Positions 1-64,000 of a DNA stretch of 64,000 nucleotides are shown one piece after another. The number at the start of each line of letters is the position of its first letter. Position 1 is the first letter of the stretch. Below the pieces are notes generated by a model. The model saw only the letters and a program-made list of their open reading frames with translations, was not told the DNA's origin and made no database searches. Made by a program: the position numbers and the translations under genes. Origin of the DNA: Cyanobium sp. Cruz-8D1 (GTDB lineage: Bacteria > Cyanobacteriota > Cyanobacteriia > PCC-6307 > Cyanobiaceae); contig NZ_JAGQCD010000018.1 of NCBI RefSeq assembly GCF_024345975.1, positions 1 to 64,000 on the forward strand. The letters are read 5' to 3'.

Positions 1-527
1 CGGGTCTGGGGATCCACAGGGGATTGGATTGGTTTCGCAGCCCCAAGCTCCCATGGCTCCCTGCCCACCCCATTGACTGAGACCCATTCTGTCGCAAGGG
101 TTCTCAGACTTGTGTCGGGCAGTCAGGGTCTGCGGTTGTTCAGCAACCCAGAGATCATCGGCAAGGCCCCGGAGCCTCTTCAATCCATTACGTTGCGCCA
201 ACCTGGCGTGGTTTAGTCTTTGAACTTGCCTGGGACTTGCTGTGGAGGCGTGGAGGGGACTCATCGTTCCCGGTTGTGATCATGCCGGTGATACCCCCAG
301 CACGCCCATGGTCACGGGCGTGCCAGACCACCTGCTCTCGATGGTTTGGGCTCTCGTCCTCTCCCGCATGGGCGTGGCGGAGCGCCAGACAATCGAGCCA
401 GATCGAAAGCCCACAGCCCACGCCTCCCATGGATAGCAGCGCCAGGAGTTCGGGCCAGGCCGGCTGCGGCTGGGGAGGGCCAGGAGATGCATCGCTCTGA
501 AGCCCCGATGGCCTTGAGCAGGTTGAT
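1..527. other. Left-edge stretch with no gene I can support
   Basis: This is the DNA downstream of the RND pump gene, whose stop codon is at 528-530. Several short open frames cross it on both strands, but none has a convincing ribosome binding site or a protein pattern I recognise. A minus-strand frame contains a histidine-rich stretch, which may be chance. I see no terminator hairpin with a T-run, tRNA or repeat. Confidence 0.4.
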
Positions 528-3500
528 CTAGAGGGGGGCGCGCAGGGCTGGCTCGTGGCGAGGCAGTAACCAGCCGCCGAAGGCGGCATAGAGAGCCGGC
601 AGCACCAGCAGGGTGAGGGTGGTGGAGGTGATCAAGCCTCCGAGCACCACAATCGCCAGCGGTTGCAGGATCTCGTTGCCTGCCCCGAAGGCCAACGCCA
701 GCGGCACCATGCCCAGGGCGGAGGTGAGAGCCGTCATCAGGATCGCGTTGAGGCGCTGCAGGCTGCCGGCGCGGATCACCTGCTTGAGCTCCATGCCTTC
801 GGCGTGGCGGCGGTTGTAGTTGTCCACCAGCAGCAGGCCGTTGCGCACTGCCACCCCGAACAGGGTGATGAACCCAATCAGGGAGGCCACCGAAAGCACA
901 CCGCCGCTGAGCAGGATGGCCACCAGGCCACCGACGAGGGCCAAAGGCAGGTTGATCAGGATGGCGATCGTCGCCGGCAGAGATTTGACGGATACGAACA
1001 TCAACACGGCCATCACCACCGTGGCCAGCAGGCTGTAGAGCACCAGGTTGGAGGTGGCCCGCTCCTCCGACTCGAACTGCCCGCCATAGCGGGTCAGGTA
1101 CCCAGTTGGCAGTTTGATCGTGTTGTTGATGGTGTTCTGGATGTCACCGACGACCGTGCCCAGTGGCCGGCCACTGACGTTGGCAGACACCACGATCAAG
1201 CGGGAGACATCTTCCCGGTTGACCACATTGGCGCCCAGTCCGTTGTCAATCCGGGCAAGGGATCCCAGCGGCAGCATGGTGCCGGCGGGGGTGGCGATCG
1301 GAATAGCCCGTAGGGCATCGAGGCTGTTACGGGATTGCTCTGGCAGCATCACCACCACATCGGTGCGATCGGTGCCGTTGCTCACCACCTGGCCCACCGT
1401 CTTGCCGTTGAGGGCGATCTCCACCGCATCAGCGAGTTGCTGCATCATCAGTCCGTTGGCGGTGGCGGCCTTGCGATCGAAAGCGATCTGCACCTGCTGG
1501 ATGGGCAACTGGGGTTCGAGCTGCAGATCCACGACCCCCTCGATCGGCTCGATCGCGTCACGCACCTGCTCGCCGATCCTGCGCAGTTCGGCCAGGTCGG
1601 GCCCGTAGATCTTGATGGCGATGGCGCTGCGCACACCCGAGAGCACCTCATCCATGCGGTGGGAGATGAAGCCGCCGATGTTGGGTGCCACGCCTGGAAG
1701 GCGAAGAAAGGCTTGGCGGAGTGCGGCGAGGGCGGCAGGGCGATCCTTCATCGCTGCATCACTCAACTCCACATCCACATGGGCCAAGTTGACGCCTGCC
1801 CCATCGGCATCTCCCGGGGCCCGGCCGGTACGAACCTGCACCCACTCAAACAGTGGATTGGCCTTGAGGGTATTGGACAAGGCCAAACCGGCACGGTTGG
1901 TCATCTCCAGCGACACGCCGGGATAAAGCACCATCGAATTCACCAGGGACTTCTCGCGGAACTCCGGCAGGAACACCCGCCCGAGGCTGGGCAGGATGGC
2001 GCAGGCCAGCACCACCATGGCCAGCGCTGCTGCCAGCACCCGTTTGGGGGAGATCAGCACCATCTCCAGCAATGGCCGGTAGGCCCTCTCGACCCAGTTG
2101 GCGATCCAGGTGTTCTCGGCGGGGAGCCGTGTGTTCGCCAGCAGAATCCCGCAGAGCGCTGGCGAGAGGGTGAGTGCCACCAGGGTGGAGGCGGCGATCG
2201 AAAGCAGATAGGCCAGGCCCATCGGCGCGAAGATCCGCCCTTCCACTCCCGTGAGGCTGAAGATCGGCGCGAACACCACCACAATGATGACGGTGGAGAG
2301 AATCACCGGTTGGCGCACCTCCACCGAGGTTTCGTACACCACCTGCAGGGGATTCTTGGGCTGGGCAGCCGCCTGATTGCGGCGCAGTCCGCTGTAGCAG
2401 TTCTCCATGTCGACGATGGAATCGTCGACCACCGAGCCGATCGCCACCACCAGCCCGCCGAGGGTCATGGTGTTGATCTCCAGCCCAAAGGCGCGCATCA
2501 GCATCAGGCCGATCAGCAACGACAGGGGGATGGCGCTGAGGCTGATCACGGCGGTGCGCCAGTTCATCAGGAACAGCAGCATCACCACCGAGACGATCAG
2601 GATCCCTTCGATCAGGGAAGCGCTGACGTTCTTGATCGCCGTTTCAATGAAACTGGCCTGTCGGAAGCTGCGCGTCACCTGGATGTCGCCCGGCAGGGTC
2701 TTGCTGAGGGCAGCGATGCGTTGCTCCACCTCGCGGGTCACCCTGGGGGTGTCGATGTCGGGCTGTTTGTTGATCATCAGCACCACCGCCGGCTGGCCGT
2801 TGAAGCTGCCATCGCCGCGCTTGAGGGCGCTGGCCAGCTGAACTTCGGCGACATCCCCGAGCCGGAGCGATTGGCCTTTGCTGCCTGTCACCACGGAATC
2901 GGCGAGGTCCTCAGGGCTGCTTGCCTGGCCATCGGCGCGGATCAGTTTTTCCTGCCCGCCTGCGATCAGAAAGCCGCCGGGGGCATTGGCGCTGGCGGCA
3001 GCGGCGGCCTCAGCCACGGCTTGCAGCGACACATTGCGGGCCTGAAGTTGCTGGGGATCGATCTGGATCTGCTGCTGGGCTTCTTCACCGCCATAGAGGG
3101 TCACCTGGGAGACACCGGGTACCGCAAGAATCTGGTTGTTGAAGGTGGTGGTAACGATCCGGCGCAGCTCCATCGGCGTGGTCGGGCCGCCGCCCTTCAG
3201 CGTGAAGGCGTACTGCAGGATCGTGCCCAGCGGCGACACCAGCGGCGAGATGGCCGGCGCGCTGGCATTGGCTGGCAGCTCCGCCTCGATCTGCTGCAGG
3301 CGTTCCGCCACCGATTGGCGGGCCCGGTTGATGTCGGCGTTCTGCGCAAACACCACCTGCACCATCGAGAGCCCCACCTTCGAGGAGGAGCGCACGGTTT
3401 CCACTCCCGGCAGTCCGTTGACGGCCGATTCGATCGGCACGGTGATGCGCCGTTCCACCTCTTCCGGTGCCAGGCCATCGGCGGTGGTCTGCACATCCAC

Positions 3501-3650
3501 CTGGGGCGGAGCGAACGGGGGGAACACATCCAGGGGCATGCGGCTCAGGATCGACAGGCCCCACAGGGTGATCAGGAAGGCGGCCACAACCACCAGCCAG
3601 CGCCTGGCAATCGAGGTGCGCAGCGTCTGGTTGAGCAGGCGTTCCAGCAT
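528..3650 (-). CDS. HME-RND heavy-metal efflux transporter (CusA/CzcA/NrsA-like)
   Basis: A 1,040-residue inner-membrane proton/metal antiporter of the heavy-metal RND family, which exports divalent or monovalent metal ions across the envelope. The N-terminal amphipathic start, one membrane helix and a large periplasmic loop beginning around residue 40 (PLDVFPPFAPPQVDVQT) are typical. The transmembrane proton-relay motif GSVVDDSIVDMEN with its paired aspartates is intact, as is the second half with a GVAVRNGLLLVDNYNRR segment. Length matches the family. The partner gene lies just upstream and a two-component system is divergent, an arrangement known from cyanobacterial nickel/cobalt resistance (nrs-type) loci. 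The metal cannot be read from sequence alone. No outer-membrane factor gene is adjacent. Confidence 0.93.
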   Translation of the reverse strand: MLERLLNQTLRTSIARRWLVVVAAFLITLWGLSILSRMPLDVFPPFAPPQVDVQTTADGLAPEEVERRITVPIESAVNGLPGVETVRSSSKVGLSMVQVVFAQNADINRARQSVAERLQQIEAELPANASAPAISPLVSPLGTILQYAFTLKGGGPTTPMELRRIVTTTFNNQILAVPGVSQVTLYGGEEAQQQIQIDPQQLQARNVSLQAVAEAAAAASANAPGGFLIAGGQEKLIRADGQASSPEDLADSVVTGSKGQSLRLGDVAEVQLASALKRGDGSFNGQPAVVLMINKQPDIDTPRVTREVEQRIAALSKTLPGDIQVTRSFRQASFIETAIKNVSASLIEGILIVSVVMLLFLMNWRTAVISLSAIPLSLLIGLMLMRAFGLEINTMTLGGLVVAIGSVVDDSIVDMENCYSGLRRNQAAAQPKNPLQVVYETSVEVRQPVILSTVIIVVVFAPIFSLTGVEGRIFAPMGLAYLLSIAASTLVALTLSPALCGILLANTRLPAENTWIANWVERAYRPLLEMVLISPKRVLAAALAMVVLACAILPSLGRVFLPEFREKSLVNSMVLYPGVSLEMTNRAGLALSNTLKANPLFEWVQVRTGRAPGDADGAGVNLAHVDVELSDAAMKDRPAALAALRQAFLRLPGVAPNIGGFISHRMDEVLSGVRSAIAIKIYGPDLAELRRIGEQVRDAIEPIEGVVDLQLEPQLPIQQVQIAFDRKAATANGLMMQQLADAVEIALNGKTVGQVVSNGTDRTDVVVMLPEQSRNSLDALRAIPIATPAGTMLPLGSLARIDNGLGANVVNREDVSRLIVVSANVSGRPLGTVVGDIQNTINNTIKLPTGYLTRYGGQFESEERATSNLVLYSLLATVVMAVLMFVSVKSLPATIAILINLPLALVGGLVAILLSGGVLSVASLIGFITLFGVAVRNGLLLVDNYNRRHAEGMELKQVIRAGSLQRLNAILMTALTSALGMVPLALAFGAGNEILQPLAIVVLGGLITSTTLTLLVLPALYAAFGGWLLPRHEPALRAPL

Positions 3651-3694
3651 GGGAATGGGTTGGGGGGTGCGGGAGAGCGCGAAGGGCGCGGAGG

Positions 3695-4276
3695 TCAGGT
3701 TTTCTTTCCCAAGCGAGAGACCACGACCACACCGCCCACCACCACCACCGCAGCACCGGCCCCGATCACCAGGGGGTTGAGGCCTGCGGCGGCCGAGGGG
3801 GTGGCAGCAGCGGCTGGAGTGGCTGGGGCATCAGAAGCAGCGGCGGGGGTTTCCCCACTGGCGGCCACAGCGCTTTGGCTCTTCTTCGATTCGGCGTAGA
3901 GCGAGAGGGCCCCCTGGGTCACCACGTTGTCTCCCGGCGAGATGCTGCCGTCGGTGATTTCGATCTGATCGCCCTTGGTGGCGCCGGTCTGGAGGAACAC
4001 CGGGTCGTAGGTGGTGCCGCTTTTCACGAAGGCCAGGGGCTTGCCATCCGCCTGCACCACCGCAGCGACCGGAATCGAAATCACACCGCCGACTTCCGTG
4101 GCAGGGGCGGTGGTGATACCCAGCATGGAATCGATCTCGGCGCTGGCCTTCACCTGGCGCACATTCCCCTGCGGCTGAAACTCGTCGCCATGGCCCACAT
4201 GGGCCAGGGCCGGACTGAGGCTGCCGAGGCCCAGGGTGGCGAGGCTGAGGCCGCCGGCCAGAAGAAGAGCGCGCAT
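3695..4276 (-). CDS. Short periplasmic adaptor-like protein with C-terminal membrane anchor
   Basis: About 193 residues, placed 44 bp upstream of the RND pump on the same strand. It has an N-terminal signal peptide ending near SPALA, then HVGHGDEF, a metal-adaptor-like opening seen in cyanobacterial cation efflux proteins. A segment follows (IPVAAVVQADGKPLAFVKSG through SPGDNVVTQGALSLY) that resembles the membrane-proximal beta domain of HlyD/CusB membrane-fusion proteins. The tail is an Ala/Pro linker, then a hydrophobic helix (LVIGAGAAVVVVGGVVVV) and a basic end. The coiled-coil hairpin and lipoyl domains of a normal adaptor (usually near 400 residues) are missing. I chose ATG at 4276 because it begins the signal peptide directly; an in-frame ATG at 4303 is also possible. 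Likely role: partner of the pump. Confidence 0.75.
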   Translation of the reverse strand: MRALLLAGGLSLATLGLGSLSPALAHVGHGDEFQPQGNVRQVKASAEIDSMLGITTAPATEVGGVISIPVAAVVQADGKPLAFVKSGTTYDPVFLQTGATKGDQIEITDGSISPGDNVVTQGALSLYAESKKSQSAVAASGETPAAASDAPATPAAAATPSAAAGLNPLVIGAGAAVVVVGGVVVVSRLGKKT

Positions 4277-4398
4277 GCTGCGGCTGCCGCAAGGGCAGGA
4301 CAAGGTCCCGCAGAGGATGCCGCAAAGGGGATGAAAAACAGGTGAAACCGCTTGCGCTGACTAGGATCAGCCGCAGTCTCTTTCTCCTGACCCAGGCC
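4277..4398. promoter_or_regulatory. Divergent control region between efflux genes and two-component system
   Basis: This 122-bp gap separates the divergent starts of the adaptor-like gene and the response regulator, so it must carry both promoters. The octamer TGCCGCAA occurs directly repeated at 4285-4292 and 4318-4325, 33 bp apart (about three helical turns), the spacing expected for tandem OmpR-family binding half-sites. A TAGGAT at 4361-4366 could be a -10 element for the regulator. Operator assignment is inference. Confidence 0.35.
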
Positions 4399-5097
4399 AT
4401 GCCCCTGCGCATCCTGTTGGTGGAGGACGAAGCGGAGCTGGCCGGCGCGATCCAGGCGGTGCTCAGGGCACAGCAGCACATCGTGGATCACGTGGCGGAG
4501 GGCCTGGGGGCCTGGAGCCTGATCCGCAGCGAGCTGGCCACCTACAACCTGGTGATCGTCGATTGGATGCTGCCGGGTCTTTCAGGCCCGGAGCTCTGCC
4601 GGCGGCTGCGCGGGGCCGGCCTGACCCTGCCGGTGCTGATGCTCACGGCCCTGGCCGACACCAGCCACCGGGTGCAGGGCCTGGATGCCGGCGCCGACGA
4701 CTACCTGAGCAAGCCGTTCGCGATGGAGGAATTGCTGGCGAGGATCCGGGCGCTGCAGCGGCGCCAGCCCAGCTACCGCGAGCTCCTGCTCAGAGCCGGT
4801 CCCTATCTCCTGGATCCAGCGGAGCGTTGCCTCACCGTTCAGGAGGCGGTGGGGAGCACCAGGATCGTGCTGTCCGCCAAGGAATTGCAGCTGATGGCCT
4901 ATTTCATGGAGCATCCGCGGGAGATCATCCCAGGGGCGCGGTTGCGGTCCCAGCTCTGGTCGTTGGATGCGGACCCGATCAGCAATGTGGTGGCGGCCCA
5001 GGTGCGGCTGTTGCGCCGCAAGCTCGCCAGCCATGGGCTGCCCTCTCCAATCGAGACGGTGGCCTCGAAGGGCTATCGCTTCGAGCCGGAGCCCTAG
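4399..5097 (+). CDS. OmpR/PhoB-family response regulator (metal-efflux regulator, NrsR/RppA-like)
   Basis: A 232-residue two-component regulator. The receiver domain has the acidic pair in LLVEDE (residues 7-12), the phospho-acceptor Asp near residue 55 in VIVDWMLPGLSG, and the conserved Lys near 105 in YLSKPF. The C-terminal winged-helix DNA-binding domain ends in ASKGYRFEPEP. ATG at 4399 was chosen over an in-frame ATG at 4342 because MPLRILLVEDE is the normal receiver start. The kinase gene follows after 10 bp, so the two are probably co-transcribed. Divergence from the RND pump suggests it controls that pump in response to metal; the inducing metal is not shown. Confidence 0.92.
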   Translation: MPLRILLVEDEAELAGAIQAVLRAQQHIVDHVAEGLGAWSLIRSELATYNLVIVDWMLPGLSGPELCRRLRGAGLTLPVLMLTALADTSHRVQGLDAGADDYLSKPFAMEELLARIRALQRRQPSYRELLLRAGPYLLDPAERCLTVQEAVGSTRIVLSAKELQLMAYFMEHPREIIPGARLRSQLWSLDADPISNVVAAQVRLLRRKLASHGLPSPIETVASKGYRFEPEP

Positions 5098-5107
5098 GGA
5101 CGCGCCC

Positions 5108-6472
5108 ATGGTGTGGCCTGGTCCCATTCCCCGCAGCCGCCTGCGGCTGGCAGCGGCCTATCTGGTGGTGATCGGCTTGATTCTCTACGGCGCCGGCTAT
5201 GGACTGTTTGGCCTGTTGATGCGCTCGACCTGGTCGGCCCTCGAGAGCGAGGTGGAAACACTGGCCGGCACCTTGCACGACAGCCTCAAGCCCCTGCTGC
5301 CGGAAGAAGCCAGTCCCTCTGCCCAGCTCGCCGCCGTGCTCCCCGGGCTCTGCCTGGTGGAGCAGTCCTGCCCGAAGCTCTCCACGCTGCTGCCGCGTCA
5401 TGCCGTCAGCATCACGGATTCGGAGCGCTTCTATCTGCGTCTGCTGGATCGACGTGGCGCTTTGATCGCCCACTCCCCTGGATCTCCCAAAGCCGGAGCT
5501 CAGGATCCGAACCTGACCTGGATGGTGGTGGCAGGCCAGGGAGGCGAGCGCTTCCTGCAGTATTCGATCCACCTGCACCGTTCCCACGCGCCAGTGCAGG
5601 CAGGCGCGGCACCGACGGAGCTGGATTGGGGCTATCTGCAAATCGGGCGCAGCTTGCGCGGGCTGGACGCGGAAAGGGAACGGCTGTGGTGGGCCACCCA
5701 GACGATCGTGATGCTGGCCCTGGTTGTGGCAGGCCTGGCCAGCTGGTGGTTGTCCGGCCTGGCGATGCGGCCGCTGCTGGCGGCCTATCGGCAGCAAGAG
5801 CAGTTCACCGCCGATGCGGCCCATGAACTTCGCGCCCCTGTGGCCAACCTGCTGGCCGTGGTGGAGGCCCACAGAATGCAACAGCCTGCTGACCCCATCG
5901 CCAGGGACCAGATGCTGGCGGCTCTCCATGGGCAGGGGAAACGGCTCAGCGGCCTGATCACCGACCTGCTGCTGCTCACCCGGCTTGAGGGATCTGAGGC
6001 TGCTGCTGCAAGGGAGCTGTGCTCCTTGCCGCAGATCGCGCGCGACCTGATGGAAGAGACCAGTGAGGCGGCGGCGGCGGCAGGGCTGAAGCTGAGGCTG
6101 GTGGGTGGCGAGGATGATCTCGTCGTGTTGGGGGTTGAATCGGAGCTCTATCAGCTCGTGTCCAACCTGCTGCTGAACGCGATTCAGTACACGCCGCCGG
6201 GAGGGCAGGTGGTGCTGAGCCTAGAGCGAGAGAGAGGCCAGGCGGTGCTGCAGGTGCGGGACAGTGGCATCGGCATCACAACGGCCGATCAGCAACACAT
6301 CTTTGATCGTTTCTTCCGCAGTGATCCAGGCCGTTCCCGTCGCCAGGGCGGCACCGGCCTGGGGCTCTCCATCGTGGCGGCGATCATGCATCGCCATCGC
6401 GGAGAGATCTCCGTGGCTTCCAAGCCGGGTTCGGGGAGTGTCTTTATCGTGAAACTGCCCCTGGCTGGTTGA
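5108..6472 (+). CDS. Sensor histidine kinase (NrsS/RppB-like)
   Basis: A 454-residue membrane sensor kinase, partner of the regulator just upstream. A first membrane helix lies around residues 15-37, a periplasmic sensing loop of about 150 residues follows, and a second helix (IVMLALVVAGLASWWLSGLA) leads into the kinase core. The phosphorylated His is in FTADAAHELRAPVANLL. The ATP-binding domain shows the N box LVSNLLLNAIQYTP, the G1 box DSGIGI and the G2 box GGTGLGLSIV. The ATG at 5108 is preferred; an upstream frame beginning at 4967 lies inside the regulator gene. The periplasmic loop probably senses the metal exported by the divergent RND pump (inference). Confidence 0.9.
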   Translation: MVWPGPIPRSRLRLAAAYLVVIGLILYGAGYGLFGLLMRSTWSALESEVETLAGTLHDSLKPLLPEEASPSAQLAAVLPGLCLVEQSCPKLSTLLPRHAVSITDSERFYLRLLDRRGALIAHSPGSPKAGAQDPNLTWMVVAGQGGERFLQYSIHLHRSHAPVQAGAAPTELDWGYLQIGRSLRGLDAERERLWWATQTIVMLALVVAGLASWWLSGLAMRPLLAAYRQQEQFTADAAHELRAPVANLLAVVEAHRMQQPADPIARDQMLAALHGQGKRLSGLITDLLLLTRLEGSEAAAARELCSLPQIARDLMEETSEAAAAAGLKLRLVGGEDDLVVLGVESELYQLVSNLLLNAIQYTPPGGQVVLSLERERGQAVLQVRDSGIGITTADQQHIFDRFFRSDPGRSRRQGGTGLGLSIVAAIMHRHRGEISVASKPGSGSVFIVKLPLAG

Positions 6473-6806
6473 GAAGCCTTCGCGGGCTCCCAGCGCCCTG
6501 TGGTCCCCCGGCATCAATGCTGGTGAGTCGGTAAGGCTGAACGGCTCCAGGATGACGGCCGATGGGTTGATCAAACCTGGATCGAACGCGAACGATCAAT
6601 GCGGTGAAGTCACATCATGTCGTTTTCGCCCCGCTGGAACTCGGCCATTCCTTCGCTTGGTCGGTCCAACGCTGCCCCTGAGTGGCGTACAAAGAGTATC
6701 TGGTACCAGATGTGAACCTGTGGTGGCCTGTCCACTCTAGGGGCTTGCTCGAAGGCGTCGCATCTCCATAGGCAGCGTTTGCGGACCTACGCCTCGTCTG
6801 CAAAGC
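6473..6806. other. 334-bp intergenic stretch, no gene seen
   Basis: This lies between the convergent ends of the sensor kinase and the antitoxin remnant. Short frames on both strands lack recognisable protein features. No hairpin followed by a T-run stands out. It marks the left border of a stretch of decayed accessory genes. Confidence 0.4.
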
Positions 6807-7115
6807 TCAAGTCACCCTCGCTTCACTTCTCACACTGGCGCTCAATTTCAGTCCAAGGGCCGAGACGACCTTCAAGATGGTGTCCAAGCTAGGACTGCGC
6901 TCTCCAGACAAGGCCTTGTAGAGGCTCTCCCTGGAAAGTCCTGAGTCTCTGGCCACCTGGGTCATCCCCTGGGCTCGTGCAATGTCGCCCAGGGCCTTGG
7001 CAATGAAGGAAGCATCGCCATCCGCCTCCTCGATGCAGGCTTCCAGGTAAGCCGCCATCTCCTACGGTGTGCGTAGATGCTCGGCAACCTCGTAGGGGGT
7101 GGTCGTGGTTTTCAT
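6807..7115 (-). pseudogene. HigA-like antitoxin (XRE/HTH addiction antidote family), interrupted by an amber codon
   Basis: The full frame begins at ATG 7115 after a strong GGAGGAGA ribosome site and reads MKTTTTPYEVAEHLRTP, then TAG at 7062-7064, then EMAAYLEACIEEADGDASFI and onward to the normal C-terminus. The helix-turn-helix region is TQVARDSGLSRESLYKAL. Homologues of this antidote family read straight through with a Glu at the stop position, so a single GAG-to-TAG change explains it. An 83-residue product from the internal ATG at 7058 would still contain the HTH domain, so partial function by re-initiation is possible. It follows the toxin remnant with a TGATG overlap, the usual toxin-first order of this type II system. 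Confidence 0.85.
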
Positions 7116-7286
7116 CAGGTCTCCTCCGTCAGGTTGTTTGCCAACAGAAGGGCATCATCAATGTCCTTGGCTTGTGAGCTCTTGTCTCCGCCAGCCAAAA
7201 GGATGATCAAGGCTGTTACCCTCTGCAGGTAGTAGACCCTGTATCCAGGGCCGGACGAACCGCTCTACCTGGCGGACTTCGACCAT
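7115..7286 (-). pseudogene. RelE/HigB-type toxin remnant with internal deletion and frameshift
   Basis: From ATG 7286 one frame reads MVEVRQVERF, the typical N-terminus of the addiction-module killer protein family (usually near 100 residues). A second frame then reads GPGYRVYYLQRVTALIILLA and GGDKSSQAKDIDDALLLANN, the typical C-terminal half, ending in TGA that overlaps the antitoxin ATG at 7115. The middle of the protein (roughly 45 residues by family length) is missing and the two halves are out of frame. The gene therefore cannot make an active mRNA interferase. The intact C-terminal coding and stop/start overlap show it was once a working operon. Confidence 0.82.
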
Positions 7287-7537
7287 GTACCAACTGTAGT
7301 CACCTGGCTACGGTCGCGCAACGCTGCCTGGCAGGCTCCCATCAAGGACAACACATCCTTCGAACGCGTTCTTCGACAGTTCAGTAAACCAGAGAAGGAC
7401 ATGTCTCCTTTTCCGCTGATCACCGTCTGCATCCCGAGTAAAAGACCGAAAGTTTCGCTGCCGCAGCAAGTCTGTAATCGCAGCATTGGCCGCCTCCTTG
7501 TTTTCTGGTCAGCCAACCACTGTTCATCAGGATACGT
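7287..7537. other. Gap between toxin and integrase remnants; unassigned coding-like stretch
   Basis: This 251-bp stretch is visibly less GC-rich than the surrounding core genes. On the minus strand one frame runs about 66 codons without a start codon (KEAANAAITDLLRQRNF onward to SLPGSVARP), and another has an ATG at 7486 behind AAGGAGG. I recognise neither. It may be a remnant of a further accessory gene. No attC-like palindrome or insertion-sequence end was recognised. Confidence 0.3.
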
Positions 7538-8419
7538 TCAGTCGGCGGGGCTGCAGACGCCCAGTGGGCCGCGGTTGAGCACATGGGTATCGATCATTGT
7601 GGTGCTCACATCGCGGTGCCCCAGGAGCTCCTGGATGGTGCGGATGTCTTGGCCGCCCTCAAGCAGGTGGGTGGCAAACGAATGGCGGAACGTATGGCAA
7701 CTGGCTGCCTTACTCACGCCGGCAGCGGTCATGGCCTGCTTGACGGCCTTCTGCACCACCGTCGGGTCCAGCTGATGCCGTCCTTCCTGTCCTGAGGCGG
7801 GATCCCGCCATCGGCGCGCCTGTGGGAACACCCACTGCCAAGCCTATTCCCGATCGGCTTTCGGGTACTTCCTTGCCAGTGCTCCGGGCCGCATTACCTG
7901 CCCCCGGCCGGCCTCCAGGTCCAAGCGATGCCGCCTGCGCGCCTGATCAAGATGGAGTCGCAGTGCCTGGATCTGGCTCTGGGGCACCAGCGTGAGTCGA
8001 TCCTTGCCGCCCTATCCATCTCGAACCAGCCATTGGCGCCGCTCGAAGTCCAGATCCTTCACGCGCAGCCGTAAGGCTTCCATGAGGCGAAGCCCGCTGC
8101 CGTAGAGCAACCCCACCACCAGGCCTGGAGTCCCCTCCAGCTCCATGTCCTTGTCCAGCAACTCGCGGTACAGGAAGAGCAGCGCAGCGAGGGCCTGGTT
8201 CTGCGTCGAGGCGCTCACCTGCCCCTCCACTGCCAGGTGGGTGAGAAACGCCTCCACTTCCGCCGAGCCCATCGTCCCCGGGTGGCGCAGGCCGTGGAGG
8301 CGCAAGAACCGCCTCAGCCAATGCACATGGCTCTTCACGGTGCGTCGGGTGTAATGGCGCAGCTGCAGTTCCTCCCGGTAGCGCTGCAGCAGGCCAGGGG
8401 GGCGGACGTTGCTGGCCAT
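7538..8419 (-). pseudogene. intI: Integron-type integrase (IntI-family tyrosine recombinase), multiply broken
   Basis: One continuous minus-strand frame from ATG 8419 ([20 protein letters not shown]) to 7538 would encode 293 residues. It is interrupted by TAG at 8012-8014, where homologues read VRDGKGGKDR, and by TAG at 7844-7846, where homologues read ADREWAWQ. Recombinase boxes are visible: [20 protein letters not shown] with the box I Arg, and [20 protein letters not shown] with His and Arg. The catalytic Tyr near the C-terminus is replaced by Asp ([11 protein letters not shown]; codon at 7589-7591). Near 8143 LLDKDM joins directly to ELEGTPGL, suggesting loss of about 30 residues. Typical integron integrases exceed 310 residues. 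It is inactive. I saw no attI/attC array beside it. Confidence 0.88.
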
Positions 8420-8506
8420 GGGCTGGCAGGCGAGGGCATGGCCCCAGAATTCCCTGACCGGGCCCCCCCGTTCCCTTCCCATGTGTCCCCGACGCCTCTG
8501 TCGCCC

Positions 8507-9241
8507 ATGGCCGATGCCGACCCCTCCGCCCTGGCGCTCCAGCCCCTGTTCCCGCTGGCCCTGGGCCGGGTGCAGCTGGCGCCCGATCCCCTCGACACCG
8601 CCCTGCTGCTGCAGCGTGTCCTGGCGTTGCGAGAGGAGGCCCCCAGCGAGGAGGGCGTGGCCTGGACCGGGGATGTGCGCGGCGCCGGGGAGCTGCACCA
8701 CGACCCCCTGTTCGCTCCCCTGATCGCCAGGCTGGCGGGCCATGCCTGGCCGTACCTCGAGGCGCTGGGGTTTGATCGCCGGCGGCTGGCGTTGCACGTG
8801 CAGCGCAGCTGGCCGGTGATCAGCGACGCCGGCGAGCAGGTGGGGCGGCATCACCACCCCAACGCCCACCTCAGCGCCGTCTACTACCTCAACGGCGACG
8901 GCTCCGGCCGTTGCGGCTGCCTGCGCCTGTTCGCGCCCCGGCAGGTGAATGAGCTGGTGCCGGGCCTGGCGTTGGGCCAGGACGGGCCGATCGACGCCAC
9001 GGCGGCCCTCAACCAACCTTGGTACGACGTGGCGCCCCGGGCGGGTCTTTTGCTGCTGTTCCCGTCCTCGGTCGACCATGCGGTGCTGCCGAGCGAGGAC
9101 CCCGACGACAGCCGCTTCTCGCTCAGCATCGACTTCGTGCTCACGGCCCCAGCGGCGGCGCCCCATCCGGGGGAGTACCTCGCCCCCCATCCCGGCCGCT
9201 GGCTGGCGATCGGGGAAGATGGCAAGGCGGCGGGAGCCTGA
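8507..9241 (+). CDS. Putative 2OG-Fe(II) oxygenase (TIGR02466-type)
   Basis: A 244-residue soluble protein that resembles the cyanobacterial and marine family of putative 2-oxoglutarate/iron-dependent oxygenases. The candidate iron ligands are in [17 protein letters not shown] (around residues 113-127) and in the later [12 protein letters not shown], with an Arg-containing segment [11 protein letters not shown] that would bind 2-oxoglutarate. The substrate is unknown. ATG at 8507 gives a normal N-terminus; the frame is open further upstream but runs antisense to the integrase remnant. A ferredoxin gene follows after 42 bp on the same strand, which may supply electrons (inference). Confidence 0.8.
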
Positions 9242-9283
9242 GCCGCCCCTGCCACCGCCGCCCCTCCCGGACTCCCATCCCCC

Positions 9284-9637
9284 GTGCCTGAGACCACCCC
9301 AGCGACCACCCCAGAACCGGCCATCTTCCAGATCAGCGCCAGCCTGAATGGTGTGTCCCACAACTTCTCCTGCCGCAGCGACCAGACGGTGCTCAACGCC
9401 GCTGAGGCCGCGGGGGTGCCCCTGCCCAGCTCCTGCTGCTCGGGGGTGTGCACCACCTGCGCCGCCTTGCTGCGTAGCGGCACGGTGCACCAGCCCGATG
9501 CCATGGGTGTGAAGGCCGAACTCCAGGCCAAGGGCTACGCCCTGCTCTGCGTGTCCTATCCGCGCTCCGACCTCGACCTGCTGGCCGGCCAGGAGGACAC
9601 CCTCTACGAGGCCCAGTTCGGTCAGTTCCAGAAGTGA
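9284..9637 (+). CDS. Plant-type [2Fe-2S] ferredoxin, divergent member
   Basis: A 117-residue soluble electron carrier. The cluster ligands fit the CxxxxCxxC pattern in [11 protein letters not shown], with the fourth Cys in [15 protein letters not shown]. An N-terminal extension of about 20 residues rich in Thr/Pro precedes the fold. It starts at GTG 9284. It differs from the photosynthetic ferredoxin at 45862-46161 ([10 protein letters not shown]) and is probably a specialised ferredoxin. It forms a tight group with the following two genes: the next gene starts inside its stop codon region (GTGA overlap). Confidence 0.9.
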
Positions 9638-9843
9638 GCACCCTGGTGCCCCTGGAGCTGTGGCTCCAGGCCTCCCCCGGCCCGCTTCTGCCCCAGCTGC
9701 GTCAGGCGCTGGTGCGGGAGGCCCGCCGCCTGGCGGGTGCGGGCGCTGAGCCGCTGCGCTGGGCGATCACGGCGGTGGATCCCCGGCTCGGCCTGCGGCT
9801 TGAGGGCATCGTGGTGGGCCCGGCCCCGACCTCTGCTCCTTGA
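9634..9843 (+). CDS. Small conserved hypothetical protein
   Basis: A 69-residue protein (begins [20 protein letters not shown]) with no motif I can name. It starts at GTG 9634, overlapping the ferredoxin stop by 4 bp (GTGA), and its own stop overlaps the next start (TTGA). Such overlaps on both sides strongly support translation as part of an operon. The position between a ferredoxin and a DUF3326 gene seems familiar from other Synechococcus genomes, but I cannot assign a function. Confidence 0.7.
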
Positions 9844-10880
9844 GCGCGTCAGCCCCGCCCCTGACCACCCTGCTGGTGATTCCCACCGGGGTGGGCTGTG
9901 CCGTGGGCGGCTTCGCCGGCGACGGCCTGCCGGCGGCCCGGCTGCTGGCGGCGGCCAGCGGCTGCCTGATCACCCATCCCAACGTGATGAACGCCGCCTC
10001 CCTTTACTGGAACGACCGGCGCCTGCATTACGTGGAGGGCTGGAGCCTCGACCGCTTCGCCGCCGGTGAGCTGGCCCTCTCTCCGGTGCCCAGTCAGCGG
10101 GTGGGCGTGCTGCTGGACGCGGGCATCGAAGCGGAGCTGCTGCTGCGCCACCGCCAGGTGATCGACGCCTGCCGGGCCAGCCTGGGGCTGACGATCGGCC
10201 CGGTGCTCACCAGCGCGGTGCCCCTGGAGGTGAGCCTGGCGATCGGCGCCAGCGGCAGCAGCTGGGGCAGCCTGGGCCGCCCGGATGTCCTGCTGCGGGC
10301 CGGTGAACAACTGCTGGCCGCCGGGGCCACGGCCATCGCCGTGGTGGCCCGCTTCCCCGAGGATCCCGGCAGCGAGGCCGTGGCGGCCTACCGCCACGGC
10401 ACAGGCGTGGACGCCCTGGCTGGGGCGGAGGCGGTGATCAGCCACCTGCTGGTGCGCCATCTGGGGGTGCCTTGTGCCCATGCCCCCGCCCTGGCGCCGC
10501 TGCCGCCCGATCCCGGGCTGGATCCGCGGGCGGCCGCCGAAGAGTTGGGCCACACCTTCCTGCCCTGCGTGCTGGTGGGCCTGAGCCGGGCCCCATCCCT
10601 GCGGCCCGAACCGGCCAGCGGCAACGGGTTGCTGCATGGTGCCGATCTCGGCGCGGTGGTGGTGCCGGCCGGGGCCCTGGGGGGCGAGGCGGTGCTGGCC
10701 TGCGCCGAGCGGGGCGTGCCTGTGATCGCGGTGGAGGGCAATCCCTGCCTGCTCGAGGTGAGCGGCGCAGCCCTGGGGCTGGAGGTGATCCCGGCCGCCA
10801 GCTACGCGGAGGCGGCCGGTCTGGTGCTGGCCCTGCGCGAGGGTCTGGATCCGTCGGCGTTGCGGCGGCCGCTGGCCTGA
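9840..10880 (+). CDS. DUF3326 family protein
   Basis: A 346-residue soluble protein of a conserved cyanobacterial/plant family of unknown function. Recognisable features are LLVIPTGVGCAVGGFAGDGLPAARLL near the start (a Gly-rich loop, quoted in parts: LLVIPTGVG and GGFAGDG), SGCLITHPNVMNAASLYW, and a C-terminal half with NGLLHGADLG and ERGVPVIAVEGNPCLL. It starts at TTG 9840, overlapping the preceding stop by 4 bp. No signal peptide or membrane segment is evident. Last gene of the oxygenase-ferredoxin group. Confidence 0.82.
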   Translation: MSASAPPLTTLLVIPTGVGCAVGGFAGDGLPAARLLAAASGCLITHPNVMNAASLYWNDRRLHYVEGWSLDRFAAGELALSPVPSQRVGVLLDAGIEAELLLRHRQVIDACRASLGLTIGPVLTSAVPLEVSLAIGASGSSWGSLGRPDVLLRAGEQLLAAGATAIAVVARFPEDPGSEAVAAYRHGTGVDALAGAEAVISHLLVRHLGVPCAHAPALAPLPPDPGLDPRAAAEELGHTFLPCVLVGLSRAPSLRPEPASGNGLLHGADLGAVVVPAGALGGEAVLACAERGVPVIAVEGNPCLLEVSGAALGLEVIPAASYAEAAGLVLALREGLDPSALRRPLA

Positions 10881-10885
10881 GGGCC

Positions 10886-11392
10886 TCAGGGCTCGCCGAG
10901 GAAATCCCGCTTGCCGAGCTCCACACCGTTGTGGCGCAGGATGGCGTAGGCGGTGGTGACATGGAAGTAGACGTTGGGCAGCACGAAGAACAGCAGGAAG
11001 TTCTGACCGTTGAAATGGAAGGTCTCGCTGCGGATCGTCAACTCGATCGGCTTGGTTTCGCTGCCATCGATCTGCTCAGGCAAGAAGCCCTCCAGGCTGG
11101 CGAGGGTCGCCTCAACCCGGCTGATCAGCTCCGAGAAGCTGGCTTCGTTGTCCTCCATCGAGGCGCTTTCCTCACCGGCCAGCCGGGCCAGGCCGCGGCG
11201 GGCGATGTCGGTGGCGATCTGGACCTGGCGCACCAGGGGGAACATGTCGGGATAAAGGCGCGCCTGCAGCAGCACCGCCGGATCAATCCCTTTGGCTTCG
11301 GCGTGGGCGGCCGCCTTGGCGAGGATGGCGCTGAGGTTGCCCAGGCTGCGGGCCAGGGGCGGAACAGCCGCCTCGAACATCGAGAGGGACAT
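10886..11392 (-). CDS. DUF1993 family protein
   Basis: A 168-residue soluble, mostly helical protein (begins MSLSMFEAAVPPLARSLGNL; contains LYPDMFPLVRQVQIATD and a C-terminal VYFHVTTAYAILRHNGVELG). These are hallmarks of the DUF1993 family, which belongs to the DinB-like four-helix group, sometimes linked to metal or thiol chemistry. Function is unknown. It converges on the DUF3326 gene with a 5-bp gap and is divergent from the peroxiredoxin gene. Confidence 0.85.
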   Translation of the reverse strand: MSLSMFEAAVPPLARSLGNLSAILAKAAAHAEAKGIDPAVLLQARLYPDMFPLVRQVQIATDIARRGLARLAGEESASMEDNEASFSELISRVEATLASLEGFLPEQIDGSETKPIELTIRSETFHFNGQNFLLFFVLPNVYFHVTTAYAILRHNGVELGKRDFLGEP

Positions 11393-11577
11393 GGCTGGGG
11401 TGGTGGGCCGGGGGACTGGCGAGACGGACTTTAGGGCGGGTGTTCGGCTGGATTTAGGGAAACGATGAGCAGAAACACTCAGCCGGTTTCCACCCTTAGG
11501 CGGATCGAATATGAGTTAAGCTCCCTTCGATCGCTGCTCCGGGCGGCGCGTCGTCAAGTCGTTCTTCACACCTCCAC
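11393..11577. promoter_or_regulatory. Divergent promoter region of DUF1993 gene and peroxiredoxin
   Basis: This 185-bp gap lies between two divergent starts and should hold both promoters. It is less GC-rich toward the peroxiredoxin side (around 11500-11520, with a GAATAT that could act as a -10 element). No repeat or known operator was recognised. The peroxiredoxin ATG at 11578 has no obvious strong ribosome site. Confidence 0.3.
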
Positions 11578-12150
11578 ATGGCTTTCATCGAAAAGGTCCC
11601 CAGCGTCGTCTTCAAGACCCGTGTGCGCGATGAATCCGTGCCCGGCCCCAACCCTTTCCGCTGGCAGGACCTGAGCACCGATGACATCTTCAAGGGCAAG
11701 AAGGTCGTGGTGTTCTCCCTCCCCGGTGCTTTCACCCCCACTTGCTCCTCCAACCACCTGCCCCGTTACGAGGCTCTGCTCGAGGAGTTCAAGGGCCTGG
11801 GCGTCGACAGCATCGTCTGCGTGTCGGTCAACGATGCCTTCGTGATGTATCAGTGGGGCAAGCAGGTGGGTGCCGACAAGGTGTTCCTGCTGCCCGACGG
11901 CAACGGTGAGTTCACCCGCAAGATGGGCATGCTCGTCGAGAAGGGCAACCTGGGCTTCGGTGAGCGCTCCTGGCGTTATTCGATGCTCGTCAACGACGGC
12001 ACGATTGAAAAGATGTTCGTGGAGCCCGGGCTCGAGGACAACTGCCCCACCGACCCGTTCGAGTGCTCCGATGCCGACACCATGCTGGCCTACCTGAAGG
12101 GCACCGCTCCGGCCGGCGTCTCCGCCCCCAGCCGCGAGTTCGTCGGCTGA
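11578..12150 (+). CDS. Type II (Prx5-like) peroxiredoxin
   Basis: A 190-residue thiol peroxidase that reduces hydrogen peroxide and organic hydroperoxides. The peroxidatic Cys lies in [19 protein letters not shown], followed by the family pattern [20 protein letters not shown]. The C-terminal part has [19 protein letters not shown], with a second Cys. Length fits the family. It is a single-gene unit: a strong terminator follows 35 bp after the stop and the upstream gene is divergent. Likely defends against photosynthetic peroxide stress. Confidence 0.93.
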
Positions 12151-12184
12151 AGCCGCCACAGGGCTGGCCTGATCAAGCTCCATC

Positions 12185-12214
12185 CCCCGCTCCTTCTCCG
12201 GAGCGGGGTTTTTT
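12185..12214 (+). terminator. Rho-independent terminator of the peroxiredoxin gene
   Basis: A perfect 9-bp stem CCCCGCTCC / GGAGCGGGG (12185-12193 with 12200-12208) with a 6-nt loop is followed at once by six T residues (12209-12214). It sits 35 bp after the peroxiredoxin stop codon. Confidence 0.93.
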
Positions 12215-12228
12215 CATGCCCCGAATCG

Positions 12229-13390
12229 ATGCCGGTTCAGCGCCTCTGGGTCAGCATGATCCAACCGATGGTGGTGGCTGAGGCGGTGAAGCTGGAGACG
12301 GCAACCCCAACCTTTCGCTTCCGGCCCCTGGGTCCAGGTCGTTTCTTCGTTGCGGCGTTTCTGGCGTTCTGGCTGTGCGGCTGGCTGGCGGGAGAGGTCT
12401 TCGCCGTGTCGCTTCTCTGGAAGTTGCTCAGCACGTTTCTGACCACCGGTCAGGGGACGCTGCCGGCGACCCTGTTCCTGCTGGTCTGGGTCAGCTTCTG
12501 GAGTGTCGGTGGCGCCGCCGCCCTGCACCATCTGGTCGGAGGACCGGCTGAGCGTCGCGGCGGACGGGAGTCTGGAGCGATGGGTGCAGCTGGGACCCTT
12601 TCGCCACCGGCGTGCCCTGCCCCGCGGGGCTATCCGGCGTTTCCTGGTGCGTGATGGGGGTCTCGGTGGGGCGCTGGTGGCTGAGCTGCCCAGCCGCAGC
12701 CTTGAGCTCGCCCGGCTCGGCAGTCTGAGCCAGCGGCAGGAGGCCGCCGAGCAACTCAACCGGCTTCTGGGTCTGTCTCCGGAGGCGCTAGCCGATCAGC
12801 CCTCGGCCCCGGCCGTCCTGCCGGCGGGCTGGCAGGAGCTGACCCCCTCCTTCGGCAGTCCGCTGCTGGTGCCCGACCTGGCCCTGCGGCGGCGGCATCG
12901 CCTCGTCGTGGGCCTGATCAATCTGGTGCTCTGGGGCCTGCTGGCCTTGCTGGGGCGTGGCGGCTTCACCGGACCAGGGTTCTGGGCGATGGGGATTCCG
13001 CTGGCGCTTGTCGCTCTGCCCTGCGGCTGGGCCCAGGTGTGGCTGGCGTTCGGGCGCCTGGAATGGCGGCTGGAGTCGCGGCTGCTGGTTCTGCAGCGCC
13101 GCTTCGGCCATCGCCTGCGAACCCTGGGGGAAGCCCGGGTCCTGGAGCTGATCGAACGGGTCGATTCCGATGGGGATCGCTCCTATCGGTTGCAGGCCCC
13201 CCGGACCCCCGGGAAGCCCCTGCGGGTCGATCGCCACGCCAGTGATCCGTCCTCCCTGCGCCAGCTGGGGGCCTGGCTGGCGGCGCGCTCCCATGTGCCG
13301 TTCGAGGATCGGGTGCCCACCGAAGCGCAACGCCGGGAGCAACGGACCGCTGAACTGGACCGGGGCCGGCCGGGTGAAACAGCGGCCTGA
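12229..13390 (+). pseudogene. Membrane protein gene split by a one-base frameshift
   Basis: Two overlapping frames make one protein. The first (12229 onward) has a membrane helix FFVAAFLAFWLCGWLAG and reads FWSVGGAAALHHL. The second continues with WSEDRLSVAADGSLERWVQL and a further two membrane helices (LVVGLINLVLWGLLALL and MGIPLALVALP), ending at 13390. Inserting one base at CTGG, 12532-12535, would give HHLWSEDRL and join them, so one base appears lost. The frame-2 part alone has a possible in-frame start at 12503. The family is not one I can name; function unknown. It could also be a sequencing error. Confidence 0.7.
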
Positions 13391-13770
13391 CGACTGACCA
13401 AACCCAGGCCTTGTCTGCCGACAGATGGCCCGATCCGCCGGATTGGAGTCGACGACTTGTGCCGCCTGATGGAATCCCAGGCGATGGCCTTCGCCGCTTC
13501 GATGTGCCTGAGGCCAACCGGATCATCAGCCAGTGATGACAGCCATCGGCCCTTGCTCCCTGGTCAGCCGATTTAAACCTTCCTTCAACATCTCCGTGGG
13601 AGCCTTTCGATCTAGGCGCGAAAGGCAAGGCCGCAAGTGGTTGTTCTCCGGAGAGAAATGGCTAGGATTCTGTGGTAACTTCCTGGAAATTTGCCGCAGA
13701 CGTGCTCGATAACCATCCCGCTTCTGCCACAGATCAGCATCACCCCTCATGGAGATGGTGAACGGGTTCG
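13391..13770. other. 380-bp intergenic stretch with a short palindrome
   Basis: No gene is convincing here. It contains a near-palindrome TTCTCCGGAGAGAA at 13644-13657 and an AT-richer stretch around 13600-13740, in front of the decayed PAS-GGDEF-EAL gene; it is probably that gene's old promoter region. No riboswitch that I could recognise. Confidence 0.35.
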
Positions 13771-15236
13771 ATGGGTTTTTCGGGCACGTTTCCTTTCCTG
13801 CATCCGGTTCCCGGGATGCGACGGCTCAGAGAAGTGATCACCGATACCGAGAGAGCTCAAGAGCCTGCCCTTGACGCTCGCGCTCAGCCACTCACCACCG
13901 TTGTTGGACCTGTCGCCGCTGGCCTTGGGGCCTGGTCGGGGAGCCAGCTGATGTTCGAATCCTTGCCGGACCCCTTGCTTTTGCTGGTGCCCGAGAAGAG
14001 CCCCTCCGGCACGAGCATCAACGTTGTCTGCGTGTGGGCCAACGCTCCAGCCTGCGCCCTGCACGGCCGCACGCAGCAAGGGATGCTGGGGACGCGTCTG
14101 TTGGATGTTCAACCGTCCACCGGCCTCTTCACGCCTGGCCTGCTTGTCATGGAAACGGGGCAGGCTGTTGTTATCGAGGGGCTCGATGGGTCCGGCCATG
14201 GGGGCTCTCCCCAGGCACCCTGCCGAGATCCGCCTGTTTCTCGCCAACGGGCTTCTCTGCTGCCTCTGGTGGCAGGCCAGCCCTGGGAGGGAGATTCCGC
14301 CACAGTCCCGGCGGTGGCGGAGCGGCGCTATCGCCTGCTGACGCGTCACGCCTCCGATGGGGTCGTCGAAGTGGACAGCGATCATCCGATCGTCTGGGTC
14401 TCCGAGTCGATCGAAGCCAGGCTGGGCTGGACGGCCGCCGCCCTGCTTGGTAAGCCCGCCATCGCCTTTGTGCACCGGAACGAGCGTGGCCGGGCCCTGC
14501 GCGCTGGCCTCGGCCGTTCGTGCCAGGGTTCGTTCCAGGGGGATCTTCGGATCCTCTGTGCCGACGGGCGCTGGAGGCTTGGTGCTGTCCTTCCGTGACA
14601 TCCACGACCAGGTGAGGATCCGCGCCGAGCTGGAGCACAGCCTTCAGCACGACCCCATGACCGGCCTGGCTGTCCGCCGTGTCGCCCTGGATCGGATCCG
14701 ACGCGCCCTCGACGGGCTGGAGGGCACGGGGTCGACGCTGGCGGTGTTGAGCATCGGCGTGGACGGCCTCACCCAGGTCAACGATGCCCTCACCCAACCG
14801 GCCAGGTCACCGGCTATGAGGCTCTGGCCCGTTGGGTGCGACCCGATGGCATCGAAGTGGAACCGGGCAACTTCCTGCCCTGCGCCGCGTGCCGTGGTCT
14901 GATCTCACGCATCAGCCAGCAGATTCAGCCGCTGGCCTCCAGTGGGGTCCGTTGGTACGTGGATGATTTCGGCACCGGCTACTCGTCGATCAGCCATCTG
15001 CGCGATCGGCCGATCGCCGGGCTGAAGCTGGATCGCTCCTTCACCTGCGCCATGCGTGCCAGGGACACCAAGAGTCTGCGGCTGGCCCAGGCGCTGGTGG
15101 GGATGGCCGAAGGGCTGGAAAACGTCGAGGAGGCCCGCCTGCTCGCCTCCCAGGGCTGGCTGCATGGTCAGGGTTGGCTCTACGGCAAGGCGGCCCCCCG
15201 CGGCTGGGTCCCTCTCCGGTTCGGAACTGAACCCTC
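13771..15236 (+). pseudogene. PAS-GGDEF-EAL cyclic-di-GMP protein, degraded
   Basis: Three frame segments together resemble one multi-domain signalling protein. The first (13771 to about 14575) carries two PAS-like regions, including YRLLTRHASDGVVEVDSDHP and IEARLGWTAAALLG. The second (about 14575-14798) has the end of a PAS, then a coiled linker and GGDEF start: HDPMTGLAVRRVALDRIRRA. It jumps straight to the third, an EAL domain with TGYEALARWVRPDG, WYVDDFGTGYSSISHLRD, LKLDRSF and AEGLENVEEARLLASQGW. The GGDEF signature itself and about 90 residues of the EAL core are missing. With two frameshifts and large deletions, neither cyclase nor phosphodiesterase activity is expected. The 3' end abuts pyrF. 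Confidence 0.82.
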
Positions 15237-15989
15237 TCAGCCCGGAGCGGCGCAGAGTTCCGCGCAACAGGTCGCAAAAGCCACCGCTGGATCAGCGGCC
15301 CCGCTGATGGGTCGGCCGATCACCAGGTGGCTGGCTCCGGCCGCCACCGCCGCGGCCGGTGTCATCACCCGCTTCTGATCGGCCGCTGCGCTGCCGGCTG
15401 GGCGGATGCCGGGGGTCACCAGAGTGAAGGGCTGGGGATGGGCGGCCCGCAGGCCCGCCACCTCCCAGGGGGAGCATACCGCTCCGGTGAGGCCCGCCGC
15501 CGCTGCCATCGCGGCCAGCTGCGCCGCGTAGGCAGCCAGCGGCGTCGTGATGGCCAGTTCCTGCCGGAAGCGGTCGGGATCCCAGCTGGTCAGCACGGTC
15601 ACCGCCAGCAGGGTGGGGGCGCCGAGGCCCTCCTGGGCGGCCCCCTCCAGGGCCGCCATCTGGGCGGCGGCCAGGGCCTCACCGCCGGCGCCGGCGTGCA
15701 CCGTGATCAGCTCGGCCCCCAGGCGGGCGGCACTGCGGCAGGCGCCGGCCATGGTGGCGGGGATGTCGTGGAACTTCAGGTCCAGGAACACCCGCAGACC
15801 CCGCCCCCGCAGCTCCCGCACCACCTCTGGCCCGGCGGCGGTGAACAGCTCCAGGCCCACCTTCACCCAGCGCAGCGACGGGATTGCTGTCACCAGCGCC
15901 AGGGCCTCGTCGTTGGTGCCGCGGTCGAGGGCCAGGATGATCTGATCGGCGGGGTCGACCACCTCCGTGGTGCGTTCAGCGGCTGCCAT
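15237..15989 (-). CDS. pyrF: Orotidine 5'-phosphate decarboxylase
   Basis: A 250-residue enzyme for the last step of UMP synthesis, OMP to UMP plus CO2. The TIM-barrel signature with catalytic Lys/Asp is [16 protein letters not shown], preceded by [14 protein letters not shown], and the C-terminal phosphate-binding region is VTPGIRPAG and [14 protein letters not shown]. Its ATG overlaps the tyrS stop (TGATG at 15987-15991), so it is translated with tyrS. Confidence 0.96.
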
Positions 15990-17296
15990 CAGGCCACCAG
16001 CCGCCGGAAGGTCTTTTTGCCGAGCTGCAGCACCTTGCCGGCCAATTCCTCCGGGCTGCTGAATTCCTGGTTCGGGTCGCTCAGCTTCTCGCCGTCCAGC
16101 TTCACGCCGCCGCCCTGGATCTGGCGCCGCCCTTCGCTGCTGCTGGCACAGACCTGCAGGGCGCTGAGCAGATAGAAGGCCTTCAGCGGAAAGGCCAGTC
16201 CCGCCAGGGAGGTCTCGGGCACGCTGTCCGCCTGGAGTCCGTCCCCTGCCCCCCCCGCTCCGGAGCGGCCGGCGGCCACCAGCCCGGCGGCATCGGCCTG
16301 GGCCTGGAGCGCTGCGTCGCGCCCATGGCGGGTGGCGGTGACCTCCAGGGCCATCGCCTTCTGTCGCTCCCGGGGCTCGGCAGGCAGCGCCGCCGTGTCC
16401 AGGTCGGTGAGCAGGGTGAGGTAGTCCTCCACCACCGCGTCCGGCACTTTCTCGAGCTTGGAATACATCGAGAGGGGATCTTCCGTCAGCCCCACCGTGT
16501 TGCCCAGGCTCTTGCTCATCTTCTGCACCCCATCAAGGCCCGGCAGGATCGGCAGCAGCAGGCCGAACTGGGGCCGCTGGCCGAAATGACGCTGCATGTC
16601 GCGTCCCATCGCCACGTTGAATTTCTGGTCGGTGCCGCCCAGTTCGAGGTCGGCCTGCACCGTCACCGAGTCGTACCCCTGCAGCAGGGGGTAGAGGAAC
16701 TCGTGCAGGCTGATGGGGGTTCCTGAGCCGTAGCGGTTGGCGAAGTCCTCCTTGGCCAGCATCTGGCCCACGGTGCTGATCCCCAGCAGCTCGATCACCT
16801 GCGGCAGATCCAGGCCCTTGAGCCACTCGGAGTTGCGCCGCACCTCCAGCCGGCCGGGGGTCTCGAAATCAAGCAGGGCGCGTTCGGGGGGTTGACCCTG
16901 GCCCAGCTGGGCCAGGTAGGTGGCGGCATTGGCCTCCACTGCCGCCGCGTCGAGCTGCACGCGGGTGCTGCTCTTGCCGGTGGGATCGCCGATGCGGGCC
17001 GTGAAGTCGCCGATGATCAGTACCGCCGTGTGGCCGGCGTTCTGGAAGGCCCGCAGCTTGCGGAACAGCAGGCTGTGACCCAGGTGGATGTCGCTGCCGG
17101 TGGGGTCGATGCCCAGCTTCACCCGCAGCGGCCGTCCCTGGTGCGCCGACTCCGCCAGCCTGGCCTCCAGGCGTTGGTCGGGGTCGGGATCCCGGCCGGC
17201 GGGAAACAGGTCAGCGATGGCCCGGGCCAGGGCTTCGGGCAGGGCCGCCAACGCCGTTGCTTCCGCCTGCTTCGCCTGGATTGCTTCGCCCATCAA
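15989..17296 (-). CDS. tyrS: Tyrosyl-tRNA synthetase
   Basis: A 435-residue class I aminoacyl-tRNA synthetase that charges tRNA-Tyr. The HIGH-type motif is HLGHS in [15 protein letters not shown], the KMSKS motif is intact in [15 protein letters not shown], and an S4-like RNA-binding domain forms the C-terminus ([18 protein letters not shown]). The N-terminal extension of about 35 residues is common in cyanobacterial TyrS. A Gly/Ala-rich insert ([13 protein letters not shown]) near residue 345 is loosely conserved sequence. It overlaps pyrF downstream. Confidence 0.96.
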
Positions 17297-17347
17297 CGCC
17301 AGCCGCCTGCCTGGGGCGATGGTAGGCAGCCATGGAGCGCCGGTTGC

Positions 17348-18754
17348 TTAGCCCAGCAGGGCCGCCACGGCGGCCGCCGCCCTCTCGCCACTGTCCACCG
17401 CACCCTCGAAGAAACCGGGCCAGCGCTCCGCCACCTCCGTGCCGGCCCAGAACACCCGGCCATGGGGCCGCAGCAGGGCGTCGCCGCTGCGGGTCCACAG
17501 CCCCGGGGGCATCCAGGCGGCAAAGGCGCCACCGATGAAGGGTTCCTGGGGCCAGTTCTTCTCCACGTACTCCAGCGGCTCCAGGGCCATGGGGCCGAAG
17601 TACGCGGCCAGATCGTCGAGCACGGCGGCCCGGCGCTGCTCCGCCCCCAGGGCGGACCACCGCTCCCGGCGGCGCCCCACCACGAAGGCGGCGAGCACCC
17701 CGAGGCCCGTCTCCGGGTCGGAGCTGTCGGCGCACAGCTCCACCCAGGGGCGATCGCCGATGCCGATGCCGGACAGCCCCGTCTCCCGCCACCAGGGCCG
17801 CCCGTAGACGATCAGCACCTTGGAGCAGTTCCCCATGGCCATCCCCTCCTGCAGGGCGAGCCGGTCGGCCGGCAACGCCGGCGTGAAGCGGATGGCACCC
17901 GCCAGCGCCGGTGGCATGGCCACGATCACGGCCCGGCAGCGGTGGCTGGAGCGATCGGTGATCACCTCGACAGCCACGTCAACGTCGGCGTCTGCGTCGG
18001 GGCCGGACGCGCTGTCGGGTTGATGGATGGCCCGCACGGGCTCCCCCAGCACCAGGGCGTCCCCCAGGCCCTCGGCCAGCAAGGCCGGCACTTGGCCGGC
18101 GCCGCCGTGGATCAGGTCCTCCTCGGGGTGGTCCCCCTGGGGCGCCGTGCGCTGCCCCCAGGCCACGTGCAACAACGACACCTGGTCCGGTTCCGCCGGC
18201 CCGAGAAAGCCGACGGCCCGGCAGAAATAGGCGAAATACCAGGCGGCGAAGGGGGTGTGGGTGTGGGCCTCGATCCAGTCCTGGAAGCTCAGCCGATCGA
18301 GGGCGGCGGCGTCGGGATGGCGGTGGGGATGGCCCTCGGGCAGGGACGCCACCAGCGCCTGGAACTGTTTCAGGGCCGCCATGGCATCGTCCCAGTCGCG
18401 GCTCGGGACCGACGGCGGCTGACCCTCAGGGAACCCCTGGAAGAAGCCGCTGAAGGTGCAGCGATGGGAGCCGAGGCAGAGGACGGTCTCACCGTGGTGG
18501 GGCGAGGGGAAACGGCTCAGACCGTGGGCCTCGAGCAGCGCCCCGAAACGGGAGTGACTGGGTCCCACCCACTGGCCGCCCAGGTCGACCCACGCCGGCG
18601 ATCGGGCCTTCGCCAGCTGCAGGGGGGAGCGCACCATGCGGCCCCCCACGGCCGGAGCCGCCTCAATCACCGTCACCGACAGGCCTGATCGCTGCAATTC
18701 CCTCGCGGCCACCAGACCTGAGAGCCCGGCTCCTACAACGACGACATCGTTCAT
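17348..18754 (-). CDS. FAD-dependent amine oxidase (flavin monoamine oxidase family)
   Basis: A 468-residue flavoenzyme. The Rossmann FAD-binding motif opens the protein: VVVVGAGLSGLVAARELQRSG, seen as GAGLSGL and later EAAPAVGGRM. The C-terminal FAD signature is FWAGTEVAERWPGFFEGAVD. The substrate is unknown; the family oxidises amines, polyamines or amino acids. No signal peptide. It lies upstream of tyrS on the same strand with a 51-bp gap and downstream of the DUF1825 gene with 6 bp. Confidence 0.9.
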   Translation of the reverse strand: MNDVVVVGAGLSGLVAARELQRSGLSVTVIEAAPAVGGRMVRSPLQLAKARSPAWVDLGGQWVGPSHSRFGALLEAHGLSRFPSPHHGETVLCLGSHRCTFSGFFQGFPEGQPPSVPSRDWDDAMAALKQFQALVASLPEGHPHRHPDAAALDRLSFQDWIEAHTHTPFAAWYFAYFCRAVGFLGPAEPDQVSLLHVAWGQRTAPQGDHPEEDLIHGGAGQVPALLAEGLGDALVLGEPVRAIHQPDSASGPDADADVDVAVEVITDRSSHRCRAVIVAMPPALAGAIRFTPALPADRLALQEGMAMGNCSKVLIVYGRPWWRETGLSGIGIGDRPWVELCADSSDPETGLGVLAAFVVGRRRERWSALGAEQRRAAVLDDLAAYFGPMALEPLEYVEKNWPQEPFIGGAFAAWMPPGLWTRSGDALLRPHGRVFWAGTEVAERWPGFFEGAVDSGERAAAAVAALLG

Positions 18755-18760
18755 AGAGGC

Positions 18761-19084
18761 TCAGCCTTCGGCTTCCAGTTGGCTTTTCATGCGCTCGAGG
18801 GTGAGATTCATCTGCTCGAACATCTTTTCCGGGGTGAGGCCGAACTGGCCGAGCTGGGTGCGCAGCTGTTCGACGGTGAGCTTGGCCTGGAAGTCCTCGG
18901 AGAGTTCGAAGCGCTTCATGAACACCTGATACCGCTCCATCATCTCCTCCATCCGTTCGATGTACAGCTTCTTGCCCTCCCGGTCGAACTTTCCGTACTC
19001 GCCGCCCAGCTGCATCAGCTGCTGGTAATCGCTGAACAGCCGCTTCGCCTCGTCCTGGACGATCTCGGAGTCGAAGAAAGCCAT
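18761..19084 (-). CDS. DUF1825 family protein
   Basis: A 107-residue highly charged helical protein conserved across cyanobacteria (MAFFDSEIVQDEAKRLFSDY; MFEQMNLTLERMKSQLEAEG). Function unknown. It contains no Cys or membrane segment. The gene is 6 bp upstream of the amine oxidase, so they are probably co-transcribed, but the family occurs widely without that neighbour. Confidence 0.93.
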   Translation of the reverse strand: MAFFDSEIVQDEAKRLFSDYQQLMQLGGEYGKFDREGKKLYIERMEEMMERYQVFMKRFELSEDFQAKLTVEQLRTQLGQFGLTPEKMFEQMNLTLERMKSQLEAEG

Positions 19085-19259
19085 GGGGACGTCGGCTCCG
19101 GGCTGCTTAGGAGAGCGATTCTGCAGAGGCCGGGGCGCCAGGGGAGTGCGGATCCACGTATCGGGGCCACGGCCCGCAACGAAAGATACTGAAATAATGG
19201 TGAGTGTCTGGTGAAAATTGGTCGATCAATTGGCGGGGGCGGTCGCGCCCTCTGTTCCC
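19085..19259. promoter_or_regulatory. Divergent promoter region, DUF1825 gene and LuxR-type regulator
   Basis: A gap of about 175 bp between divergent genes. Around 19180-19215 it becomes AT-richer (GAAAGATACTGAAATAATGG), which is suitable for a promoter of the regulator gene. No operator repeat was recognised. Confidence 0.35.
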
Positions 19260-19964
19260 GTGGACCTCACCCCCCTGCTGCCCCATGTGCGTGACGACAT
19301 CACCCAGGGACTTGTTCTGCTCAAGGGCGTCCGGCTGGTGCTCTGCCTGGGCACCCGGGCCCACGTGGCCCTGCTGATGGGAACCCCGGCCCGGATCCTG
19401 GGTGCCGCCACCACCGCCACCGAGGGGCTGGCCCTGGTGCGTCAGCACCAACCCACCCTGCTCCTGGTCAGCGACCGGTTGGAGCTGGGCTGCGGTGTTG
19501 ACCTTGTGGTGCAGGTCAAACGCAGCCATCCCGAGGTCCGCACCCTGCTGGTTCTATCACGGGAGCACCAGCTGGCCCTGATCCAGGCGGCCCTGCGCGC
19601 CGGCTGCGACGGCATCGTGCCGGAGTCGCGGTTGCTGCACGGCTCCGCTCTGCAGGCCCTGCGCGCCGTGCTCGGCGGTGAGATGTACCTCGACCGTTCC
19701 CTGGTCCGCGCCCTCCAGGCAGGGCAGGAGACCGGCGGCAGGCATGAGGGGCTCAGTACCCGGGAGCGGCAGGTGCTGGAGCGGGTGGTGCAGGGCCTGT
19801 CCAATCCCGAGATCGCCGGGGATCTGATGGTTTCTGTCGACACGGTCAAGACCCATGTGCGCAACGTGCTTCTCAAGCTGAGGGTCCGCGGTCGCATCCA
19901 GGCGGTGGTCACGGGCCTGCAGCTGGGCCTGGTCGACTGGCCCCAACCCGGAGGCACCCGCTAA
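19260..19964 (+). CDS. LuxR/NarL-type transcription regulator with degenerate receiver
   Basis: About 234 residues. The C-terminal LuxR-type HTH is clear: LSTRERQVLERVVQGLSNPE then VSVDTVKTHVRNVLLKLRV. The N-terminal domain has the shape of a receiver (CRIPT-like strand/helix pattern) but lacks its chemistry: there is no acidic pair in RLVLCLGTRAHVALLM, the phosphorylation site region reads LLLVSDRLELGCG without a normal Asp-to-Pro spacing, and the conserved Lys position falls in DGIVPES. It is probably phosphorylation-independent. Start is uncertain: GTG 19260 gives VDLTPLLPHV, which I prefer; TTG 19218 would add 14 residues. Followed after 33 bp by the HhH-domain gene. Confidence 0.82.
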   Translation: MDLTPLLPHVRDDITQGLVLLKGVRLVLCLGTRAHVALLMGTPARILGAATTATEGLALVRQHQPTLLLVSDRLELGCGVDLVVQVKRSHPEVRTLLVLSREHQLALIQAALRAGCDGIVPESRLLHGSALQALRAVLGGEMYLDRSLVRALQAGQETGGRHEGLSTRERQVLERVVQGLSNPEIAGDLMVSVDTVKTHVRNVLLKLRVRGRIQAVVTGLQLGLVDWPQPGGTR

Positions 19965-19997
19965 ATTCGGTTTCGACGTGCATGCAGGTGGGCCTCC

Positions 19998-20669
19998 ATG
20001 GCAGGGCGCCACTGGCTGGATCCCCTGGCCCGCCGGCTGCTGGTGGCCGCTGGGCAGTTGCCACCGCCCCCACGGGTCGCCCCCATCGCCCTCGCCGGTC
20101 AAGCCGACGAGACGGTGGAGCGGGAGTTGCTCGCCCTCAAGCTGGCCCAGAACCCCAAGCTGCGGCTTCGCGATGCTGCTGAGGTGCATCACGCCGCCGC
20201 CCTGGGTTGGACGCTCGAAGTCAACGTTGCCGCTACCGGCGACTGGCTGCGGTTGCCGGGCTGCCGGCCCGATCAGGTGGATCGGCTGATCCGTCTGCGG
20301 CGCGACGGGGTGCAGTGGTCTGGCCCCGGGGGGCTGGCCAGGGCGCTGCAGGTTCCCCCTGAACAGGTGCTGGTCTGGTTGCCGGTGCTTCGTTTTGCCC
20401 GGCACGGGGAGCCCGGGCCTGCCCAGGTACCGGTTCCCCTGGCGATCAACCAGGCCTCGGAAGGCCTGCTGCGGGAGCGTCTCGGCCTGGGTCCGGAGCG
20501 CTGCCGGCTGCTTCTGAGGGAACGGGCCCGGGAGCCCTTCCGGGATCTGGCCGATCTGCAGCAGCGGCTGCAGCTGTCCCCCGAGATGGCCGAAGGCTGG
20601 ATCGGCCGGTTCCGCTATGCCGCCGCCCCGGGGCCGGTGCTGCCGCCGTCCCGGAGGCCGGTCCCATGA
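19998..20669 (+). CDS. Helix-hairpin-helix domain protein
   Basis: A 223-residue soluble protein with no signal peptide. Two regions look like ComEA-type helix-hairpin-helix DNA-binding units: one around residues 80-115 (LRLPGCRPDQVDRLIRLRRD) and a C-terminal one, VPLAINQASEGLLRERLGLG followed by CRLLLRERAREPFRDLADL. Likely binds DNA without sequence specificity. It overlaps the GIY-YIG-like gene by 4 bp (ATGA at 20666), suggesting a joint role in DNA processing (inference). Confidence 0.72.
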   Translation: MAGRHWLDPLARRLLVAAGQLPPPPRVAPIALAGQADETVERELLALKLAQNPKLRLRDAAEVHHAAALGWTLEVNVAATGDWLRLPGCRPDQVDRLIRLRRDGVQWSGPGGLARALQVPPEQVLVWLPVLRFARHGEPGPAQVPVPLAINQASEGLLRERLGLGPERCRLLLRERAREPFRDLADLQQRLQLSPEMAEGWIGRFRYAAAPGPVLPPSRRPVP

Positions 20670-21280
20670 GCCGTCAGGGGGAATTGTTCACGGCCGCGGC
20701 CGGGGCAGTCGGCGCCTCGCCGTCCCGGGAGCTCCCCCTGCTGCGGCAGCAGTTGCTCGCCTGGCAGGGCAGGCTGGCCGCACATCAGGGGCCGCTCTAC
20801 GACGAGGCCACTCCTGAAGGCCCCCCCCCCCTGCTGCAGGGGCAGCTCTTCCCCGTTGCCGCCGACCCTGGCGATCCCCAAACGGTGTCTCGCCGCTTCG
20901 ATCCGCTCAGCCTCAGCCCCCAGAGCCTCTCCTTCTGGCGCTGGCCCCGGCTGCCCCAGCGGGGGGCGGCCCTGTACCTGGTGATGGACCGTCCGCCCCA
21001 GCTGCCCGCGCCGCTGCTGCTCTATGTCGGCGAGACGGGCCGGGCCGACCAGCGCTGGAAGGGCGACCACGACTGCAAGGGCTACCTGGCGGCCTACGGC
21101 GAGGCCCTGGCGCGGGTGGGACTGGAAGCGCGGCCGTGCATCCGCTTCTGGTGTGACGTGCCGGCGGCGGTGTCCCCGCGCCGGGCCCTGGAGCAGGCCC
21201 TGATCCGGCGTTGGCTGCCCCCGTTCAACAAGGAGACCAGGGAACGCTGGGCCACGCCGTTCACGGCCGACTCTGGCTGA
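20666..21280 (+). CDS. GIY-YIG nuclease-like protein
   Basis: A 204-residue protein. The C-terminal half resembles a divergent GIY-YIG endonuclease fold: ALYLVMDRPPQ, then LLLYVGETGRADQRWKGDH, then ALEQALIRRWLPPFNKETRE with the Glu and Asn expected of the family. The strict GIY...YIG tripeptides are altered (LYL and YVG). The N-terminal 80 residues are not recognisable. Its start overlaps the stop of the HhH-domain gene. It precedes pepA by 48 bp. Confidence 0.68.
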   Translation: MSRQGELFTAAAGAVGASPSRELPLLRQQLLAWQGRLAAHQGPLYDEATPEGPPPLLQGQLFPVAADPGDPQTVSRRFDPLSLSPQSLSFWRWPRLPQRGAALYLVMDRPPQLPAPLLLYVGETGRADQRWKGDHDCKGYLAAYGEALARVGLEARPCIRFWCDVPAAVSPRRALEQALIRRWLPPFNKETRERWATPFTADSG

Positions 21281-21328
21281 AGGACAGGGCCAGGCTGGCT
21301 ACGATCATGGGTCGCCTGCGCTGGATCC

Positions 21329-22819
21329 ATGGAGTTTCGCTGTCTTGCCGTCACCGGTGCCCTGAAGGAGACCTGGACGGGTGACACCCTGGTGGTGGGC
21401 CTGTTCGCCCCCGCCGCGGGCAGCGGCCTGGCCCTGGCCGAGGAGCTGGTGGGTGAGGGGTTCGAAGGCTTGCTGCAGCGGCGCCGTTTCGAGGCCAAGT
21501 CCGGCCAGAGCATCACCCTGGAGCGGCCGGGTGGCTCCCCGGCGAGCCTGATCCTGGTGGGTCTGGGGGATCCGGCGGACTTCGGCCTCGAGGCCCTGCG
21601 GCAGGCCAGTGCGGCAGCGGCCCGCCGCGCCGCCGCCGCCGGTGCCGTGGAGCTTGGCCTGTGGCTTCCGGTCGAGGGGCTGGAGCCGGTGGCGGCCACC
21701 GCCGCCATGGCCGAAGCGGTGCGGCTCGGGCTCTATGCCGACCAGCGCTTCAAAAGCGAGGCGGAACCCTCGTCCCTTCCCTCCCAGGTGAGCCTGCTCG
21801 GCGTTGCGGCAGGGGCCGAGGCGGGCCTGGCCCACGTGGCGGCCACCTGCAGCGGCGTGGAACTGGCCCGGCGGCTGGTGGCGGCACCGCCCAACAAGGC
21901 GACCCCCCAGTGCCTGGCCGAGGAGGCCGCCGCCATCGCCGAGGCCTTCGGCCTTGAGCTCAAGGTGCTGGAGCGGGACGACTGCGAGGCCCTGGGCATG
22001 GGGGCCTACCTGGGGGTGGCCCAGGGGTCGGACCTGCCCCCCAAGTTCATCCATCTCACCTACCGGCCCACCGGGGCGGTGACGCGGCGGGTGGTGCTGG
22101 TGGGCAAGGGGCTCACCTTCGATTCCGGCGGCTACAACCTCAAGACGGCCGGCTCCCAGATCGAGATGATGAAGTACGACATGGGCGGCAGCGCTGCGGT
22201 GCTGGGGGCCGCCCGCGCCATCGCCGAGATCCGGCCCGCCGGCCTGGAGGTGCATGTGATCGTGGCCAGCTGCGAAAACATGATCAGTGGCGGCGCCATC
22301 CGCCCCGGTGATGTGCTCACCGCCTCCAATGGCAAGACCATCGAGATCAACAACACCGATGCGGAGGGGCGACTCACCCTGGCCGATGCGCTCGTCTATG
22401 CCTGCGGTCTGGAGCCGGATGCCATCGTCGATCTGGCCACCCTGACCGGTGCCTGCGTGATCGCCCTCGGCGAGGAGATCGCCGGGCTCTGGTCCCCCAG
22501 CGACGGACTGGCCGAGGCCCTGCTCCGTGCCGGCGACGCCGGCGGGGAGGCCTTCTGGCGCATGCCCTTGCGCGGCTCCTACAAGAAGGGGCTCAAAAGC
22601 CACATCGCCGACCTGAAGAACACCGGCCCGCGGCCGGGGGGCTCGATCACCGCGGCCCTGTTCCTGCAGGACTTCGTCACCAAAGGGCTGCCCTGGGCCC
22701 ACCTCGACATCGCCGGGACCGTCTGGAGCGACAAAGCCCGCGGGGTGGATCCGGCCGGGGCCACCGGCTTCGGGGTGCGCACTCTGGTGGCCTGGCTGCT
22801 GGCGGGTGCCGCCAGCTGA
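21329..22819 (+). CDS. pepA: Leucyl (cytosol) aminopeptidase
   Basis: A 496-residue M17 metallopeptidase that removes N-terminal residues from peptides using two metal ions. The signature NTDAEGRLTLADAL is intact, as are the metal/active-site segments VGKGLTFDSGGYNLK and YDMGGSAAVLGAARA. The N-terminal macro-like domain begins MEFRCLAVTGALKETWTGDT. Length is normal. Single-gene unit; the next gene starts 74 bp downstream. Confidence 0.96.
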   Translation: MEFRCLAVTGALKETWTGDTLVVGLFAPAAGSGLALAEELVGEGFEGLLQRRRFEAKSGQSITLERPGGSPASLILVGLGDPADFGLEALRQASAAAARRAAAAGAVELGLWLPVEGLEPVAATAAMAEAVRLGLYADQRFKSEAEPSSLPSQVSLLGVAAGAEAGLAHVAATCSGVELARRLVAAPPNKATPQCLAEEAAAIAEAFGLELKVLERDDCEALGMGAYLGVAQGSDLPPKFIHLTYRPTGAVTRRVVLVGKGLTFDSGGYNLKTAGSQIEMMKYDMGGSAAVLGAARAIAEIRPAGLEVHVIVASCENMISGGAIRPGDVLTASNGKTIEINNTDAEGRLTLADALVYACGLEPDAIVDLATLTGACVIALGEEIAGLWSPSDGLAEALLRAGDAGGEAFWRMPLRGSYKKGLKSHIADLKNTGPRPGGSITAALFLQDFVTKGLPWAHLDIAGTVWSDKARGVDPAGATGFGVRTLVAWLLAGAAS

Positions 22820-22893
22820 CCCCATCGCCGCCGGCCCTGGCGGCAGAAGGTTGCCGCCTAGGTTTGCTCCCAGACCAGACAACGCATCGCCCC

Positions 22894-23169
22894 ATGGCCG
22901 TTCACAAGATCCGCTGGTACGTGAAGGCCCAGCTCGGTGTGCTCCTGCTCCCCGCCGGACTCTGCCTGTTCGGGGAGGGGGTGATCCGCAAGGGCATCCA
23001 GACCTGGTCCGCGTTGGCGGCTTCGGCTGATCAGGGTCAGACGTTGCCAGAGGCGGGACCCTGGGTCTGGTATGGAACCCTGGGATTGATCCTGATCAAT
23101 GCCGGTGTGGGGCTGATGGTCGAGAGTGGCCTGCTGCGTGGCTATCCCCGCACACCGCCCCGGGCCTGA
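22894..23169 (+). CDS. Small two-helix membrane protein, conserved hypothetical
   Basis: A 91-residue protein with two hydrophobic segments, GVLLLPAGLCLFGEGVI (residues about 15-31) and WYGTLGLILINAGVGLMVES near the C-terminus. ATG at 22894 (MAVHKIRWYVKAQ) is chosen over an in-frame ATG at 22864 because it gives the basic cytoplasmic start common in such proteins. No function known. It converges on a small minus-strand gene with a 3-bp gap. Confidence 0.7.
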   Translation: MAVHKIRWYVKAQLGVLLLPAGLCLFGEGVIRKGIQTWSALAASADQGQTLPEAGPWVWYGTLGLILINAGVGLMVESGLLRGYPRTPPRA

Positions 23170-23172
23170 GGC

Positions 23173-23376
23173 TCAGACCGCCACCGGCTCGGTGTCTCCC
23201 CTGCCGGGAACGTGGATGTGCAGCTCCTCAGGAGATTCCAGCCGATGGATCTGCCAGGTGGCTTTGTCACCAAAGCTGGCCTGCAGCTGGTCAAGGTCGT
23301 CGGACGCCTGCCTGGGGCTCGCGTAGGGCCCGATATGGCGCGTCTGCAGACCGTCACGGATGGTCAGCAGATACAT
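23173..23376 (-). CDS. Small conserved hypothetical protein
   Basis: A 67-residue soluble protein (MYLLTIRDGLQTRHIGPYAS; ends EELHIHVPGRGDTEPVAV). No recognised domain. Similar short proteins occur in Synechococcus as far as I recall. The next gene on this strand, msrA, starts about 700 bp upstream and ends 97 bp before this gene's start. Modest confidence that it is real, based on codon use and absence of competing frames. Confidence 0.6.
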   Translation of the reverse strand: MYLLTIRDGLQTRHIGPYASPRQASDDLDQLQASFGDKATWQIHRLESPEELHIHVPGRGDTEPVAV

Positions 23377-23473
23377 ACAGAAGGTCTCCCGGCATTCACC
23401 AAACGTTAGGGCATTCTTCGGGGTTGCGACAGGGTAGGCAACACCGTGTCGGCATCATCCGGTCGGGTTCGGT

Positions 23474-24100
23474 TCAGCTGCCCTGCCAGCGCTGACTGCT
23501 GCGGGCCCGCCGACCCCAGACGGCGTCCAGGCGTCGGTCGCGACCACAGGACCAGCGGTAGTAGTTGTACTGGACGCCGTTACGCTTGGCGTAGTTCTGG
23601 TGGTAGCCCTCCGCCGGCCAGAACTTCGCCAGGGGCCGGATCGCCACCTTGATCGCGGCCGCTGGCTTGCCCAGCTCCCGGGCCGCTGCCACCAGGCTGT
23701 TGCGGGCCTCCACGGCCTGGTTGGCGCTGGTGGTGAAGATCACGGGACGGTAGGAATCGCCGCGGTCGCAGAACTGACCGCCAGCGTCGAGGGGATCGAT
23801 GTGGCGCCAGTAGGCCCGCAGCAGGGTGTCGTAGCGGATCTCGGTGTTGTCGAAGCGCACCCGGACCACCTCCTGATGGCCGCTCCCCCCGGCCGAGACC
23901 TGCTTGTAGGTGGGGTTGGCCCCCTTGCCGCCGCTGTAGCCGCTCTCCACGTCGAGGACGCCGGGAAGCACCTCCAGATCGTGCTCCAGGCACCAGAAAC
24001 AGCCACCAGCCAGAACCGCCTCCTCGGTGGCCGCCAGGGCCGGAGCCACCGGGGCCCCCAGGGCGAGCAGCAGCCCCAGCAACAGCGCGATCAGTCGCAT
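23474..24100 (-). CDS. msrA: Exported peptide methionine (S)-S-oxide reductase
   Basis: A 208-residue enzyme that reduces methionine-S-sulfoxide in proteins. The catalytic Cys is in [13 protein letters not shown] (residues 32-44), followed by ESGYSGG and [21 protein letters not shown] signal peptide ([20 protein letters not shown], cleaved near ALA) targets it to the periplasm or thylakoid lumen, unlike the usual cytosolic form. The C-terminus is Arg-rich ([20 protein letters not shown]). Its start overlaps the 3' end of lpxB by 10 bp. Confidence 0.93.
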
Positions 24101-25290
24101 GGGGTGTGTCCCGAGAACGGTTCCAGAATCGCCATCGCCGCCCGGCGGGTGACGCCCGGCTCTCCCAGCTTCTGCCTAAGCCGAACGTAGCCCTCCTGCA
24201 CCCGCTCCCGTGCCCCGGAGGCGGGATCAAACAGGGGCAGCAGGGCCGCGAGGATGGCCTCTGGGGTGAAGTCGTCCTGCAGCAGTTCGGGCACGAGCCG
24301 TTCACCGAGCACCAGGTTCACCGGGGAAATGTGGGCCACGTTGAAGTGGATCACATGTTTGGCCAGGAACGCGGTGGGCCGGCTCACCCGGTAACCGGTC
24401 ACCTGGGGCACCCCCCGCAGGGCCAGTTCCAGGTTGGCCGTTCCGGACTTGGTGAGGGCGGCATCGGCGGCCGCGCAGAGCAGGGGCCGCAGCCCATCGG
24501 CCTCACCGGCCGGGATCACCCGCACGGCCTTGACCCCGGCCGCCTGCATCGTCTCGGCCAGGACCGCCTCGAACCCCGGCAGGCCAGCGGGCAGCAGCAC
24601 CTGCAGATCGGGCCGCTGCCGCTGCAGCAGGGCCACCGCCTCGGCCATGGGCGGCAGCACATAGCGCAGCTCCTGCCGCCGCGAGGCCGGCAGCACCAGC
24701 AGCACCGGCGCCTCCGCCGGCAGGCCCAGCCGCTGGCGGGCCTCCTGGCGCGAGGGTCGCTGCTGCAAGGTGTCGATCAGGGGATGGCCCACCCAGGTGA
24801 CCTGGGCGCCCCGTGCGGCATAGAAGCTGGCCTCCTCCGGAAAGATCGCCAGGATGCGGTCGGTGAAACCGATCAGCCGGGTGGTGCCGCCGTCGCCGAG
24901 GCGGAAGGCCCACTCCTGGGGGGCGATGTAATAGGTGATGGGCACATCGGGGTAGAGCCGCCGCAGGCGCAGACCCAGGTTCACGTTCGCCCCCATGTAG
25001 TCGATCAGCACCACCGCATCGGGGGGGTGCCGGCGCAGCCAGCGGCGCACCCTGGCCTGCAGCTTGAGGGTGGGAATGACCAGGGGGATCGGCTCCCACA
25101 GGCCGATGGCCCCCAACTTGGTGGTGTCCGCCAGGAGCTGGGCCCCGGCCCGTTCCATCCGGCTGCCCCCGAGGGCGACCACTTCGAGGGGCAGGGCACG
25201 GCGGGCAGCCTCCTCATGCAGGGCCTTGACCAGCAGGGAGCCCTGCAGATCACCGGAGACCTCTCCGGTGCTGACCAGGAGTCGCACCAT
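24091..25290 (-). CDS. lpxB: Lipid-A-disaccharide synthase
   Basis: A 399-residue GT19 glycosyltransferase that joins UDP-diacylglucosamine and lipid X into the lipid A disaccharide at the membrane surface. Start [20 protein letters not shown] is the family N-terminus, with later [20 protein letters not shown] and [20 protein letters not shown]. The ATG at 25290 overlaps the lpxA stop (TGATG). The msrA start overlaps its 3' end. Confidence 0.96.
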
Positions 25291-26111
25291 CAGCGCTGGG
25301 CCGGCAGCGGTCCGCGCCGGCCCGGCCCCACCGAGGCCTCGAGAAAAGCGCACAGCTCATCGGCCGCGGCCAGCAGGGGACGCTCCCGTGCCTGCCGCAG
25401 GGCAGCCGCCAGCACCAGATCGCTGCGGTAGATGAGGGTCCAGAGATCCTGCAGCTGGCGGAACTGGGCGCCATCGTCGAGCTGGGCCACGCCGCTGCGA
25501 CGCAGCCCGACGCGGTTCAGCCCCCGGAGGCGGCCGGGATGGCCCTCCACGGTCATGAAGGGGGGCACGTCGCGGTCGATGCGGCTCATGCCGCCCACCA
25601 TCGCCAGGCTGCCGATGTGGACGAACTGGTGGATGCCGAGCACGCCGCCGATCACGGCACGGTCCCCGATCACCACATGGCCCGCCACGGCCACACCGTT
25701 GGCGATCACGATGCGGTCGGAGAGCTGGCAGTTATGGCCGATGTGGCTGTAGGCCATCAGCAGGTTGCCGTTACCCAGGACGGTGCTCTCCCCTTCGGCG
25801 GTGGCGCGGTTGATGGTGACGCACTCCCGGATCGTGTTCTCATCCCCCATCACCACTTCGGTGGGGGCGCCGCCGTATTTGAGGTCCTGGGGCTCGAGGC
25901 CGATGCAGGCTCCCGGGAAGATCCGGTTGCGCTTGCCCATCCGCACTCGCCCGTCGATCACGACATGGGGACCGATGCGACAGCCTTCGCCGATCTCCAC
26001 CTCCGGACCGATGACCGCATAGGGGCCGATGTCCACGCCGGAGGCCAAGCGGGCCCGGGGATCGACCAGGGCCGTGGGATGCACGGATGTCGTCATGGCT
26101 GCACTCGACAT
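25290..26111 (-). CDS. lpxA: UDP-N-acetylglucosamine acyltransferase
   Basis: A 273-residue left-handed beta-helix acyltransferase, the first step of lipid A synthesis. Hexapeptide repeats run through residues 10-190 ([37 protein letters not shown]), with the catalytic His in [10 protein letters not shown]. An internal ATG at residue 6 (MTTSVHPTA) is an alternative start. It lies between fabZ (4 bp after) and lpxB (overlap). Confidence 0.95.
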
Positions 26112-26115
26112 CGCG

Positions 26116-26619
26116 TCAGTCCACGAGCGAGAACATCAGCTCGCCCGAGCAGACCCGCTCGCCATCGACCGTGGCAATGGCGTGCACCTTGCCGAAACGT
26201 TTGCGTTTCAGGCTGAGCAGTTCGCAGGTGATCAGAAGCTGATCGCCTGGGACCACGGGGCGCCGGAAGCGCACCCCGTCGATGCCCGCGAAGACGAACA
26301 GGCCCTTGGGCAGATCGGGCATCTGGGTGACGATCAAGCCCCCCACCTGGGCCATGGCCTCGACGATCAGGACGCCGGGCATCAGGGGGCGTCCCGGAAA
26401 ATGGCCCTGGAACTGCGGCTCGTTGATGGTGACGTTCTTGAGAGCCACCGCCCGCTTGCCGGGGATGTACTCCACCACCCGATCCACCAGGGCGAAGGGA
26501 TAGCGATGGGGGAGCAGATTGAGGATCTGCTCGCTGCTGAGCACCACGGCCCGTGCCGTATCGGCGGCGGGGCGGGTGGCTGGGGCGGCCTCGGGAGCGG
26601 CGGAGGGGAGAACGGTCAA
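26116..26619 (-). CDS. fabZ: (3R)-hydroxyacyl-ACP dehydratase
   Basis: About 167 residues; dehydrates 3-hydroxyacyl-ACP in fatty acid elongation and shares its substrate with LpxA. The catalytic His is in [14 protein letters not shown] and the Glu in [13 protein letters not shown], with the hot-dog core [13 protein letters not shown] prefer TTG 26619, 4 bp after the lpxC stop; a longer frame to ATG 26670 would overlap lpxC. The first 25 residues are an Ala-rich extension. Confidence 0.93.
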
Positions 26620-26623
26620 GGAA

Positions 26624-27496
26624 TCAGTGGGTCGGAACGGGCACGGGCAGGCGGGGTGCCTGGGCCGCAAGGGCCGCGGCTAGGGCGGTGTGCAGGCCAT
26701 GGGAACCGCGGTAGGCAAAGACGTGGGCCCGTGGCAGGCCCACCAACGCCAGATCTCCCAGCAGGTCCAGCAGCTTATGGCGCACCGGTTCGTCGCCGAA
26801 GCGCAGCGGTGGATTGACCCAGCCGTCGCCGTCACAGACCAGGGCATTGTCGAGGGCGCCGCCGCGGATCAGGCCCGCGGCCAGCAGCTGCTCCACCTGC
26901 TCCCGGAAGCCGAAGGTGCGAGCCGGGGCGATCTCCGCCACGAAGCGCTCCGGGGTGAGATCCAGGCTGTAGAGCTGGCGGCCGATGGCAGGCTGGGGAA
27001 AGTCGATGGCAGCCGCCAGGCGCAGCTGGTCGGCCGGCAGGGCCACCACGAAACTCTGGCCCTGCTGAAGGGTGAGGGGCAGGGGCGGCAGGGGGGGCTC
27101 AAGGCGCTCCCCCCGGCTGCTGAGCCCCGCCTCTCCGATGGCAGCCACCCAGGGAAGCCCCGAGCCGTCCAGGAGGGGGATCTCCACCCCTTCCACCAGC
27201 AGCTCCGCCTGGCTCACGCCGGTGCCGGCGAGGGCCGCGAGCAGGTGCTCCACCGTCGCCAGACGGCGATCCCCCAACTGCAGGCAGGTGCACAGGCGGG
27301 TGTCGCTCACCTGCTCTGGGCCCAGTTGCTGCAGCGGCCGTTGCGGGGCGTCCAGCCAGCCCAGCCAGTAGCCCGGCCGTTCCGAGGGGCCGAGGCGGAC
27401 GCGGGAGAGGGCGCCGCTGTGCAGCCCGACCCCGCTGCGCTCCACGGAGGAACTCAGGGTCCAGGCCTGGCGGTAGTCGCTGGGCCAGCTGGTCAC
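26624..27496 (-). CDS. lpxC: UDP-3-O-acyl-N-acetylglucosamine deacetylase
   Basis: A 290-residue zinc amidase, the committed step of lipid A synthesis. Zinc and active-site segments are visible: [15 protein letters not shown], then [20 protein letters not shown] and the C-terminal GSHGLH. The start is GTG at 27496, whose G is the last base of the bamA TAG stop; a longer frame would intrude into bamA. Followed at 4 bp by fabZ. Confidence 0.95.
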
Positions 27497-29895
27497 TAGA
27501 ACTTCCAGCCCACGCCGAGGTTGAAGCGCCACTCGCCCGTGAAGTCCTGGCTGGCCACCTCCAGGCGCAGTGGGCCAACGGGGGTGGTGACGATCAGGCC
27601 GGTGCCGATCGAGAAGCCGGAGCCCGGCTTGTTGAGCAGGCCGCCCAGGTTGCCTGGTACGCGCGTCTGGCTGCCGAAGGTGGTGCCGCCATCAATGAAC
27701 AGCTCGCCGCTGACGATGCTGAACAGGGGGAACCGGTACTCGATCGTGGCTTCGCCGAAGCTGCGGCCCACCCCGAGATCGCAGTCGAAGTAACCCCGCA
27801 CCGAGTTGCCGCCGCCCAGACAGAAGGCCTCATAGGGCGGCAGATCGCCGACCACCGTGCCGGCGGACATCTGGAAGGCCAGGGCCTGTTTGCAGTCTTC
27901 GGTTTCGCCGGCCTTGGGCCGGCACCCCTTGTAGAACTTCAGCCAGCGGACCGGGATGAAGTGGGTGAAGCTGCCCCGCAGCCGGTTGAAGGTGGGGGAG
28001 TCAGGTCCAACCGAGAAGAACTGTTCGGTGCCGAGGCTGATGAAGTTGCCGCTGGTGGGGTTGCGGGGGTCGTTGAGGGTGCTCATCGTCGCCGCCAGCC
28101 GCAGGCCCAGCAGCTGGTTGCTAGCCGCGCAGTTGTAGGCGAGGCAGATGACCGAGCTGGTGGGAACCGTGAACAGAGCGGTGGACTCGTTCGGGGTGGC
28201 TAGACCGAAGCGGCGGGAGGTGCCGGAGAAGTCCATCGGTGTGGCGACCTGGCCGGTCAGACCCAGCAGCACGGTCCAGGGAGCCCGCTTGAAGGGGTTG
28301 CCACCGTTGAGGGGCCGCACGAACTGGACGTTGGCGCCGACGCGCTGGATCAGGACGCTGTTGCCGTCGAACTGGAACCAGCTGAGGTTCTGGCCGCTGA
28401 CTTCAGAGGCGATGCGGGCCGCCGTCACCGACGGGAAGACATCCAGGAGGGGGTTGAACGGCGAAAAAATGTTGTAAGCCACCTGGGTGCCAGGGGCCCG
28501 ATAGAAGTCGGAGACGGTGAAGATGTTGCCGTTGTCCTGGCTCTGGAAGACCTGGGGGGCATCCCGGCTGATGAAGGCTTTCACACGGAAGGCGGTCCGG
28601 AACCGGTCCCCCTTGATCCAGGGGTCGCTGAAGGAGATGTCGGCCAGGCCGCCGAACTGGCCGTAGGTGAAGCTTGTGGAGAGATCCCAGGCGCGGCCGA
28701 ACAGGTTGCTGTCCTGCACCTGGATCTGGCCGAAGACACCCTGGCTCTGGCTGTAGCCCAGACCACCGGAAAGGGAACCGGTCGACTGCTCGACAACCCC
28801 CAGCACGATCACCACCGAGCCGGGATCCTCCGGTTCGGGACGCAGGGTCACCTTGACGTCGCTGAACAGTCCGGTGCCGTACAGACGCTTGAGGTCGTCC
28901 TCCAGGTTGCGGCGATTGAAGACTTCGCCGGTCTTGATCGAGATCTCACGGGTGATCACCCATTCCTTCGTCTTGCCCTTGATCGGCTGGCCCTTGTCGT
29001 TGGTGGCCGATCCCTCCTTGTTGAGGAACTGGACCTCCACGCCCTTCACCGTGCCCTGGCGCACCAGCAGCTGAACGTTGCCATCCGGGCCCACCCTGGA
29101 GGGTCCGGTGACGCGGGCCAGGGAGAAGCCCTGGTCGGCGTACCACTTCTGCAGTTCCTGCATGCGGCCCTGCAGGGTGACCAGGTTGAGGGTCTTGCCG
29201 TAGTCACCGGCGAAGGTGTCCTGCAGCACCGTCTCGGGCAGCTTGGCGTCGGTGGGATCGAGGCTCACCTTGGTGAGCACCGGGTTGGGCACCACCGAGA
29301 CCACCAACCTCACCCCGAGGGGGCCGTCCTGGGGCTGGATCCGCACGTCGGAGAACCAGCCGGTGGCGTAGATGGCCTGCAGATCCGTTTCCAGTTCGCT
29401 GCGGGTGATCGCGTTGCCTGGGGTCACCGCCATGGCGGCATAGGTGGCCAGCTCCAGCCGCTCGCTCTCTGGATGATCCGCCAGGCCTTCGATCACCACC
29501 TCGCTGATCAGCACCCGGGGCTCGGCCGATGCGGCGGGCGTGGGGGCTGGACCCAGGGTGGGTTTGCCGGGCCTGTCGTCGCTGGCGGCAGGGGCGCTGG
29601 GGGTGGCTCCAGGGGCGGGAACGGCTGGGCTGGTGGGGGTGGCTCCGGGGGCGGGAGCCTCTGGGGTGCCGGATGGGGCAGGGGCGACGTCGGCCGGTGC
29701 GGCGAAAGGATCGGCTCCGGCCTGGGCCAGCGAGGGCACGGGAGCCTGCCCCTCGCGCTTGGTTGGCGGACTCTCGTCCGCCCTGGCCTGGCCGCCTGTC
29801 AGCAGCAGGGCCACGAGCAGTGGCAGGGAGGCGGTCGCCGCCCGGAGCGTGACGCTTCGAAGGGTGTGGGGCCTGCCGAGGCGAACGCCAAGCAT
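27496..29895 (-). CDS. bamA: Outer membrane assembly factor BamA/Omp85
   Basis: A 799-residue outer-membrane protein that inserts beta-barrel proteins. A signal peptide (LPLLVALLLTGGQARA) is followed by a Pro/Ala-rich linker of about 90 residues, POTRA domains (VLISEVVIEGLADHPESERL; EVQFLNKEG; a third with ISIKTGEVFNRRNLEDDLKR), then a barrel ending in the aromatic signature LGVGWKF. ATG 29895 was chosen as it starts the signal peptide (MLGVRLGRPHTLRSV). It leads bamA-lpxC-fabZ-lpxA-lpxB, the cyanobacterial outer-membrane synthesis order. Confidence 0.95.
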   Translation of the reverse strand: MLGVRLGRPHTLRSVTLRAATASLPLLVALLLTGGQARADESPPTKREGQAPVPSLAQAGADPFAAPADVAPAPSGTPEAPAPGATPTSPAVPAPGATPSAPAASDDRPGKPTLGPAPTPAASAEPRVLISEVVIEGLADHPESERLELATYAAMAVTPGNAITRSELETDLQAIYATGWFSDVRIQPQDGPLGVRLVVSVVPNPVLTKVSLDPTDAKLPETVLQDTFAGDYGKTLNLVTLQGRMQELQKWYADQGFSLARVTGPSRVGPDGNVQLLVRQGTVKGVEVQFLNKEGSATNDKGQPIKGKTKEWVITREISIKTGEVFNRRNLEDDLKRLYGTGLFSDVKVTLRPEPEDPGSVVIVLGVVEQSTGSLSGGLGYSQSQGVFGQIQVQDSNLFGRAWDLSTSFTYGQFGGLADISFSDPWIKGDRFRTAFRVKAFISRDAPQVFQSQDNGNIFTVSDFYRAPGTQVAYNIFSPFNPLLDVFPSVTAARIASEVSGQNLSWFQFDGNSVLIQRVGANVQFVRPLNGGNPFKRAPWTVLLGLTGQVATPMDFSGTSRRFGLATPNESTALFTVPTSSVICLAYNCAASNQLLGLRLAATMSTLNDPRNPTSGNFISLGTEQFFSVGPDSPTFNRLRGSFTHFIPVRWLKFYKGCRPKAGETEDCKQALAFQMSAGTVVGDLPPYEAFCLGGGNSVRGYFDCDLGVGRSFGEATIEYRFPLFSIVSGELFIDGGTTFGSQTRVPGNLGGLLNKPGSGFSIGTGLIVTTPVGPLRLEVASQDFTGEWRFNLGVGWKF

Positions 29896-29938
29896 GGATG
29901 TCGTCTGCAGAGCGGCCAGGCCGCAAATTCCGCTGACC

Positions 29939-30697
29939 TTACCCGTAGACCCGCGGTTGGGGACAGACCCCTTGGACCCGTTTGAGGACCTCCCCGTAGG
30001 CCTCGACAACACCGCCCAGGTCCTGGCGGAAACGGTCCTTGTCCAGAATCCTTGCCTCGGCATCGCTCACCGACCGGTTCCAGAGGCGGCAGGTGTCGGG
30101 GCTGATCTCGTCCGCCACAACCAGTTCGCCGGTGGTGGTGAACCCCAGTTCGATCTTGAAATCCACCAGTTCGAGCCCCACCTGGGCGAACAGCTGGCGC
30201 AAGCCCTCGTTGACGCGGAAGGCTAGTTCACGGATCGCCTGCAGCTGGGCGGGCGTCACCAGCTGGAGCCGCTCCAGACGCGCTTCGCTGAGCAGGGGAT
30301 CACCCAGGGCGTCATCTTTGTAGTACAGATCCAGCAAGGGCGGATCCAGTGGGGTGCCCGCCGGGATCGGCATCTGGCGGCAGAGGGAACCGGCGGCCAC
30401 GTTGCGCACCACCACTTCCACCGGCACCACCCGCACCGGCCGCACCATCATCCAGTGGTCCCCCTGCAGGCCCAGGTAGTGGGTGGGCACCCCCAGCCGC
30501 TCCAGGTGTTCGAACAGCAGGGCGGAGATGCGGCAGTTGAGGGCCCCCTTGCCGAGCAGCTGGGCCTTCTTGAGGGCATTGAAGGCCGTGGCGTCGTCCT
30601 TGTACTCCACAGCCACCAGGTCGTCCTGGTCGGTGGCGTACACCCGCTTGGCCTTGCCTTCGTAGAGGAGGGGGCCGGTGGCTGGGGAGAGGGTCAT
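29939..30697 (-). CDS. purC: SAICAR synthetase
   Basis: A 252-residue purine biosynthesis enzyme, ligating aspartate to CAIR. N-terminal [20 protein letters not shown] and KDDATAFN are the family start; VDFKIELGF and [12 protein letters not shown] are the later signatures. ATG 30697 overlaps the preceding stop (ATGA). A 43-bp gap separates it from bamA. Confidence 0.96.
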
Positions 30698-31848
30698 GGG
30701 GCGGGTGTCGTGGTCGGGGCCGGTTCCGTCGCCGGTACCGGAAGATCGGCGGCATGGCTGCCGGGGTCGCGGGGGGAGCGCAGCTGGATCTCCAACTGGC
30801 GGGTGCGGGGGGCTGAAGCCGGATCCTCGCGCCGCCAGCGCCATTCCCCGTAGGCGTCGTCGAGGCGGCCGCTGAGCCGCAGGCGCCGCTCCACGGCCCG
30901 CTCGGAGGGCAGGGCGGCCTGGGTGTCCAGCAGCTCCGCCACCAGACCCCAGGCCCCCGCCGCTGCCGCCTGGTCGAGGGCTGCCTCCAGCAGGGCCTCC
31001 CGCTGCGGCGCCGGCAGTTCCGCCAGCAGCGCCACCGCCTGCTGCAGACGCAGGGCGCCCGCCAGACCGCCCTGGCGGGCTCGCACCAGCAGTTCGCCTC
31101 CGACCCGGGGAAAGCCCCGTGATTCCAGGTGCAGGGCCAGGAGCTCCAGGGCTGAGCGACTGATCACGGTGCCATCGTCCCGGCGCTGCAGCGGCAGGGT
31201 GATGGCCTCAAGGGACGTACCGCTCTCTTGCCGCAGCCGCTCCAGGGCCAGGGCCGCCCGGCGGTGGTCCAGCCCTGCCGAGGCGGCGCGCCACTGCAGC
31301 TGCAACCACTGCACCCGCTCGGCCCCGGCGGCCGGGCCGAAGCGGTTGAGCACGTCCATGGCCTGGCTGGGCGCCCGGCAGCTGAGCAGCACGTCGGCGT
31401 TGGCCAGCACCACCTCCAGGGGCTGGGGAGCCGGATGGATCGTCAGCAGCCGCTGCTGCAGCGGCCTCAGGCGCTCACCCAGACCGGCCTCGGCGCTCTG
31501 GCGACAGGCCGCGTCGAGCTGCTCCAAATCCCCGTCGTATAGCAGGTCGGCAAACGCCTTCTCGCTGAGCAGTGGGGGCGGTTCCTCGGGCTCCTGCGTC
31601 GGCCCGGATGGTCCGGCCTCCGCCGCATCAGTGGCAGGGACCACCGTCGCTGCCGGCTTTGGGGCCACTTCCGATGCCGCAGCCCCCAGCGGCGTGAACA
31701 GGCCCAGGATGGCCAGGGCTCCGAGGGTCCTCAGGAGCGACTTCCGCCACTGCGCCGGCCACCACCACCCGCGCAGGGGCTGGCCATTGGTTGGGCCGGA
31801 TCCGCTGGGCGGGACGGCGGTCGAGGCGGCGGTCGGAGAGAATGGCAA
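30694..31848 (-). CDS. Conserved hypothetical protein with an N-terminal hydrophobic segment
   Basis: A 384-residue protein. A basic N-terminus and a hydrophobic stretch ([21 protein letters not shown], residues about 38-58) suggest an exported or anchored protein. A Pro/Ala linker and a helical repeat-rich body follow (many A/L/R residues, likely TPR-like solenoid: [20 protein letters not shown]). The function is unknown. It is coupled to purC by an ATGA overlap and divergent from purD. The start is uncertain within the first 40 residues. Confidence 0.75.
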
Positions 31849-31964
31849 ACGGGAGTGACAGCAAGGCAGGTGAAGGCAACTGGTGCAACACCCGTGCCGG
31901 CGCTCAACCTAGGGGAGCTCTCCTCCCCGATCCACCCCCCCCTTTTCTGCCCCCCTTTCTGCCC
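31849..31964. promoter_or_regulatory. Divergent promoter region, purC-side operon and purD
   Basis: The 116-bp gap holds the divergent promoters for the hypothetical-purC unit and for purD-nblS. A poly-C/poly-T tract (31935-31962) precedes the purD ATG. Two purine genes lie on either side, so shared control is plausible, but I saw no clear operator. Confidence 0.3.
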
Positions 31965-33323
31965 ATGGCTTCATCCACCATCGCCGATGTTCCCCCCGTC
32001 GGCCCCGTGCCGGCCCGGGTCCTGGTGGTGGGCGGTGGTGGACGCGAGAACGCCCTGGGCTGGGCTCTGGCGCGCTGTCCTGGGGTGGAGCAGGTGCTGG
32101 TGGCTCCCGGTAACGGCGGCACGTCGGATCTGGCGGGCTGCGTCCAGCTGGCCATCGCCGAAACCGACCAGGAGGCCCTGGCCACGGCCTGCCGGGAGCG
32201 GGCCATTGACCTGGTGGTGGTGGGGCCGGAAGCACCCCTGGCGGCCGGTCTGGCGGACCGGCTGCGGGCGGAGGGGCTGGCGGTCTTCGGCCCTGGAGCG
32301 GATGGGGCCCTGCTGGAGGCCAGCAAGCGCTGGGCCAAGGACCTGATGCGGGAAGCGGGTGTGCCCACGGCGCGGTACTGGGCGGCAGCATCGCGGCAGG
32401 AGGCCCTGGAGGCTTTGGAGCGGCATGGTCGCCCCCTGGTGGTGAAGGCCGATGGGCTGGCGGCCGGTAAGGGTGTGACGGTGGCTGACAGCCTGGATCA
32501 GTGCCGCCAGGCCATCGAGGAGGTGTTCGCCGGCCGCTTCCAGACCGGCGCTCCCGGCGGAACCGACGCCGCCCCCTCCCTGGTGCTGGAGGAGCGGCTG
32601 CATGGCCCGGAGGTGTCGGTCTTTGCCCTCACGGACGGCCGCACCATGGTGCTGCTGCCTCCGGCCCAGGACCACAAGCGCATCGGCGAGGGGGACACGG
32701 GGCCCAACACCGGCGGCATGGGGGCCTACGCGCCCGCCCGGCTGCTGGATGGGGCAGGGCTGGAGCAGGTGCGCCAGCTGGTGCTGGAGCCGATCCTGGC
32801 GGCCCTGCGCTCCCGGGGCATCGACTATCGCGGCGTGATTTTCGCCGGCCTGATGCTCACCGAGGACGGTCTGCGGGTGATCGAGTTCAACTGCCGCTTC
32901 GGCGACCCGGAATGCGAGACCCTGATGCCGCTGCTGGGCCCGGAGCTGGCCCGGGTGCTGCTCGCCTGTGCCACCGGCCATCTGGAGGGGGCCCCGCCCC
33001 TGACGATCAAGCCCCGCTGCAGTGCCTGCGTGATCGCTGCCGCCGAGGGCTATCCCGGGGAGGTGCGTCGTGGTGATCTCATCCATGGCGACCTGGCGGA
33101 CGACCCGGATCTGCAGCTGTTTCACGCCGGCAGTCGCCGGGATGAGGATGGTCACGTGATCACCGCTGGAGGGCGGGTGCTGGCTGTGGTGGCCCAGGCC
33201 GAGGACTTCGACGCCGCCTTCGAGCGGGCCTACGCCGGCCTGGGACGGGTGGGCTTCGACGGCATGGTCTTTCGCCGAGACATCGGCCACCAGGTGCGGA
33301 CGCGACCGCCGGTGCGGCCATGA
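31965..33323 (+). CDS. purD: Phosphoribosylamine-glycine ligase
   Basis: A 452-residue ATP-grasp enzyme that makes GAR in purine synthesis. Signatures: VLVVGGGGRENALGWAL at the start, PLVVKADGLAAGKGVTVAD in the ATP-grasp, and RFGDPECETLMPLLGPELA. ATG 31965 (MASSTIADVPP) was chosen; the frame is open upstream but lies in the promoter gap. Its stop overlaps the nblS start by ATGA. Confidence 0.96.
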   Translation: MASSTIADVPPVGPVPARVLVVGGGGRENALGWALARCPGVEQVLVAPGNGGTSDLAGCVQLAIAETDQEALATACRERAIDLVVVGPEAPLAAGLADRLRAEGLAVFGPGADGALLEASKRWAKDLMREAGVPTARYWAAASRQEALEALERHGRPLVVKADGLAAGKGVTVADSLDQCRQAIEEVFAGRFQTGAPGGTDAAPSLVLEERLHGPEVSVFALTDGRTMVLLPPAQDHKRIGEGDTGPNTGGMGAYAPARLLDGAGLEQVRQLVLEPILAALRSRGIDYRGVIFAGLMLTEDGLRVIEFNCRFGDPECETLMPLLGPELARVLLACATGHLEGAPPLTIKPRCSACVIAAAEGYPGEVRRGDLIHGDLADDPDLQLFHAGSRRDEDGHVITAGGRVLAVVAQAEDFDAAFERAYAGLGRVGFDGMVFRRDIGHQVRTRPPVRP

Positions 33324-35374
33324 CGCTCAGTGATCCTGGGTCCGCCCGCAGCAGCGCCGAGCCGGCCGATTCCCTGAACCTCTGGCAGGCGCGCCTGCGG
33401 CGCTGGTGGGCTGAGTTCAGCCTGCAGACGAAACTTCTGGCGGTCGCCACCCTCGTGGTGAGCCTGCTGATGACGGGCATCACCTTCCTGGCGCTCAACG
33501 GCATCCAACGCGATGCCCGGATGAGCGACACCCGCTTTGCCCGGGACCTCGGGCTGCTGCTGTCAGCCAATGTCACCCCCCTGGTGGCGGAGGGCAACGA
33601 CCGCGAACTGGCCTCGGTGGCCGAACGCTTCTGGCAGTCCAGCCGCAGCCTCCGCTACATCTTCTTCGCCGATTCCGACGGTGTGATCTACCTGGGCATT
33701 CCCATGGGGGGTAGCACTGGCATGGGTGAGCGGGTACTCAGTCGCCGATTGGAGCTGCCTGCCGACATCCAGCGCCGCCCCGACAATCCCCTGATCCGCC
33801 AGCACCTCACCCCGGACGGCCTGGTCACCGATGTGTTCGTACCGATGGTGAGCGACGGCCGCTATCTGGGCGTGGTGGCCCTGGGCATCAACCCCAACGA
33901 AACGCTCCTGGCCAGTGCCGCCCTCACCCGTGAAGTGACCGTGGCGGTGTTCATCTCCATCTGGGTGCTGGTGATCCTGGGCTCGGTGTTCAACGCCCTC
34001 ACCATCACCCAGCCGGTGAAGGAGCTCCTGCGGGGGGTGCGTTCGATTGCCGGTGGCAACTTCGAGACCCGCATCGCCCTGCCGGTGGGGGGGGAGTTGG
34101 GTGAGCTTCTCAACGGGTTCAACACCATGGCCTCCCAGTTGGAGGTCTACAAGGCGGCCAACATCGAGGAGCTCACGGCCGCCCAGGTCAAGCAACAGTC
34201 GCTGATCGCCACCATGGCTGATGGGGCGGTGCTGCTCGACGCTGAAGGACTCATCGTTCTGGCCAACCCAACGGCCAGGCGCCTGTTCCGCTGGGAGGGC
34301 CGCAACCTGGAGGGCAGCGAACTGGCCGGCGAATTGCCCGATCGGCTGGCGATGGAACTGCACGATCCGCTGGAGAGCCTGATCCTGAGCGAGCGGGACA
34401 ACACGGAGGTGCGCTGCAGTTTCGGTGATCCCGCCCGTACCCTGCGCATCGTGCTCCAGTCGGTGCGGGATGCCAGTGGCGAGAGCCTCAAGGGCATCGC
34501 CATGACCATCCAGGACCTGACCCGGGAGGTGGAGCTGAATGCCGCCCAGAGCCGCTTCATCAGCAATGTCTCCCACGAGCTGCGCACCCCCCTTTGCAAC
34601 ATCAAGAGCTACGTGGAGACGCTCCACGACATGGGCGACCTGCTCAGCCCCGAAGAGCAGAAGGAATTCCTGAGCATCGCCAACGCCGAAACCGACCGTC
34701 TGTCGCGGCTGGTCACGGATGTGCTTGACCTGTCACGGCTGGAGTCGGACCGGGTCTGGCAGCTGGAGCCCATGGACCTTGCTCCGGCCATGGAGCAGAC
34801 CCTGCGCACCTACCGGCTGAACGCGGAGGAGAAGGGGGTCATCCTGATCTTCGCCGGCGATCAGCACCTGCCCCGGGTCCGTGGCAACTGGGATCTGCTG
34901 CTCCAGGTGTTCGACAACCTGGTGGGCAACGCCCTCAAGTTCACCCAAGAAGGTGGCCAGCTGCTGCTGCGGGCCTACCCCTGGCCCGACCACTGTCTGC
35001 TGGACCCCGGCGCCAGCCCTGGCGACCATCCCTCCTGTTCTCTCACCTCCCCCCTGCCCCGACTGAGGGTTGAGATTGCCGACAGCGGCTGTGGCATCTT
35101 CGAGGCCGACCAGGCGCGGATCTTCGAGCGGTTCTTCCGGGTCGAGAACGCCGTACATACCGAGGCCGGCACCGGTCTGGGACTCTCGATCGTGAGGGGA
35201 ATCCTTGAGAAACACGGCAGCCAGGCCCGGATGGCCAGCGAGCCTGGCGTGGGCACCACCTTCTGGTTCGATCTGCCCCTGGAGGACGCCGACGGTGATG
35301 AATTGAAGGTGCAGGTGGAGCGCTCCTCGGCCATGGCTGAGATGGACAAGGAACGGCGAATTCCCGTGGCTTGA
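33320..35374 (+). CDS. nblS: Stress sensor histidine kinase NblS (Hik33/DspA)
   Basis: A 684-residue membrane kinase, a central cyanobacterial sensor for high light, cold, nutrient and redox stress. Layout: TM1 (residues about 38-58), an extracytoplasmic loop with a PAS-like fold, TM2 (about 207-227), HAMP, PAS (about 290-400), the phosphorylated His at residue 419 in SNVSHELRTPLCNIKSYVE, and an ATPase domain (N box DNLVGNALKFTQEG, G boxes DSGCGI and GTGLGLSIV). It overlaps purD by 4 bp and converges on kaiC with a 16-bp gap, a gene order characteristic of picocyanobacteria. Confidence 0.95.
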   Translation: MTLSDPGSARSSAEPADSLNLWQARLRRWWAEFSLQTKLLAVATLVVSLLMTGITFLALNGIQRDARMSDTRFARDLGLLLSANVTPLVAEGNDRELASVAERFWQSSRSLRYIFFADSDGVIYLGIPMGGSTGMGERVLSRRLELPADIQRRPDNPLIRQHLTPDGLVTDVFVPMVSDGRYLGVVALGINPNETLLASAALTREVTVAVFISIWVLVILGSVFNALTITQPVKELLRGVRSIAGGNFETRIALPVGGELGELLNGFNTMASQLEVYKAANIEELTAAQVKQQSLIATMADGAVLLDAEGLIVLANPTARRLFRWEGRNLEGSELAGELPDRLAMELHDPLESLILSERDNTEVRCSFGDPARTLRIVLQSVRDASGESLKGIAMTIQDLTREVELNAAQSRFISNVSHELRTPLCNIKSYVETLHDMGDLLSPEEQKEFLSIANAETDRLSRLVTDVLDLSRLESDRVWQLEPMDLAPAMEQTLRTYRLNAEEKGVILIFAGDQHLPRVRGNWDLLLQVFDNLVGNALKFTQEGGQLLLRAYPWPDHCLLDPGASPGDHPSCSLTSPLPRLRVEIADSGCGIFEADQARIFERFFRVENAVHTEAGTGLGLSIVRGILEKHGSQARMASEPGVGTTFWFDLPLEDADGDELKVQVERSSAMAEMDKERRIPVA

Positions 35375-35390
35375 GTGATGGTCCGCCTGG

Positions 35391-36935
35391 TCAGTTCTCC
35401 CCATCCACGCTGCGCATGATGCGCCCCAAATCGGCCCGTTCATCGGTGGTGATGCGGTGGGGAACACCGCTGATGATGCGCTCGAAATTGGCGAAGGAAT
35501 CCTTGATCTCCGGTCCGTTGCCCGTGATCACGAACTCGCGGATGCCCTTGTCGTGCCAGGAGCCGCGCATCTTGAACACGTTCAGGGCCCGGGCCATCTC
35601 GCCGCGGATCTCTACATACTGCAGCAGCAGAATGGTGTCGGTGATGGTGGAGATGTGGGAATCGGTGATCGAGTGGCTGCCCATGAACTCCTCGGAGGTG
35701 TTGGTGAAGAAGCCCGCGATCTCCTCCTGTTTCGCATATCCCGTCACCCCGATCACAAACTGCCTGAAGGCGTTGTGGCTGACGCCCCTGGCCAGGGCGG
35801 AAAGGGAATCAATCGCCATCCTGGACGGTTTGAACTCGCTGATCTCCGTCTTGATGATCTGCAGGTGATCCTCCAGGCCGGTGGACTCTGGATAGGCGCA
35901 GATGATCTTGAGCAGACCGTCCTGCTCCATCTGCTCAAAATCGATGCCCCAGCTGGTGGCGTTGCGTAGCAGCTGGGCGCGGGATTCCTCGTAGGCGAAC
36001 AGGATCGCGCGCTCCTTGCTGCGGCAGGCATCTTCCACGAATTTGCTGACCAGCAGGGTCTTGCCGGTGCCGGTGGCGCCGGTCGCCAGAATGATGGAGT
36101 CCTTGAAGAAGCCCCCGCCGCACATCTCATCCAGCCGGGGAACGCCGGAACTCAGGCGCACGTTGGAGGAGCGCTGGGTGAGGCGCATCGCCCCCAGCGG
36201 GAACACACTGATGCCGTGGCTGCCCATGGTGAAAGGGAACTCCCCTTTCATATGGGTGGTGCCCCGGAGCTTGAGCACCTCCACCGTGCGGCGCCGCCGT
36301 TCCCCCTCCAGTACGTTGCGCAGGATCACCACGTTGTCGGAGACGAACTCCTCGACGCCGTAGCGGGCGATGGCTCCGTACTCATCAACCCGTTCGGTGG
36401 TCATCAACGTGGTGACGCCGATCTCCTTGAGCCGGGCGATCAGTCGGAAGATTTCCCGGCGCACCACGGAGATGGCGTCGTACTGCTGAAAGACGGCCGT
36501 GATGGAATCGATCGCCACACGCTTCGCTTTGTATTTCCGGATCGCGTAGTGGATCCGTTCGATCAGGCCGGAAAGGTCGAAACTTCCTGAGACTTCCTGG
36601 CCATCGGGATCCGGAGAGGCATCAAGGACAAATAGCTTGTTCTGCTCCACCATTTCCTGCAGGTTCCAACCGAAGCTGGAGGCATTGCGAAGGATGTCGA
36701 GAGGAGATTCCTCGAAGGTGACAAAAATTCCGTGTTCGTTGAACTGGCGGATCCCATTGCAGAGAAAATTCAACGAGAAGACCGTTTTCCCTGTCCCTGA
36801 GGTGCCGCTGATCAAGGTCGATCGGCCGATCGGCAGACCACCATGGCAGATGTCATCGAAGCCTTCGATCCCCGTGGGAAGCTTCTGCATCTGCATCCGG
36901 CTGGCGGCGGGGTCGTGGTCGTTGGGATCCGGCAT
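35391..36935 (-). CDS. kaiC: Circadian clock ATPase/kinase KaiC
   Basis: A 514-residue duplicated RecA-like protein whose hexamer phosphorylates and dephosphorylates itself to keep circadian time. CI has the Walker A GTSGTGKT (residues 44-51) and the catalytic Glu pair in FVTFEESP (75-76). CII has GATGTGKT (286-293) and the phosphosites Ser429/Thr430 in SITDSHISTITDTI, matching Ser431/Thr432 of S. elongatus. All the catalytic elements I checked are present. The start is ATG 36935; an ATG at residue 14 (MQMQKLPTGIEGFDD) is an alternative. It is last in kaiA-kaiB-kaiC, 56 bp after kaiB. Confidence 0.98.
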   Translation of the reverse strand: MPDPNDHDPAASRMQMQKLPTGIEGFDDICHGGLPIGRSTLISGTSGTGKTVFSLNFLCNGIRQFNEHGIFVTFEESPLDILRNASSFGWNLQEMVEQNKLFVLDASPDPDGQEVSGSFDLSGLIERIHYAIRKYKAKRVAIDSITAVFQQYDAISVVRREIFRLIARLKEIGVTTLMTTERVDEYGAIARYGVEEFVSDNVVILRNVLEGERRRRTVEVLKLRGTTHMKGEFPFTMGSHGISVFPLGAMRLTQRSSNVRLSSGVPRLDEMCGGGFFKDSIILATGATGTGKTLLVSKFVEDACRSKERAILFAYEESRAQLLRNATSWGIDFEQMEQDGLLKIICAYPESTGLEDHLQIIKTEISEFKPSRMAIDSLSALARGVSHNAFRQFVIGVTGYAKQEEIAGFFTNTSEEFMGSHSITDSHISTITDTILLLQYVEIRGEMARALNVFKMRGSWHDKGIREFVITGNGPEIKDSFANFERIISGVPHRITTDERADLGRIMRSVDGEN

Positions 36936-36991
36936 CGAAGGGATGAAAGGGGGGCTGGGTGTGCTGGGGAGTTGGCCTGGTCAGGACGGCC

Positions 36992-37354
36992 TCAGGAGGA
37001 TTCGGGAGGGGTGGCTTCACCGCCCGCTTCGAGATCGTCGATATCCAGCTTGAAGTCCTCGTCCGAGAGTTCTTCGTAGAGGAGATCGAGGCCGATCAAC
37101 ACCCGATCCCGGTCGGAAAGATCGCCGATGATCCGCCGCACGGGTGGCGGCAGGATTTTCGCCAGGGTGGGCGTAGCCAGAATCTTGTCTTCCTCGGCCA
37201 GTTGTGGATTTTTGAGAACGTCGATCACCTTGAGGGCGTAAACCCCACGGAACTCGGATTCGAGGATGTCGCGTAGCGTTTTCAGGGCCCGCATGGAATT
37301 GGGCGTGTTGCCTGCCACGTAGAGCTTGAGAATGTAAGTCTTGCGGAATGTCAT
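36992..37354 (-). CDS. kaiB: Circadian clock protein KaiB
   Basis: A 120-residue fold-switching protein that binds phosphorylated KaiC and sequesters KaiA. Start [20 protein letters not shown] and the segment [21 protein letters not shown] are diagnostic. The C-terminal tail is acidic and longer than the core ([20 protein letters not shown]). It follows kaiA after 9 bp, so the kai genes are one transcription unit rather than separate kaiA and kaiBC promoters. Confidence 0.98.
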
Positions 37355-37363
37355 GGCGGTGGC

Positions 37364-38212
37364 TTAGGCGATGGGGCTGGCTACTTCGGGCATGGGGGCA
37401 GTCAGGATTGGCACGTCCGGAGGAATAGAGCGCCGATACATCTCGCAGAGGTGGGCCATGACATCGAGGAGGGCCAGCCGGTAGTCCTGCAGGAAATCGT
37501 TCTTCTGTCCCTTCAGCATGAGCTGTTTCCAGAACTCTTCGATCAGATTCACGTGGATCTCAACCATCTTGGTAATCGGTAGATCGGCAAAGAAGGCGGT
37601 GTTCACGAAGCTTTCGATCGCCTGGTTGGCCGTGGCCGGATTCTTGAAGTAACTGATCAGCAGATCGCGGTAGCTGCGCCGCAGGGAGTCGAGCAGTTCG
37701 CTCCGCTCTTCGGCTTCCAGGTTGCGCAGGAAACGGGAGGGGTCCCGCTTGTAGTAGACGCTCAGGTACCCGAGGCGACCGTTCAGCCGGTTGGACAGTT
37801 TCCAGCCGTCGGGGGTGGTCGCCTGGGCTTCGCTGCTGGCTGGCGGGGTGTGGTGGCGCAGGAACCGGGAAACGGCAGCATCGAGGCTGTAGCTCAGTTG
37901 CTCCAGCTGGTCGGGGGGCAGGCGGACTTCAGCTCCATGGAACAGCACATCACCAGTGACAGGCCCGATCAGCACGGCCGGTAGTTCCAGCCCCCGCTCA
38001 TGCAGGGTGCTGAAAAAGCTTGTCTCCACGGCACCCTCCTCGAGCAGCAGGCCGTCGACGTCCTCGCAGCGCTGCTCCAATGGCACGATGGGTTCGGTGG
38101 CAGGGTCAACCTGCACCAGGTGGTAGCGCCCACCTTTGAGACACTGAAGACAGGCCTCCTGCAGAGCAGGGCTCTGGATGACGGTGAGGATGTTGAGAAC
38201 CGGTTGGGGCAT
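37364..38212 (-). CDS. kaiA: Circadian clock protein KaiA, full length
   Basis: A 282-residue activator of KaiC phosphorylation. The N-terminal pseudo-receiver (LNILTVIQSPALQEACLQCL) and the C-terminal four-helix KaiC-binding domain (LSNRLNGRLGYLSVYYKRDP through KGQKNDFLQDYRLALLDVMA) are both present; Prochlorococcus by contrast lacks KaiA, so a full oscillator is encoded. ATG 38212 (MPQPVLNIL) was chosen over a longer frame that runs into the rplU promoter region. It is divergent from rplU. Confidence 0.95.
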   Translation of the reverse strand: MPQPVLNILTVIQSPALQEACLQCLKGGRYHLVQVDPATEPIVPLEQRCEDVDGLLLEEGAVETSFFSTLHERGLELPAVLIGPVTGDVLFHGAEVRLPPDQLEQLSYSLDAAVSRFLRHHTPPASSEAQATTPDGWKLSNRLNGRLGYLSVYYKRDPSRFLRNLEAEERSELLDSLRRSYRDLLISYFKNPATANQAIESFVNTAFFADLPITKMVEIHVNLIEEFWKQLMLKGQKNDFLQDYRLALLDVMAHLCEMYRRSIPPDVPILTAPMPEVASPIA

Positions 38213-38361
38213 CGACCGCTGCGGCGGGGTGCTCCCCTGGTCGAGCTGAATCTTGACGGAAGGTAGCCCCAGACGTGAAGATCTTAGTTCTGTCTTTCGA
38301 TTCCGTGCGCCCAGGCCCAATGGCGGCTCCCTGCCGCCAGCCTGGCCACGCCCCTGACGTG
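38213..38361. promoter_or_regulatory. Divergent promoter region, kaiABC operon and rplU-rpmA
   Basis: This 149-bp gap must carry the kai operon promoter and the ribosomal operon promoter. AT-richer runs (TAGTTCTGTCTTTCGA near 38284) lie in it. No clear RpaA or other operator could be read. A ribosomal protein leader is also possible. Confidence 0.4.
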
Positions 38362-38763
38362 ATGACCCAAGCCCCCCAGCAGGACCTCTCCAGCGAAGCC
38401 GCGACAGGAGCAGCGACCAGTGACAGCACCGGCGCTTACGCCATCGTCGAGGCCTCCGGCCAGCAGTTCTGGCTCCAGACCGATCGCTACGTCGACCTTG
38501 ATCGACTCAGCGCGGACGTCGACAGCACTGTCACCCTGGAGAACGTGCTTCTTGTGAAGGATGCGTCCGGCACCACCCTCGGCCAGCCCTATGTGGAGGG
38601 TGCCACGGTGGATCTCAAGGTGATGGCCCATCGCCGCGGCCAGAAGATCATCGTTTACAAGATGCGTCCCAAGAAGAAAACCCGTCGCAAGAACGGTCAC
38701 CGTCAGGAGCTCACCCGCGTCATGGTCCAGTCGATCAAGGTGGGCGGCAAGGCGATCGCCTGA
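38362..38763 (+). CDS. rplU: 50S ribosomal protein L21
   Basis: A 133-residue ribosomal protein. Core signatures: YAIVEASGQQFWLQTDRYVD and GQKIIVYKMRPKKKTRRKNG. An N-terminal extension of about 28 residues rich in Ala/Ser/Thr precedes the core, and the C-terminus (HRQELTRVMVQSIKVGGKAI) is typical of cyanobacteria. ATG 38362 gives the extension; later starts would cut into the core. rpmA follows after 54 bp. Confidence 0.96.
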   Translation: MTQAPQQDLSSEAATGAATSDSTGAYAIVEASGQQFWLQTDRYVDLDRLSADVDSTVTLENVLLVKDASGTTLGQPYVEGATVDLKVMAHRRGQKIIVYKMRPKKKTRRKNGHRQELTRVMVQSIKVGGKAIA

Positions 38764-38817
38764 TCGGGCCCCCCAGCGTCCAGTCCACTTCTTTCTCCCG
38801 CCCCCCACTCTCTCCCC

Positions 38818-39084
38818 ATGGCCCACAAGAAAGGCACAGGCTCAACCCGTAACGGCCGCGATTCCAATTCCAAGCGCCTCGGCGTCAAGCGCTATGGCGG
38901 TGAAACCGTCAGCGCCGGTTCGATCCTGATCCGTCAGCGCGGCACCTCGGTGATCCCCGGCGTCAATGTCGGTCGTGGTTCCGACGACACCCTGTTCGCC
39001 CTGGTGGACGGTGTTGTCAAGTTCGAATCGATCAAGCGGGGCCTGCGTAACCGCAAGCGCATCAACATCGCCGTCGCTGCCTAA
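38818..39084 (+). CDS. rpmA: 50S ribosomal protein L27
   Basis: An 88-residue ribosomal protein at the peptidyl-transferase centre. [20 protein letters not shown] and [20 protein letters not shown] are the family signature. The usual L21-L27 pair. Its stop overlaps the last bases of the convergent transporter gene, leaving no room for a separate terminator. Confidence 0.97.
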
Positions 39085-39836
39085 GTCAGGGGCACCTCGC
39101 CCAGTTCCGTGCCGTCACCCGGAACCTCCAGATAGCGCCTCAGCCAGCCCACCAGTAGGTAGAAGGGCAGGGTGTCGGCCAAGGCCGCCACCAGCTTGAA
39201 CACGTATCCGCTGGCGATGAACACCCCCAGCTGGGGCAGCACGGGCTCTCCGGCCCTGATCGGCAGTACATGGGCGGCGTAGTGGCTGATCAGCACCACG
39301 GCTGAGGTATCCACGATCTGGCTGATCAGGGTGGAGCCGTTGTTGCGTAGCCACAGGGCCTTGCCGTTGCTGAAACGCTTCCAGAAATGGAACAGGCGCA
39401 CGTCGGTGAACTGGGCTGCCATGTACGCAGCCATGGAGGCCCCCACGGCCCCGAAGGCCAGCCGGCGAACCTCGAAGAACACCGGCACCCCAGCGGCCTG
39501 GGGGTCGGGCGGCAGCCCCGCCACCCCACCGAATCCGTCCAGGCCCGGCAGGATGCCCCCCAGCCAGAGCACCAGCACGATCCAGCCATTGAGCATCAGA
39601 CCCACCCACACCACCTGGGAGGCGCGTCGCTCGCCCCAGATCTCGCTGATCAGGTCGGTGCAGAGGAAGGTGACGGGGTACGGCAGGGCCCCGATCGCCA
39701 CGATGATCGGGAAGGAGCCGATGCTGCCCAACGTCAGGAACCGGGTCAGACCGAGGATGTTCAGCATGCCCATGGTCCCCAGGAAGATGCCGGCCAGCAC
39801 CAGAAAGGTCAGCTCGCGCCGGTCCTGCAGCGTCAT
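39081..39836 (-). CDS. Queuosine precursor transporter (DUF165/YhhQ family)
   Basis: A 251-residue integral membrane protein with about six to seven hydrophobic helices, in the DUF165/VUT family; E. coli YhhQ imports preQ0/preQ1. Features: [37 protein letters not shown] (conserved DLISE) and [20 protein letters not shown]. Homologues in cyanobacteria are common. ATG 39836 ([16 protein letters not shown]) was chosen; the frame stays open upstream but overlaps truB antisense. Confidence 0.88.
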
Positions 39837-39848
39837 CGGCGCTTGAGC

Positions 39849-40772
39849 ATGGGTGAAGGTTCCACCAGGCTGCCGCCTTCGCCCCCGTCGCGCCACGGTT
39901 GCGGCTTCCTGGTGCTCGACAAACCCGCCGGCCTGACCTCCCACGATGTCGTCGCCCGGGTGCGGCGGGCCTGCGGCCTGCGGCGGGTGGGCCATGGCGG
40001 CACCCTGGATCCGGCGGTCACCGGCGTGTTGCCGATCGCTCTGGGTCCGGCCACCCGCTTGCTGCCCTACCTCCCCGGCGACAAGACCTATCGCGGCACC
40101 GTGCAGCTGGGGCTCCGCACGGGCACCGATGACCTTGAGGGTGAGGTGCTGGAGCAGCAGGCCGTGCCGGTCCTCGGCCTCGAAGAGCTGGAGCGGGCCC
40201 TGGCCCCCTTCCGGGGGGAGATCCTGCAGGTTCCCCCCCAGGTCTCCGCCGTGCATGTGGATGGCCAGCGGGCCTACGCCCGGGTCAGGGCGGGAGAACA
40301 GCTGGCACTGGCGGCGCGGCCGGTGCTGATCCATGGCCTCGATCTGCTCGGCTGGGATCCGGCCAGCGGCCGCCTGGAGCTGCAGGTGCGTTGTTCCGCC
40401 GGCACCTACGTGCGCGCCCTGGCGAGGGACCTGGGGGAGGCCCTGGGCTGCGGTGGTGCCCTGGCCAGCCTGCGCCGCACCGCCGCCCTCGGTTTCGGCC
40501 TGCACCAGGCCATTTCCATGCAGCGCCTGGCCAGCGGCCCCATGCCCCCCCTGCTGGATCCCCTCGAGGTGCTGGTGGATCTGCCGCGCCAGCGTCTCGA
40601 TCCGGCCCAGCTGTCCCCCTGGCGTTGCGGCCGCGCGCTGCCCCGTACGGTGGAGCAGTTGCCAGAAGGGGCTGTCGCCGTGCTCACGCCGGATGGCGCT
40701 CTGGCTGGCATCGCCCGTGCCGATGGCAAGGGCCTGCTCCTGCCCCGGCTGGTGTTTGACGCCGCCGGTTGA
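39849..40772 (+). CDS. truB: tRNA pseudouridine(55) synthase
   Basis: A 307-residue pseudouridine synthase that modifies U55 of tRNAs. The catalytic Asp is at residue 54 in GHGGTLDPAVTGVLPIALG; other motifs are FLVLDKPAGLTSHDVVARVR and CSAGTYVRALARDLG. ATG 39849 is only 12 bp from the divergent transporter start, so the two promoters lie inside each other's coding ends. The YebC gene follows after 18 bp. Confidence 0.95.
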   Translation: MGEGSTRLPPSPPSRHGCGFLVLDKPAGLTSHDVVARVRRACGLRRVGHGGTLDPAVTGVLPIALGPATRLLPYLPGDKTYRGTVQLGLRTGTDDLEGEVLEQQAVPVLGLEELERALAPFRGEILQVPPQVSAVHVDGQRAYARVRAGEQLALAARPVLIHGLDLLGWDPASGRLELQVRCSAGTYVRALARDLGEALGCGGALASLRRTAALGFGLHQAISMQRLASGPMPPLLDPLEVLVDLPRQRLDPAQLSPWRCGRALPRTVEQLPEGAVAVLTPDGALAGIARADGKGLLLPRLVFDAAG

Positions 40773-40790
40773 ACCTCCCCCGACACCGCG

Positions 40791-41567
40791 ATGGCCGGCC
40801 ACAGCAAATGGGCCCAGATCAAGCGCACCAAGGCGGTGGTGGATGCCAAGCGGGGAGCCCTCTTCACCCGGCTGGGCCGGGAGATCACCGTGGCGGCCCG
40901 CTCCGGTGCCGATCCCGCCGGCAACTTCCAGCTCCGAACCGCCATCGAGAAGGCCAAGGTGGCCGGGCTGCCCAACGCCAACATCGACCGGGCGGTTGCC
41001 AAGGGGAGCGGTCAGGGGGGTGCTGGCGCCGAGCTGTTTGAGGCAGTGCGCTACGAGGGCTACGGCCCGGGAGGGGTGGCCGTGCTGGTGGAGGCCCTCA
41101 CCGACAACCGCAACCGCACCGCTGCCGACCTGCGGCTGGCCTTCGGCAAGCATGGCGGCAATCTCGGCGAGACCGGCTGCGTCAGCTACCTGTTCGAGCA
41201 GCTGGCCGTGGTGCGACTGGCCCTGCCCAGTGTCGATGAAGAGACCTTGCTGGAGAGCCTGCTGATCCTGGAGGAGCGGGGTGGACCGGCGGCGGCGGGC
41301 TACGCCATCGACGCGGATGGGGTCGATGTGTTCGGGGCCTACGCCGATCTCGAAGCTCTCCAGGATGGGCTCAGGCATCTGGACCTGCCGCTGGCAGGTT
41401 GGGAGCACCGCTGGATCGCCTCCCTCCCCTGCCGCCTTGACGATGGGGCGCTGCTGGCCGCCTGTCTGCGCATGCTGGATGTGCTCGAGGATCTCGATGA
41501 CGTGCGCAGTGTCACCACCAATCTCGAAGCGGACGATGCCCTGATGGCAGCGGTCCTGCTCGGCTGA
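40791..41567 (+). CDS. YebC/PmpR family translation/transcription factor
   Basis: A 258-residue protein: [40 protein letters not shown] and [20 protein letters not shown] are the family hallmarks. Members act as DNA-binding regulators or, more recently, as factors that ease ribosome stalling at difficult sequences. Domains: an N-terminal helical part (1-80) and two alpha/beta domains. It probably shares a transcript with truB. Confidence 0.95.
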
Positions 41568-41583
41568 CGCTGCCGCTTTCGTC

Positions 41584-42357
41584 TCAGCCCATGGCGTCGG
41601 CGTCGGCGATCACGGTGAGGGCGGAATGGAGCTGCAGCCAGCTGGCGGGCAGCTCCGCTGTGGGGGGGGCCTGGAGGGCACGGCGCAGGATGGCCGCCTT
41701 CTCGGCGCCGGTGACCACCAGCAGCACCCGGCGGGCCGAGAGGATCTCGGCCAGTCCCAGGGTGATGGCCTGTTCGGGAACGGCGTTGGGGTCACCCCCG
41801 AAGGCGCCAGCGTTCTGGCGGCGGGTGTGGCCGCTGAGTGTCACGCAGCGGCAGGCCATCCCAGGGTCCGAGGGGGGTTCGTTGAAGCCCACGTGGCCGT
41901 TGAGGCCCAGGCCCAGCAGTTGCAGACCGATGCCGCCGGCCGCGGCGACGGCCGCGCCATAGCGATGGGCTTCGGCCTTCGGATCGGCGGCCTGTCCATC
42001 GGGGAGTTGCACCCGCTCGAGGGCCAGGCCGAGGGGAGCCACCAGCTGGCGGGCCATGGTGGCGGCGAAGGAGCTGGGGTCCTGGGGCGTCAGCCCCACG
42101 TACTCGTCCAGGTTGAAGCTGCACCAGGTGTCCCGCACCCTGGCGGCCAGGGCGGGCTCCAGCCGATCCAGCCGTCGGGCCAGGGACGCGTACACCGGCG
42201 CCATGGTGCGTCCAGTGGCCAAGCCCAGGGGGAACTGCGGGCGCAGCCGATCCGCCAGCAGCAGGGCCGCCACACGTTCGGCCACCGCCGCCGCATCGGC
42301 CAGAACGACGGGCGTGATGGCCGGACTGATGGGGTGGAGCGTCGCGTGCTGCCTCAA
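41584..42357 (-). CDS. nagB: Glucosamine-6-phosphate deaminase (NagB type)
   Basis: About 257 residues; converts glucosamine-6-phosphate to fructose-6-phosphate and ammonia. The active-site segments are WCSFNLDEYVGL and LLGLGLNGHVGFNEPP. The 6-phosphogluconolactonase family is related, but these segments favour the deaminase. I place the start at TTG 42357, which overlaps the preceding SpoIID stop as TTGA; no ATG or GTG fits before the conserved core. The gene converges on the YebC gene. Confidence 0.85.
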   Translation of the reverse strand: MRQHATLHPISPAITPVVLADAAAVAERVAALLLADRLRPQFPLGLATGRTMAPVYASLARRLDRLEPALAARVRDTWCSFNLDEYVGLTPQDPSSFAATMARQLVAPLGLALERVQLPDGQAADPKAEAHRYGAAVAAAGGIGLQLLGLGLNGHVGFNEPPSDPGMACRCVTLSGHTRRQNAGAFGGDPNAVPEQAITLGLAEILSARRVLLVVTGAEKAAILRRALQAPPTAELPASWLQLHSALTVIADADAMG

Positions 42358-43673
42358 AGGGAGGCGTAGGGGAGGATCCTGACCCCCTGGTAGTAGTGCT
42401 GCAGGATCTGGCGGTAATCCTCGCCCCGCAGGGCCAGGCCGTAGGCCCCCCACTGGCTCATGCCCACCCCGTGGCCGTAGCCGCGACCGCTGACCAGCAG
42501 CGTTGGCGCGGCCGGTGGTCGGGGGGTGCGCCACGGGGCCTGGACGATGCCGGACGCCAGGGAGCGGATCCCCTCGGGTGTGAACACGCCCTGCAGGGAG
42601 GGCAGCGGGGGAGGGAACGGGTAGCCCCTGGGGGCCTCGAAGTCGAAGCGGGCCAGGGTGCTGCGCAGGCCCAGCCGCTGCCGCAGCTCGGCGCCCGTGA
42701 GCAGCAGCGAGCCTCCCGGTCCCGTCACCCGGGCCTGGCGGATGCGGCCGGAGCCGGTGGTGGAGAGCACCTCGATGCGGAAGGCGCCATCGATCTCCCG
42801 GAAGGCCCTGGTCAGTTTGTCGGGCTCGACGCGCAGCTGCCAGGCATGGACAGGGCTGGCCTGGTCGAAATCGGGCACGCTGACCAGATAGGGGAGCTGC
42901 TGGCGCCAGATGTCGCCGCTGTTTTCGGTCAGGCCGCCACTGCTGCTGTGGAAGACCGCGTTGATCAGGGCGGAACCGTGCACCAGCACCTGGGAGCGGG
43001 TGCTGCGCACCGCTTCACGGGTGGAGTCGGTTTCGGCCTCCACCCCCTTGTAGACCTGGCTGGCCACCGTGGCCTTGAGGTCGAAGGGGGCGGCCGGCCG
43101 GCGTTGGCGCAGGGCGTAGGTGCGGGCCGCCACCGCCTGGGCCCGCAGGGCCGCCTGCGGCCAGCTGGCCGGCATCTCGCTGCCCACCACGCTGGGCAGA
43201 TAGCTCTCGACATCGATCAGGTTGATCGCCTGCAGCCGATCGCCCTCGCTGCGCACCAGCAGCCGGCCGCGGTAACGGCGCTGCAGCAGGGTCAGCACGG
43301 CCTCGCTCCCCTGGGCCGGGGCGGGATCGATCCAGGCCTGACCCGATGGCAGGGACAGCCGCCGGGGAGCACCGGCCGGCCCCTGCAGCCTCGCCTCCAG
43401 GGCCGCGCCGCTGCGGACCAGCTGCAGCCGGCCCCCCGGGGCCAGCTCCAGCAGGGTGCGCCCCGAGCCATCGCCCAGGCGCAGGGCGGCGCTGCCGGCC
43501 TCCAGTTCCAGGCTGGGGGCTTCCTGCAGCAGCACGCGCACCACGGGGGCCGGGGCCCTGGCCTCGATGGGCACCGGCGAAGCCAAGGCGGCCGGGAGCA
43601 GCGCCAGGGGCAGACCAGCGCGCCATCCGAAGCGGAGCAGGGACACGGGTGGACGCGAGCGACAACGGGTCAT
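42354..43673 (-). CDS. SpoIID/LytB-domain protein
   Basis: A 439-residue exported protein (basic start, then LPLALLPAALASPVPI). The SpoIID region shows SYLPSVVGSEMPASWPQAAL, AQAVAARTYALRQRR and the C-terminal YGHGVGMSQWGAYGLALRG. In Bacillus the family cleaves denuded glycan strands (lytic transglycosylase); in cyanobacteria the role is probably peptidoglycan remodelling. It is translationally linked to the NagB-type gene, which suits recycling of cell-wall amino sugars (inference). Confidence 0.9.
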   Translation of the reverse strand: MTRCRSRPPVSLLRFGWRAGLPLALLPAALASPVPIEARAPAPVVRVLLQEAPSLELEAGSAALRLGDGSGRTLLELAPGGRLQLVRSGAALEARLQGPAGAPRRLSLPSGQAWIDPAPAQGSEAVLTLLQRRYRGRLLVRSEGDRLQAINLIDVESYLPSVVGSEMPASWPQAALRAQAVAARTYALRQRRPAAPFDLKATVASQVYKGVEAETDSTREAVRSTRSQVLVHGSALINAVFHSSSGGLTENSGDIWRQQLPYLVSVPDFDQASPVHAWQLRVEPDKLTRAFREIDGAFRIEVLSTTGSGRIRQARVTGPGGSLLLTGAELRQRLGLRSTLARFDFEAPRGYPFPPPLPSLQGVFTPEGIRSLASGIVQAPWRTPRPPAAPTLLVSGRGYGHGVGMSQWGAYGLALRGEDYRQILQHYYQGVRILPYASL

Positions 43674-43760
43674 TCTGGACGGCTCTCTCGGCGATGGCTA
43701 CGGCGCCGGCCACCAGACCGGCTGGCGGCGTGGCAGCATGCGCGTTGAGGCCTCCGGGTT

Positions 43761-44708
43761 GTGCAGGTCACCTTTCTGGGAACCAGTTCTGGTGTTCCCA
43801 CCCGCGCCCGTAACGTTTCTGCCGTCGCCCTGCGTCTGCCCCAGCGGGCCGAGCTGTGGTTGTTCGATTGCGGCGAGGGAACGCAGCACCAGTTCCTGCG
43901 CAGCGAGCTGCGGGTGTCGCAGCTGCGCCGCATCTTCGTCACCCACATGCACGGTGACCACGTCTTTGGTCTGCCTGGACTCCTGGCCAGCCTCGGCCTG
44001 GCCGGCAGCTGTGGCGGGATCGATCTCTACGGACCGGATCCCCTGCGGGACTACCTGGAGGGGGTGATGCGCACCTCCTCCACCCGCATCGGCTACCCCC
44101 TGCGCACCCACCGGGTGAAGGAGGCCGCGGCCCGGGGCAGCCTGGTGCTCGATGACGACGACATCACGGTGCGCTGCACGGCCCTCACCCACCGGGTGCC
44201 GGCCTATGCCTACCGGGTGGATCAGAAGCCGCGGCCCGGCCGCTTCGACGTGGAGCGGGCCAGGGCCCTGGGCGTTCCCCCTGGTCCGGTCTATGGGGAA
44301 CTCAAGGCCGGTCGCAGCGTCACCCTCGACGACGGCCGGGTGATCCGCGGCGAGGCCCTGTGCGGGCCGCCGCGGCCAGGCCGCAGCGTCGTGTACTGCA
44401 CCGACACGGTGTTCAGTGAGGCGGCGGTGGCCCTGGCCCGTGGCGCCGATCTGCTGATCCACGAATCCACCTTCTCCCACGGCGAAGCGGAACTGGCCAT
44501 CGCCCGCCAGCACTCCACCAGCACCATGGCCGCCCAGACCGCCCTGGAGGCGGGGGTGAAGCGGCTGGTGCTCACCCACCTCAGCCCTCGCTACGTGGCC
44601 GGGAATCCCATGACCCCCGACGACCTGGTGGCTGAGGCCCGAGCCATCTTCCCCGAGACGCTTGTGGCCAGGGACTTCCTCAGCCTTGAGGTGGGGGAGG
44701 CGGGCTGA
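43761..44708 (+). CDS. rnz: Ribonuclease Z
   Basis: A 315-residue zinc endonuclease that trims tRNA 3' ends. N-terminal [20 protein letters not shown] and the metallo-beta-lactamase motif [13 protein letters not shown] (His62, His64, Asp66, His67) are intact, as are [12 protein letters not shown] and the HEST motif [16 protein letters not shown]. It begins at GTG 43761 and is divergent from the SpoIID gene. Confidence 0.95.
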
Positions 44709-44804
44709 GCCTGCAACAGTTCACGTGATTCGGTTCCGGGGGACCCATCGCCCGTGATACAAGGTCTCAGTTGCGGTCCCACCGCCATTTCGCCGGCTTC
44801 TTCC

Positions 44805-45335
44805 ATGGCCCCCCTCTTTCTCTCAGCCGCCCCCTTTTCAGCCCTCCGCCGTGCCATCGCCCGGACCCTGCTGATCCTTCCCCTGGCCCTGCTGGTCTGC
44901 TTCGCGGGTCCCGCGGCAGCGGCCCAATGGAGCGCCGACGACCTCACCGTGCCGGTGTCCCCTGACGGCAGCCTGGTGACCTTCACAGAGAAGGAGGTCA
45001 AGAGCGGCCGCAAGCTCTTCAACGACAGCTGCGGCACCTGCCACGCCGGCGGCATCACCAAGACCAACCAGAACGTCGGTCTGGATCCCGAGACCCTCGC
45101 CCTGGCCACCCCGCCCCGGGATTCGGTCGACGCCCTGGTTGATTACATGAAGGACCCGACCTCCTACGACGGGGAGTACAGCATTTCCGACGTGCATCCC
45201 AGCCTGCGCAGCAGCGACGTGTTCGTGAAGATGCGCGACCTGGACGACGAGGACCTGCGCCTGATCGCCGGCTACATCCTGGTGGCCCCCAAGGTCCAGG
45301 GGATCCAGTGGGGCGGCGGCAAGATCTACTTCTGA
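44805..45335 (+). CDS. psbV: Photosystem II cytochrome c-550
   Basis: A 176-residue extrinsic lumenal subunit of photosystem II that stabilises the oxygen-evolving manganese cluster. The signal peptide (TLLILPLALLVCFAGPAAAA, residues 21-40) is followed by the mature start QWSADDLTVP. Haem is attached at CGTCH (Cys76, Cys79, His80). The following KTNQNVGLDPETLALATPPR, VDYMKDPTSYDGE and the C-terminal GGGKIYF are diagnostic. ATG 44805 was chosen because it leaves a normal signal peptide. Confidence 0.97.
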   Translation: MAPLFLSAAPFSALRRAIARTLLILPLALLVCFAGPAAAAQWSADDLTVPVSPDGSLVTFTEKEVKSGRKLFNDSCGTCHAGGITKTNQNVGLDPETLALATPPRDSVDALVDYMKDPTSYDGEYSISDVHPSLRSSDVFVKMRDLDDEDLRLIAGYILVAPKVQGIQWGGGKIYF

Positions 45336-45351
45336 GCCGTTAGCACTCTCC

Positions 45352-45381
45352 AGCCGGCAGCCCAGCGCTGGCCGGCTTTTT
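45352..45381 (+). terminator. Rho-independent terminator of psbV
   Basis: Stem AGCCGGC / GCCGGCT (45352-45358 with 45371-45377), possibly extended inward by AGC/GCT pairing, followed by a T-run to 45381. It starts 16 bp after the psbV stop. There is no A-run on the left arm, so it probably serves only the plus strand. Confidence 0.8.
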
Positions 45382-45405
45382 CATGGCCTGACAGGGAGGG
45401 GGGAT

Positions 45406-45783
45406 TCAGGGTGCCGGGGCTGGAGGCGCCAGGTTGCCGGCTTCCAGGGACCCAGGCAGCTTGCTGTACCACCACTCCTGCAGGCCGGGGGCCAGCCGCT
45501 GGGGGAACAGGGTGATGATGGTGCAAGTGGGCCTGGACCCCGGCTGGAGCAGCTCCACGGCGTAGGAGGGGCAGCGGCGGGCGGCCAGGTCTGGCACGAA
45601 GCGGCGGCCGACGCGGCGCCAGCTGGGTTCCTTGCTGCGCCAGGCCAGGCGGCAACAGGGCCAGGGCAGTTCCTCCCGATCGAACAGGCGACAGCAGGGC
45701 CCCAGGACCCGGTAGCTGTACTGGCCGCCGGGGCTGGGATGCTCGCTGCCGGAGGCCAGCACGGTGTCCACCAGGAGTGACAT
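45406..45783 (-). CDS. Conserved hypothetical protein
   Basis: About 125 residues. It contains QYSYRVLGPCCRLFDREELP, WPCCRLAWRSKE and LEAGNLAPPAPAP, with four cysteines as two adjacent pairs (CC, CC) plus a later CPSY and TCTI. The Cys pairs could bind metal or form disulfides. The function is unknown; I recall similar proteins in Synechococcus near petF. ATG 45783 (MSLLVDTVLASGS) is preferred; an ATG at 45828 in the same frame would add 15 residues. It lies downstream of petF on the same strand. Confidence 0.72.
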   Translation of the reverse strand: MSLLVDTVLASGSEHPSPGGQYSYRVLGPCCRLFDREELPWPCCRLAWRSKEPSWRRVGRRFVPDLAARRCPSYAVELLQPGSRPTCTIITLFPQRLAPGLQEWWYSKLPGSLEAGNLAPPAPAP

Positions 45784-45861
45784 GAAAAAGCCACCCCTGA
45801 GGGTGGCGGAGAAGAACACGGGGTTCAAGGGGCAATCCGCGCGAATCGCCCGGCGAGGAGC

Positions 45862-46161
45862 TCAGTAGAGCTCTTCTTCGGTGTGGGTCTTGATGGTGCA
45901 GTCGGAGGTGGGGTAGGCCACGCAGGTGAGGACGAAGCCGGCCTCGATCTGGTCGTCGTCGAGGAAGCTCTGGTCTGACTGGTCGACGGTGCCGGCGGTG
46001 AGCTTGCCAGCGCAGGTGGAGCAGGCGCCGGCGCGGCAGGAGTAGGGCAGATCAATGCCCTGCTCTTCGGCGGCGTCGAGGATGTACTGGTCGTCAGGAA
46101 CCTCGATGGTCTTGTTCAGCCCCTCGCTCTCGTTGACGAGGGTGACCTTGTAGGAAGCCAT
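45862..46161 (-). CDS. petF: Photosynthetic [2Fe-2S] ferredoxin
   Basis: A 99-residue soluble ferredoxin, the electron acceptor of photosystem I that feeds FNR, FTR and other enzymes. The cluster ligands are in [13 protein letters not shown] plus the later FVLTCVAYP. The sequence [20 protein letters not shown] and the acidic C-terminus HTEEELY are typical. Promoter presumably in the 142-bp gap to prmA. Lies next to psbV and the CC-pair hypothetical gene. Confidence 0.96.
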
Positions 46162-46303
46162 GGAAGAGATTGGAGCTCACAGACACCCGGCAGCCAGGGC
46201 CTGAAGGACCCGCCCTTCCTACATCCGACAGGGGGCTTTCCCGGCGATCTTGGCCTCGCAGGCCGGGAAGGCCAATCAAAGCCAGGACACAGATCAGCGT
46301 GCC

Positions 46304-47248
46304 TTATGCAACATCTGAGGCCGAGCGGATCCGCAGCAGGCCCCAGCGGTCCTGTTCGACCCGCTGCTCCACCCGCCAGCCCGCGGCCCGCAGATCCCTC
46401 TCCAGGCCAGGGGCCTGATCCACCAGCAGACCGCTGAGCAGGCCCACCCCGCCGGGGCCCAGCAGGCGCGGAAAGCAGGGAATCAGGGCCTCGATCACCG
46501 GCGCCAGGATGTTGCAGAGCAACAGATCGGCGCCGCGCCCCCCCAGCAGCTCCGAGAGGGACTCCGCCGACCCGGTGGTCACCGTCAGCGCCTGCGCGCC
46601 GTCCAGGCCGTTCAGGGCGGCGTTCTCCCGGGTCGCCCGCTCCGCCAGGGGGTCGGTGTCGGCGGCCGCCACGGTCGCCGCCCCCAGCCGCAGGGCGGCC
46701 AGGCCCAGGATGCCGCTGCCGCAGCCCAGATCGGCCACCCGCAGCTCCCGCAGGCCCGGCCCCAGGCCGGCCCGCTCCCGTTCGCTGGCCAGGGCTTCGA
46801 GCGCCTCCAGGCAGAGGCGGGTGGTGGGGTGGCTGCCGGTGCCGAAGGCGCTGCCCGGATCGATGCGGATCACCAGGCGATCGGCCTGCTCCGGCGGCAC
46901 CTCCAGCCAGGCCGGCAGCACCAGCAGCCGCTCGCCCACCGGATCGGGCCGCCAGTGACTCTTCCAGCTCAGGCTCCAGTCCTCGTCGTCCTGGCGGTGC
47001 CAGCGGACCTCCGGCAGCACCAGGTTGAAGGGTTCCCCCAGGGGGGCCAGGGCCCGCTCCAGCTCCAGCCGCTGGTCGGCGGGCCAGTCGCTTTCGGGCA
47101 GCCAGGCCAGCAACTGGCGGCGCTCCGGCGCCTCGGGGGGATGCTGCAGGGCGACCCGCGGCACCCCCAGGAGCGGCAGCTTCCAGAGCAGGGATTCCTC
47201 CAGTTCGGCAGGGGCGGCCATCTCCAGCCGCCACCAGACCAGGCCCAT
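46304..47248 (-). CDS. prmA: Ribosomal protein L11 methyltransferase
   Basis: A 314-residue SAM-dependent methyltransferase. Motif I is VADLGCGSGILGLAALRLGA, and the motif IV segment DLLLCNILAPVIEALIPCFP matches PrmA (NILA). SAFGTGSHPTTRLCLEAL is the PrmA-specific stretch. It overlaps the serA stop (TGATG at 47246-47250), so the two are translated together. Confidence 0.94.
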   Translation of the reverse strand: MGLVWWRLEMAAPAELEESLLWKLPLLGVPRVALQHPPEAPERRQLLAWLPESDWPADQRLELERALAPLGEPFNLVLPEVRWHRQDDEDWSLSWKSHWRPDPVGERLLVLPAWLEVPPEQADRLVIRIDPGSAFGTGSHPTTRLCLEALEALASERERAGLGPGLRELRVADLGCGSGILGLAALRLGAATVAAADTDPLAERATRENAALNGLDGAQALTVTTGSAESLSELLGGRGADLLLCNILAPVIEALIPCFPRLLGPGGVGLLSGLLVDQAPGLERDLRAAGWRVEQRVEQDRWGLLRIRSASDVA

Positions 47249-48834
47249 CAGAGGGTGACCGGATGGGCGGCCTGGATGCCGTTGATGTCGTGGATCACCG
47301 CCAGCAGGCTGGGGGGAATCGGGTCATCGAGGCTCAGCACCATCACGGCGTCGCCCCGCACGATGCGGCGCCCCACCTGCATCGAGGCGATGTTGACGTT
47401 GTGCTCGCCGAGCAGGGAGCCCAGCTGGCCGATGATGCCGGGCATGTCCCGGTGCCGCGTGAAGAGCATGTGACGGCTCGGCGTCACGTTCACCGGGAAC
47501 TCGTCGATGGTGGTGATGCGCAGTTCCCCGTCGGTGAACACCGCGCCGGTGACGCTGTGGTTGCCGCGGGGGCTACGGGAGCTCAGCTGGAGGGAGCCGC
47601 CGGCGAAGTCGCGGCTGGCATCGTCCTTCACCTCAAGCACGTGGATGCCGCGCTCCTTGGCCTCGAGAGTGGCGTTGACGTAGTTGATGCTGTCGCCCAG
47701 GGCGGCCGAGAGGATGCCCTTGAGGGCCGCCACCACCAGGGGCTGGGCCGGGTGGGAGGCGAATTCCCCCTGCAGCCGCACCTCCAGTTCGCTGATCTGG
47801 CCACTGGCCAGCTGGCTGAGCAGCAGGCCGAGGGTTTCGGCCAGTTGCAGGTGCGGTTTCAGCTGTTCCATCACCTCGGCGGTGAGGCCGGGGATGTTGA
47901 CGGCGCTGCGGGCCGGCAGGCCCAGCAGCACGTCCCGGATCTGCTCGGCCACGTCGATGGCCACGTTCTCCTGGGCTTCCTCCGTGGAGGCCCCCAGATG
48001 GGGGGTGAGGATCAGCCGCTCCTTGACCAGCCGCAGCGGTGAATCGGCTGCCAGGGGTTCTTTGGCAAACACGTCGATCGCCGCGCCGGCGATCACCCGG
48101 TTGTCCACCGCCTCGGCCAGGGCCTGTTCATCGATGATGCCGCCGCGGGCGCAGTTCACCAGCCGGGCGGTGGGCTTCATCGTGGCCAGCAGGGCCGCGT
48201 TGACCAGGTTCTCGGTGTCCGGGGTTCGGGGCAGGTGCAGGCTGATGTAGTCGGCTTCGGCGAACAGCTGGGGCAGGGCGAGCAGGCGCACCTGCAGGAG
48301 CTGGGCCCGCTCGGCGGAGATGAACGGGTCGTAGGCGGCCACGTCCATGCCCAGGGCCCGGGCGACGCGGGCCACGTGGGAGCCGATCTTGCCGAGCCCG
48401 ACCACGCCCAGGGTTTTCTTGTAAAGCTCGTTGCCCACGTAGGTCTTGCGGTCCCAGCCGCCGGCCATGGTGCTGGCGTGGGCGTGGGGCACGTGCCGCG
48501 ACAGGGAGAGCATCAGCGCCAGGGCATGCTCGGCGGCGGCGATCGTGTTGCCTTCTGGAGAATTCACGACGATGACGCCGCGACGGGTGGCGGCTGGCAC
48601 ATCGACGTTGTCGACCCCGACGCCGGCCCGGCCGATGATGCGCAGCTGGCTGGCGGCCTCGATCACCTCGGCGGTCACCTGGGTGCCGGAGCGGATCATC
48701 AGGCCGTCGTACGCGCCGATGCAGCCCACCAGCTGCTCCGGGCTGAGACCCGTGCGCACGTCCACTTGGGCAACCTGGGAGAGGATGTCAATCCCCGCCT
48801 GGTCGATGGGATCGGAGACCAGAACCTTCGTCAT
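47248..48834 (-). CDS. serA: D-3-phosphoglycerate dehydrogenase
   Basis: A 528-residue NAD enzyme for the first step of serine synthesis. N-terminal MTKVLVSDPIDQAGIDILSQ, NAD motif GVVGLGKIGSHVARVARALG, catalytic region LVNCARGGIIDEQALAEAV, a substrate-binding intervening domain (IDEFPVNVTPSRHMLF) and a C-terminal ACT-like domain (RDMPGIIGQLGSLLGEHNVN). ATG 48834 was chosen over a longer open frame because the latter runs into the upstream promoter gap. Divergent from the gene at 48929. Confidence 0.96.
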   Translation of the reverse strand: MTKVLVSDPIDQAGIDILSQVAQVDVRTGLSPEQLVGCIGAYDGLMIRSGTQVTAEVIEAASQLRIIGRAGVGVDNVDVPAATRRGVIVVNSPEGNTIAAAEHALALMLSLSRHVPHAHASTMAGGWDRKTYVGNELYKKTLGVVGLGKIGSHVARVARALGMDVAAYDPFISAERAQLLQVRLLALPQLFAEADYISLHLPRTPDTENLVNAALLATMKPTARLVNCARGGIIDEQALAEAVDNRVIAGAAIDVFAKEPLAADSPLRLVKERLILTPHLGASTEEAQENVAIDVAEQIRDVLLGLPARSAVNIPGLTAEVMEQLKPHLQLAETLGLLLSQLASGQISELEVRLQGEFASHPAQPLVVAALKGILSAALGDSINYVNATLEAKERGIHVLEVKDDASRDFAGGSLQLSSRSPRGNHSVTGAVFTDGELRITTIDEFPVNVTPSRHMLFTRHRDMPGIIGQLGSLLGEHNVNIASMQVGRRIVRGDAVMVLSLDDPIPPSLLAVIHDINGIQAAHPVTL

Positions 48835-48928
48835 GTCCGGCAGCGGTGCGGGGGGCGGGGGGCGGGGGGTACGCCCCCAGAGGGGCAGGCCGGAGGTGCA
48901 GTGTAGAGAGCGGTGAGGAGACGAGCCC

Positions 48929-49432
48929 ATGTCACTGAGTGTGGTGGTCGTGTTGGACGATCGCGATCGCCTGCAGGCGCTGCGGGATCGATTACTGGCG
49001 CTTCAGCCGGCCCTGACCCGTGTGCTGGCGATCGGCAGCGGTGAGGCGACCATGTCGGACGTCGAGCGACTGGACCCGGCCACGGCCCGGCGGCGGCGGC
49101 AGCAGTCGCTGGTCCGCTGGTTGCTGCCCTTCGGTTTTCTGGCCGGTCTCACCTTCACCCAGATCACGGATCTGCACACCTTCAGCTTCGCCGGGGCCTA
49201 CGGGGAACCGCTGATCGGCGGCCTGCTGGGCATGGGCTCCGGCTGGATGGGCAGCTTCGCCGCCGCTGCCAGCGTCAGCTCCGAGGAGGATGACCGCATC
49301 CGCATTCTGCGCAACCGGCTCGAGGAGGGCTGCTGGCTGCTGCTGCTGGAGGTACCCGCCGGGAGGGAGATCCCCTGGAGCACCATCCAGCTGGCACAAC
49401 CGAAGGCGGTCGTGCGGCTGGATGACACCTGA
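48929..49432 (+). CDS. Conserved hypothetical membrane protein
   Basis: A 167-residue protein. It has one or two hydrophobic stretches (WLLPFGFLAGLTFTQI and LIGGLLGMGSGWMGSFAAAA) between a soluble N-terminal part and a C-terminal strand-rich part (WLLLLEVPAGREIPW). The function is unknown. It precedes the photosystem II S4 gene by 11 bp, so they are probably one operon, and diverges from serA. Confidence 0.75.
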   Translation: MSLSVVVVLDDRDRLQALRDRLLALQPALTRVLAIGSGEATMSDVERLDPATARRRRQQSLVRWLLPFGFLAGLTFTQITDLHTFSFAGAYGEPLIGGLLGMGSGWMGSFAAAASVSSEEDDRIRILRNRLEEGCWLLLLEVPAGREIPWSTIQLAQPKAVVRLDDT

Positions 49433-49443
49433 GATCGGGCGCC

Positions 49444-50217
49444 ATGCTTCCACGACGGGACTTACTGGCAGGAAGTCGCCACCCCGAGGCCCTGGAGGGC
49501 CTGTTCAGCCTGGCGGAAACGGCCCTGCGCACCTGGGAGCCCCAGGTCAGCGGTTTTCTTGACGCCTCGGTGCGGGAGGAGGCCGAGGCCAGACTCGGCG
49601 CCCTCAGTGAACTGAGCCTCGCCAGCGACGGCGGCCACCCCGGCGCCGAGCGCCGCTGCCTGCTGCTGGGACGGGCGGGACAGGAGCCCACGGCCCCTGA
49701 TCTGATGGGGCTGGAGGTCAGCGGCAATTTCCTTTTCGATCCCGCCTCCGCGACCGACATGGTCGAAGGACTGGCCCGCGCCGGTGCCAGCGCGGCGGAG
49801 CGGGGCGATCTGTGGCTGCGGGGCGATCGGGGCGCCCAGGCCATCGTCTCAGCGGCCCTGGCCGGGCGGCTGGATGGGGGGGAGGGCCTGGTGCGCACGG
49901 TGTCGGTGCGCTTCGAGGCCAGGCCCATCGAGGCGCTGCAGCTGCCAGCCCAGCGCCTGCCCCGCCAGCTGACCACCGTGGAAGCCTCCCTGCGGCTGGA
50001 TGCCCTGGCCTCCGCCGGTTTCGGCCTGTCCCGTAACCGCATGGCCACCCTGATCCGCCAGGGGGCCGTTCGCATCGACTGGCGCGTGGTCAGCAGCCCT
50101 AGCCAGCCGCTGGCCGTGGGCACGCGGGTCCAGCTGGAGGGGCGGGGGGAGTTGGAGGTGTTGGCGATCGATCCCACCAAGCGGGAGCGCTTCCGGATCC
50201 GGATGGAGCGCCATTGA
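49444..50217 (+). CDS. Photosystem II S4 domain protein
   Basis: A 257-residue protein of the cyanobacterial/plastid photosystem II S4-domain family (TIGR03069-type). The S4 RNA-binding domain is C-terminal: EASLRLDALASAGFGLSRNR, then MATLIRQGAVRIDW. The N-terminal domain is YlmH-like. The family has been linked to photosystem II, but the RNA target is not known. It lies in the same operon as the preceding membrane protein. Confidence 0.9.
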   Translation: MLPRRDLLAGSRHPEALEGLFSLAETALRTWEPQVSGFLDASVREEAEARLGALSELSLASDGGHPGAERRCLLLGRAGQEPTAPDLMGLEVSGNFLFDPASATDMVEGLARAGASAAERGDLWLRGDRGAQAIVSAALAGRLDGGEGLVRTVSVRFEARPIEALQLPAQRLPRQLTTVEASLRLDALASAGFGLSRNRMATLIRQGAVRIDWRVVSSPSQPLAVGTRVQLEGRGELEVLAIDPTKRERFRIRMERH

Positions 50218-50284
50218 GACGCTGGGACCTCAGTTGACAGGAGGGAAGGTCGGCGAGTAGGAAAAGCCTTGGGAAGAGGCGGAT

Positions 50285-50303
50285 CCAACGGATTTCCCGT
50301 TGG
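50285..50303 (+). other. Small inverted repeat (hairpin) before tRNA-Val
   Basis: CCAACGG at 50285-50291 pairs with CCGTTGG at 50297-50303, giving a 7-bp stem with a 5-nt loop, 68 bp after the S4 gene stop. It has no T-run, so it is a weak terminator or a chance palindrome. Confidence 0.35.
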
Positions 50304-50381
50304 TGAAGTTGCGCTCGACATTCCGTTTCGATCTCTATCGAGATACCTGTCGTTTTCCCTGCACCTCGGTGACCCGGAAAC

Positions 50382-50453
50382 GGGCGATTAGCTCAGAGGT
50401 AGAGCACTACCTTGACACGGTAGGAGTCACTGGTTCGATTCCAGTATCGCCCA
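50382..50453 (+). tRNA. tRNA-Val (anticodon GAC)
   Basis: A 72-nt cloverleaf. The acceptor stem GGGCGAT pairs with ATCGCCC; the D arm is GCTC...GAGC; the anticodon arm CTACC-TTGACAC-GGTAG carries GAC, reading GUC/GUU valine codons; the T arm is ACTGG-TTCGATT-CCAGT. The discriminator base is A at 50453 and CCA is not encoded. It lies in the gap ahead of murD. Confidence 0.95.
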
Positions 50454-50548
50454 TTTCAGCTCTATTTAATTCCCCTGAATCTGCAGGCATTCAATTGTCT
50501 GTCGTTTCGCTGCTACCCTCAGCCGAACGTGCCTGTGAGCCTGCCAGC

Positions 50549-51955
50549 GTGAGCCCCACCGAGGCCGTTCCACCTCTGTCCTGCACGGTGGTTGTGGGGC
50601 TCGGTCGATCGGGGCTGGGGGCCGCCCGTTTGCTTCACGCTCGCGGCGAGACGGTGGTGGTGATCGAGAGCGGCGACTCTCCAGACCTTCGGGCCCGGGC
50701 CGCCGAGCTGGAGAGCGAGTCCATGGCGGCGCACCTGGGGGTTCCCCTCAGTGTCGAGGCGTTCTACGCCTTGCCGCTGCCGCCGTCGGCGGTGGTGGTG
50801 AGTCCGGGCATTGCCTGGAACCATCCGGTGCTGGAGCAGCTGCGCTCCCGGGGGGTGCAGGTGCAGGGGGAGATCGTGCCCGCCTGGCAGGCCAGCCGGG
50901 ATGTGCCCTGGATCGGCATCACCGGCACCAACGGCAAGACCACCGTCACTTGCCTGGTGCACCACCTGCTGGAGCAGGGCGGCAAGGACGCGCCGCTCTG
51001 CGGCAATGTCGGCATTTCCGCCGCCGAGGTGGTGCTGCAGCGGCGCCTGGAGGACGGCCACCGCCCTGACTGGCTGGTGGTGGAACTGAGCAGCTACCAG
51101 CTGGAGGCGGCCCCGGCGGTCGCCCCAGCCATCGGCGTGTGGACCACCCTCACCCCCGACCACCTGGAGCGCCACGGCACCTTGGCTGCCTACCGGGCCA
51201 TCAAGCGGCGCCTGTTGGAGCAATCGCGTCTCCGCATCCTCAACGCCGACGACCCCGACCTGCGCCGCCACGCGGACACCTGGGACCAGGCCGACTGGAT
51301 CACCGCCGGGCCCAAGCAGGCCCTGCCAGCCGGCCTCGACCCGGTGCTCTGGATCGATGAGCACGACCTGGTGCAGGGGCGCCAGGGACCCCTCTTCCCC
51401 GCCAGTGCCCTGGCGATGCCCGGGGCCCACAACCGCCAGAACCTGCTGCTGGCGGTGGCGGTGGGGCTCCAGGCCGGGCTGGAGCCAGCGGCGATGGAGG
51501 CCGCCTGTCGCTGCTTCCCCGGCGTGCCCCACCGGCTGGAGCGTCTCCGCCACCTCAACGGCGTCACCTGGTTCAACGACAGCAAGGCCACCAATTTCGA
51601 TGCCGCCGAAGTAGCCCTGCGGGCCCTGGAGGGACCGTTGGTGGTGCTGGCCGGTGGTCAGTCGAAGCAGGGGGAGGCCAAGACCTGGCTGGAGCGGCTC
51701 CAGGAGCGGGCGGCAGCGGTGGTGCTCTACGGCGCCGCCCGGGAGGAATTCACTGGCCTGCTGCACGCCAGCGGCTATGGCGGTGTGGTGCGGCAGGTGG
51801 AGGATCTGGAGGCTGCCGTGGCCCTGGCCGCCAGCCTGGCGCCGCAGCTCGGCTGCCAGGGGGTGCTGCTGTCCCCGGCCTGTGCCAGCTTCGATCAGTA
51901 CACCAGTTTCGAGGCCCGCGGTGACCACTTCCGTCGGCTGGTGCTGGCCCTCTGA
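50549..51955 (+). CDS. murD: UDP-N-acetylmuramoyl-L-alanine-D-glutamate ligase
   Basis: A 468-residue Mur ligase that adds D-glutamate in peptidoglycan synthesis. Motifs: TVVVGLGRSGLGAARLLHAR at the N-terminus, GITGTNGKTTVTCLVHHLLE (P-loop), TLTPDHLERHGTLAAYRAIK and WFNDSKATNFDAAEVALRAL. I put the start at GTG 50549; the frame is open further upstream through the tRNA, which rules out the longer form. Followed at 12 bp by the EVE gene. Confidence 0.94.
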   Translation: MSPTEAVPPLSCTVVVGLGRSGLGAARLLHARGETVVVIESGDSPDLRARAAELESESMAAHLGVPLSVEAFYALPLPPSAVVVSPGIAWNHPVLEQLRSRGVQVQGEIVPAWQASRDVPWIGITGTNGKTTVTCLVHHLLEQGGKDAPLCGNVGISAAEVVLQRRLEDGHRPDWLVVELSSYQLEAAPAVAPAIGVWTTLTPDHLERHGTLAAYRAIKRRLLEQSRLRILNADDPDLRRHADTWDQADWITAGPKQALPAGLDPVLWIDEHDLVQGRQGPLFPASALAMPGAHNRQNLLLAVAVGLQAGLEPAAMEAACRCFPGVPHRLERLRHLNGVTWFNDSKATNFDAAEVALRALEGPLVVLAGGQSKQGEAKTWLERLQERAAAVVLYGAAREEFTGLLHASGYGGVVRQVEDLEAAVALAASLAPQLGCQGVLLSPACASFDQYTSFEARGDHFRRLVLAL

Positions 51956-51967
51956 GACAGAAGACCC

Positions 51968-52435
51968 ATGGCCTGGTGGTTGATGAAGAGTGAGCCGGAT
52001 GTCTACGGCATCCAGCACCTGCAGGCGGAGGGCACCACCCTCTGGGACGGGATCCGCAACTATCAGGCCCGCAACTTCATGCGCTCGATGCAGATCGGTG
52101 ACCGCGCTTTTTTCTACCACTCCAATGTCAGTCCCCCCGGCATCGTCGGCCTGATGGAGGTGATCGAAACGGCGGTGCTGGATCCCAGCCAGTTCGACCC
52201 CAGCTCCAAGTACTTCGATCCGGCCTCAAAGCCTGGGGCCCCCCGCTGGGACTGCGCCCGTCTGGCCTATCGCGCCACGTTCCCGGCGATGCTCAGCCTT
52301 GAGGCCCTGCGGGAGTCGTTCAGCGTCGAGGACCTGGTGGTGGTGCGGCGGGGCAACCGTCTCTCGATCCTGCCGGTGAGTGACGCCAGCGCGGCGCGGA
52401 TCTTCACCCTGCTGGGGGTGACTCCGGACGCCTGA
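51968..52435 (+). CDS. EVE domain protein
   Basis: A 155-residue member of the EVE/PUA-like family (YTH-related), predicted to bind modified nucleobases in DNA or RNA. Characteristic: WWLMKSEPDVYGIQHLQAEG, WDGIRNYQARNFMRSMQIGD and RAFFYHSNVSPPGIVGLMEV. Length is normal. It probably shares a transcript with murD. Biological role in cyanobacteria unknown. Confidence 0.93.
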   Translation: MAWWLMKSEPDVYGIQHLQAEGTTLWDGIRNYQARNFMRSMQIGDRAFFYHSNVSPPGIVGLMEVIETAVLDPSQFDPSSKYFDPASKPGAPRWDCARLAYRATFPAMLSLEALRESFSVEDLVVVRRGNRLSILPVSDASAARIFTLLGVTPDA

Positions 52436-52453
52436 GTCGATACCCATCCCTGC

Positions 52454-52708
52454 TCAGGCCGCCGGCGCCGAAAACGCCTGATGGCCAGGAAACAGGTTGG
52501 CCAGATAGCAGCGGGTCACCCCCCGGTTGCGGACGCCGTTCTGCACAAGAAAGCCCGCCAGGGCGGCCTGGAACAGCCGGTACTGGTCCCAGTTGGGGTG
52601 GCACTCGATGAACTGACGCATGGCCTCCAGCAGCGGTTCGGGCACCTCCGCCCGCAGGCTCACCAGCGACTCGGCCCCGTCCAAGGGCAGGGTTCTCGGG
52701 CGGGCCAT
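52454..52708 (-). CDS. DUF2811 family protein
   Basis: An 84-residue protein from a cyanobacterial family of unknown function. LRAEVPEPLLEAMRQFIECH, NWDQYRLFQAALAGFLVQNG and YLANLFPG are the recognisable parts. ATG 52708 (MARPRTLPLDG) is preferred; an in-frame ATG at 52744 would add 12 residues. Converges on the EVE gene. Confidence 0.85.
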   Translation of the reverse strand: MARPRTLPLDGAESLVSLRAEVPEPLLEAMRQFIECHPNWDQYRLFQAALAGFLVQNGVRNRGVTRCYLANLFPGHQAFSAPAA

Positions 52709-53002
52709 TGCGGATTCCATGCAGTGCGTCAGCCACTTCTCCACACTGAAGCGGCCACGTCAAACGGCAGCGGCTCAGGCGAGGGGTGCCAGGTCCCAGC
52801 TTGAGACACAAGCCATTGCAGGGGCTTTCAGGCGTCCCCCGCGTTGCCATCCTCCCGCCGCAGCGGAGGCCGGCTGCTGTCAAGCCAGGGCGGCGGCCGG
52901 CGCCGTTTCTCCCCAGCTGAGGACAGGGGACAACGGCAGAGGAGCCCCGCCTGGGGAGAAACGGTGCAAAACAGGGGTGGCGGTTGCGGAATCCGCCAAC
53001 GA
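52709..53002. other. 294-bp gap with no gene seen
   Basis: Between two minus-strand genes (DUF1818 above, DUF2811 below). It includes a stretch of repeated small G/C-rich blocks. I saw no hairpin with a T-run, no tRNA, and no small RNA that I could recognise; it presumably contains the DUF2811 promoter. Confidence 0.35.
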
Positions 53003-53428
53003 TCAAGAATCCTGATCGCTTCCATCGTGCCCAGCGGGTCTCAGGCGCTCCAGGGCCGCGGCAAAGGCTTCGCTGGCGGCGGCACTCCAGCCCCCTTCGA
53101 TTCCCCGCGATCCCGGCTCCGGGGCGAGTACCAACTGCAGCGACCAACCGTGCAGATCCCCCCGCAGGCCCAGCCACAGGGATCCACCGCGGTCAGCCCG
53201 GGGATCCCCGATCGGCAATTCCAGCTCGATGTCGATGGCTTCGTCCGCCATCAGGGTGGACTTGAGGGCCCTGTGCTGGGCCGACAGGCGACCTGCCGCC
53301 TGTTGCAAGGCGTGCAGTTCGGCTCCTGTCAGTTCGCTGGCCCACCCATCACCGCCGATCAGGGCGGAGTAGGGGGTGCGGCTCTGGTCCACCACCAGCC
53401 GCCAGCCCTGGCCTTCGCCGATCTCCAC
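53003..53428 (-). CDS. DUF1818 family protein
   Basis: A 141-residue soluble cyanobacterial protein of unknown function. GEGQGWRLVVDQSRTPYSAL, WASELTGAELHALQQAAGRL and LMADEAIDIELELP are the family pattern. It begins at GTG 53428, 22 bp downstream of the rpoZ stop on the same strand, so it is probably co-transcribed with rpoZ. Confidence 0.85.
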   Translation of the reverse strand: MEIGEGQGWRLVVDQSRTPYSALIGGDGWASELTGAELHALQQAAGRLSAQHRALKSTLMADEAIDIELELPIGDPRADRGGSLWLGLRGDLHGWSLQLVLAPEPGSRGIEGGWSAAASEAFAAALERLRPAGHDGSDQDS

Positions 53429-53450
53429 AGCGGATTGGGATGGGCCCGGC

Positions 53451-53678
53451 TCAGCCGGGCAGCAGGTCGGGCTGGTCCTGCTCGTCGCTGAGTTCGACGA
53501 TGGCCCGCTGCACGGGCTTGATCATCGAGTCGTCGAGCAGGCCGTCGAAATCGTCGAAGCGGCGTTGCTTGGCCCGGAAAGCGATGCGAACGGTGGTCAG
53601 GTAGCGGTTGCTGGAGTGCCGGATCAGGCTCTCTCCTCTCTGGGCCAGCTCCTTGGCGTTGAGATCGCTGTTTGGCAT
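53451..53678 (-). CDS. rpoZ: RNA polymerase omega subunit
   Basis: A 75-residue omega subunit that helps assemble RNA polymerase. Key parts: [20 protein letters not shown] and [20 protein letters not shown]; the cyanobacterial omega is divergent from E. coli but this pattern is typical. A clear ATG at 53678 opens the frame. Divergent from the Hsp70-like gene after 150 bp. Confidence 0.92.
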
Positions 53679-53828
53679 ACAAACCTGACTATCAATAACG
53701 GCAGCCTAGATCAGCCCCCCGGCCCGCCCTTCCCCGCTGCACAAGGCCTAGAAGGGGAGCACCCGCGCCCGTGCGCCAGCAGGTCCACCGCCGCCATTTC
53801 GGCCCCCACCGCCCCCCTCCGACGACCC

Positions 53829-55382
53829 ATGCCCGGAACCCTCGCCATCGACCTGGGCAGCAGCACCACCGTGGTGGCCTGGCAGGACAGCCAGGGACCT
53901 CCCCGGCTGCTGCCCCTGCCGCCCTACAGCTGCGGCGACCCCTGCGTGGTGCCCAGCCTGCTGTGGCTGGAGACACCCGACGCCGACCGGCCCCTGATCG
54001 GCCGGCAGGTGCTGGAGGCGGCCCTGGCCGATGGCGACCATCCCGGCCTCTGCAGGGATTTCAAGCGGCACATCGGGGCCCCGACGCCTGCCCCACCGGA
54101 AGGCTGGCCCACGGCCGAGCGGGCCGGTGCCCTGCTGTTGGAGGGGCTCTGGCGGGTCCTGCCGCCGGGGATGGTGCCGGAGCGGCTGGTGCTCACCGCC
54201 CCGATCGAGACCTACCGGGGCTACCGGGCCTGGCTGCAGCGGGCCAGCCGCGATCTGGCCGTGCCGGAGCTGGCGCTGGTGGATGAGCCCACCGCCGCCG
54301 CCATCGGCGCCGGACTGCCCGCCGGCAGCCGGGTGCTGGTGGTGGACATGGGCGGTGGCACGATCGATCTCTCCCTGGTGGCTTTGGAGGGTGGAGAGGG
54401 GCGGGCGGCGCCGATCGCCCAGCTGTTGCGCTTCGCGGGCCGGGATCTGACCCGCAGCAGCCAGACCCTGCGCTGCGCCCGGGTGATCGGCAAGGCAGGT
54501 GTGGCCCTCGGCGGGCGGGACATCGATCATTGGATTGCGGCCCACCTCTGCCCGGAAGTCCCCGTCGACGGCGCCCTGCTGCAACTCGCCGAGCGGCTCA
54601 AGTGCCAGCTCAGCGACGCCCCCGAGGCCCTGCAGATCCAGGCGACGGCAGGATCCTTGCGCGAACTGACCCTCAGCCGGCCGGCCTTCGAGCGGCTGCT
54701 GGAGGAGCGGGGCCTGCTGCAACTGCTCGATGGCCTGCTGGAAGCGGTGCTGGCGGCCGCCCGCCGGGAGGGACTGGGGCTGGGCGCCATCGACGCGGTG
54801 CTGCCGGTGGGGGGTAGCAGCCGGATCCCCCTGATTCGCCGCTGGCTGGAGAGCCGCTGTCCGGGCGTGCCCCTGCGGGGCGAGCGGCCCGTGGAGGCCG
54901 TGGCCCTGGGGGCCCTGGCCCTGACGCCCGGTGTCCGGGTGCGGGACGTGCTGGCCCGTGGCGTGTCCCTGCGCTGCTGGGACCGGCGCAGCGGCTGCCA
55001 CCGCTGGCATCCCCTGTTCATGGCCGGCCAGAGCTGGCCCACGGAGCAGCCCCTGGAGCTGGTGCTGGCCTGCAGCAGGGATGGCCAGGACCAGCTGGAA
55101 CTGGTGCTGGGGGAGCCCTTACCCGAAGAACGGGCCGAAGTGGTCTTTGAGGGGGGGCTGCCGGTGCTGCGCGAGCGACCGGCGGGGGCGGCCCCGGTGC
55201 GGCCCTGGTCCACGCCGCCGCGGGCCATCCCCCTGGCCTCCCCTGGCCGCCGTGGCGTCGACCGGCTGCGGCTGCGGTTCCACATTGATGCCGAGGCCCA
55301 GCTCCTGGTGGAGTGCGACGACCTGGAGGCGCCCGCCGACGCTGGTCGCCAGGGGGGGCAACGCCTCGGCCCGGTGCGCTGA
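53829..55382 (+). CDS. Hsp70 (DnaK-like) ATPase
   Basis: A 517-residue Hsp70-family protein. The nucleotide-binding domain is clear: GTLAIDLGSSTTVVAWQDSQ at the start, VDEPTAAAIGAGLPAGSRVL (connect region), LVVDMGGGTIDLSLVAL, and VLPVGGSSRIPLIRRWLESR. The C-terminal part is shorter and less conserved than the DnaK substrate domain (DnaK is near 640 residues) and lacks the lid tail. ATG 53829 was chosen; an open frame upstream overlaps rpoZ antisense. The following gene encodes a membrane-anchored protein, which may be its partner. Confidence 0.88.
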   Translation: MPGTLAIDLGSSTTVVAWQDSQGPPRLLPLPPYSCGDPCVVPSLLWLETPDADRPLIGRQVLEAALADGDHPGLCRDFKRHIGAPTPAPPEGWPTAERAGALLLEGLWRVLPPGMVPERLVLTAPIETYRGYRAWLQRASRDLAVPELALVDEPTAAAIGAGLPAGSRVLVVDMGGGTIDLSLVALEGGEGRAAPIAQLLRFAGRDLTRSSQTLRCARVIGKAGVALGGRDIDHWIAAHLCPEVPVDGALLQLAERLKCQLSDAPEALQIQATAGSLRELTLSRPAFERLLEERGLLQLLDGLLEAVLAAARREGLGLGAIDAVLPVGGSSRIPLIRRWLESRCPGVPLRGERPVEAVALGALALTPGVRVRDVLARGVSLRCWDRRSGCHRWHPLFMAGQSWPTEQPLELVLACSRDGQDQLELVLGEPLPEERAEVVFEGGLPVLRERPAGAAPVRPWSTPPRAIPLASPGRRGVDRLRLRFHIDAEAQLLVECDDLEAPADAGRQGGQRLGPVR

Positions 55383-55482
55383 GGCCCAACGCTGGTGGAC
55401 GCCGACCAGGCTGCCCCCGGGACCGGGCGCCGGCGCCGGCCATTGCATACAAAGGAGAGACCCGCCCCGCTCCCCCCTCCCC

Positions 55483-56310
55483 TTGGCCCTTCGCCGGCAC
55501 AGACTTCCCCGTTTCTGGCTGGCCATCACCCTGGGTTCGGTCGCTGCGGCCATCGGTCTGGGCTACTGGTGGGAACGCCAGCTGCCCGTGCGCCTGGAGC
55601 AGGCCTCCGCCAGCGGCCGCCTCGACGATTGCCTGCGCTACAGCGAACAGCTGGCCGCCCTCAGCTGGCTGCCCGGCCGCACCCCTTTTGATCGTGGCCG
55701 TTGCCTGCGGGCCAAGGCCGACCAGCTCTGGGGCGAGGCGAACTGGAGTGAGGCCCTGCGGCTGCAGCGCCAGGTGATCAACTCCAGGGCCGGCACCCCC
55801 TCCGATCGCGAGCGGCTCGCCCGTTGGCAGCGCCAGCTGCGGACCCTGGCCTTGAACCGCTTCCAGGCCGGTGATCTGCCTGGAGCCCTGGCGGCGCTCT
55901 CGCCCCTGGGGGAGGAGCGTAAGGACGCTGGCCGTTCCATGGGCGACGATCTGCAGGCGATCTGGAACCGCAACCGTTCCCAGCTGGAGCGGGCGACGCT
56001 GCTGGTGAAGCAGAGGCGCTGGTGGGAGGCCCTCGACAGCCTCAACCGCATCGACCATCCCTGGTGGCGTCAGCAGAGCCAACCCCTGCGGCAAGAGGTG
56101 AAAAAGGGCCTTGACCAGCTCAAGGGCATGGACCGGGAGCACGACAGCCACGGTTCCCTGCCCCATACCGTGTCCGGAGAGAAGCTGGACGGCCTGGTGC
56201 AACGCCGCATCGCCGCCGGCATGGATGAGTGGCAGGCGTTCCAGGAAGCCTGCAAGGAGCTGGGTGGACGGGTGGTCGAGGCCGGGCCCGAGAGCGCCTG
56301 CCAGCGCTGA
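55483..56310 (+). CDS. Membrane-anchored hypothetical protein paired with the Hsp70-like gene
   Basis: About 275 residues. An N-terminal signal-anchor (FWLAITLGSVAAAIGLGYWW) is followed by a helical, Trp/Arg-rich body that looks like TPR-type repeats (LDDCLRYSEQLAALSWLPGR; ANWSEALRLQRQVINSRAGT; LERATLLVKQRRWWEALDSL) and an acidic C-terminal region with GMDEWQAFQEACKELGGRVV. The start is uncertain: TTG 55483 fits the frame before the anchor, but a good AAAGGAG lies at 55451, 26 bp upstream of it. Function unknown; the ftrV gene follows after 13 bp. Confidence 0.7.
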   Translation: MALRRHRLPRFWLAITLGSVAAAIGLGYWWERQLPVRLEQASASGRLDDCLRYSEQLAALSWLPGRTPFDRGRCLRAKADQLWGEANWSEALRLQRQVINSRAGTPSDRERLARWQRQLRTLALNRFQAGDLPGALAALSPLGEERKDAGRSMGDDLQAIWNRNRSQLERATLLVKQRRWWEALDSLNRIDHPWWRQQSQPLRQEVKKGLDQLKGMDREHDSHGSLPHTVSGEKLDGLVQRRIAAGMDEWQAFQEACKELGGRVVEAGPESACQR

Positions 56311-56323
56311 GTCCCATGACAGG

Positions 56324-56569
56324 ATGGCCGCGCAGAGCGTCCCGGTGGACATGCAGCCAGGTGATCAGGTCAAGGTGAGCAGCAGCGTGGTCGTCTACAA
56401 CCACCCCCAGCACCGCGGTGAGGCCTTCGACATGGAAGGTCAGCAGGGGGAGGTGTTCAATATCCTCAACGACTGGAAGGGACGCCCCATCAGCCCGAAC
56501 CTGCCAGTCGTGGTGGCCTTCGGCAAGTTCCGAGCCCACTTCCGCGAGGATGAACTGGCTGCCGTCTGA
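56324..56569 (+). CDS. ftrV: Ferredoxin-thioredoxin reductase variable (alpha) chain
   Basis: An 81-residue beta-barrel subunit that pairs with the catalytic [4Fe-4S] subunit FtrC, passing electrons from ferredoxin to thioredoxin for light regulation of metabolism. Typical segments: GDQVKVSSSVVVYNHPQHRG, EGQQGEVFNILNDWKGRPIS and FGKFRAHFREDEL. The ATG at 56324 (MAAQSVPVDMQPG) was chosen. The catalytic subunit gene is not in the window. Confidence 0.93.
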   Translation: MAAQSVPVDMQPGDQVKVSSSVVVYNHPQHRGEAFDMEGQQGEVFNILNDWKGRPISPNLPVVVAFGKFRAHFREDELAAV

Positions 56570-56606
56570 GGCCCTTCAAGTCCGGCAGCAGCCAGCGCGA
56601 TAAACG

Positions 56607-57167
56607 TCAGTCCCGCAGCAGGTAGACGCCTTCCTCGCCATCGATGGCCTGGAGGCAGAGCTGGATGGTCTCGTGGCGGGCGGTGGGCACCACGCGACCG
56701 CAGTAATCCGGCTGGATCGGCACTTCCCGGTGGCCCCGGTCCACCATCACCAGCAGCCCCACCCGGCGGGGGCGTCCCCAGGCCTGCAGGGCCTCCAGGG
56801 CGGCCCGCACCGTGCGGCCGGTGAAGATGACGTCGTCGACGAGCACCACCTGACGGCCATCCACGGGCACCGGCAGCTGGGTGGCTTCCACCAGCCGGGT
56901 ACCCACCCGCTCCAGGTCATCGCGGTGGAAGGTGGGGTCGAGGCTGCCGTGGGCAATGGGATGGCCGCAGATCGCCTCCAGCCGTCCGGCCAGAACGCGC
57001 GCCAGGGCCACGCCCCGGGTGGGGATGCCGAGCAGCACCAGGTCCTGGCTTTCGGCAACCGCCTCCAGGACCTGGGAGGCGAGCCTGTCGAGGGTGCGTC
57101 CCAGGTCCTGGGCGGAGAGCAGTTCCAACCTGTCCGCGGGTGCCGGACCGGCCATGGGCCTGGCCAT
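56607..57167 (-). CDS. pyrR: Bifunctional pyr operon regulator / uracil phosphoribosyltransferase
   Basis: A 186-residue phosphoribosyltransferase. The PRPP-binding motif is VVLVDDVIFTGRTVRAALEA, with LGIPTRGVALARVLAGRLEA before it and MVDRGHREVPIQPDYCG after it. In other bacteria PyrR controls pyrimidine genes by RNA attenuation; whether that holds here is unknown. Two in-frame ATGs (57167 and 57155) are possible starts. It is divergent from gpmI after about 110 bp. Confidence 0.92.
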   Translation of the reverse strand: MARPMAGPAPADRLELLSAQDLGRTLDRLASQVLEAVAESQDLVLLGIPTRGVALARVLAGRLEAICGHPIAHGSLDPTFHRDDLERVGTRLVEATQLPVPVDGRQVVLVDDVIFTGRTVRAALEALQAWGRPRRVGLLVMVDRGHREVPIQPDYCGRVVPTARHETIQLCLQAIDGEEGVYLLRD

Positions 57168-57276
57168 GAAGCGTATGGCGTGTAACCAAAGCCTGACGCA
57201 TTCTGGCCGGAAGAACGTCTTTCCAGGCGGGAGCTGTACCTTGGGTTTGTGTTGAAACGTGCAGTATTTCTCTCTG

Positions 57277-58929
57277 GTGACCGCAGTTCCCTCCCAGAAG
57301 CAGTCTGCCAACGGCAATGCCGAACGCGTTTCCTGCGAGGCGGCTGCCCCCGTCGCCCCGATGGTCCTGGCCATCCTTGATGGTTGGGGCTACAGCCACG
57401 AGCCAGACCACAATGCCGTCAGGGCGGCCGACACACCGGTGATGGACGCCCTGTGGCACGCCTATCCCCACACTCTGATCGAAGCCAGCGGCGCCGCCGT
57501 CGGCCTGCCGGATCACCAGATGGGCAACTCGGAGGTGGGCCACCTCACGATCGGCTCCGGCCGGATCATCCGCCAGGAGCTGGTGCGGATCGGCCAGGCG
57601 GTGCGCAGCGGCAGCATCGCCAGCAATCAGGCCCTCAACGACCTGGGCGACACCCTGGTGGCCAATGGCCGCCCCTTGCATCTGATCGGCCTCTGCTCCG
57701 ATGGCGGCGTCCACAGCCATGTCGACCATCTCGGCGGCCTGCTGCGCTGGGCGGCCGGCCGCGGCCTCAGCGATGTGCTGGTGCATGTGGTCACCGATGG
57801 CCGTGACTCGGCCCCCCATGGCGGCCCGGGTTACCTGGCCCGCATTCAGGCGATGATCAACGAGGCCGGCGTGGGCCGGATCGCCACCCTCTGCGGCCGC
57901 TATTGGGCCATGGACCGCGACCAGCGCTGGGAGCGCACGGAGAAGGCCTACCGGCTGCTCACCGAGCCGGCCGAGATCTGCCCCCTCAGCCCTCTGGAGG
58001 TGCTCGAGGGCTCCTATGCCGAGGGCGTCACCGACGAGTTCCTGGAGCCGGTGCGCCTCGCTGAGGGACTCCTGGAAAGCGGCGATGGCCTGGTCTGCTT
58101 CAACTTCCGCCCCGACCGGGTGCGCCAGCTGATGCGCGCCCTGGTGCTGCCGGGCTTCGACGGCTTCCAGCGCCAGTGGATCGGCCCCCTCCACGTCGTC
58201 ACCTTCACCCAGTACGAGCAGGGCCTGCCGGTGCAGGTGGCCTTCCCCCCCGAATCCCTCGATGGCCTGCTGGGCCAGGTGGTCTCCGAGCACGGCCTGC
58301 GGCAGTTCCGCACCGCCGAAACCGAGAAGTACCCCCACGTCACCTATTTCATGAATGGGGGCATCGAGCAGGCTTTCCCCGGCGAAGACCGCCATCTGGT
58401 GCCCTCGCCCCGCGTCGCCACCTACGACCAGGCGCCGGCGATGTCGGCGGAGAAGCTCACCGATAGCTGCATCGCCGCCATTGGCAAGGGGTTGTATTCC
58501 CTGGTGGTGATCAATTACGCCAACCCCGACATGGTGGGCCACACCGGCCAGATGGAGGCCGCCGCCGAAGCCGTCGCCACGGTTGACCGCTGCGTGGGCC
58601 GGCTGGTGGAGGCCACCACCCGCATGGGCGGCACCCTGCTGATCACGGCCGACCATGGCAATGCTGAAGTCATGCAGGGCCCCGATGGACTCCCCTGGAC
58701 GGCTCACACCACCAATCCGGTGCCGGTGATCCTGGTGGAGGGCGAAAAGCGCCAGCTGCCCGGCCATGGCAACGACATCAGCCTGCGGGAGCACGGCGGC
58801 CTGGCTGACATCGCCCCCACGTTGCTGGAGATCCTGGGCCTGCCCAAGCCGGCCCGCATGACCGGCGTCTCGCTGGTGGTGCCGGCCTCCACGCCCGCCG
58901 CCCGGATTCCCCACACCCTCGGCGCCTGA
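57277..58929 (+). CDS. gpmI: 2,3-bisphosphoglycerate-independent phosphoglycerate mutase
   Basis: About 550 residues; the manganese-dependent glycolytic mutase. The phosphoserine motif is [20 protein letters not shown] (Ser85), and [10 protein letters not shown] opens the domain; [13 protein letters not shown] carries metal ligands. A GTG at 57277 ([13 protein letters not shown]) gives an N-terminal tail of about 28 residues; GTG 57259 is 6 codons earlier and equally possible. secG follows after 32 bp. Confidence 0.95.
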
Positions 58930-58961
58930 GGGGCCGCTTCTGGGACGGCTAGTCTTGGAAA

Positions 58962-59192
58962 ATGGTCAAGAACATTGTCTCCTCTCTCTGGATGCTCAGC
59001 GGCGCCCTGCTGATCATTTCTGTGCTTCTGCACAGCCCCAAGGGTGATGGCATGGGAGGTCTGGCCTCCAGTGGTGGCTCGATGTTCAGCAGCGCCCGCA
59101 GCGCCGAGAACACCCTCAACCGCATCACCTGGACCCTGCTCGCCCTGTTCCTGGGGCTGGCCGTGGTGCTGAGCGCCGGTTGGCTGGGCTGA
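58962..59192 (+). CDS. secG: Preprotein translocase subunit SecG
   Basis: A 76-residue protein with two membrane segments (SSLWMLSGALLIISVLLHSP and NRITWTLLALFLGLAVVLSA), the subunit that assists SecYEG export. The loop SPKGDGMGGLASSGGSMFSS is the family hallmark. It starts 32 bp after gpmI, and msrB starts 5 bp after its stop. Confidence 0.93.
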   Translation: MVKNIVSSLWMLSGALLIISVLLHSPKGDGMGGLASSGGSMFSSARSAENTLNRITWTLLALFLGLAVVLSAGWLG

Positions 59193-59197
59193 ACCGG

Positions 59198-59701
59198 ATG
59201 GATCGCCGCAACTTTCTCTCCAGCCTGCTGGCCCGTCTGGGGGCACCCCTGGCGGGGCTGCTGCCCTTCCTGCCGGCCTCCAAGGCCCTGGCGGCGGCGA
59301 AGGCCACCGACCCCGCCTGGCAGCTGACCCCGGCGGAATGGAAGAAGCGCCTCAGCCCGGCGGCCTATGCGGTGCTGCGCGATGAGGGCACCGAGCGCCC
59401 CTTCAGCAGCCCGCTCAACAAGGAGAAGCGCAGCGGCACCTACGTCTGCGCCGCTTGCCGCCTGCCCCTGTTCGCCTCCACCACCAAGTTCGACTCCGGC
59501 ACCGGCTGGCCGAGCTTCTGGCAACCCCTGTCCAAGGCGGTGGTCACCAAGACCGACTTCAAGCTGATCCTGCCGCGCACGGAATACCACTGCCGCCGCT
59601 GCGGCGGCCACCAGGGCCATGTCTTCGACGACGGACCCAAGCCCACCGGCAAGCGTTACTGCAACAACGGCGTGGCCCTGGCCTTCGTGCCGGGGGGCTG
59701 A
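59198..59701 (+). CDS. msrB: Exported peptide methionine (R)-S-oxide reductase
   Basis: A 167-residue enzyme that reduces methionine-R-sulfoxide. It has a zinc site from two CxxC pairs (CAAC and CRRC), FDSGTGWPSFWQPL, and the catalytic Cys in RYCNNGVAL. The N-terminus MDRRNFLSSLLARLGAPLAG resembles a twin-Arg signal, suggesting Tat export. ATG 59198 is preferred since MDRRNFL is the natural signal start; an upstream start at 59180 overlaps secG. Together with the exported MsrA at 23474-24100 it suggests repair in the periplasm or lumen. Confidence 0.93.
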   Translation: MDRRNFLSSLLARLGAPLAGLLPFLPASKALAAAKATDPAWQLTPAEWKKRLSPAAYAVLRDEGTERPFSSPLNKEKRSGTYVCAACRLPLFASTTKFDSGTGWPSFWQPLSKAVVTKTDFKLILPRTEYHCRRCGGHQGHVFDDGPKPTGKRYCNNGVALAFVPGG

Positions 59702-59733
59702 GGTTCAGGCCGGCACTCCGTTCGCCCGGCGCT

Positions 59734-61332
59734 TTAGTCCGCCCCCGCCAGAACCGGTTCCCTGGTGCTGATGCCCGGCGCGGGCGGCGATGGCACCAGG
59801 GCATCCTGGCCGAGTTGATCGCCGATGCGCTCCCGGGCCAGCTGGCGGTACTCCCAGAAATGTTCGCCGGCAGCGCAGAGTCCCAGGTAGAGGGCCAGAA
59901 GCCTGGGCTGTTGCCGCGCCATCTGGAGTAGCTGTCGCCAGAACTGGCCGCAGAGTGAAGGGCGGCGCACCCCTTGGCGCCAGATCAGCAGGGCCAGCAA
60001 ACGCAGCGCCCGGGCCGGCGGCACGTGCATCTGCTGGGCGCAGTGGGGATTGGGGGTGATGGCGAGGCAGTGATGCAGGCAGCGCTCCAGGTAGGTGGCG
60101 GGCTCATACATCCGCCAGAGGGCCTGGACGTACTCGCGGCCGATCTCCTGGGCCGGCCGGGTGGGCACGAAATTCATCAGGGCGTTCTGATCGCCGCAGA
60201 GGATATCCGCCTCCGGCAGCAGCCGCCCTTCCTGCTTCAGCCGCGTCCAGAGCGCCGTATTCGGCAGGGCCTGGAGAATCCCCAGCATCGGCTGGGGAAT
60301 GGTCGTTTCGGCGATGAAGGCCTCGATGCGCTCTCCGGCCCCTGATCGTTCCCCGTCGAAACCAAGGATGAACCCGGCGTAGATGATCAATCCCGCCGCG
60401 TTGATCGTCCGGCAGGCTTCAACGAGCGGATGGCGGGTGTTCTGCTGCTTGCGCGTGATCGCGAGGCTGTCCTGGTCGGGTGTCTCGATGCCCAGGAAGA
60501 CCCCGAAGAAGCCGGCCTGGGCCATCAGCTCCAGCAGGTCGGGCTGCTCGGCCAGATTCACCGAGGCTTCGGTGAGGAAGTTGAAGGGGTAGCGATGCTC
60601 CTGCATCCAGGGAATGAGGTCGCGGAGCAGGCGTTTGACGTTGTGCTGATTGCCGATGAAGTTGTCATCCACCATGAAGATGGATCCCCGCCAGCCCAGG
60701 TCGTACAGGGTCTGAAGTTCCCCCAGCAGCTGGTGGTTCTGCTTGGTCCGTGGCTTGCGGCCGTAGAGGTTGATGATGTCGCAGAACTCGCAGTTGAAGG
60801 GGCAACCGCGGGAGAACTGCACCGCCATCATCAGGTAGGCGTCTCGCTGCAACAGGTCGTAGCGGGGCCGGGGGCTGAGGCTGACATCCGGCTTCTGGTC
60901 GGCCCGGAACACCCCTGTGGGGGCGCCATTGCTGAGGGCCTCCAGGAAGGCGGGCACCGTGATCTCGCCCTCATCAAGGATCAGGTAGTGGGCCCCGGAT
61001 TGCAGCGCATGGTCCGGCAGCGAGGTGGGATAGGGGCCACCGACCGCCACCTTTTTGCCCATCGCCACCGCCTTGCGGATCAGCTGGTCGAAATCCTCCC
61101 GTTGCACGAGCATCGCCGAGATAATCACAAGGTCGCACCAGTGCCAATCGTCCTCCGGCTCCTCGGCCACGTTCCTGTCGTGGAAACGCAGGTTCCATGC
61201 CGGCGGCAGCAGGGAGGCCACCGTGAGGATCCCCAGCGGTGGGATGAAGGCCTTGACGCCGGCCATCGCCAGGAACCGGTCGAACGACCAGAATGTTTTC
61301 GGGAAGAGGGGATAGAGCAGGAGTGCGTTCAT
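59734..61332 (-). CDS. B12-binding radical SAM protein
   Basis: A 532-residue protein. An N-terminal cobalamin-binding domain (MNALLLYPLFPKTFWSFDRF; WCDLVIISAMLVQREDFDQL) is followed by a radical SAM core with CxxxCxxC in FSRGCPFNCEFCDIINLYGR, then NFLTEASVNLAEQPDLLELM and a C-terminal DUF4070-like domain (PNTALWTRLKQEGRLLPEAD). Members make methylations or unusual rearrangements, substrate unknown. The ATG at 61332 overlaps the stop of the HEPN frame as ATGA. Confidence 0.9.
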   Translation of the reverse strand: MNALLLYPLFPKTFWSFDRFLAMAGVKAFIPPLGILTVASLLPPAWNLRFHDRNVAEEPEDDWHWCDLVIISAMLVQREDFDQLIRKAVAMGKKVAVGGPYPTSLPDHALQSGAHYLILDEGEITVPAFLEALSNGAPTGVFRADQKPDVSLSPRPRYDLLQRDAYLMMAVQFSRGCPFNCEFCDIINLYGRKPRTKQNHQLLGELQTLYDLGWRGSIFMVDDNFIGNQHNVKRLLRDLIPWMQEHRYPFNFLTEASVNLAEQPDLLELMAQAGFFGVFLGIETPDQDSLAITRKQQNTRHPLVEACRTINAAGLIIYAGFILGFDGERSGAGERIEAFIAETTIPQPMLGILQALPNTALWTRLKQEGRLLPEADILCGDQNALMNFVPTRPAQEIGREYVQALWRMYEPATYLERCLHHCLAITPNPHCAQQMHVPPARALRLLALLIWRQGVRRPSLCGQFWRQLLQMARQQPRLLALYLGLCAAGEHFWEYRQLARERIGDQLGQDALVPSPPAPGISTREPVLAGAD

Positions 61333-61940
61333 CGGTTCGGCAACAACGCTGAGAAGGCATCCGGCCAGCAGCGCCGGTCCGTTCCGTTCAACGTAGGCAC
61401 CGAATGAAAGTGCAAGCCGGAGTCGTGATGCTCAGTGACGTCAGTTGATGCACTCCCACTGCATTCTGCTGCTGAAGTACCGGTCGCTTCTGTTGCATCT
61501 GTGTCTTCACAGTGTGCAGCACCCATGGACATGAAGCAGCAAGGGCCTTGGCAGCCACTCCCTTTCCCAGGGGCTGCAGGCCTCCGGGCGAGACCAGGAG
61601 GAGAGACGCCCAGCAGGAGCGGCCAATCGGGAGCAGTGATCTCCAGGCTGTCGTCGTAGCGGGTCTGAACCGCAAAGAAGGTGAGATCAGCAATCCGCTC
61701 GAATGGGCTCACATCTGTGCCCGATTCCTCCAACCAATCCATCAGGGCAACGAGGTCGTGGGTGAAGGGAGCGAGGCCGCCACGTGAGTGGATCCAGCTT
61801 TTCAGCGCTTTCTCGCAGGCCTGCTGCAACAGGAAGCCGATGCTGCTGTCGCGAAATCCTGAGAGCTCCACCATGCGCCGCGCTTCATCAGGGTCGGACA
61901 GGGCGATCCGGAGGAAGCGAATCGCGTCGGGGTCAGCCGT
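61329..61940 (-). pseudogene. HEPN domain toxin-like gene with ACG in place of start and a run-on tail
   Basis: The frame begins at ACG 61940, overlapping the MNT gene stop (ACGGCTGA), and reads ADPDAIRFLRIALSDPDEAR before the first ATG at 61874. The HEPN core follows: GFRDSSIGFLLQQACEKALK and SRGGLAPFTHDLVALMDWL, with the conserved His of the R-H motif. In intact relatives I would expect ATGGCTGA here, so one base change removed the start. After YDDSLEITAPDWPLLLG the sequence turns into a Pro/Ser/His-rich tail of about 95 residues that does not look like the family and ends in an ATGA overlap with the radical SAM gene. ACG or ATG 61874 could allow weak expression. Confidence 0.65.
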
Positions 61941-62286
61941 GCAGCAGGATTCCCTCCTGGTACGCCTGGGTGGTGACGGCGCTTCGGTCCTGCTGCCGTT
62001 GGATCACCTCAGTTTCGGAGTAAAGAAGCAGATCAAGAGGCAGCCGATGGCTTGAGTATTGGCCCCAGAGGGCTCCCAGCACGCGAACCGGATCGTGGCC
62101 GGCGAGCCAGTGATCCGGCACGGTGATCAGCAGATCAACGTCGGAGTCGGGCCGGGCGGTGCCCCTGGCGCGGGATCCGAAGAGCCTCACCTGCGCTTCC
62201 GGGATGGCCGCTGTGATCCCTGAGGCGACGGCGTTGATGCGCGGGTCGATCGGGATGGCGGAAGTGGCGAAGGAGGCAACAGTCAT
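61933..62286 (-). CDS. MNT-type nucleotidyltransferase (antitoxin of HEPN/MNT pair)
   Basis: A 117-residue minimal nucleotidyltransferase. The active site is GSRARGTARPDSDVDLLI, with the GS and DxD pattern intact. In known systems the MNT enzyme silences the HEPN RNase by adenylylating it, and the two genes overlap as they do here. The start is ATG 62286 (MTVASFATSAIPIDPR); an open frame continues upstream but without the family's sequence. The conserved C-terminal part is VTTQAYQEGILLHG. Confidence 0.85.
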   Translation of the reverse strand: MTVASFATSAIPIDPRINAVASGITAAIPEAQVRLFGSRARGTARPDSDVDLLITVPDHWLAGHDPVRVLGALWGQYSSHRLPLDLLLYSETEVIQRQQDRSAVTTQAYQEGILLHG

Positions 62287-62368
62287 GGGGGCATTCTGGT
62301 CATGGAGCCTCGATAGCGACCACCCTGCGCTGAGCGTGCGGGTACGGAACCTGCCGAGTGGTTCCACA

Positions 62369-62659
62369 TCAATAGTGGTATCGAGCCTGCAGAAACTCGA
62401 CGCGGTCAGCTTTGACGAGGTAGACGCAGCGGTGCTCCTGGGCAAGCCGGCGCGACCAGACCCCTGAGCCGAGGTGTTTAAGCGGTTCCGGTTTGCCGAT
62501 GCCGCTGAAGGGATCGCGCAGCACGGCCTTCATCAGCTCCAGCAGGCGGCGAGCGGTGCGGCGAGGAGTCTGCCTGGCATGGCGCCGATCAGCCTCGATC
62601 CAGTGCTGCAGGTCCTCCAGGAACTCCGGATGGCACACCGCTTCTCGCTGGGTACTCAT
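62369..62659 (-). CDS. yoeB: YoeB/Txe-family mRNA interferase toxin
   Basis: A 96-residue ribosome-dependent RNase. HPEFLEDLQHWIEADRRHAR at the start, then LMKAVLRDPFSGIGKPEPLK and the C-terminal RRLAQEHRCVYLV plus RYHY with the catalytic residues. Length is typical. It begins inside the antitoxin stop (ATGA at 62656-62659), the usual order of antitoxin first. Confidence 0.93.
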   Translation of the reverse strand: MSTQREAVCHPEFLEDLQHWIEADRRHARQTPRRTARRLLELMKAVLRDPFSGIGKPEPLKHLGSGVWSRRLAQEHRCVYLVKADRVEFLQARYHY

Positions 62660-62931
62660 GCCTCCAGCTGGGCTTCGAGATCCTCAAGGCGGAGGGCGGG
62701 AAGGGTGTCGCTCTGGGCGCGTTCCAGGGCCGCAAGCAGTCGGGCGGCATTACGGGGTGAGCGCAGCAGGTGGGCCGTTTCCAGCAGCCCCTCCAGCTCA
62801 TCTGCCGCCACCAAGGCGACATCACCGCCCTGACGGCGACGCACCATCACCACCTCGCGATCCTCCACCACCCGGTCCATCAGGGCCTTGAGCTGGTCGC
62901 GGGCGGCGGTGTAGGTGGTTTCGATGCTCAT
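62656..62931 (-). CDS. yefM: YefM/Phd-family antitoxin
   Basis: A 91-residue antitoxin. The N-terminal DNA-binding part is MSIETTYTAARDQLKALMDR and VMVRRRQGGDVALVAADELE; the C-terminus binds YoeB. ATG 62931 was chosen because it starts the Phd/YefM fold. The complex normally represses its own promoter, which should lie in the 106 bp upstream. Confidence 0.9.
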   Translation of the reverse strand: MSIETTYTAARDQLKALMDRVVEDREVVMVRRRQGGDVALVAADELEGLLETAHLLRSPRNAARLLAALERAQSDTLPALRLEDLEAQLEA

Positions 62932-63037
62932 GGAGCTGTACAGGAAGTCTGTCCAGGCAAGCTGGTTTTGGCTGCTGAGATCGGGCCTGGCGCCCTGGCC
63001 AGGGTGCATGGCTCCAGCTGAACGGCCTCAGGCCTGC

Positions 63038-63406
63038 TCAGAGGGAGTCATGCAGCACAAGCCCCTCATGGCAGACTGTGAACTCCACAGTTCCTGGAAT
63101 TCGACAGCGCTCGTCGTAACGGGCCTGGCTGGTCACCACCAGATCCTCCGACATCAGCACACCGCGCAGTGCCTTCTGCAATCGCACCGTTTCGCTGTAG
63201 CGGCTGGTGAGCTCGGGCTCCACCACCAGCAGATCCAGATCGTTGGCGGCGGCAAGTTCGCCCCGGGCAGCCGAACCAAAGGCGATCAGGCGCAGCGGTG
63301 AGGCCGCCGCCACGAGCCGGTTCACCACGTCGTTCACCTTCTCGGTGGTGACAGCCCAGGGCTGGCCTTGTCCACCGGCGGCCATGGCAAGAGTGGCTTG
63401 GGTCAT
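63038..63406 (-). CDS. Solitary MNT-type nucleotidyltransferase
   Basis: A 122-residue minimal nucleotidyltransferase with FGSAARGELAAANDLDLLVV and a DxD pattern. No HEPN gene follows it on the same strand in the next 100 bp, and the YefM/YoeB pair lies beyond. A partner may have been lost. The C-terminal part (TVEFTVCHEGLVLHDSL) resembles the MNT end of the pair at 61933. Start ATG 63406. Confidence 0.82.
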   Translation of the reverse strand: MTQATLAMAAGGQGQPWAVTTEKVNDVVNRLVAAASPLRLIAFGSAARGELAAANDLDLLVVEPELTSRYSETVRLQKALRGVLMSEDLVVTSQARYDERCRIPGTVEFTVCHEGLVLHDSL

Positions 63407-63654
63407 GGGGCCGGAAAAGTCGGCCGGCGAACGGGCCGGAACCTGAGGCTAAGGGTGGAAAGCGATTTCACGACTCCTTCTCCAGCTGCCGCTCCAGCGA
63501 CTGGCGGATCAGGCCGATGGCATAGGGCACCTCTTCCAGTGCGTTGAGCCGCAAGGCTTGGGTCAAGGTTTGGTCTTCACTGCGGCGTTGAGCAGATGGG
63601 GGAGCCTGGAGCCGTGCAGCTGAATGAACCGGCCGGGCTCGTTAGATTGGGCCG
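63407..63654. other. 248-bp stretch with possible degraded coding remnants
   Basis: On the minus strand, about 63468-63560 reads TQALRLNALEEVPYAIGLIR then QSLERQLEKES and a stop, which looks like a genuine protein C-terminus. A second frame a little upstream reads FIQLHGSRLPHLLNAAVKTK. The two are in different frames and no start codon joins them, so this may be the ruin of a gene, perhaps another toxin-antitoxin partner. I cannot name the family. On the plus strand it should hold the promoter of the gene at 63655. Confidence 0.35.
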
Positions 63655-64000
63655 ATGCCTGGCTCATCCCTCATCCCTGTTGCGGGGGTCGCCCCTGCCG
63701 CCGATCGCTCGGATGTGCTCGATCGGCTCACCACCGATGCCAGCACCCTGAGGGCGATGGGGCTCACACGCTGCGCCGTCTTCGGCTCGTTTGCACGTGA
63801 TCAGGCGATCCATCCTGAGAGTGACGTCGATCTCCTCGTGACCTTCGAGCCTGGTCGTAAAGACTTTGACGCTTATCTTCTGCTGGTGGACCACCTGGAA
63901 ACCATTCTGGCCAGGCGCGTTGATCTGGTGACCACGGAGGGCTTGAGCAGACATCTGGCCGTTTCGGTTCTTGGAGAGGCCTTGGATGTCGCCCTCGGCG
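63655..64000 (+). CDS. MNT-type nucleotidyltransferase, cut by window edge
   Basis: An ATG at 63655 opens a frame that stays open to the end of the window (115 codons): MPGSSLIPVAGVAPAADRSD, then the active site FGSFARDQAIHPESDVDLLV, then DHLETILARRVDLVTTEGLS. The GS plus DxD pattern is intact. It is on the opposite strand from the other toxin-antitoxin genes here. A HEPN-type partner gene may follow past the edge. The 3' end is not visible. Confidence 0.8.
   Translation, partial: MPGSSLIPVAGVAPAADRSDVLDRLTTDASTLRAMGLTRCAVFGSFARDQAIHPESDVDLLVTFEPGRKDFDAYLLLVDHLETILARRVDLVTTEGLSRHLAVSVLGEALDVALG

Follow-up and report, generated by a model that had tools for sequence, protein, structure and literature searches.

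Results

A short adaptor gene stands beside a heavy-metal RND pump

The window, i.e. the whole stretch of DNA that was analysed, comprises 64,000 nucleotides from Cyanobium sp. Cruz-8D1, and its position 1 is base 1 of contig NZ_JAGQCD010000018.1 (C19). As listed in Table 1, this end of the contig carries an RND pump gene preceded by a small adaptor-like gene, and a pair of regulatory genes that is transcribed in the opposite direction. The pump exceeds the cut-off of TIGR00914, the model for heavy-metal RND pumps of the CusA/CzcA type (779 bits versus 701.45). In a preliminary description of this DNA, a short adaptor-like gene of about 193 residues had been placed beside a pump of 1,040 residues, and this was confirmed, with an open reading frame of 193 amino acids that ends 44 bp upstream of the start of the pump gene. 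The distance between the adaptor gene and the divergent regulator gene is 122 bp, which leaves no room for a hidden full adaptor upstream, so that a full-length adaptor in another frame, considered at the time, is not present. At the other end, the pieces of an EamA transporter gene abut the end of the pump gene almost directly, and beyond them the contig stops.

Table 1. Features of the locus, with positions in the window
Feature	Position	Strand	Basis or remark
Short NrsB-type adaptor, 193 aa, whole gene	3695..4276	-	
Signal peptide, residues 1-25, ALA end ahead of His26	4202..4276	-	Cleavage site inferred, AxA rule
HVGHGDEF, predicted mature N-terminus, candidate metal site	4178..4201	-	Motif in 104/104 short forms
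Membrane-proximal domain (MPD), residues 40-135	3872..4159	-	AlphaFold2 model, fold matches
C-terminal hydrophobic helix, residues 175-189, then basic tail	3710..3754	-	
NrsA-type CusA/CzcA heavy-metal RND pump, 1,040 aa	528..3650	-	TIGR00914
RppA (NrsR) response regulator	4399..5097	+	NF041734 equivalog, 310.4 bits, cut-off 250
RppB (NrsS) sensor kinase	5108..6472	+	NF041735 equivalog, 470.5 bits, cut-off 400
EamA transporter gene remnant	356..548	-	Intact right after nrsA in L079, L080, L090
Direct repeat TTCACCTGTTTTTCAT (nrsB strand), candidate RppA/NrsR operator	4331..4346	.	

The short protein is laid out as a signal peptide, a histidine motif, a single MPD and, behind a linker, a hydrophobic helix at the C-terminus. 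Against TIGR00999, the CzcB-type adaptor model, it scored 27.8 bits with a cut-off of 319.3, and the match was confined to model positions 209-268 of 271. The cut-off is of no use here for telling short and long forms apart, as two long cyanobacterial forms also remained below it, with 152.5 and 122.7 bits. A Pfam search with the short adaptor gave no match at E≤1. Both barrel-sandwich/lipoyl Pfam models, HlyD_D23 and HlyD_3, match the long adaptor of another cyanobacterial locus (L062), and neither matched any of 16 short relatives at E≤0.1; CusB_dom_1 gave weak matches in two of these 16 (best E 0.0088). The hairpin, lipoyl and barrel parts are missing from the 193-residue adaptor, and on its own it cannot bridge to the outer membrane.

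The predicted fold is that of an adaptor membrane-proximal domain

The short adaptor was modelled with AlphaFold2 using 16 family members. Block-mean pLDDT values were 90-96 across residues 41-130, and both ends of the protein (signal peptide and N-terminal motif, linker and C-terminal helix) were modelled with low confidence. The best Foldseek match of the domain was the SilB MPD construct 5a4g (E 2e-4), and structural matches were found with the MPD of CusB (3ne5; Z 12.8, 95 residues, rmsd 2.0), the MPD of ZneB (Z 11.1, 88 residues, rmsd 2.4) and BesA (Z 9.8). The aligned range in the CusB chain, 80 to 396, reaches near both ends of CusB, which fits a fusion of two halves of a split domain into one. 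Structure prediction of the adaptor by itself thus showed an adaptor MPD, with residues 41-130 confidently modelled, and not the unrelated fold that would have refuted the preliminary description. The model, the fold matches, and the profile and Pfam searches also bear out the anatomy given there, with an MPD and a C-terminal helix present and the coiled-coil hairpin and lipoyl domains absent.

The locus very probably represents the nrs nickel resistance system

The nrsRS-nrsBACD genes constitute the nickel resistance system of Synechocystis, whose role is known (PMC4284471, accessible part), and RppA (sll0797) is NrsR, the regulator of nrsBACD in this organism (PMC4284471 and PMC13421787, accessible parts). 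Plasmid pSYLC of Synechocystis PCC 6714 carries, in this order, rppB-rppA, a gene for a short protein, a CzcA pump gene, a glycoside hydrolase gene and an MFS gene, with two small genes between rppA and nrsB. Since this is the order of nrsRS-nrsBACD, as far as the accessible text describes that system, the adaptor of the window is very probably the NrsB of the known nickel system. The order in the window, with nrsRS divergent from nrsBA, matches the nrs system, which likewise has a divergent RppA/RppB pair and an adaptor gene followed by a CzcA-type pump gene; nrsC and nrsD were not seen in the window, where the EamA remnant is found instead, followed by the end of the contig. With PCC 6714 standing in for PCC 6803 (Slr0793), there is little doubt that the 193-residue protein is an NrsB-type adaptor, and the locus is very probably an nrsRS-nrsBA module for resistance to nickel (divalent metal), i.e. 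a known operon.

Pseudanabaena ABRG5-3 has a gene order like that of PCC 6714, with a long adaptor gene further on. Chondrocystis NIES-4102 has two short ORFs whose annotation is that of nickel and cobalt tolerance proteins, with the gene name nrsB for one of them. This locus (L160, 8926-10036) has two tandem short nrsB-like ORFs ahead of one pump, and one L160 row is without the C-terminal hydrophobic stretch. Database names of the reduced adaptor include 'cobalt transporter', 'hypothetical protein' and 'efflux RND transporter periplasmic adaptor subunit', and no description of it was found in the literature searched, a search that did not extend to the original nrs papers (2000 J Bacteriol).

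The region upstream of nrsB contains a repeat of the form TTCA[CT] N5-7 TTCA[CT] in 77 of 77 intergenic rows compared to 6 of 1540 shuffled copies, for a pattern that was chosen after seeing the window's own copy. It resembles the CopR box, which is TTCAT N4-5 TTCAT in the accessible part of PMC4182526. The published RppA motif AAMAWCTCYYWCCCC (PMC13421787, accessible part) is absent from the intergenic region, and with up to three mismatches it occurs 16 times in the window, versus 16.3 expected.

The short form is conserved among cyanobacteria

We collected 104 short forms, consisting of 79 of the 80 named loci (L079-L158) and 25 others, which are 19 from L052-L071, five from L159-L162 and the window itself. 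They amount to 97 distinct mature sequences, and most of the seven identical pairs come from a single genome that is listed twice under different names. Out of 109 relatives obtained in the named-genome scan, 80 loci were kept, and their record titles were cyanobacterial except for one metagenome-assembled genome (MAG) titled Bifidobacterium breve. The pump in this record (L083, CALPNT020000190.1) is 92% identical to that of the window, so that the bin is probably mislabelled or contaminated. Eight plasmid records contained matches of the short type that continue from residue 26 onwards, with E values of 8e-24 or better. In a protein search of 291 genomes of the class, 136 matched at E≤1e-3. 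Based on our own reading of the rows listed, taking a short frame with an N-terminal match, the short form occurs in 43 of these 291 genomes; in the majority of the remaining rows listed, the match is to the C-terminal domain of a longer frame, of about 440-670 residues. Six high-GC loci (L080, L081, L082, L085, L093 and L095) gave no nrsB with the ORF caller, and the counts therefore rest on tblastn positions. The one named locus that was dropped, L095 from Synechococcus CS-1328, has a match that begins only at residue 63, beyond the limit of residue 30 set by the filter. Here (2974-5761), hardly any DNA separates the kinase gene from the second half of nrsB, and there is no match to the regulator; the locus is rearranged or deleted.

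All 104 short forms contain the motif H-x-G-H-G-D-[EA]-F directly after a signal-peptidase-like tripeptide, which has Ala or Ser at position -1 in every case, and Phe at -3 in one. The scan for the named loci used the peptide patterns H[VS]GHGDEF and G[SA]LSLYAES, so that the motif counts in these 80 loci are partly built in. Among loci found without a motif search, the motif was present in 29 of 29 (L010-L038, from the protein search) and in all 25 of the others mentioned above. A C-terminal hydrophobic stretch (window value >1.6) was found in 100 of the 102 closed ORFs. The dN/dS ratio of the mature protein against nine relatives ranged from 0.13 to 0.34, and that of the linker and anchor went up to 0.59 (against L088). 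The short adaptor is under purifying selection and belongs to a conserved family of short forms rather than being an oddity of one genome. In 36 of the 102 closed short forms, e.g. those of L060 and L066, the linker or tail after the MPD contains an H-[SNGD]-H motif, unlike the adaptor of the window, which has no histidine in these parts.

The gene neighbourhood is conserved as well. A CusA/CzcA-type pump gene lies directly downstream of the short adaptor gene in all 96 loci that extend for at least 1.5 kb beyond it, and a divergent RppA-like regulator gene was found at 89 of 102 short loci (67/77 named and 22/25 others), where absence means that nothing over 45% identity occurs within 5.5 kb upstream.

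The short form resembles a long adaptor without its middle part

A profile of the short form, 112 positions long, was compared with long cyanobacterial adaptors. There were 26 long rows, and the 24 with over 400 residues were profiled; L125, which is cut by the locus end, and the mis-framed L186 were dropped, and L189 missed the 150-bit threshold of the script. The 24 include two repeats, since L161 equals L062 and L120 is a cut L063. The short profile matched all 24 in two pieces that lie about 260-390 residues apart. The C-terminal piece had i-E values of 2e-14 or better throughout, and the N-terminal piece had values of 0.003 or better in 21 of the 24, and of 0.08, 0.2 and 0.5 in L183, L070 and the cut L120, respectively. 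In the L062 adaptor (2311-3867, 518 aa), the stretch that is not shared with the short form lies between residues 69 and 386 of the open frame, and the Pfam barrel-sandwich domain PF16576 covers residues 74-371, which is about the same stretch. In view of this two-piece match, the short form looks like a long adaptor from which the middle has been excised, and judged by sequence its plan resembles that of a CzcB-type adaptor with an internal deletion. The two kinds of adaptor share the MPD halves and, in 18 of the 26 long rows, a start with the motif H-x-G-H-G-[DN]-E-F, which in the rows printed directly follows a signal-peptide-like stretch; the motif is therefore not special to the channel-less form. 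They differ in the 260-390 residue middle, which only the long adaptors have, and in the pumps with which they are paired.

For the pumps, 86 short-paired and 19 long-paired rows were thinned to a tree of 59, in which the 43 short-paired and 16 long-paired pumps are separated by a single branch with an SH-aLRT support of 100. The tree was midpoint-rooted and so does not give the order of the short and long states. Direction aside, the pairing of short adaptor and pump looks like one old split.

Full-length adaptors and outer-membrane channels

By the references used, 52 of the 65 short loci with 6 kb on each side contain neither a full adaptor nor an outer-membrane factor (OMF), with 37/41 for the named and 15/24 for the other loci. 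The remaining 13 comprise seven loci in which a HlyD-type adaptor follows the pump and six with a long adaptor at another place in the locus. Considering all 104 loci, a full-length HlyD/CzcB-like adaptor directly follows nrsA in nine (L052, L053, L055, L056, L057, L086, L089, L097 and L116), and the two of these post-pump adaptors that were scanned are over the TIGR01730 cut-off. L089, from Synechococcus SynAce01, is the only one of the nine with an OMF in addition to the full adaptor. These post-pump adaptors, together with the six long adaptors elsewhere in the locus, indicate that bridged versions may exist in relatives. An OMF was found at 1 of the 65 short loci compared to 5 of 20 long-adaptor loci of 8-11 kb each (Fisher p 0.0024, which is only a guide as the rows are related).

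The Cyanobium genome encodes four RND pumps, one on C19, two on C47, one of which matched as two pieces of one frame, and one on C32. Five adaptors are over the TIGR01730 cut-off, on C43, C94, C47, C30 and C54; the C47 adaptor sits between the two pumps, and the one on C54 is of the DevB type. ORFs picked beside the C43 adaptor and the C32 pump gave no transporter match and are probably shadow ORFs. Five OMF frames are present, on C1, C76, C13, C32 and C98. On C19 itself, which starts 527 bp past the pump stop, we found no bridging adaptor or OMF, in agreement with the earlier statement that no outer-membrane factor lies beside the pump.

When the genome was searched with the short protein, only the protein itself and one match with an E value of 0.43 were obtained, with all 31 candidates scored. 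With the long L062 adaptor as query, the best match was the domain of the short gene (50.4 bits), and generic adaptors gave at most 42 bits; two control genomes scored 1090 and 472 bits with this query. The post-pump adaptor of the nine relatives matched nothing at E≤1e-3, and in the control genomes G132 and G255 it gave 785 and 477 bits. TIGR00999 found nothing over its cut-off, neither here nor in 14 control genomes. A CzcB-type full adaptor elsewhere in the genome was thus not found with the short, long and post-pump adaptor queries. Generic full adaptors, five in number next to five OMF frames, are encoded elsewhere in the genome. As a whole, the preliminary description was right on anatomy, to which the nrs identity, the histidine motif of the mature N-terminus, the excision and the full adaptor behind the pump in 9 of 104 loci have since been added. 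Its interpretation is supported in part, and either of the two routes that it offered, export to the periplasm or an adaptor from elsewhere, may apply.

Discussion

The following mechanism is proposed as the most likely one on the basis of the predicted fold and the sequence comparisons. NrsB would have retained the N-terminal histidine motif, which would be bared by removal of the signal peptide, and would have the two MPD halves fused into one domain, with the C-terminal membrane anchor tethering the protein through a flexible linker. The MPD would dock on the periplasmic face of NrsA, where the MPD of CusB sits on CusA, and the N-terminus would capture a metal ion and then either pass it to the pump or switch the pump on, a role that is also ascribed to the N-terminus of CusB. 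Since NrsB alone is unable to reach an outer-membrane channel, NrsA would either move the metal from the cytoplasm or the inner-membrane face into the periplasm, or borrow a channel encoded elsewhere. For this genome, release into the periplasm is favoured over a borrowed channel. We consider it an evenly balanced proposition that NrsB is a docking and metal-loading subunit without a dedicated channel. More tentatively, and with somewhat less confidence, the short-paired pumps might form an old branch of cyanobacterial heavy-metal RND pumps with a single origin, which would work without a trans-envelope conduit, with an adaptor reduced to a docking domain tethered to the membrane and an exposed N-terminal His-x-x-His motif that loads or switches the pump.

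It has long been argued whether heavy-metal RND pumps take their ions from the cytoplasm or only from the periplasm, and whether adaptors have roles beyond forming the channel. If the conduit-free reading is true, the pump would be a cytoplasm-to-periplasm exporter, and the metal-loading role of the adaptor would be separated from its pipe-forming role. A natural pair of pump and adaptor that lacks the channel parts, and that is conserved and under selection, makes both questions testable in a transformable cyanobacterium.

A less probable, though serious, alternative is that NrsB is an accessory protein, with a role limited to occupying part of the docking sites or to tuning the pump, and that a trans-envelope pump is completed by a generic full-length adaptor and a TolC-like channel whose genes lie elsewhere, or right after nrsA in relatives. 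The nine loci with a full-length adaptor right after nrsA, including L089 with its OMF, are consistent with this, and so are the five generic adaptors and five OMF frames in the genome itself. Against it argue the 52 of 65 loci without full adaptor or OMF, and the fact that the post-pump adaptor has no counterpart in this genome at E≤1e-3, yet was detected in both control genomes. Moreover, the close relatives L079, L080, L088 and L090 show no full adaptor in the 5.6-5.9 kb downstream of the pump.

NrsB could also be a membrane-tethered periplasmic metal binder that feeds RppB or buffers metal, and is no pump subunit. The conservation of the N-terminal histidine motif would fit such a role, as would the divergent RppA/RppB pair in most loci. 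This seems unlikely, since the fold is that of a pump-docking domain and the strict partner is the pump (96/96), whereas no upstream RppA-like gene was detected at 13 of 102 loci; in addition, the 43 short-paired pumps all fall on one side of the branch in the pump tree. Decay or mis-assembly of a full adaptor is hardly credible as the origin of the short ORF. A deletion would indeed leave such a two-piece match to long adaptors, but 104 short forms, 97 of them distinct, share one motif and an almost invariable anchor (100/102), and evolve at dN/dS ratios of 0.13-0.34, which rules out decay or an assembly error.

In comparison with characterized systems, NrsB shares with CusB, the partner of CusA, and with SilB the fold of the MPD and an N-terminal segment ahead of it, and in CusB this segment handles metal (PMC6235853, accessible part). 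NrsB differs from both in having no hairpin, lipoyl and barrel domains, a His instead of a Met motif, and a C-terminal membrane anchor. The SilB NMR construct 5a4g, which by its title contains the N-terminal metal site and the MPD, is in effect the plan of NrsB made by hand. BesA of Borrelia is an RND adaptor without a hairpin (PMC4446572, accessible part) and in this respect resembles NrsB, and it also matches the MPD structurally; NrsB is without the lipoyl and barrel parts as well, and the solved BesA chains have 262-275 residues.

Other genes near the locus

Beyond the nrs genes, the window contains a gene for an addiction-module antidote of the HI1420 type (6807-7058, minus strand), which is over the cut-off of TIGR02684. 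At 7538-8440 on the minus strand lies a broken gene of the integron-integrase type, with an N-terminal part (8012-8440) and a C-terminal part (7538-7828) that match TIGR02249 from position 1 and at positions 218-313, respectively, each below the cut-off for the whole protein.
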